In this document: in pieces, positions 1 to 22,450 of the stretch
Layout of the letters: every line of letters begins with the position of its first letter
Numbering within the stretch: the stretch's first letter is position 1
DNA from: a virus
Strand: one strand, 5' to 3'
Length of the DNA stretch: 22,450 bases
Virus record (IMG/VR): IMGVR_UViG_3300043399_000303
Span: 1-22,450 of that record
Translations under genes and position numbers: made by a program
The notes under the pieces: generated by a model
Told to the model about the DNA's origin: nothing
The model's database searches: none
The model's input: only the letters and a program-made list of their open reading frames with translations

Positions 1-989
1 GCCAAGTTCTTGCCTTTGGCTTCAACCTGTATGTCAAACTGATCTGCGAAGCCCAGCACCCACTCGTTCACAGCATGGTTCCAACAGAAGTCGCTGTGAG
101 CACGGAGTTGCTGCTTTTTATAACCTCTAGCAATAAGAGCATCAAGGTCAGGTCTAGTTCTGCTATCATGACCGACCAGAAGATCTTCGCGGCTAGTAGA
201 GAAGTGCATAGCAGGGCGGACGCCGCGCCAAGACTCAATAACCCGCTGAACACGATCGTCCTTGGGGTCAATGTATTCACCTGTTTTGACCCAATGGTGA
301 TGAACGTCCAACACAAGAGCCACATGCTCAGCCACAGCAAGAGTAGAATCAAGCCCATTAGATACCTCGTCGTTTTCGATAGTTATGAGATTTCGTGCCT
401 CTGGGCTAAGTTTCTGCAAGGTACGCAGAAACTTTTCAGCACCGCCTTTGCCCGATAAGTGAACATTGATTTTGAACCCGTGATCGTGCCAACTTTGGCC
501 ATAACCCATCCATCGCGCCATATCGGCATGATATTCAAATTCAAGAATCGATCGTTGAACGATTTCATCCGATTCGCTGGCCAGCACACAAAATTGTCCT
601 GGATGAAAGGACAGTCGGACACCAAGACGCCGAGCAGCATCACCCACTGGCGCAAAGATTCGTTCGCAATGATCTTGAATTTCAGCACGTTGCCACCAAT
701 CAATCCATGAGGGTTCGGTGTAGCCTTGTAGCATTTCGCTACCCAGTCGCACCATGCGCCGCTCAGGAGCCATGGCACCCACACGCTCCACCATCATCAG
801 GGCAGCACGAGCATTGTGGTTCATAATATCCCACTGCCGTTGTTCGGCTTCGTCAGCATGCTCACGCAGCCAGCGCATGGTAGTTGAACGTCCGTTGATA
901 TCACGGTCCTTTGCATTGACTTTCATGCCGCCAGTTTCACTGGGGTCATTGAGCCACTTGCAACAAAAGCCAAAACGAGGTGTATTCAT
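1..989 (-). CDS. uvsE: UV-damage endonuclease UvdE/UvsE, C-terminus cut by window edge
   Basis: Reading the minus strand from ATG at 989 gives an open frame of 329 codons that runs off the window. The family makes an ATP-independent incision 5' of UV photoproducts and other lesions and starts alternative excision repair. The TIM-barrel metal ligands of the family are visible: H129 in SFHPGQF, H177 in INVHLSG, E205 in TIENDE, D228 and H231 in VLDVHHHW, H262 in AMHFS, and E323 in VEAKGK. The N-terminal RFGFCCKWLND also fits. Typical members are about 280-330 residues, so only the tail is missing. No Shine-Dalgarno sequence precedes the ATG; a TTGACA/TACAAT promoter sits so close that the mRNA should start at or near the ATG. 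It lies divergent from the small plus-strand gene at 1039. Confidence 0.93.
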   Translation of the reverse strand, partial: MNTPRFGFCCKWLNDPSETGGMKVNAKDRDINGRSTTMRWLREHADEAEQRQWDIMNHNARAALMMVERVGAMAPERRMVRLGSEMLQGYTEPSWIDWWQRAEIQDHCERIFAPVGDAARRLGVRLSFHPGQFCVLASESDEIVQRSILEFEYHADMARWMGYGQSWHDHGFKINVHLSGKGGAEKFLRTLQKLSPEARNLITIENDEVSNGLDSTLAVAEHVALVLDVHHHWVKTGEYIDPKDDRVQRVIESWRGVRPAMHFSTSREDLLVGHDSRTRPDLDALIARGYKKQQLRAHSDFCWNHAVNEWVLGFADQFDIQVEAKGKNL

Positions 990-995
990 ATTTGT

Positions 996-1024
996 ATTGT
1001 ACAACAATTCGATAAATATGTCAA
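996..1024 (-). promoter_or_regulatory. Sigma70-type promoter of uvsE
   Basis: On the minus strand TTGACA (1024-1019) and TACAAT (1001-996) are separated by exactly 17 bases. Six bases follow the -10 hexamer before the ATG at 989, so the expected +1 is the A of the start codon. The box match is seen in the sequence; use in vivo is inferred. Confidence 0.65.
1011..1018 (+). promoter_or_regulatory. T4-like late promoter motif GATAAATA
   Basis: GATAAATA fits the late promoter consensus of T4-like phages (TATAAATA in T4, NATAAATA in cyanophages). Transcription should start about 6 bases downstream, near 1024, giving a 15-nt leader that holds the AAGAGG-type ribosome site of the gene at 1039. It overlaps the spacer of the opposing uvsE promoter. 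An AT-rich octamer can occur by chance. Confidence 0.4.
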
Positions 1025-1038
1025 GAGGTAAACTTATT

Positions 1039-1356
1039 ATGTACTCACTAATTATCAATTGGCATCTTGGCTGGGAGCGCCCAGAAGAATATCGCAACGA
1101 TCGCCAGTCTTACATACAAAACCCCGAAAGAGCAGCCAAATTCAAAGAACTTGTAGATGCAGGGTTGGTCAGCAATACTTTTGGTCCAAACTGCTATATT
1201 CGTACTCTTGAGGACTCAGCGGAAGTTTGCAATGCTACATGGCAAACATTAGAGGCCGCACAACAATGGTTAGAAATTTGCAAGCCAATCCCGTACATTA
1301 TTGGCATGAAGATTGTTGACGAGTCGGGTACTACTTTAGTTAGCTTTCCTGAGTAA
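1039..1356 (+). CDS. Small hypothetical protein, 105 aa, plus strand
   Basis: I do not recognise this family. The protein starts MYSLIINWHLGWERPEEY and is rich in Trp, Glu and Tyr, with no signal peptide or membrane segment; it looks like a small soluble globular protein. ATG at 1039 is chosen because AAGAGG (1023-1028) lies about 10 bases upstream. An in-frame ATG at 1018 has no ribosome site and overlaps the uvsE -35 box. It is one of only two plus-strand genes in the window. Its 3' end overlaps the convergent amidinotransferase gene by 21 bases. A late-type GATAAATA motif sits just upstream. The frame is clean, but function is unknown. Confidence 0.65.
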   Translation: MYSLIINWHLGWERPEEYRNDRQSYIQNPERAAKFKELVDAGLVSNTFGPNCYIRTLEDSAEVCNATWQTLEAAQQWLEICKPIPYIIGMKIVDESGTTLVSFPE

Positions 1357-2253
1357 ATCCAAAGTCACACAGTGAAATCCACCGCCCAGCGTACGACTGT
1401 GGCGTAATTCCCACGGAATCACTGTGAAATTCCAGCGTTCCAGTGTACGGATTAGATCTGCTTGGTGTCGGTCCACAATAACTGTATGTGGGTCCACACT
1501 GAGCATGTTCATAGCAATCCATTTTGATGCATAAGGATACTCGTGAAATCCTTGTGCTACCACATCATCCACCCAAATCTTGTCCCAGGTTTTGAACACT
1601 TGTGGCACAGATTCTGGCTTGACTCTAGCAGCATTGAGCATGACCAGTCCTTCGCGCAGGGCAACAATGGTTGAATCGATGTGTACTCCTGCGTAGAAAT
1701 TACACAGCTCAATATCAACTTCGGGCAGTTGATCGCACAACCATTCATAAGCAGCACGATTTCCTGATGCTGATTCTAAAAACAACATCTTGTCGTTGAG
1801 ACGCAGCACATTGGCAGCATCCAGCGTCATGCCTGCATTGCGAGGCATTTCAATAATGCGGTCTGCTTGCTGTAGTACGTCCATGTAGCATTGCGCTTCC
1901 ATGTCTCTACAGGGATACATCATAGCAGGATCCACAATGGTACTGCCATACACAATGAATCTATCTCTGGGGCAGTAATTGTACATGCCATCGTGTACTT
2001 GGAAGTTGAGTGGATCTGGGCGTACAACTTCTACGCCTAAGCTCATCAGGGTCGTTGCTAGACCATCCAAGTCCTCATTGGCCTCATCAATAATCCACTG
2101 CGGCACAGGGCCTGTGGGCACAGGAGTTTCTTTCCAAGTGGTCTTTTTGCCTTCTAACTTAAACACTGGATCGTTTGTTGGCCAATTAGCATGGGTTGCA
2201 TCGCCGACAATAATGCGCTTGAGCGGGTCCCACTCGTTAAAACTTGATATCAT
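1336..2253 (-). CDS. Amidinotransferase (glycine/inosamine amidinotransferase family)
   Basis: The family moves the amidino group of arginine to an amine acceptor through a cysteine adduct (glycine in creatine synthesis, inosamines in streptomycin synthesis). The 305-residue protein starts MISSFNEWDPLKRIIVGDA, the usual N-terminal signature. The catalytic set of human AGAT is matched: D97 in CPRDRFIVYG, D145 in MTLDAANVLRL, H191 and D193 in AGVHIDST, and the nucleophile C295 in TLGGGFHCVT. It is shorter than AGAT (about 390-420). ATG at 2253 overlaps the stop of the upstream oxygenase-like gene as ATGA, indicating translational coupling; the longer frame to 2331 lies inside that gene. The acceptor substrate cannot be read from the sequence, so glycine is not assumed. 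Confidence 0.9.
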   Translation of the reverse strand: MISSFNEWDPLKRIIVGDATHANWPTNDPVFKLEGKKTTWKETPVPTGPVPQWIIDEANEDLDGLATTLMSLGVEVVRPDPLNFQVHDGMYNYCPRDRFIVYGSTIVDPAMMYPCRDMEAQCYMDVLQQADRIIEMPRNAGMTLDAANVLRLNDKMLFLESASGNRAAYEWLCDQLPEVDIELCNFYAGVHIDSTIVALREGLVMLNAARVKPESVPQVFKTWDKIWVDDVVAQGFHEYPYASKWIAMNMLSVDPHTVIVDRHQADLIRTLERWNFTVIPWELRHSRTLGGGFHCVTLDLLRKAN

Positions 2254-2768
2254 AAGTGCCCGGTGATTTGTAATGTGTAGCGGTCTTCTAGACCAATGTT
2301 TGCTGCCATGTGCGGTGTGCTGTAAACCCATTCCACAGTGTCGCCTGCACGCCAGTTCACATATGGCTTGCTGTTGGCTTCTAGATAGTGTCCTGGTTTC
2401 CAGTCTTCCAATAGCAACAGGGCACGTCTAATGGTGTGTTCGCGCCCTTGAAGGTTGAATATTTCAATATAACGCTTGTACAGATCTGAATGCACTGGCA
2501 TCACAGTACCTGTGGGCATGCGATAAAACGCAAGCCCAATGTCTTTCCAACCACGTTCTGTATAGATGTTGATAAAACTATCGGTCCATGCAGGTAATCT
2601 GTGGCGCATGTCAGCAAGGTCACCGCAGATTTTGGTGTGATACCCTTGCCTAAGCCATAGTGCCACAGTCTCTGGATCGTTGAACGGTTCGTTGATGTAG
2701 TCCAGGGTTTTGAACTCGTCATCCCAGAACCGTTCAATGTGATACTCAACGACCGCGGGTGTTGCCAT
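2250..2768 (-). CDS. 2OG-Fe(II) oxygenase / aspartyl hydroxylase-like protein
   Basis: A 172-residue protein with the features of a double-stranded beta-helix oxygenase: an H-x-D pair (H93-S-D95 in MPVHSDLYKRY), a distal His (H153 in STPHMAANIG) and a following Arg (R163 in DRYTLQITG) where 2-oxoglutarate would be bound. Such enzymes hydroxylate peptides, nucleotides or small molecules. The upstream dehydrogenase overlaps its start by 23 bases, and its stop overlaps the amidinotransferase start by four bases. The frame extends to a TTG at 2777, but ATG at 2768 is preferred; neither has a strong ribosome site. The fold and motif assignment is by eye. A cupin-like enzyme without 2OG dependence is the main alternative. 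Confidence 0.7.
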   Translation of the reverse strand: MATPAVVEYHIERFWDDEFKTLDYINEPFNDPETVALWLRQGYHTKICGDLADMRHRLPAWTDSFINIYTERGWKDIGLAFYRMPTGTVMPVHSDLYKRYIEIFNLQGREHTIRRALLLLEDWKPGHYLEANSKPYVNWRAGDTVEWVYSTPHMAANIGLEDRYTLQITGHL

Positions 2769-3984
2769 AGTGGACAACTTTTACATCCTGAGTTGAGGAC
2801 AGTTTGCGCCATGGATCAACTATCACAGATCCTGGTCGAATATCGCAGTAGGCTTGTGTGTCTTTCTGTTCGCCGGTGTACTCATAAGTGATCTTGCGGT
2901 TGTGTGCCCACAGGAACACAGCAGGATGTTTGACTTCTTTGACAACTTCTTCCATGTTGTCCGCCAGCGGATCAACATACACAACAGGCATGCCGGCTTC
3001 TTTGACATAGTGACCAACTAATGTTGAATAGCTGCCGATACAGTATTCAACGTCGGGCTTGTAGGCTTTGCCGTGAATGACAATCGGCAGTCCTGCGGCC
3101 CGGCTCTGTTCAACCAAGAACAGCGCCAAGTTCTTGGCCTGGATTTCGCGAGCATGCATGATAGTGTCAAACAAATCATAGCCTACATCATAGTGCTCAG
3201 CCAACCAACGCAGAGCAATGTTGTCGCGTGGGTGGCAAGCACCTGCATCGCCCATGCCTGCGGTCATGTACTTGGGCCCTTGCAAGCGCATGGTGCTACG
3301 TGCTAATGCATTGGTAACAACGTCAACGTTGATGTTGCCAATCTTCATAGCGAAGTCTTGGATCATGTTGACAATACCAACCTTGGCACTGATGTAGGTG
3401 TTGTAGAAGATCTTGATAGCTTCGCACTCGTCCCAGGTGCCAATTTCATAGCGTGGGTCGTTGTTCATGATGGTCTTGTACAGTTCAATCAGCTCGCCAG
3501 CAACACCGGTAAGATCGCCATCTTCGGTACCAATAATAACCATCTCAGGATTGGCCATGTCCCACTTCACTGAGCCCATGGCAATAAGGTAAGGGTTGTA
3601 CAAGAACTGATGCTTGTTGTCCAGCAATGGCACAAACTTGGCACGAGTAGTACCGGGTAGAACTGTGGAGATTAACACAACCTTTTTGCTGGTCTTTGCA
3701 TGTTGATTGACTTTGGTGATTGCGTCGATTACAGCGTCGTGACCAAAGTCTCGGGGTTCCATGTGGCTCGAGGGCACAGATCCGTCGTACCCTTCAGCGT
3801 GTGGTGTTGGTACAGCAATAAAAATCCAGTCGCTTTCGTTGACTAGTTCGTCAATGTCGCAGACCTTTACTGAGTCGCTTTTGCGTGGGTAGATATCATA
3901 ACCACGAACTTCGTGCTTCTCTGCCATGACTTCAGCGCAGTCAAGGCCAAGCTTACCGATACCAATAAAACCAATTTTTTCCAT
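2746..3984 (-). CDS. UDP-glucose/GDP-mannose-type nucleotide-sugar dehydrogenase
   Basis: The family oxidises the C6 hydroxymethyl of an NDP-sugar to a carboxylate in two NAD+-dependent steps. The 412-residue protein has an N-terminal Rossmann motif G8-I-G10-K-L-G13, then FIAVPTP (residues 55-61), VLISTVLPGTTR (103-114), the EAIKIFYN segment with K191, the catalytic thiol C250 in GACHPRDN (classical GGSCFPKD), and a C-terminal GKAYKPDVE (305-313). ATG at 3984 is preceded by AAAGGA nine bases upstream; the frame extends to 4014 without a better start. It follows the glycosyltransferase gene after a 105-base gap and overlaps the oxygenase-like gene. The exact sugar is not determinable. NDP-uronate formation for glycan synthesis is the likely role. 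Confidence 0.9.
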   Translation of the reverse strand: MEKIGFIGIGKLGLDCAEVMAEKHEVRGYDIYPRKSDSVKVCDIDELVNESDWIFIAVPTPHAEGYDGSVPSSHMEPRDFGHDAVIDAITKVNQHAKTSKKVVLISTVLPGTTRAKFVPLLDNKHQFLYNPYLIAMGSVKWDMANPEMVIIGTEDGDLTGVAGELIELYKTIMNNDPRYEIGTWDECEAIKIFYNTYISAKVGIVNMIQDFAMKIGNINVDVVTNALARSTMRLQGPKYMTAGMGDAGACHPRDNIALRWLAEHYDVGYDLFDTIMHAREIQAKNLALFLVEQSRAAGLPIVIHGKAYKPDVEYCIGSYSTLVGHYVKEAGMPVVYVDPLADNMEEVVKEVKHPAVFLWAHNRKITYEYTGEQKDTQAYCDIRPGSVIVDPWRKLSSTQDVKVVHYGNTRGR

Positions 3985-4005
3985 GTGTGATTTTCCTTTA
4001 GATAG

Positions 4006-4011
4006 ATTATA
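4006..4011 (-). promoter_or_regulatory. Possible -10 box TATAAT before the sugar dehydrogenase
   Basis: A perfect TATAAT lies in the 105-base gap between the glycosyltransferase and dehydrogenase genes. It would start transcription near 3999 and give a 15-nt leader containing AAAGGA. No recognisable -35 hexamer occurs at 16-18 bases, so an activator would be required, or this is chance in AT-rich DNA. Confidence 0.3.
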
Positions 4012-4089
4012 CAATCATTTAGACAGTCTTTGCGACCATGATACTATAATTTATCGTGGGTATCGGTACAGCGCCAAAATTCTAGTCAG

Positions 4090-4938
4090 TCAACGCAGAG
4101 TTTTAAAACGTTCAAAAACTGCTTCGTAGTTATTGACTACATCAGCAGCAAAGTCAAAACTCAACATGTTCATCTGTGGATTTTTATCGCTGACAACGTT
4201 GAACCCTTGGGGGAATTCGTTGTGTGTTGCTTGTTCTAATTTTTTAAATTCAAAACGACGTTGTTCTACTAGATCAACTGCATCGCTTTGTGCCAACGCC
4301 CAGTTGCCCAATACTTCGTATTCACTGAACCATTTTACATTGGCCACATAGTCCCAGGGGGTGTATTCAATCATGGCGTCAAACGCATCCATGGCATGAC
4401 GTTGTTCTGTTATGCGCTTTAAGCTGTCCCAGTTTGTTTTGAGTACAGGCATCATGTCGCACACAAAGCAATGCGGGGTTTGACGCTCTAGCCCTGTTAT
4501 AGCACGGAATCCCTCATAGTAACCCGGAGCATGACTAGTGTTGGGAAGATTCCATAGTTGCAATTTTCCATCTTTGAAATAATTGTAGGGCTGTGTACAG
4601 AAAGTGTCAGCATCGTGCAAGAACAAAAGGTCATAGTCTAAGATGTCGATCATGGCCAATTTTATAGCCTGTTGAAACAACCACTGCCCTCGATAGTCAC
4701 CGGGCAGGTTCCAGTTGTTTACCTGCGGTCTTTGGTCCACAACTTCTTGATCAGTGAGATAAACAAACGTGCTGGTGTCAATGCCGTACTTGCGGAACAC
4801 TGCATCTAAACGTTCACCATTGAGTGGAGAGATAATGTACGTTTTGTCAAACGGTTGTAGGTAATGATCAAATTGTAGTGTTAGGCAGGCATTACCAATG
4901 CGGTGTGCGCCCACAGGCATTATTCTTGCAGTTCTCAA
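4090..4938 (-). CDS. DUF6492-like glycosyltransferase (GT-A type)
   Basis: The roughly 282-residue protein resembles DUF6492 glycosyltransferase-like proteins: an early strand-rich region, the YRGQWLFQQAIKLA helix (residues 82-95), and a DxD-type metal/nucleotide-sugar site D109-A-D111 in LFLHDADTF. A GT-A fold transferase using an NDP-sugar is inferred. The frame opens with TTG at 4938, preceded by GGGGA six bases upstream. The first ATG, six codons in (4920), has a weaker site, so TTG is chosen with reservation. It lies 20 bases after the unknown gene 4959-5321 and before the sugar dehydrogenase. This suggests a glycan-modifying role for the cassette, perhaps on host surface glycan or a phage component. 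Confidence 0.72.
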   Translation of the reverse strand: MRTARIMPVGAHRIGNACLTLQFDHYLQPFDKTYIISPLNGERLDAVFRKYGIDTSTFVYLTDQEVVDQRPQVNNWNLPGDYRGQWLFQQAIKLAMIDILDYDLLFLHDADTFCTQPYNYFKDGKLQLWNLPNTSHAPGYYEGFRAITGLERQTPHCFVCDMMPVLKTNWDSLKRITEQRHAMDAFDAMIEYTPWDYVANVKWFSEYEVLGNWALAQSDAVDLVEQRRFEFKKLEQATHNEFPQGFNVVSDKNPQMNMLSFDFAADVVNNYEAVFERFKTLR

Positions 4939-4947
4939 AGCTGTTCC

Positions 4948-4974
4948 CCGGTAAAATCTTATTTACCGGTTTTT
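4948..4974. repeat. Inverted repeat at the junction before the glycosyltransferase start
   Basis: CCGGTAAA (4948-4955) and TTTACCGG (4962-4969) form a perfect 8-bp stem with a 6-nt loop. On the plus strand it is followed by five T, which resembles an intrinsic terminator, but no plus-strand gene lies nearby upstream. On the minus strand it contains the stop codon of the 4959-5321 gene, and its outer arm abuts the GGGGA ribosome site of the glycosyltransferase. It could block antisense transcription or modulate translation. Confidence 0.55.
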
Positions 4975-5321
4975 ACCAAGGTGCCGTCCCAGCTCTCAGG
5001 TGGCGGGTTTTCTTTGAACTCTTTGATGCGTTCCAACAAGTTATCATAAAAACTATCAAGTTCGCCTGCCCACTTGCCCCTGAGTGTTTCAGTGATTGCT
5101 TGCTCACAGTATTCCCACTCTCGCTGTTTGAAGTATTTGATTACGTTGTGATGCAAATCTTGATAGTGTGCAACCAGCGGAAACTCTTGCAAAGGTATCT
5201 TTTCTACCAAGCAATATGCAGTGACCGGCAGCATGTCAGGAGGTCTGCGCACAGTGTCAAGTTCCAGTACAGTATAACTGTCAGGTAATTGTTGAGCGGT
5301 GTCTCCAAATATAATGTGCAT
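4959..5321 (-). CDS. Hypothetical protein, 120 aa
   Basis: I do not recognise this protein. It begins MHIIFGDTAQQLPDSYTVLE, has a hydrophilic helical C-terminal half rich in Glu and Lys, and carries no signal peptide or membrane segment. ATG at 5321 is preceded by AAAAGGA at good spacing. It is divergent from the plus-strand metallophosphoesterase, with only 21 bases between the two start codons, and is the first gene of the minus-strand run leading to the glycosyltransferase. Its position suggests an accessory role in that cassette, which is inference only. Confidence 0.7.
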   Translation of the reverse strand: MHIIFGDTAQQLPDSYTVLELDTVRRPPDMLPVTAYCLVEKIPLQEFPLVAHYQDLHHNVIKYFKQREWEYCEQAITETLRGKWAGELDSFYDNLLERIKEFKENPPPESWDGTLVKTGK

Positions 5322-5342
5322 ATCAAATCCTTTTAAATATGT

Positions 5343-6134
5343 ATGATGAGTTTTACGTTTGACTTAATTTCTGATTTACACACCGATACTTGGGAAACCA
5401 ATAATTGGGAAGACATGGCCACTAGCCCTGTGTGCGTTGTTGCTGGTGATGTTAGCTCTGATCGTGCTCAAGTAGTAGACACGTTGCGTCGACTTGGCAA
5501 AGCATACCAGGCAGTGTTCTACATTGATGGCAACGACGAGCACCAGCCATATCTACATAACCTGGGATATAGCTATGCTGACCTTGTGAGCAAGATCAAC
5601 AAAATACCCAACGTGGTTTACTTGCAAGACAACGTGGTTGTAGTAGATGGTGTAGCTATATTGGGCACCAACGGGTGGTGGGGGTTTGATTTTGACCTAA
5701 GCGTAGACGGACCGAGTTCAGCTGAGTGGTACCAGGAAAAATTTAACTTGACCAACGACGCAGTCAAGGCCATTGCCAAAATGGCCACCAATGACACCAT
5801 GTATCTAATAAACTCAGTCAAACGCCTACAGACCCACCCCGAAGTAGAACGAATTGTAATTGTTACTCACACTGTGCCCGAAGCAGAGCTAATTGAACAT
5901 GATATTGCGCTAGAGGGACACTTGAAGTTCAACACCATGGGCAACAGATACATGAATCAAGTGCTGGATGTTGATTACAAAGAAAAAATCCACACATGGT
6001 GCTTTGGGCACTATCACGGGGGTGTGGATCAAATCCACAACGGTATCAGATATGTCAACAACTGTAGAGGTAGAGGTGATTCACCGTACCAGCAGTACGT
6101 ATATCACCCCCGACGCATTGTAATTGATTACTGA
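5343..6134 (+). CDS. Calcineurin-like metallophosphoesterase
   Basis: The 263-residue protein has the ordered metal-binding motifs of the family: D11-L-H13 in ISDLHTD, G35-D36 in VAGDVSSD, GNDEH (63-67) in place of the commoner GNHE, H176 in IVTHT, and G222-H223-Y-H225 in FGHYHGG. These enzymes hydrolyse phosphomono- or diesters with two metal ions; nucleic acid, nucleotide and protein substrates all occur, so the target is open. The double ATG at 5343 is taken as the start; no clear ribosome site is seen. A TATAAT at 5310-5315, inside the divergent gene, could serve as a -10 box but has a poor -35. The last 7 bases overlap the end of convergent clpS. It is one of the two plus-strand genes here. 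Confidence 0.9.
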   Translation: MMSFTFDLISDLHTDTWETNNWEDMATSPVCVVAGDVSSDRAQVVDTLRRLGKAYQAVFYIDGNDEHQPYLHNLGYSYADLVSKINKIPNVVYLQDNVVVVDGVAILGTNGWWGFDFDLSVDGPSSAEWYQEKFNLTNDAVKAIAKMATNDTMYLINSVKRLQTHPEVERIVIVTHTVPEAELIEHDIALEGHLKFNTMGNRYMNQVLDVDYKEKIHTWCFGHYHGGVDQIHNGIRYVNNCRGRGDSPYQQYVYHPRRIVIDY

Positions 6135-6439
6135 ACCGAATCAGGTTCAAGCTTGATTTGCAAAGGATAGCTTTGGGCACGAGCACTGACTGTGACCTCG
6201 ATGCCTTTTTGCTCAGCAATTTCATAGGGCAGAACTGCAACCACAGCTGATCCAGCTTCGTGAATGTCTTGTGTAATAGTAAACGCAGTTTCTTCGTTGT
6301 AATTGAAAAACTCTACCAAGCTGTCAATCACAAACTCCATGGTAGTTTGGTTATCGTTTAGATAGATCACTTTGAACATTGGAGGCTCTTTTACCGCCTC
6401 GTTAATCTTGGTTCGTGAACTAGTTTCAGATTGTGCCAT
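6128..6439 (-). CDS. clpS: ClpS-like N-degron adaptor
   Basis: ClpS binds proteins with bulky N-terminal residues and hands them to the ClpA or ClpC unfoldase. The 103-residue protein has the full core: PPMFKVIYLNDN (19-30), the TMEF helix start (33-36), H60 in DIHEAG, and a C-terminal YPLQIKLE (91-98). Ligand residues corresponding to E. coli N34, D35, M40 and H66 are present as N28, D29, M34 and H60, while D36 is Asn here. ATG at 6439 has AGGAG at good spacing. The N-terminal extension of about 18 residues is hydrophilic, as in bacterial ClpS. It lies 76 bases downstream of hsp20. No ClpA or ClpP gene is in the window, so it would act on host machinery. Confidence 0.92.
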   Translation of the reverse strand: MAQSETSSRTKINEAVKEPPMFKVIYLNDNQTTMEFVIDSLVEFFNYNEETAFTITQDIHEAGSAVVAVLPYEIAEQKGIEVTVSARAQSYPLQIKLEPDSVQ

Positions 6440-6475
6440 TTTTGCTCCTGCAAGGCTTGTTAAAAATTGTTTCAG

Positions 6476-6499
6476 CAGTGGCAGGATGCCCTGCCACTG
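6476..6499. repeat. Perfect 10-bp inverted repeat in the hsp20-clpS gap
   Basis: CAGTGGCAGG and CCTGCCACTG flank a 4-base loop. No T-run follows directly on either strand, so it is not a classical terminator. If transcription starts near 6503 from the TATAAT at 6515-6510, the hairpin sits about 4 bases from the 5' end of the clpS message, where it could stabilise the RNA. The CCTGC of its 3' arm could also pair with GCAGG in the clpS ribosome site. Confidence 0.7.
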
Positions 6500-6509
6500 T
6501 ATTTACACT

Positions 6510-6538
6510 ATTATATCAGTTTTGATAGGTGATAGCAA
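6510..6538 (-). promoter_or_regulatory. Candidate promoter of clpS
   Basis: TTGCTA (6538-6533) and TATAAT (6515-6510) are separated by 17 bases on the minus strand, across the end of hsp20. The -10 is perfect and the -35 matches 4 of 6. The leader would be about 64 nt and begin with the hairpin at 6499-6476. Confidence 0.5.
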
Positions 6539-6962
6539 TAGCCTTAGGCTTGGCTTCTTCAGGAACTTCACGTTCCAAATACACGCTCAAAATGCCATTG
6601 CGAATACTAGCACTCTTGACTTCGACGTGCTCAGCTAGTGTAAATGTGTGACGGAAGTCACGGCTGCTGATTCCACGATGCAGGTATTCGTGGGCAGCAT
6701 CTTCTTCGGTTTTGCGAGCACCAGTGATAGACAACACACGTTTGTCTAAATTGATGTCGATTTCGCCTTCTGCAAATCCGGCCACGGCCACTTCGATCGT
6801 AACTGTGTTTTCACCAGTTTTGATTACGTTGTGTGGAGGATAGTTAGAGTTGCTTTGCTGCGATGTTACTCGCATGAGTTCATCAAACATTGAATCAAAG
6901 CCAATTCCAAACTTGTGCAGTTGGGGGATATCGAAACTACGAAGAGTGAGAGTTTTTGTCAT
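6516..6962 (-). CDS. Small heat shock protein Hsp20/IbpA-type chaperone
   Basis: The 148-residue protein has an N-terminal FDSMFDEL segment typical of IbpA-like proteins, then an alpha-crystallin domain (about 42-135) with NVIKTGENTVTIEVAVAGFA, ITGARK and the closing IRNGILSVYLERE strand, and a C-terminal tail AIAITYQN resembling the I-x-I oligomerisation motif. Such chaperones hold unfolded proteins without ATP. Hsp20 genes are a recurring feature of aquatic T4-like phages. ATG at 6962 has AAGGAG seven bases upstream. A late-type AATAAATA motif lies at 7031-7024, and a hairpin at 7019-6996 sits in the leader. Confidence 0.93.
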   Translation of the reverse strand: MTKTLTLRSFDIPQLHKFGIGFDSMFDELMRVTSQQSNSNYPPHNVIKTGENTVTIEVAVAGFAEGEIDINLDKRVLSITGARKTEEDAAHEYLHRGISSRDFRHTFTLAEHVEVKSASIRNGILSVYLEREVPEEAKPKAIAITYQN

Positions 6963-6995
6963 GTTAATCTCCTTTTAAAGCAAGTATGACATTAA

Positions 6996-7019
6996 TGTAG
7001 CCCGACCATCGGCGCTACA
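6996..7019. repeat. Stem-loop in the hsp20 leader
   Basis: TGTAGC and GCTACA form the base, with CCGA/TCGG above and a one-base bulge. It falls between the end of gene 7030-7281 and the hsp20 ribosome site. It is not followed by a T-run on the minus strand, so a terminator is unlikely there. If the late-type motif at 7031-7024 is used, the RNA would begin within about a base of this stem. Confidence 0.55.
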
Positions 7020-7023
7020 TTGT

Positions 7024-7031
7024 TATTTATT
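7024..7031 (-). promoter_or_regulatory. T4-like late promoter motif AATAAATA before hsp20
   Basis: On the minus strand AATAAATA fits the NATAAATA late motif known from T4-like cyanophages. The predicted start is near 7018, giving a leader of about 56 nt. A TATAAT (7034-7029) overlaps it and could act as a sigma70 -10, but no good -35 is seen. Confidence 0.4.
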
Positions 7032-7281
7032 ATACACGACGCATTGGTTCTACAAAACGGTATTCGAGCAAATAGTCGTATTTAGGCAACCAAGTCATAG
7101 CAAACAACGAATAGTGTTGGTCGTTGTCAAACGTTATCCGAACTGTGTATTTGTGAATCTTTTTGTTGTAGGCTATACCGTATTTGTCTGCCCACTCATG
7201 CAAATTCTTGTTGAGCTGCTGGTTTACAAAAGCGACAGCTCGATCACCGACATTTTTTGGTAGACTAAATTCGATGTACAT
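7030..7281 (-). CDS. Hypothetical protein, 83 aa
   Basis: Not recognised. A small basic protein starting MYIEFSLPKNVGDRAVAF, with alternating helical and beta-like segments (HKYTVRITF) and many aromatic residues near the C-terminus; no membrane segment. Its start overlaps the last base of the bS21 stop (TGATG), so it is translationally coupled to bS21. The tight linkage suggests a role with the translation/proteostasis genes, but this is inference only. Confidence 0.7.
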   Translation of the reverse strand: MYIEFSLPKNVGDRAVAFVNQQLNKNLHEWADKYGIAYNKKIHKYTVRITFDNDQHYSLFAMTWLPKYDYLLEYRFVEPMRRV

Positions 7282-7505
7282 CAGTACATTTTGCGCGGCA
7301 GCTCTTGTTCGCGAAGCTTCTTACGCCAACGCTGTTTGGCAGCTGATGCTTTGAGCTTGCGAGCTGTAGTGGGCTTGACATAGTGCTCACGATCGCGCAG
7401 ATCGTTCAGCAAGCCCGAAGCTGCAATTTTCTTTTTGAATTTACGCAGAGCGCGGTCTACGTTTCCATCTTGTACTAGTACTGATCTTCCGTGTAATTTT
7501 TCCAT
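7281..7505 (-). CDS. rpsU: Ribosomal protein bS21, phage-encoded
   Basis: The 74-residue protein matches bacterial bS21 along its length: VDRALRKFKKKI (17-28), GLLNDLRDREHYVKPTTARK (31-50) and a strongly basic ASAAKQRWRKKLRE tail. bS21 sits at the 30S platform near the anti-Shine-Dalgarno region and assists initiation on natural mRNAs. Viral bS21 genes are known in many aquatic phages and are thought to load into host ribosomes. The start lies three bases after the clpX stop, and the next gene overlaps its stop. The first ten or so residues differ from E. coli bS21 and form a short extension. Confidence 0.95.
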   Translation of the reverse strand: MEKLHGRSVLVQDGNVDRALRKFKKKIAASGLLNDLRDREHYVKPTTARKLKASAAKQRWRKKLREQELPRKMY

Positions 7506-7508
7506 AGG

Positions 7509-8696
7509 TCAAAGTTCTTTAGGACTATTTACCAAGTTTTGATCAATATCTAGGTGTTTAATACCATCACTGCGATAACGAGCTAGGTTGTACATGTGTG
7601 GCAATAACACACGCTCAAGTTCAGAATGCAAGCCCCGGGCACCAGTTTTGTTCTTGATTGTGCGTTCGGCAATCAAGTCCAAGCTGTCGGGTGTAAATTC
7701 AAGCTCAACTTCGTCTTGACGGAACAACCATTGATATTGGCTCACATAGCTGTGCTTGACATCTTTGAGAATACGAACCAGGTCCTTCTTGTCCAGTTCA
7801 TTGAGTGCTACCCAGCTGGGGAAACGTCCCACAAACTCAGGAATCAACCCAAAACGCACTAGATCATCGGGTGTGGTTTGATCCAGCTGACCCTTGGCAT
7901 CTGACACTACATTGGCAGCGAAGCCAATGCTGGTGCCTTTGATGCGGTTCTTTACAATATTGTCCAGTCCCACAAACGCACCGCCTGCAATAAACAGGAT
8001 ATCACGAGTGTCAATTTCCACAGTGTCGCCAGACGGATGCTTGCGTCCACCTTGCGGCACGATACGGCACTTGGTGCCTTCTACCAGTTTCAGCAAAGCT
8101 TGCTGCACGCCTTCGCCTGACACGTCACGGGTAATCGATGTGCTTTCACTCTTGCGACTGATCTTGTCAATTTCGTCCACAAACACAATACCACGCTGTG
8201 TTTTTTCTAAGTCATAGCCCGACGCTGCATACAATCTGCTGATCAAGCTTTCTACGTCATCACCTACATAACCTGCTTCTGTGAGGCTAGTAGCATCTGC
8301 AATCACAAAAGGCACATCAAGGTAACGTGCCACTGTGCGAGCCAGCAATGTTTTGCCTGAACCAGTGGGGCCAAGCATGAGAATGTTGGCTTTTTCAATC
8401 TCAGTATTTTTGTCTTTGTTGCTGATACGCTTGTAGTGGTTGGCAATAGCCACGCTCAACACCATCTTGGCATTGTCTTGCCCAATCACATACTGATCAA
8501 GATGTTTGCGAATTTCTCTTGGATCAAGACTGGGTTGTGCAGGATCAACGGTCACAGGTTGATCAACCAACAGTGTTTGACATAAGTCTACACACTCGTT
8601 ACAAATAGCAACACTGTCGCCTACAATGAGTTTGGTTACAGTGTCCTTGTGCTTGCCACAAAAACTACAGGTATCTAGATTTTTATTTTCGTTCAT
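7509..8696 (-). CDS. clpX: ClpX ATPase, unfoldase subunit of ClpXP
   Basis: The 395-residue protein (E. coli 424) is a complete ClpX: zinc-binding domain with C10, C13, C32 and C35; Walker A GPTGSGKT (109-116); pore loop GYVG (142-145); Walker B VFVDE (171-175); RKH loop (218-220); the ClpP-docking IGF tripeptide (257-259); GR at 290-291; and sensor-2 TGARGL (351-356). All the motifs needed to bind ATP, translocate substrate and dock on ClpP are therefore retained, so it should work with host ClpP. No ClpP gene is in the window. Its ATG overlaps the stop of the membrane-protein gene as ATGA, and bS21 follows three bases after its stop. Confidence 0.97.
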   Translation of the reverse strand: MNENKNLDTCSFCGKHKDTVTKLIVGDSVAICNECVDLCQTLLVDQPVTVDPAQPSLDPREIRKHLDQYVIGQDNAKMVLSVAIANHYKRISNKDKNTEIEKANILMLGPTGSGKTLLARTVARYLDVPFVIADATSLTEAGYVGDDVESLISRLYAASGYDLEKTQRGIVFVDEIDKISRKSESTSITRDVSGEGVQQALLKLVEGTKCRIVPQGGRKHPSGDTVEIDTRDILFIAGGAFVGLDNIVKNRIKGTSIGFAANVVSDAKGQLDQTTPDDLVRFGLIPEFVGRFPSWVALNELDKKDLVRILKDVKHSYVSQYQWLFRQDEVELEFTPDSLDLIAERTIKNKTGARGLHSELERVLLPHMYNLARYRSDGIKHLDIDQNLVNSPKEL

Positions 8697-10324
8697 TTGT
8701 TGGAGTTTGATTCAAGACGTTGTGCTACCTGAGCCTGTTCACTTTCGCTCAACATGTCAGGGTCGTATTCGCCGCTAGTGATTTTGCTGATCAAGTAATC
8801 AATATAGGCCATATCGTAAGTATAGTTGTCTGATCGGGTCTTGTCAACCGAGATCCAATCATTGCCATTGAATTTATGCAATGTGTTAGGAACTTGGTCA
8901 GTTTTGATCCAAGAATCGCCTTTGCTTGGGTTCTGGGGGAACGTTGGACCGAATCCAAATTTTGGCTCTTGGGGCAGGTATTTGACCCAAGGTAGTTCAT
9001 CTATTAGACCGCGCTCAAACAGTGTACGTTGATGCTTTAGAGTATCATCGGGATTTTCTTGTTTCCATTGAGTCATTGCTGCTCGCATAGCCGGGGATTC
9101 TTCATGATACTCCGGGGGCTCAAGATAATCTCCAGGACGTTCAACATCCGGAATAGTTGCACCGGACAGAGTCAACTCGCCACTGTCCAATGCTCGTGCA
9201 ATGGCTGCTTGCAGCTCTGGATGGTCAGCAATGGGCTCTGGAACACCCGGCTCTAAATCAAGCTTTTCTAATTCTTGAACCACTTCAGATTTAGCAACCA
9301 TGGGCTGCAAGTTTTCAAAGTGAGAGAACCCTGCTGTGAGATAAGGATGTTGTTCTAGTATGCTCTTTTCTGGCTCCGACGGCGGTACCTCCGCAGGAAA
9401 CATCCAGCCCACAGGATGCGGATCTTGTTTGAAATCTTGTACTACAGTGTCTTCCACAGGCAAATCTCCTCCAGTGTCCAACGCTTGTGCAACTTGGCGT
9501 TTCTTTTTCAATTCAGCTTCAAACTCTTCATCCTCTTGAGGCCGTAGTCTCAACAGTTCAAATACTCGTTGCTTTTCCCACTTTAGACTTTCTGTTGCAG
9601 CCAGCAACATCATGATAGCCAGCGGGTCAAACACACTGACCAACAAGATAATTACCCAGCGTACAGCACGTTCTAGCAAGTTTGCGTCAGGATTGTCGCC
9701 ATAGACCAAGGCGGCAATATACTTAACCGGGCCCACTTCGGCTTCGACTTTTCGTACTTCAGCTGCAATAGGCGCTCGTTCTTCGTTAAGTGCGCTAATC
9801 CTTTTTTGACTCTGTTCAATCTCTTTGAGTAAGCGACCACGCTCTGCCTGTTGGCTGCGACGAATTTGCACCGCACGTTCCGCACCCGTTTCTGTTGTTG
9901 AGCGGCCCATAACTTGGTCCACTGCTTCGTCAAGCTGTTTAAGCGCCTTACGGTTAGCATCTATGTTGTCCCGTTCTGTTTTGATTTTTTCGTCGTAGAT
10001 GGCAATCTTGGCTTGCACATCTCCGGATATCATGCCTTGATCTGAGTGTGCTTTTGACAAGAAACCAAAGATACCCATGCTGGTAATGACCATGAGTATG
10101 GCCACAGCAGGCACAAGATATGCCTTCATTAGCCAGCGACAACGGCTCCAATATTCGTGTAGCCACAGTGTGACCACAACCTTTCCAATTTCAAGAATAC
10201 CGCCCATAACGATAATGGGTATTACCGCAGCGGCAAAAATCGCAGTGAGACCTGCGATTGAATAATAGGCGGCAATAACTGATAAACTCAGCGCCACCGC
10301 CAATGTTAGGTAGCTGAGAAACAT
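8693..10324 (-). CDS. Membrane protein with long coiled coil and acidic C-terminal region
   Basis: A 543-residue protein of unknown family. Hydrophobic segments at about 4-20, 23-50, 69-89 and 221-244 give a probable four-helix inner-membrane protein. Residues about 100-198, rich in Glu, Lys, Arg and Gln with heptad-like spacing, form a likely coiled coil between the third and fourth helices. The rest is a hydrophilic, proline-rich tail. Residues 462-495 (FPQNPSKGDSW, then FNGNDWISVDK) resemble the short 'NP..GD.W' modules of phage fibre and virion proteins. A last stretch DYLISKITSGEYDPDML follows. The gene begins five bases after the preceding stop and ends in an ATGA overlap with clpX, so the two are coupled. 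A host-envelope role is inferred. Confidence 0.75.
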   Translation of the reverse strand: MFLSYLTLAVALSLSVIAAYYSIAGLTAIFAAAVIPIIVMGGILEIGKVVVTLWLHEYWSRCRWLMKAYLVPAVAILMVITSMGIFGFLSKAHSDQGMISGDVQAKIAIYDEKIKTERDNIDANRKALKQLDEAVDQVMGRSTTETGAERAVQIRRSQQAERGRLLKEIEQSQKRISALNEERAPIAAEVRKVEAEVGPVKYIAALVYGDNPDANLLERAVRWVIILLVSVFDPLAIMMLLAATESLKWEKQRVFELLRLRPQEDEEFEAELKKKRQVAQALDTGGDLPVEDTVVQDFKQDPHPVGWMFPAEVPPSEPEKSILEQHPYLTAGFSHFENLQPMVAKSEVVQELEKLDLEPGVPEPIADHPELQAAIARALDSGELTLSGATIPDVERPGDYLEPPEYHEESPAMRAAMTQWKQENPDDTLKHQRTLFERGLIDELPWVKYLPQEPKFGFGPTFPQNPSKGDSWIKTDQVPNTLHKFNGNDWISVDKTRSDNYTYDMAYIDYLISKITSGEYDPDMLSESEQAQVAQRLESNSNK

Positions 10325-10328
10325 AAGA

Positions 10329-10649
10329 TTATTTATTGGTGGCGCTGACCACTCTAACTGCTAGCTTAACGCTGATCCAGCTGGCAAAGCTAGCATCAGG
10401 AACGTCAAACCAAACGTTGATTTTCCGGCGTCCCCAATTGCTTTCTAGTTTGCGTTTCACGCGACTTTGTCCGGTCCACTTGCCGTGTCCAAAGACTCGT
10501 TGTGCTTCGCGGATGATAGAGTACCATTGTTTGGCATTTTCTAACTCAACCACGATGCGGTATAGTTGCATAGCATCGGTCGTTGTTTTAAGCGAGTCAA
10601 GGGACTGCAACGTATCATCGCTGACAGGGGTTTCAATTTTGACAGACAT
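10329..10649 (-). CDS. Hypothetical protein, 106 aa
   Basis: Not recognised. It starts MSVKIETPVSDDTLQSLDSL, has an amphipathic helical stretch (AMQLYRIVVELENAKQWYSI), a basic middle (GKWTGQSRVKRKLESNWGRRK) and a beta-like end (SWISVKLAVRVVS). AAAGGA (10659-10654) lies four bases before the ATG. It is the first coding sequence after the structured leader and its promoter, so the leader would directly control it and, by coupling, the membrane protein, clpX and bS21. Confidence 0.7.
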   Translation of the reverse strand: MSVKIETPVSDDTLQSLDSLKTTTDAMQLYRIVVELENAKQWYSIIREAQRVFGHGKWTGQSRVKRKLESNWGRRKINVWFDVPDASFASWISVKLAVRVVSATNK

Positions 10650-10831
10650 AACGTCCTTTCACTGTTGGTTCCTACTGGGCTTACTCCCGGGTATCAGCCG
10701 GGTTTTGACTTGCGTCTAGGACAGTGTCGCACCTCATGGAATTACGCTGATGAGCCACGGCACAAGCCGGGCAATTACCCCCGGCCTCCACTCAGCAACC
10801 ATAATATCCTGGCCAGGCCCGACACTATGCA
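10650..10831 (-). ncRNA. Structured leader RNA, riboswitch-like or autoregulatory candidate
   Basis: Downstream of a consensus-like promoter lies about 180 nt of GC-rich, non-coding sequence with nested pairing read on the minus strand. A closing helix (AGTGTCG 10826-10820 with CGACACT 10729-10723) extends to nine pairs with wobbles. Inside it are GCTGA/TCAGC (10796-10792 with 10750-10746) and an 8-bp hairpin (10787-10764) with an 8-nt loop. On the 3' side, TCCTA/TAGGA (10721-10717 with 10674-10670) encloses a GCAA tetraloop hairpin (10716-10707) and a CCCGG/CCGGG hairpin (10702-10686). No U-tract follows, so it looks like a 5' leader rather than a terminated small RNA. It matches no riboswitch class I can recall. 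Confidence 0.55.
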
Positions 10832-10837
10832 AAGACT

Positions 10838-10866
10838 AGTTTACTAAAAACTATAGAACAAGTCAA
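10838..10866 (-). promoter_or_regulatory. Sigma70-type promoter of the leader/clpX block
   Basis: TTGACT (10866-10861) and TAAACT (10843-10838) are 17 bases apart on the minus strand. The -35 box overlaps the TGA stop of gene 10863-11798. Transcription should begin near 10831, just before the closing helix of the leader RNA. Confidence 0.65.
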
Positions 10867-11798
10867 GCAAATTCTAGAACAATATTGTCTAATTCTTCCC
10901 GAACAAAGTGTTCGTCAGGGTCATAGGCAACACCACGCCAGCGCACCACTGCCAGCACATCGTCCGGAGTCCAGTCATTGTGCCAATAAATGCCGTTGAA
11001 CTCTGCTTGATATGTGTGTCCCGTATCAGTTTCTACTTCGTACTTGCCTTGGCGCACGGGCATAACGTCGGCAGTGAACCAATCAGTCAGTGTATACTTG
11101 ATGTCGTCCATGTCACGGTAGCGTTCATATCCGTTGCCTCGGTTAGATCCAGCAATATAAAACGCATGGTCTGAGCCCTTGCCGTTGGTATTGCCACCGT
11201 AGTTATCTAGTTCTTCATCGTCGTATTCCACGCCCACAACAATTTCGTTGGCGTCAAACTCTGAGATATTAAGCAAGAGTTTTTCAGGATCAAACGGTTC
11301 GCGCAGTTCGATATCGGCTTCAAAGAAACTGCCTTTGTCTGATGTATAACCAAAGTATACTACAGTGCCCGGGGATTGGCTGTCAATCCAAACTTCGTCA
11401 CAGGTACTGAGTTGTACATCACAACCATCAAGATCACTGAGATCACGCTCATAGACCACGTTGCCGTTTTCGTCGGTGACACGCATGGTCCCGGCGTTTC
11501 TGTCTACACCGTTGACATGTCCTATGTTGTCGCAGTCATAATAACAACCAGGAACAAAAGGCAACATGTCTTCAGGCAGGTCCTCGTAGTTCACAGGTTC
11601 ATCACTGCCCCAGGCGCAGTCTGGTACACTGAGTCGGTGTTCGCGGAAGTAATCGTAGACCTTACGATCTACTGTGCCCATGACATACTCGCCGCCGTAG
11701 CCCCAGAGTTCGATCTTGTAGGTACGTGGGGTAAACTTCAGGCGCTGAATCAGCTCTTCGTTGGTGTGTCCTGTTGCTGTGTTGGGTGCGTCAGCCAT
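10863..11798 (-). CDS. Hypothetical acidic protein, 311 aa
   Basis: I cannot assign a function. The protein is strongly acidic with many Asp, Glu, Gly and Tyr, and has no signal peptide or membrane helix. It seems beta-rich, with repeated short strands (TYKIELWGYGGEYVMG, TVVYFGYTSDKGSF, EIVVGVEYDDEEL) and several Cys in the middle (DCAW, CYYDCDN, DGCDVQLSTCDE). AGGA lies about 8 bases before the ATG at 11798. Its start overlaps the preceding gene by 8 bases and its stop lies inside the -35 box of the next promoter, so it closes the ligase transcription unit. A nucleic-acid mimic or cytoplasmic takeover protein is possible but unsupported. Confidence 0.75.
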   Translation of the reverse strand: MADAPNTATGHTNEELIQRLKFTPRTYKIELWGYGGEYVMGTVDRKVYDYFREHRLSVPDCAWGSDEPVNYEDLPEDMLPFVPGCYYDCDNIGHVNGVDRNAGTMRVTDENGNVVYERDLSDLDGCDVQLSTCDEVWIDSQSPGTVVYFGYTSDKGSFFEADIELREPFDPEKLLLNISEFDANEIVVGVEYDDEELDNYGGNTNGKGSDHAFYIAGSNRGNGYERYRDMDDIKYTLTDWFTADVMPVRQGKYEVETDTGHTYQAEFNGIYWHNDWTPDDVLAVVRWRGVAYDPDEHFVREELDNIVLEFA

Positions 11799-12039
11799 TT
11801 GTTTTTCCTACGGGCATTGTTGATTCGGCTTTTAGTAAGGCATTCCGTACTTCTTGTAACAGTGCGTCATCGTCCCAGACCAGTTCTGTGCGGCCGTCAG
11901 GGTGAGTGGTCACTGTGAGGTGATTTCCCTTGACTACCACAGGTTCGGTGGATGTGGTTTGCTTTTTAGCAGTAGCCTTTTTGGCCGCAGGCTTTGCGAC
12001 TTTTTCAACCACTTCTTTCTTTTTACGAGTTGTTGCCAT
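11791..12039 (-). CDS. Small Lys/Ala-rich protein, 82 aa
   Basis: The first 28 residues are very basic and low in complexity (KKKEVVEKVAKPAAKKATAK), resembling the tail of histone H1-like DNA-binding proteins. They are followed by a compact segment (HLTVTTHPDGRTELVWDDDALLQEVRNALLKAE). A non-specific nucleic-acid-binding tail on a small domain is a reasonable reading. ATG at 12039 has AAGGA about 9 bases upstream. It overlaps the upstream gene by 17 bases and the downstream gene by 8. Function unknown. Confidence 0.68.
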   Translation of the reverse strand: MATTRKKKEVVEKVAKPAAKKATAKKQTTSTEPVVVKGNHLTVTTHPDGRTELVWDDDALLQEVRNALLKAESTMPVGKTNG

Positions 12040-12493
12040 TTTGTTTTTCCTTGGTTAGTTTACACACCAGTTGAAACTGCTCGTAAGCGTCACGAACTGC
12101 TGGGTGTTGTAATAGTTTATCCGCTTCTGCTTGCATGGCTTGAATTCCTGCTTCAGCAAGGTCCCGAGTGCTGCTAAATTGTATGCTAAACAACTCGTCG
12201 CCAAATGCTGCCTTCATTTCTTCCCAGGCGGCTTTTTGCCGCGGGGTAACAGGACGTTCTTTGGGACGAGCTTCACTCTCGTCATAAATGGCTTTGCAAA
12301 TAGCATCTTCAGCAACACGGCCAGCGGCAATCATTGGCGCATAAGCAGGCTCAATATTGTAGCGAGTACTCTGGCCACCTGGATAGCTCATAACAATGTG
12401 AGTGCCTTTAGGGAAGCTACTCATAAGGTCTTGGTCGTACTCCGCTACAGGAACATAACGACGACCTTGTTTGATGTAGTATGTCTTTTTCAT
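12023..12493 (-). CDS. Hypothetical protein, 156 aa
   Basis: Not assigned. The N-terminal half starts MKKTYYIKQGRRYVPVAEYD and is beta-like, with GTHIVMSYPGGQSTRYNIEP. The middle has a charged helix (TPRQKAAWEEMKAAFGDE). The C-terminal HPAVRDAYEQFQLVCKLTKE resembles the end of the protein encoded at 12807-13205 (NPAAKEAWDRFQVISGLTN), so the two share a small C-terminal module. It overlaps both neighbours (4 bases upstream, 17 downstream) in the ligase transcription unit. Confidence 0.72.
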   Translation of the reverse strand: MKKTYYIKQGRRYVPVAEYDQDLMSSFPKGTHIVMSYPGGQSTRYNIEPAYAPMIAAGRVAEDAICKAIYDESEARPKERPVTPRQKAAWEEMKAAFGDELFSIQFSSTRDLAEAGIQAMQAEADKLLQHPAVRDAYEQFQLVCKLTKEKQNGNNS

Positions 12494-12810
12494 AACCAGC
12501 TATGGCCGGACCAAGTGTTTAGATATCGCATACTTGCGCCTTTGTGTGCGCCGAAGTGTGCTCGGTAGAAATTGTTGTAGGCTCGCTGCCAACGTTTGGT
12601 CACACGCTCAGGCGCATGACAAGCGAGATAATGTAGATTTCTGAATTGCCGGGCAATAGTTTTCTTGTTTAGTTTATATCCAGCAGGATACCACTCTACC
12701 CGACTTTGCCAGTTGTAGTTGTCACTGTGTCCATACTTCAAACGTTGCTTCATGACACTCTTGGTGTCCATGCTTGAACTAGGGCGGAACTTGTTGGGCG
12801 GGTGACTCAT
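12490..12810 (-). CDS. Hypothetical basic protein, 106 aa
   Basis: Not recognised. The protein is rich in Arg, Lys, His, Tyr and Trp (RQFRNLHYLACHAPERVTKRW, split by hydrophobic positions), suggesting a small helical nucleic-acid-binding or assembly factor. No cysteine cluster, membrane segment or signal peptide is visible. It overlaps the preceding gene by four bases and the following gene by four bases (ATGA type), so it is translated as part of a coupled run. Confidence 0.68.
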   Translation of the reverse strand: MSHPPNKFRPSSSMDTKSVMKQRLKYGHSDNYNWQSRVEWYPAGYKLNKKTIARQFRNLHYLACHAPERVTKRWQRAYNNFYRAHFGAHKGASMRYLNTWSGHSWL

Positions 12811-13205
12811 GAGTAATCTCGATCAAGTTTTACGTTAGTCAGGCCTGAAATAACCTGAAAACGATCCCACGCTTCTTTGGCTGCTGGGTTGTGTTCTAGT
12901 TCCGAATCAGGCAACACAGTTTCTAGCCAGAACTCAGGTCGCCGTCGAGGATATGCACCAAACTTGCGAGGTTGATGGATACGACCAGTTTCCCACAGTT
13001 CTATAACCGCAGATTTTACATCATCTTCTGCTAACCCGTCCCATTCGGGCCTCATTTGAGTGTAACCAAGCCAAATAGATTTCCACTGTTCTTCAACAGT
13101 GGGATCAAAATCTGTGCGGGTGATCAGTACCAACACATCATGAATATCTACGCGGCCTTCTACAATGTCGCGCACACAGCGACTGAGACTCAGTCCAATT
13201 TTCAC
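12807..13205 (-). CDS. Conserved phage protein of unknown function, 132 aa
   Basis: The opening MKIGLSLSRCVRDIVEGRVD and the WLGYTQMRPEW and HQPRKFGAYPRR segments look like a hypothetical protein I associate with T4-like phages; that recollection is untested. No catalytic motif is evident. The C-terminal NPAAKEAWDRFQVISGLTN resembles the end of the protein at 12023-12493. It overlaps the ligase stop by four bases. Role in replication or repair could be guessed from position only. Confidence 0.75.
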   Translation of the reverse strand: MKIGLSLSRCVRDIVEGRVDIHDVLVLITRTDFDPTVEEQWKSIWLGYTQMRPEWDGLAEDDVKSAVIELWETGRIHQPRKFGAYPRRRPEFWLETVLPDSELEHNPAAKEAWDRFQVISGLTNVKLDRDYS

Positions 13206-14572
13206 AGTTTTTCTCCAGGTTCAAAACCACGGAATCGTTTATGGCGGGGGAACCTTAGACTGTATGATCCGTCTTGGTTTTGCGTAACTGCGTCAGCTTC
13301 GATTTCGCCCACGACACCAAGTAGTCGATCCCGTGCGGCCCAAAACTCATCACGATCGCTATCACTAAAACCAGTACCAACATTAACACGAATAGTTCGT
13401 TCATTGTCAACTCCTTCGTAGATTATAGCACCTAACCGGCCCTCATTGCGACCGGTACCTTCTTCAAAACCCACAATGGTCAAATCGACCGTGATCGTAG
13501 GCTTCCATTTCATCCAAAAGTCGCTACGCTTACACTGATACGGAGCGTCAAGCTCTTTGATCATGATGCCTTCGTAGCCTTGCTCCACACTTGCTTCAGC
13601 AAAACGGCGCATGATGTCATGGCCTTCAGCAGTGTTTAAGTCCACATTCATGCCGGGCATGATCTGAACACAACCATCCTCGGGCAACACAGATTTGGCA
13701 CTGTCGAGCCATTCCAGGCGTTGGGACTGTTTTACATTCCAGTGCCCTTCTTCCAGTGCGTCCAAGGGCAAAATGTCAAACACATGATATACCATGCCTG
13801 CGGTTTTGGCATCTGATTTGCGGTGTGCTTGCTTCATGAGCTTTTGAAAGCTTTCGCCTACGATCTCGCCATCCAGAACAAAGCGGCCACCTGTGCCACG
13901 GCCATATTGGAACGCTTTGCGGTATTGTTCAATGTGTTCAGCAATCTGCGGGAAGTTTTCAAACACCTTGCCGTTGCGGCTGTACAATGTAACCGTGGCA
14001 CCTTGTACCACAGCCAGCACACGTACACCATCCAGCTTGACTTCAAGACGCTTGATGCCACGGAGTTTTTGCTGTTGGTCTGAACTGTCTTGTGCCAGCT
14101 GGCAAGTAAACACAGGGATCTTCCACTCAGTTTTGCCCAGCACCTTGTTCAGTGTTTTTTCAGAGATGCCACAACGCAGATCTTTGATGATCACGCGACG
14201 AGCAAGACCGTTCCACTCTTCTGAGTCAAACTGTTCACTGATGTTTTGAATTGCTTCGCGAGCACGGTTGCCAGTGATACCGCGAGTACGCAGATCTTCA
14301 AGCAGGGCCCAAAACTGAGTCCATGGATTAGCACGACCAGTGAGGCCTTGGGTTTCAGCTACCTGACGCACGCCAAACACAAAGAACGGATTGTATGCCT
14401 GGTAGCAGTTGAAAAGAAAGCACTGTGCGTCAGCACTGCCAAGCTTGGCGGCCAACAATGCCTTTTCAATCACTGTTTCTTTGTGGATACGACTGTCGGA
14501 GCTTTCTAAATCTCTAATCCATCCTGCTGCCATTGCTCCGTCGAACCTTGAATCACTGTAATCTACTATCAT
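13202..14572 (-). CDS. ATP-dependent DNA ligase
   Basis: The 456-residue protein is close in size to T4 gp30 (487). Nucleotidyltransferase motifs are in order: motif I EVKLDG with the adenylated K179, LYSRNG (196-201), LDGEIVG (233-239), EGIMIK (334-339) and WMKWKP (353-358). An OB-fold domain follows (about 360-456). The N-terminal 170 residues form a helical DNA-binding domain, as in gp30. It seals nicks during replication and repair using ATP. ATG at 14572 is preceded only by a weak GAAAG site. It sits 10 bases after the gene 14583-14993 and overlaps the next gene by four bases. Confidence 0.96.
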   Translation of the reverse strand: MIVDYSDSRFDGAMAAGWIRDLESSDSRIHKETVIEKALLAAKLGSADAQCFLFNCYQAYNPFFVFGVRQVAETQGLTGRANPWTQFWALLEDLRTRGITGNRAREAIQNISEQFDSEEWNGLARRVIIKDLRCGISEKTLNKVLGKTEWKIPVFTCQLAQDSSDQQQKLRGIKRLEVKLDGVRVLAVVQGATVTLYSRNGKVFENFPQIAEHIEQYRKAFQYGRGTGGRFVLDGEIVGESFQKLMKQAHRKSDAKTAGMVYHVFDILPLDALEEGHWNVKQSQRLEWLDSAKSVLPEDGCVQIMPGMNVDLNTAEGHDIMRRFAEASVEQGYEGIMIKELDAPYQCKRSDFWMKWKPTITVDLTIVGFEEGTGRNEGRLGAIIYEGVDNERTIRVNVGTGFSDSDRDEFWAARDRLLGVVGEIEADAVTQNQDGSYSLRFPRHKRFRGFEPGEKL

Positions 14573-14582
14573 ATTTAATCTT

Positions 14583-14993
14583 TCACCACGAGGAGTTATA
14601 AAACACTTTTAGTCCAAAGAACAGTTCGGCCCTGGCGTTCTTGATGAACTCAAGGTCATGTTCTCGATAGTGTTCGTCAGCATTGTTGCCAAAAAAGAAT
14701 CCAGTTGTGCCCGGAAGCTGACCGTGTGTTACAGCACGTTCAAGTTCATCAAGGTCATCGTATGTTAGTTCAAGTTCGTCGCCGTTGAACTCGCCTGAAT
14801 TGCCCCGACTTTCCCACAGTCTACGCATCCATCCTTGCAGGTTAGGATGCTTGCGCCAGTAGGCAATCTCACGCGGCTTGGCTACTGTGGCTTTATGTGG
14901 GCGCCATTCGCCGTCGACATAGTCACCTTCGGCTTCATAGTATTCATCACGTTCACCAGCTCGTGTTGCCACGTATGCGTATTGATCAAGACC
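14583..14993 (-). CDS. Conserved phage protein of unknown function, 136 aa
   Basis: The start MGLDQYAYVATR resembles an uncharacterised protein type seen in many phages and some bacteria ('MGLDMYAY'). The sequence continues with YWRKHPNLQGWMRRLW, an acidic ELTYDDLDELERAV helix, and PGTTGFFFGNN near the C-terminus. ATG at 14993 is chosen because AGGTGG lies about 9 bases upstream; the frame extends to 15107, but its upstream ATGs (15107 and 15026) lack ribosome sites and overlap the small gene 15013-15174. No function is assigned. Confidence 0.75.
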   Translation of the reverse strand, partial: GLDQYAYVATRAGERDEYYEAEGDYVDGEWRPHKATVAKPREIAYWRKHPNLQGWMRRLWESRGNSGEFNGDELELTYDDLDELERAVTHGQLPGTTGFFFGNNADEHYREHDLEFIKNARAELFFGLKVFYNSSW

Positions 14994-15012
14994 CATTGTT
15001 GCGTACCACCTA

Positions 15013-15174
15013 TTATCGATTTGCATTTTGTTGATGACGATACTCGCGCTTGAGCCAGTATTTGTATTTGCTAAAGTATTCTTGCGGAGTGGCAGTTGGC
15101 TCAACACCCTCCCAAGTCAGGCATTCTTCCACATGCTGGTACCACATTTCTTGACACCATGCACGGAAGTTCAT
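15013..15174 (-). CDS. Small phage protein, 53 aa
   Basis: A short frame with a convincing protein, MNFRAWCQEMWYQHVEECLT then PQEYFSKYKYWLKREY. It is rich in Trp, Tyr and Glu and likely helical. Its ATG overlaps the stop of the gene 15171-15452 as ATGA, and its stop lies 19 bases before the next start, filling what would otherwise be a 177-base gap in a packed operon. I recall similar short proteins in T4-like phages but cannot confirm this. Function unknown. Confidence 0.75.
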   Translation of the reverse strand: MNFRAWCQEMWYQHVEECLTWEGVEPTATPQEYFSKYKYWLKREYRHQQNANR

Positions 15175-15452
15175 GCTGCCTCCAGCATGTTAGCAGGCAC
15201 GTTCCAGTTGGTGTTGCCTTCGCGCACAGTGATGTTCTTGATCTTGACCTTGGCTACCACGCCAATGTGAACATGGCCAGTCTTGGGGTGGACAAACTTC
15301 ACAGTATCGCCATTCCAAAAACTACGGACCTTTTCTTTGGTCATTTGTGCTCGGCGATACTTGATCGCGGTAGCAATGGAGTTGAGTTGTTCGTTGGTGA
15401 AGTCGCCAAACATGATGGCAGAGTTCACTTGCTGAATAGTGAGATCGGACAT
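15171..15452 (-). CDS. Conserved phage protein with KOW/SH3-like segment, 93 aa
   Basis: The N-terminal half is helical (TIQQVNSAIMFGDFTNEQL, then AIKYRRAQM). The C-terminal half, GDTVKFVHPKTGHVHIGVVA followed by KVKIKNITV and NWNVPANML, looks like a KOW or SH3-like beta-barrel, as in small nucleic-acid-binding proteins. A transcription or translation accessory role is possible but unproven. ATG at 15452 has AGGAG seven bases upstream. The promoter at 15509-15481 gives a leader of about 22 nt. First gene of the ligase transcription unit. Confidence 0.75.
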   Translation of the reverse strand: MSDLTIQQVNSAIMFGDFTNEQLNSIATAIKYRRAQMTKEKVRSFWNGDTVKFVHPKTGHVHIGVVAKVKIKNITVREGNTNWNVPANMLEAA

Positions 15453-15480
15453 TGAGAGCTCCTAACGTTGAACAGTTTGT

Positions 15481-15509
15481 ATTATAGCAGATGGGGAATT
15501 ATTGGTCAA
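15481..15509 (-). promoter_or_regulatory. Strong sigma70-type promoter of the ligase unit
   Basis: TTGACC (15509-15504), a 17-base spacer and perfect TATAAT (15486-15481) preceded by TGC, giving an extended -10. The -35 overlaps the TGA stop of gene 15506-15664. It is about 24 of 30 bases identical to the promoter at 15723-15695. Confidence 0.8.
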
Positions 15510-15664
15510 ATCGCTTCGTACCACCAACCGTTGAGTCGGAATGTTTCAATGTCAGATTGGTGTGCTCGTGCTTCCATCCAAATGGAGCCTGCTTTTTGGA
15601 TTTCCAGGCTGGTGTAGCGCAGGATTTCTAGTGCGTCTTTTGTGTAGAACAAAATGCGTGTCAT
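15506..15664 (-). CDS. Small hypothetical protein, 52 aa
   Basis: ATG at 15664 has AAGGAG seven bases upstream and gives MTRILFYTKDALEILRYTSL, followed by IWMEARAHQSDIETFRLNGW. The frame is open to 15772, but the longer form would cover the promoter, so the internal ATG is the start. The peptide is soluble, with an amphipathic helix. Early expression is likely from its strong, dedicated promoter, which fits small host-takeover proteins; this is inference. Confidence 0.7.
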   Translation of the reverse strand: MTRILFYTKDALEILRYTSLEIQKAGSIWMEARAHQSDIETFRLNGWWYEAI

Positions 15665-15672
15665 TGCTGGCT

Positions 15673-15709
15673 CCTTTTTGCTGTCTATGCTGTTATTATA
15701 GCAAAAAGG
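15673..15709. repeat. 9-bp inverted repeat flanking a -10 box
   Basis: CCTTTTTGC (15673-15681) and GCAAAAAGG (15701-15709) are perfect inverted arms with 19 bases between them that hold the TATAAT and the expected start. One arm is in the promoter spacer and the other overlaps the ribosome site. Only one arm is transcribed, so a protein operator is more likely than an RNA hairpin. Chance is possible in A/T-rich arms. Confidence 0.4.
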
Positions 15710-15723
15710 GCAATTTTGGTCAA
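15695..15723 (-). promoter_or_regulatory. Strong sigma70-type promoter of gene 15506-15664
   Basis: TTGACC (15723-15718), a 17-base spacer, and TATAAT (15700-15695) preceded by TGC (extended -10). It lies immediately downstream of the terminator of the tail-gene block, giving a leader of about 24 nt with AAGGAG. Confidence 0.8.
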
Positions 15724-15726
15724 CCA

Positions 15727-15755
15727 GAAAAAGTAGTACTTGAGTACTACTTTTA
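15727..15755 (-). terminator. Intrinsic terminator after the tail-gene block
   Basis: On the minus strand AAAAGTAGTAC and GTACTACTTTT form an 11-bp stem around a TCAA loop, ending in a run of five T. The stop codon at 15755-15753 lies in the upstream arm. The plus strand also has a T-run, so it may work in both directions. The next promoter begins four bases beyond. Confidence 0.85.
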
Positions 15756-17291
15756 CACAGGCAGGGTTTCAAAGGTTTTGTATTCTTTTTCGCCAGTTTG
15801 ATACTGGACCCAAATCACATTTCTGTTACTCACAGGTGGTGTTGGCAGTCCCGAAAACACTCTGTAACCGTTGCTGTCAAATGTGCTAGCACCAGTGGGC
15901 CAGCCTGAACTTGTCCATTCAGTGGTCCAGTTAAAAGAAGTGCTCGGCGGACCGCGGAAAGTCACTGTCACAGTGTTGCCATATACTGTGACATTTTCTT
16001 GGTTGAACCAGCCATCCTGAACCACAGTTATTGATTTTGGATAGTTGTTTGCTACTACATCAATAGTGATAGAATCTCCTGTGCCCGGAGCATCGGTGGT
16101 CACGTTTAATGTAATAGCACCAGTATCACGCAGTAACCACGCCGGGACAGAAAATAACTCGCCCCCGTTGGAATTCAGAGACGCCCTGGGCCCATATGTA
16201 ACCGACTCGTCTGAGTTTATATTTTTAACTGTAACCGATGTGTTCGGATCTGACGGTTGTGCTTTTATCTGCATCCAAAATGCCTGTTTTTGTAGTAATG
16301 TAGTTGTTTGAGCAACCGCAGGCAATTGTTGATAAACACCAAGTATAGAAACAACAGTAGGCTCTGCCGGCGGCACAGGTACTATCAACGGAGAAATAAT
16401 CTGCTGTGCTTGAGCCACTGTGTATGAAGTACTGGTAGGATTTTCTGGTGTTTGATATTCTACAGGTGTTGGCTCTACTAACGGCTCGCCTAACGATGAA
16501 GACGGAAGCAGGTCTTGGTTAGATGATACAGCTTCTGGGGTTCCTGTGCTATCGGGGTTGCCTGGATAGTCAGGCGATATATTGAATCCAGTGAGATCAA
16601 CGCCAATGTTTGTGAGTGCCGCTTGATTATTGCCTTCTCGTATGGCACCTAATATAGCCTGTCCGGTCAGCACTGATGTGTCAGCTATGTCTGTCAAGAA
16701 CTGCACAGGGCCGCCTGGGGTATTGTTTTGTGCTGCAACTGGCAAGCCGCTGACAAAACTCAGTATGGCTTGTTGCCCAGCGCCCTGAAAATCATCATAG
16801 TTTATTCCAGCATTACTTTGGTTGATTGCTTCGGTTTCTATCTGCGCACAAATATTTTCAAAACTCTGATTGAGACTGGCAGTTATGTCTGGGTTTGCTG
16901 CAACAAGGCTAGCAATCTCTGCGGCGGCGGCAGGTATGAGACCATTGGTAAAAGCAAGATCTCCTGTGGCATATGCACCGGCACCAGGTCCAGATGGTAT
17001 ATTCACCGGTCCTGTCACTGGTCCAAAATTACCTTGCACACAACTCAGCATGTTGTCATACACTGCTTTGAGATTTGTGAGGTCCAGCAATGCTAGGCCG
17101 CTGTTGACTTGGTTTATCCAGTCTGACACATTCACGCCAGCAGCCGTGCCCAAAAAGTCATACACTGTTGGTGTACCAAATGGCCCTGTGCCTGTGGCCA
17201 GGTTGGTTTGAATGTAATCATTTACGCTGGTAGGAATAGGCGTTGTGAGCCCTTCGACCAATGTTAGACCTTTGAGCGTTTCTACTGTCAT
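15753..17291 (-). CDS. Large phage tail/virion-like protein, 512 aa
   Basis: No family is recognised with certainty. The N-terminal two thirds are Ala/Gly/Asn/Thr-rich with low charge, as in virion proteins, and pair with the preceding gene in style. After a Pro/Ser/Thr-rich linker (about 245-305) the C-terminal part is beta-rich with Ig- or carbohydrate-binding-like strands (SVTVKNINSDESVTYGPRAS; ITVVQDGWFNQENVTVYGN) and ends GEKEYKTFETLPV. The start overlaps the upstream stop as ATGA. Position after PAAR and before a terminator suggests a tail or baseplate component. A structural role is inferred, not shown. Confidence 0.7.
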   Translation of the reverse strand: MTVETLKGLTLVEGLTTPIPTSVNDYIQTNLATGTGPFGTPTVYDFLGTAAGVNVSDWINQVNSGLALLDLTNLKAVYDNMLSCVQGNFGPVTGPVNIPSGPGAGAYATGDLAFTNGLIPAAAAEIASLVAANPDITASLNQSFENICAQIETEAINQSNAGINYDDFQGAGQQAILSFVSGLPVAAQNNTPGGPVQFLTDIADTSVLTGQAILGAIREGNNQAALTNIGVDLTGFNISPDYPGNPDSTGTPEAVSSNQDLLPSSSLGEPLVEPTPVEYQTPENPTSTSYTVAQAQQIISPLIVPVPPAEPTVVSILGVYQQLPAVAQTTTLLQKQAFWMQIKAQPSDPNTSVTVKNINSDESVTYGPRASLNSNGGELFSVPAWLLRDTGAITLNVTTDAPGTGDSITIDVVANNYPKSITVVQDGWFNQENVTVYGNTVTVTFRGPPSTSFNWTTEWTSSGWPTGASTFDSNGYRVFSGLPTPPVSNRNVIWVQYQTGEKEYKTFETLPV

Positions 17292-18448
17292 GCTAGAGCC
17301 TGTGCTAATTGCGCTGTGGTCAAGTTAGAAACATTGGTTATCTGACTTAGACTTACTGATAGTGCTACGCTGGCAATTGCTTGTTCAACAGGAACAATCT
17401 TGCTTAATTCATCGCAGCCTGTGGCAGTGTTGTTGGGACCAAACTCAATAGAATTTAAAAATTCTGTAATGTTGAAATTCACAGATCCATCGGATTGGTA
17501 AATCAGCTCAGGACCTGACGGAGTAGGCACAGTGAGACAAGTCCAACTGGTAGTAAACAAACGTAGAGGATCCAACAAATCTTGAAGGCTAGTAAGGCCT
17601 TGAATTGTCACATCCAAGATGTTTAAAATTTCTAGTAGATTCGTTCCAGTTATAGCACCCAAGGCTTCATATGCACGACTTTGGAGATTATTGAACTCAC
17701 TACGAGACAAGTTCAAAGTAGATTGTTCAGGAGTACAAAGTCTTATAATTTCATCTTCATTGAGTCCTTGCTCTCTTAGAGCAGTTTCAATTGAAGGCAA
17801 AGTGCCTCGCACAATATTTGCTGCCAAACTAATTTGTTGCAACAGACCTGCAGGTGTGCCCATTTGATCTAACTTAGCCAAACTAATTGCCTGCCCGATT
17901 CTGGCCAAGTCAGCTGCAAATGCAGGGATGGCCAAGGTAACTCGAGTCACGTTACCAGTGATCAAGTCATTCATTGTGGTAAATTCTTTTGCCACTTGAT
18001 TAGCATTTACGGTGCTATAGATCAATTGAGTGGTTTGACTTTGATAGCTGGCCACTGATGTGTATATCGAAACAAATTTAGAATTGTCTCCATTGCCTAG
18101 ATATTTGTCAGCAGTGTCAAGTACAAATTGTGCAAAACCTCCATCTACAGTTGCGGGAATAGTTGCAGCAGTCTGCACCGGAGTTATGGTATTTGCATAT
18201 GCGCTGGGAACACTAGCTCCTAGCGGGGCACAATTAGTCGCGCCCAGAGTTTTAATCTGTGTTATTGTGGCATTGGCCAGGCCATATGTACCTGCAAGAT
18301 CCAACGTGGCCAACAAAGATGCAATAGCCGGAATTGAATCGTAGTTTGCTGCTGCATTTGCTAAGTTGCTGGGCACTGTAATACCAGTGTTGGCTAACAT
18401 GCCCTGCGCGGCAATAATCTGCAAGGGAGTATACACACCGTTGGCCAC
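17288..18448 (-). CDS. Phage tail/baseplate-associated protein, 386 aa
   Basis: A low-charge, Ala/Thr/Leu/Asn-rich, mostly helical protein (ANGVYTPLQIIAAQGML at the start) with scattered Cys and no signal peptide. The frame extends to 18508, but those upstream codons overlap the PAAR gene. GTG at 18448, with GGGGGA eight bases upstream and three bases after the PAAR stop, is the likely start. The gene is coupled to the next large protein by ATGA. Lying directly after a spike-tip gene, it is probably a baseplate or tail protein, but I cannot name it. Confidence 0.7.
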   Translation of the reverse strand: MANGVYTPLQIIAAQGMLANTGITVPSNLANAAANYDSIPAIASLLATLDLAGTYGLANATITQIKTLGATNCAPLGASVPSAYANTITPVQTAATIPATVDGGFAQFVLDTADKYLGNGDNSKFVSIYTSVASYQSQTTQLIYSTVNANQVAKEFTTMNDLITGNVTRVTLAIPAFAADLARIGQAISLAKLDQMGTPAGLLQQISLAANIVRGTLPSIETALREQGLNEDEIIRLCTPEQSTLNLSRSEFNNLQSRAYEALGAITGTNLLEILNILDVTIQGLTSLQDLLDPLRLFTTSWTCLTVPTPSGPELIYQSDGSVNFNITEFLNSIEFGPNNTATGCDELSKIVPVEQAIASVALSVSLSQITNVSNLTTAQLAQALA

Positions 18449-18450
18449 GA

Positions 18451-18735
18451 TCAGGCTCCCCCAACTCTTACATTGTCGCTGCCGCCTACTCGCTTGTGAT
18501 CTCGGCAAGAGTCAGCATTGCCTTTGATATTCACTGGTTTGTTGTTGGCCCTGACAGAAGCAAAGCCATTGGCTGTTTTTACCGCTTTGTGGTCGTAACT
18601 TTTTCTTTTGTAGTGATCTTCGACCGCAGATCCATCTACAGAGATCGGCAGGTTGTTGACTCTCACCGAGTCAACCCCGCCTGTGATTTTTGCCCCAACA
18701 TCGTTGGCATCACCTTTTCTCTGTACTGCTGGCAT
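18451..18735 (-). CDS. PAAR-domain spike-tip protein
   Basis: PAAR proteins cap the central spike of contractile tails (T4 gp5.4) and sharpen it for membrane puncture. The 94-residue protein shows the repeated glycine-rich strands: MPAVQRKGDAND, GGVDSVRVNNLPIS, TANGFASVRANNKPVN and KRVGGSDNVRVGG. Likely zinc ligands are H41, H49, C77 and H80, inferred from spacing. ATG at 18735 has AGGA five bases upstream and sits directly after the previous stop. This is the clearest evidence that the window belongs to a contractile-tailed phage, although its neighbours upstream are metabolic. Confidence 0.92.
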   Translation of the reverse strand: MPAVQRKGDANDVGAKITGGVDSVRVNNLPISVDGSAVEDHYKRKSYDHKAVKTANGFASVRANNKPVNIKGNADSCRDHKRVGGSDNVRVGGA

Positions 18736-18736
18736 G

Positions 18737-19042
18737 TTATCCTAGAATTAACTTCTTGTCTGGAACCTTAATGCCTGTAGTGGCTTCAAGGTACTTCATG
18801 CACACAGAATCATCTGTTCTGGCGCACAAAGCAATACTGGCAGTATTTAGCCGTATTTCTTGCTGGACATCTGCGGTAAACATGCTAGGCACAAGTCCCA
18901 GTCCTTGTGGACCTGGTGCTACACTCACAGGCTCTGTGATGATAATCCAGTCGCCGCCGGCTTGCTCGACTTTGGCAATCATTTCTTCGCCGCTGTTTAA
19001 TTTAAAGGTATAAACCTTGTTTGGTTCTAGTGCAATTTGCAT
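18737..19042 (-). CDS. Small hypothetical protein, 101 aa, possible Sm-like barrel
   Basis: The start MQIALEPNKVYTFKLNSGEE followed by MIAKVEQAGGDWIIITEPVS resembles the strand pattern of Sm/Hfq-like small barrels. A helical SMFTADVQQEIRLNTASIAL and the ending YLEATTGIKVPDKKLILG follow. The Sm comparison is only by pattern. Its ATG overlaps the glutaredoxin stop by one base (TAATG), and PAAR starts directly after its stop. It is probably a conserved gene of this phage group; the function is unknown. Confidence 0.7.
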   Translation of the reverse strand: MQIALEPNKVYTFKLNSGEEMIAKVEQAGGDWIIITEPVSVAPGPQGLGLVPSMFTADVQQEIRLNTASIALCARTDDSVCMKYLEATTGIKVPDKKLILG

Positions 19043-19272
19043 TATGCTGCTTTCTCAAAATATTGTTTAAGTTCAGTGAATCCACCGATTAGTTGATCAT
19101 CTAAAAAGATTTGTGGCACAGTACGTGCTGTGGGCACAGCGTCTAATAGATCTTCTTTAGTGAAACCATCACCAATTTTCTTCTCTTCAAATTCAATACC
19201 TTTTTGCCTGAGCAAGGCCTTGGCTTGATCGCAATAAGGGCAGTGATACTTTGACCATACAATAGCTTTCAT
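19042..19272 (-). CDS. grx: Glutaredoxin
   Basis: The 76-residue protein has the CPYC active site (C11 and C14), the cis-Pro TVP (51-53) and the GG of the glutathione-binding site (63-64). In T4-like phages such glutaredoxins reduce the C-terminal thiols of ribonucleotide reductase large subunits using glutathione. It is encoded close behind nrdA and nrdB here, fitting that task. ATG at 19272; the ribosome site AAAGGAAAC is within the end of the previous gene. One-base overlap with the next gene. Confidence 0.95.
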   Translation of the reverse strand: MKAIVWSKYHCPYCDQAKALLRQKGIEFEEKKIGDGFTKEDLLDAVPTARTVPQIFLDDQLIGGFTELKQYFEKAA

Positions 19273-19273
19273 A

Positions 19274-19477
19274 TTAGTTTCCTTTTAGTTTAAAAATTAT
19301 ATGCTCGTCTCGGTGATGCCAGAATACCAAGGGTATTGGGTCACCCGGTCCTGACAGCGAATACTCACCACGGACATGTCGTCCCCAGATCCATCTACGG
19401 CTCAAGTCACAGCGCCTGGGAATTAAAGCAAACTTTGTTTCCCAATAGGCCCTGCGCTTGTAGCTTTCATACATCAT
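19274..19477 (-). CDS. Hypothetical protein between nrdB and glutaredoxin, 67 aa
   Basis: Not recognised in function. Very rich in Trp, Arg, Tyr and His (RRAYWETKFALIPRRCDLSR, then RRWIWGRH and PIPLVFWHHRDEHIIFKLKG), with a mixed beta-like pattern and no membrane segment. It overlaps the nrdB stop by four bases (ATGA type) and ends one base before the glutaredoxin start. Its constant partners suggest a role in or near nucleotide reduction, but this is only positional. Confidence 0.68.
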   Translation of the reverse strand: MMYESYKRRAYWETKFALIPRRCDLSRRWIWGRHVRGEYSLSGPGDPIPLVFWHHRDEHIIFKLKGN

Positions 19478-20583
19478 AGGTCGGGCAGTTCGTCGTAGTC
19501 CAGTGTATCTGACATCACACCAATAACATAGTTAGTTGATTCATTTTCCTGTAGCGCAGTTTGTTTCTTGCTGGTGTCAACGTGCTTGTTGAACCAAGGA
19601 ATTGGTGTGGACTTGGGAGCAGGCTCAAGATACTTGATGCCAATTTCTTTTAGGGCACCAGCAGCAGTGTAGTCAACAAAGTCTTTGAGAATGTTTGCGT
19701 TGAGACCAATAACAGGACCAAACTTAAACAGATACTCTGCCCAGGCTTTTTCTTCGCGAATAACATCCAAGTACATTTGGTACACTTCTGCTTCGCACTC
19801 TACTTTGACTTTGGCAAAGCGTGGATCTTCTTTGACCACTTGGTTGATCATCCAAGCAGTCCATTCTTTGTGTAGGATCTCGTCCTGTAGGATCAAACTG
19901 ATAATGTTGCCGTTGCCAATAAAGATCTTGTTCTCTACCATTGCAAGGCTTGTAGCAAATGACACCATGAATCGGAATGCTTCCAAGGCGTAGCTGGCGT
20001 TGAGTGCCAGCCAAATTGCCTTGATGTGTTCTTCTTCGCCGACAGCGATACCATTGTCGTTGAGTTCTTTGCGGCAGTTTAGTCTATGCAGATAGTCATA
20101 GTAGTTGCCTACGCTGGAGGCCATGTCCACAATCTCTTGTGTGTCGTGAATAGTGTTGAACACATCCTTGGGCACGTTGTAGATGTTACGAATGATATGA
20201 CTGTAACTGCGACTGTGAATGTTGGTTTCAAAGAATGTCCAGTTGTACACAAGACTTTCAAGTTCGGGCAAGCTAGCCACTGGCACAAAGATCTGGCTGG
20301 GTCCGCGACCTTGCAGGCTGTCCAGTGCTGTTTGGCGCAGTAGGTTTGAAGTAAAGATGTGACGCACAGTGTCACTGGCATCTTTGAAGTCTTGTGCGTC
20401 TTTGGTCAATGAGATTTCTTCAGGAACCCAGAAGAAGCCTCGAGCCTCTTGTTCAAACTTGGCCAGTTTGTTGTACTTGACTTCTTCAAAACGTTGAATG
20501 GTCACAGGACCTGCTGGATCCAAGAACATCTTACGGTTTAGATAATCCGTTTTTGTTTTTAGATTGTATTGTGCTTTGCTCAT
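19474..20583 (-). CDS. nrdB: Ribonucleotide reductase class I small subunit (R2)
   Basis: The 369-residue protein carries the diiron and tyrosyl-radical site: D88 in TALDSLQG, E119 and H123 in FFETNIHSRSYSH, Y127 (radical Tyr), E201 in LEAFRFMVSF, and E235 and H238 in QDEILHKE. R2 generates the radical that NrdA needs to make dNTPs. Between E119 and H123 there are three residues rather than the two of E. coli (E115/H118), whereas D88-to-E119 is the same 31 as D84-to-E115; this one-residue insertion is unusual. ATG at 20583 overlaps the dadA-like stop as ATGA; the frame to 20640 lies inside that gene. Followed by a four-base overlap with the 67-aa gene. Confidence 0.96.
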   Translation of the reverse strand: MSKAQYNLKTKTDYLNRKMFLDPAGPVTIQRFEEVKYNKLAKFEQEARGFFWVPEEISLTKDAQDFKDASDTVRHIFTSNLLRQTALDSLQGRGPSQIFVPVASLPELESLVYNWTFFETNIHSRSYSHIIRNIYNVPKDVFNTIHDTQEIVDMASSVGNYYDYLHRLNCRKELNDNGIAVGEEEHIKAIWLALNASYALEAFRFMVSFATSLAMVENKIFIGNGNIISLILQDEILHKEWTAWMINQVVKEDPRFAKVKVECEAEVYQMYLDVIREEKAWAEYLFKFGPVIGLNANILKDFVDYTAAGALKEIGIKYLEPAPKSTPIPWFNKHVDTSKKQTALQENESTNYVIGVMSDTLDYDELPDL

Positions 20584-21764
20584 AGTTTGTTCTTTATAAT
20601 TTCCGCTACCGTACTGGCTGTAACCGGTGCCAGTGTCCAACCCAAATGTCCGTGTCCTGTATTATAAAACACTTTTGTGTTGTTGTCACTCTGTTTGACA
20701 ACAGGCATCATGTTGGGTGTCATGGGACGCAGACATGCCCAACTGGTGTAATCGTGTGTGTTGATATCGGGAAAGTTGGTGTGAACCCAGCGCAGTAGAG
20801 GTTCAATTCGATCCCTGCGAATATCATAGTTTTCGCCGTTTAGTTCAGCAGTGCCTGCAACACGAAAACGATTGCCTAAAGTGCTGGTAACAATCTTGGC
20901 TTGATCATCCAGCAAACTTACTCGGGGCAAGTGCTTGGGGTCAACATTGTTGATTGTAATGCTGTAGCCTTTCACAGGGTAGATATCCAGAGTATCGCCC
21001 ACTTGTTCTGCTAACTCTACGCTGCCTACTCCGGCACTGATCACAACCGCATCAAACCCATCCAAGGACAACAACAAGTTAACATCGGGCGCATGTCCGA
21101 ATTTGAAACTTACATTGTACTTGGTTTTTAGTACCTCAGCTAGGCCATAACAGAACTTGTGAATGTCACCAGTCCAGTCGTCCTTGGTCCAAGCTGCACC
21201 AATCATGTCATTGATGTTGTTGAGTGTCGCATCTTTCATCTTGGCTTCAGCAGGAGCCAACAGTTTCCATTCAGCACCATTGTTTTCGTAGATGAATCTA
21301 GCCTCTACAGCATTGCTCCAATACTTTTCATCTTTGTAAAAGTGTAGAATACCGCAGTCGCTGCGATCAAACTCAATGCTTTCTTCCTTGCATATCTCAT
21401 CATAGAGTTTTCTAGACTCAAGGCCCATTTTGATAGTTGCAGCAGTGTTCTTGTGGTATTCTAGATTAAACGTATGCCACAAAAACTTGGCCATCCACTT
21501 CCATTGTTTGAAGTCCAAGCGCGGGCGGATCAGCAACGGGGCATCCTTGGTAAACATCCACTTGATGCCTTTCCACACGTTGCTCCACGTGGTCCAGACC
21601 TCGCTGTTGCTGACTGAGATCTGTCCACCATTGGCAAAGCTGGTGCGCATTGCTGGATAACGCTCTTGCTCATACACAGTTACAGAGTAACCCTGACGAG
21701 CAAGATAATATGCTGTGGTAACGCCAGTGATGCCAGCGCCCACTACTGCTACACGTTTGGTCAT
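20580..21764 (-). CDS. dadA: DadA-like D-amino-acid dehydrogenase / DAO-family FAD oxidoreductase
   Basis: The 394-residue protein aligns by eye along its length to bacterial DadA: FAD-binding G9-A-G11-I-T-G14 near the N-terminus, NGGQIS after the first domain, IKWMF.KDAPL, the YPVKGYS segment, LRPMTPN, and a closing NTGHGHLGWT. DadA oxidises D-amino acids to 2-oxo acids and passes electrons to the respiratory chain at the inner membrane. ATG at 21764 overlaps the nrdA stop, and its own stop overlaps the nrdB start (both ATGA), so it is translated in the middle of the RNR cluster. This is not a usual RNR partner. Substrate specificity within the DAO family is uncertain. Confidence 0.88.
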   Translation of the reverse strand: MTKRVAVVGAGITGVTTAYYLARQGYSVTVYEQERYPAMRTSFANGGQISVSNSEVWTTWSNVWKGIKWMFTKDAPLLIRPRLDFKQWKWMAKFLWHTFNLEYHKNTAATIKMGLESRKLYDEICKEESIEFDRSDCGILHFYKDEKYWSNAVEARFIYENNGAEWKLLAPAEAKMKDATLNNINDMIGAAWTKDDWTGDIHKFCYGLAEVLKTKYNVSFKFGHAPDVNLLLSLDGFDAVVISAGVGSVELAEQVGDTLDIYPVKGYSITINNVDPKHLPRVSLLDDQAKIVTSTLGNRFRVAGTAELNGENYDIRRDRIEPLLRWVHTNFPDINTHDYTSWACLRPMTPNMMPVVKQSDNNTKVFYNTGHGHLGWTLAPVTASTVAEIIKNKL

Positions 21765-22450
21765 AGTTTGCAGCTCTCGCAATCTTCCACGTCATCAAAG
21801 TCAATGGCTTCTAAAGGCGCTTCTTCAACGTCTTTGCTCTTGGCGCCTTGCTTGTTGATCAAGCTGTAGTAGAATGTTTTGATACCCCAGTGGTGTGCCA
21901 ACATTAGATTGCGAGCAATCAATGTAGTGGGCACTTTGCGGCCTTCAAAGTGTGCAGGATTGTAGAATGTGTTTGTTGAAATTGATTGATCCACATAGAC
22001 CTGCAACACAGCGGCTGTCTTGAGATAGCCTTCACAGTTGTGTTGATCCCACATCAGCTGATATTTGTTCTTGAGCTTGTGGTACTCAGGCACAACCTGT
22101 GTCAATGAACCTGCCTTGCTTTCTTTCACAGTGATCAAACTCATGGGCATTTCGATACCATTGGTTGAGTTGATCACAACCGAGCTAGACTCCACAGGAG
22201 CAATGGCCATGAGTGTGGCATTACGAACACCATAGGCTCGCATTTCAGCACGTAGACCTTCCCAGTTCAGTTCAGGTGCAAAGTTAGTGAGTTCGTCTGC
22301 GCCCTTGGCTCTACGTTCCCAAGGGAAGATGCCTTGCCCATACCAAGTACGGTCAGAGTCTTTGCAGCGACCACGTTCCTTGGCCAGTTCCACTGTGGCT
22401 TCAGTTAGATAGTAAGCCTGGTGCTCCATCCATGACTTGACTTCTGCTAG
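21761..22450 (-). CDS. nrdA: Ribonucleotide reductase class I large subunit, C-terminal part
   Basis: The last 229 residues of NrdA are present; the gene continues beyond the window. It reduces NDPs to dNDPs. Visible signatures are the SSSVVINSTNGIEMP region, a DQSISTNTFYNP segment, the dityrosine pair in KTFYYSLIN used for radical transfer, and a C-terminal C-E-S-C-K-L tail that shuttles electrons to glutaredoxin. The frame is open to position 22450. The stop is shared in an ATGA overlap with the dadA-like start. Confidence 0.95.
   Translation of the reverse strand, partial: LAEVKSWMEHQAYYLTEATVELAKERGRCKDSDRTWYGQGIFPWERRAKGADELTNFAPELNWEGLRAEMRAYGVRNATLMAIAPVESSSVVINSTNGIEMPMSLITVKESKAGSLTQVVPEYHKLKNKYQLMWDQHNCEGYLKTAAVLQVYVDQSISTNTFYNPAHFEGRKVPTTLIARNLMLAHHWGIKTFYYSLINKQGAKSKDVEEAPLEAIDFDDVEDCESCKL

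Follow-up and report, generated by a model that had tools for sequence, protein, structure and literature searches.

Hairpins formed over the Shine-Dalgarno sequence and the start codon control translation initiation, autoregulation of ribosomal proteins via leaders is established, known riboswitch classes usually accompany several genes of a pathway, and the gene 32 operator of phage T4 is a small one. An RNA that is linked to one gene in one phage group, with the product of that gene being basic, presents the usual pattern of an autogenous leader, e.g., that of T4 gene 32 (PMC535899). Other described systems that come close are the phage-borne riboswitch-like RNAs manA and wcaG (PMC2864571) and the tisB mRNA, where a 5' pseudoknot is accompanied by a ribosome standby site ~100 nt upstream (PMC7708055). 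As to phages encoding the ribosomal protein bS21, those described in a study of lake phages were predicted to infect Bacteroidetes, and neither ClpX nor any non-coding RNA comes up in the main text of that study (PMC9723584).

The DNA analyzed here (the whole stretch of 22450 bases, which constitutes a virus record and is referred to as “the window” below) is far shorter than the contigs of its relatives and is, therefore, probably a fragment. Within it lies a leader of ~180 nt, which, judging by sequence comparison among relatives, is a previously undescribed RNA family of a known kind, that of structured translational leaders, carried by large phages known from metagenomes. Located at the head of the message for a small protein, it very probably works as a switch of translation.

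The leader gap, its promoter and its homologues

The gap harboring the leader is 213 nt long (window positions 10650-10862, minus strand), separates a gene for a 311-aa protein (11798-10863) from the gene for the 106-aa protein p106, and is the largest intergenic gap in the window, the next one being 76 nt and the median being -2.5 nt, i.e., an overlap. An earlier note on this DNA, made from the letters alone, had pointed to ~180 nt of non-coding sequence in a nearly gapless genome, and this observation holds, as stops are frequent in all of the sense frames (stop-free homologous RNAs amount to 1/90, 6/90 and 4/90 in the three of them). GC content of the leader is 53-58% vs. ~44-50% in most of the adjoining 100-nt segments, and no tRNA or tmRNA was found in the gap. 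Two other readings of the gap were tried and rejected: a plus-strand one (folding z of -1.0, while the promoter, the Shine-Dalgarno sequence and the covariation all indicate the minus strand), and a leaderless open reading frame starting at GCAUG (suggested by eye in, e.g., L004), the AUG of which is replaced by AUA or ACG in some sequences, among them that of the window, with stops being frequent in all frames.

The promoter that the same note had placed in front of the leader (TTGACT-17-TAAACT) is indeed there; the match taken alone is weak, with 18 promoter-like sites found vs. 12.9 +/- 3.6 expected, and what speaks for it is its retention, as 86/90 relatives score at least 9/12 at the same place and with the same spacing, mostly as TTGACA-17-TATAAT ~6 nt upstream of GCAU. 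The promoter would be a sigma-70-type one and the leader RNA's own.

Homologous leaders, gathered by searches in which p106 and the 543-aa membrane protein served as queries, were fetched from 151 phage-contig loci and represent 90 distinct sequences. The covariance model R1 matches the window at 10818-10632 with 168 bits, and the 90 distinct sequences score 110-183 bits, which is partly so by construction, the model having been built from 42 of them. Low-scoring matches of the model were also seen in RNA-negative loci and are probably due to chance, except for the one in L068, which is in the correct place.

No known class had come to mind when the leader was noticed, and the Rfam check agrees with that: no Rfam 15 family exceeds its gathering threshold in the window, a search of window positions 10550-10950 at E up to 10 returned only unrelated chance matches near the leader, and 13 diverse relatives searched at permissive thresholds gave no match at the leader. 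Neither p106 nor the RNA motif pattern was found in the bacterial genome collection, and neither the leader (as DNA) nor p106 had a match in the isolate phage collection. No description of this leader RNA was found in the literature covered, most subscription papers and preprints lying outside the search.

The comparison of folding energy with that of shuffled sequences, which had also been proposed beforehand, did not go in favor of structure, with z of -1.47 for the 213 nt, -1.68 for the likely transcript, and a mean of -0.39 over 42 relatives. Being within chance both in the window and in the 42 relatives, folding energy was rejected as evidence for structure, and the case, therefore, rests on the comparison among relatives.

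Covariation and anatomy of the RNA

Judging from that comparison, the gap encodes a real folded RNA, which has been kept by compensating mutations across ~90 distinct sequences. Covarying pairs, the search for which had been the earlier note's own suggestion, are present irrespective of the alignment used: in a structure-independent MAFFT alignment, the proposed fold pairs 85.2% of the cells with a covariation of 0.316 (vs. 0.169 +/- 0.007 when shuffled and at most 0.098 when slid), and in the model-fitted alignment of 89 distinct sequences, it pairs 90.3% of the cells with a covariation of 0.398 (vs. 0.183 +/- 0.005 when shuffled and at most 0.108 when slid). To take common descent into account, a tree was made from nothing but the coding sequence of p106; the changes counted along it comprised ~161 both-sided compensatory ones vs. 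6-24 when the partners were slid by 1-3 columns and a mean of 14 (maximum of 29) when they were permuted. Under a strict tree-based null considering all column pairs, 4 pairs have E < 0.05, all of which are in P3 and are 94-99% standard pairs; for the remaining helices, the support comes from helix-specific controls.

Table 1. Features of the leader RNA and the genes following it, listed from 5' to 3' (window coordinates).
Feature	Position	Strand	Remarks
Promoter TTGACT-17-TAAACT	10838..10866	minus	-35 at 10866-10861, -10 at 10843-10838
Structured leader RNA	10650..10830	minus	Probable transcript start GCAU (~10830) to p106 start codon; covariance-model match, homologues in 151 loci
P0, 5' strand AGUGUCGGGCC	10816..10826	minus	Closing helix of the earlier note; partner GGUGCGACACU (10733-10723); lineage-specific, competes with P1
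Purine-rich segment CCAGGAUAU	10804..10812	minus	CAAGGAGAU in most relatives; conserved in alignments, unpaired in consensus model
P3, 5' strand UGGUUGCUGA	10792..10801	minus	Partner UCAGCGUAAUUCCA; strongest covariation
P2 hairpin GG..GCCGGG / CCCGGC..CC	10759..10789	minus	Within P3; length variable
Pseudoknot strand a, GGCU of GUGGCU	10753..10756	minus	Partner AGCC
P3, 3' strand, with conserved internal loop GUAA.U	10737..10750	minus	Alignment/covariation
Conserved unpaired core GAGGUGCGAC	10726..10735	minus	AGGUUGCGAC in relatives; alignment
P1, 5' strands CACUG and UCCUA	10717..10726	minus	Pair with CAGUG and UAGGA
P4 GNRA hairpin GAC-GCAA-GUC	10707..10716	minus	Inside P1; covariation on p106 tree
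P5 hairpin CCCGG-CUGAUA-CCCGGG	10686..10702	minus	Inside P1; loop CUGGUA in most relatives
Pseudoknot strand b, AGCC of GAGUAAGCC	10678..10681	minus	Partner GGCU
P1, 3' strands UAGGA and CAGUG	10660..10674	minus	UAGGA 10674-10670, CAGUG 10664-10660; end directly at Shine-Dalgarno
Shine-Dalgarno/start-codon hairpin GGAC-GUUAU-GUCU	10644..10656	minus	Shine-Dalgarno AAAGGA 10659-10654, AUG at 10649
p106 gene	10329..10649	minus	106-aa basic protein; directly downstream of leader
543-aa coiled-coil membrane protein gene	8693..10324	minus	Next in operon; also in relatives without RNA and p106

The features of the RNA are listed in Table 1; those established by the sequence evidence are P2-P5, a part of P1, the pseudoknot and the start-site hairpin. 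P3, in which 97.5% and 86.2% of cells are paired and a single pair changed on both sides as many as 13 times on the p106 tree, encloses the hairpin P2 (in place of which the L018 group has a perfect short hairpin) and the strand GUGGCU, while P1 encloses, in this order, P4, AAAAC, P5 and GAGUAAGCC. The UCCU/AGGA part of P1 covaries (96.4% of cells paired); its CACUG/CAGUG part is nearly invariant, with sister clades carrying other complementary sequences instead, as assessed by eye. P4 shows 4 to 10 both-sided changes at 2/3 counted pairs, and P5, with 96-98% of cells paired, shows both-sided changes at 4/4. The loop of P3 is joined to that of P1 by a GGCW/WGCC pseudoknot with 99.4% of cells paired and both-sided changes at two pairs; A-U is found in 78 and U-A in 12 sequences, and GGC/GCC has turned into GAC/GUC in L126. 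Conserved bases that are left unpaired comprise GUAARUC, AGGNUGNGAC, AAAACC, CUGGUA and GAGUA.

At the very start of the gene, GGAC of the Shine-Dalgarno sequence pairs with GUCU of AUG-UCU (codons 1-2), forming 4 bp in 70/90 and 3 bp in 20/90 sequences. The pair sets of this start-site hairpin are GGAY/GUCU and the compensated GGUU/GACU, GAAC/GUUU, GUAC/GUAU and GUGU/ACAU; ~9 both-sided changes were counted on the p106 tree, and the hairpin covaries even where codon 2 has changed from UCU to ACU. No supported conserved fold was found in the first 100 nt of the p106 coding sequence.

The helices drawn in the earlier note survive in part: its inner 5-bp helix, long hairpin, GCAA hairpin and CCCGG/CCGGG hairpin are real and conserved, whereas its 7-9-bp closing helix (AGUGUCG/CGACACU) is restricted to the window and a handful of its nearest relatives and, where it varies, does so by mismatches and not by compensation; that model had contained neither the P1 helix, which is conserved, nor the pseudoknot, nor the hairpin of the Shine-Dalgarno sequence and AUG. 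The duplex of this lineage-specific helix, P0, amounts to -18.5 kcal/mol in the window and to -15.9, -12.3, -11.2, -9.3 and -6.6 kcal/mol in five relatives, several of which have mismatches. Since P0 and P1 both use the CACU bases, they are mutually exclusive in the sub-clade of the window, which would suit a switch.

Linkage to p106 and the surrounding genes

The RNA is found directly upstream of p106 in 150/151 loci, and the exceptions either way are contig ends or two diverged loci (L067 and L068, which have kept a p106 homologue while their RNA is degenerate or divergent). Among 14 long contigs, 11 (157-364 kb) have exactly one RNA and one p106, adjacent to each other, and three have neither. 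By comparison, bS21 is missing near 25/59 RNA-bearing loci and present in 19/30 loci without the RNA; five RNA-bearing contigs (45-262 kb) are devoid of bS21, contigs without the RNA carry it, and the genes for the 543-aa protein, ClpX and Hsp20 also occur without the RNA. Because the linkage to p106 is one-to-one, while bS21 and ClpX do not follow the RNA in this way, the controlled gene, as far as gene order can tell, is p106 (together with whatever is co-translated), and not bS21 or ClpX, the association with which, as proposed in the earlier note, is not supported.

As for p106 itself, its pI averages 9.8 (range of 9.1-10.3), and no Pfam, PHROG or PDB sequence relative and no recognized RNA-binding domain were found for it. 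AlphaFold2 predicts a confident small alpha/beta core from approximately residue 28 onwards, preceded by a disordered N-terminus. Structure comparisons yielded a best E of 0.07 against the PDB and of 0.0065 against viral structures with Foldseek, and a best Z of 7.8 with VIA-align, to small ferredoxin-like domains, making the predicted core weakly, and generically, ferredoxin-like.

Third codon positions are more conserved in the N-terminal extension of p106 than in its core (0.62 vs. 0.43), and such conservation is seen over the first 20-25 codons (window 10575-10649; L018:3680-3760; approximately 3580-3770 in L067/L068). The extension is out of frame with p106 in the L018 group and is replaced by a short open reading frame in L067/L068, and even in sub-clades that have this 5' stretch in another frame or as an open reading frame by itself, motifs such as CTTARA..AACG before ATGCAC persist. 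The first open reading frame may, then, partly act as a regulatory leader peptide, or work at the RNA level; as the first start codon is out of frame with p106 in that sub-clade, a simple on/off of p106 initiation cannot fully explain matters there.

Several observations were also made on the neighboring genes. ClpX, ClpS, Hsp20 and bS21 form a dense proteostasis/translation set (window 6128-6962 and 7281-8696), which is likewise seen in relatives without the RNA. In the phage contigs L038 (922-3996) and L039, three genes of an ABC transporter are inserted between p106 and the 543-aa protein gene; these comprise ABC_tran + TOBE_2 and two BPD_transp_1 permeases, and resemble a polyamine-type importer. 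A ROSE-like RNA thermometer is seen upstream of Hsp20 (window 6963-7029, minus strand; L018:7140-7204; L030:7143-7206; L015:7167-7234), where Rfam ROSE_3 matches fall below the gathering score (E of 0.003, 0.28 and 0.87) and the window has the same hairpin and a UUGCU/AGGAG-type element. This heat-shock gene of the phage may be controlled by a thermometer of the host type.

Possible modes of action and comparison with known systems

The reading preferred here, in which our confidence is about even, is that the leader forms the 5' UTR of the mRNA for the p106 operon and regulates p106 translation in cis, with the p106 protein as the likeliest signal. Transcription from the leader's own promoter would provide this 5' UTR; the pseudoknotted domain would stack via P1 directly onto the start-site hairpin, and whatever binds or melts the domain would set whether the Shine-Dalgarno sequence is open. 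The signal is suggested to be p106 itself (autogenous feedback) because of the strict one-to-one linkage, the basic product and the precedent of T4 gene 32 (PMC535899). Speaking against such an autogenous model are the lack of a recognized RNA-binding domain in p106, its predicted core being only weakly ferredoxin-like, the retention of p106 in L067/L068 with their degenerate or divergent RNA, the out-of-frame first start codon in a sub-clade, and the many conserved unpaired bases, which would equally suit a small-molecule pocket.

It is conceivable, if on the doubtful side, that the pseudoknotted domain senses a signal of the host and determines when in the infection the p106 operon is expressed; the leader would then represent a riboswitch class confined to phages, or else an RNA by which the phage monitors the state of the host's ribosomes. 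A phage riboswitch proper, in which a metabolite or ion of the host would bind to the pseudoknotted domain as the aptamer, with the Shine-Dalgarno hairpin as the expression platform, seems a rather doubtful proposition: the size, the pseudoknot, the many conserved unpaired bases and the coupling of a covarying folded domain to a covarying Shine-Dalgarno/AUG hairpin, as a riboswitch class requires, are all in line with it, as are the mutual exclusivity of P0 and P1 in the window's sub-clade and the manA and wcaG precedents (PMC2864571), but the RNA is tied to one gene without a known metabolic role in one phage group, was never found with a metabolic gene or in a bacterial genome within the searched collections, and its gene context yields no ligand candidate.

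Unlikely, too, is a ribosome standby or recruiting leader, where the fold and the purine stretch CAAGGAGAU would serve to load the 30S subunit or S1, enabling the hidden start to be translated efficiently, or preferentially, during infection. The start site is sequestered, a pseudoknot is present in the folded element upstream, ~150 nt upstream there is a conserved, Shine-Dalgarno-like run of purines for which the model has no partner, and the tisB mRNA offers a precedent (PMC7708055); however, conservation of the unpaired core bases exceeds what a standby site should need, and the purine stretch varies (AAAGAG, AAGGAA, GGGGAG) and has diverged in the L018 group.

An RNA that works in trans, be it a ribozyme or, as had also been entertained in the earlier note, a processed small RNA, with its place before p106 being incidental, might be argued for from the own promoter and the compact fold, yet is very improbable, given that the conserved pairing extends through the Shine-Dalgarno sequence into codon 2, that no terminator-like site was found on the minus strand between the RNA and p106, and that, contig ends aside, the RNA always came with p106. 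Lastly, binding of the leader by the phage bS21 in a ribosomal-protein-type feedback, another suggestion of that note, has the presence of bS21 in the same operon of the window to recommend it, but is scarcely credible and was rejected, being largely refuted by the distribution of bS21 across loci and contigs given above.

Gene control in large phages, which are mostly known from metagenomes, is almost unexplored, and the locus described here adds a well supported pseudoknotted RNA family with a covarying start-site switch, which, together with p106, makes for a ready-made testable pair. Should p106 turn out to be the ligand, this would be an unusually elaborate autogenous leader; should it not, the RNA would hint at some host signal being sensed by these phages.

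When set against described systems, the gene 32 operator of T4/RB69 (PMC535899) resembles this leader in that a pseudoknot lies ahead of the start site in the leader of a phage mRNA, with one gene per RNA and, presumably here too, control of translation initiation, but its repressor is a single-strand DNA-binding protein, whereas p106 is an unrelated 106-aa basic protein and a putative binder, and the leader here has ~180 nt, five helices and a start-site hairpin. The manA and wcaG RNAs of cyanophages (PMC2864571) are likewise structured leaders carried by phages, and candidate riboswitches, although they are found upstream of several kinds of genes, in contrast to this RNA, which is found only upstream of p106 and has no Rfam match. 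The tisB mRNA (PMC7708055) is similar in that its ribosome-binding site is hidden and lies a long way downstream of a 5' element that is folded and contains a pseudoknot, but is an E. coli toxin mRNA active only after processing, while the RNA described here has been retained by many phages and comes with a start-site hairpin that itself covaries. Autoregulatory leaders of ribosomal proteins, finally, are similar in that a structured leader precedes an operon among whose genes may be one for a ribosomal protein, and differ in that the RNA described here does not track bS21 across genomes.
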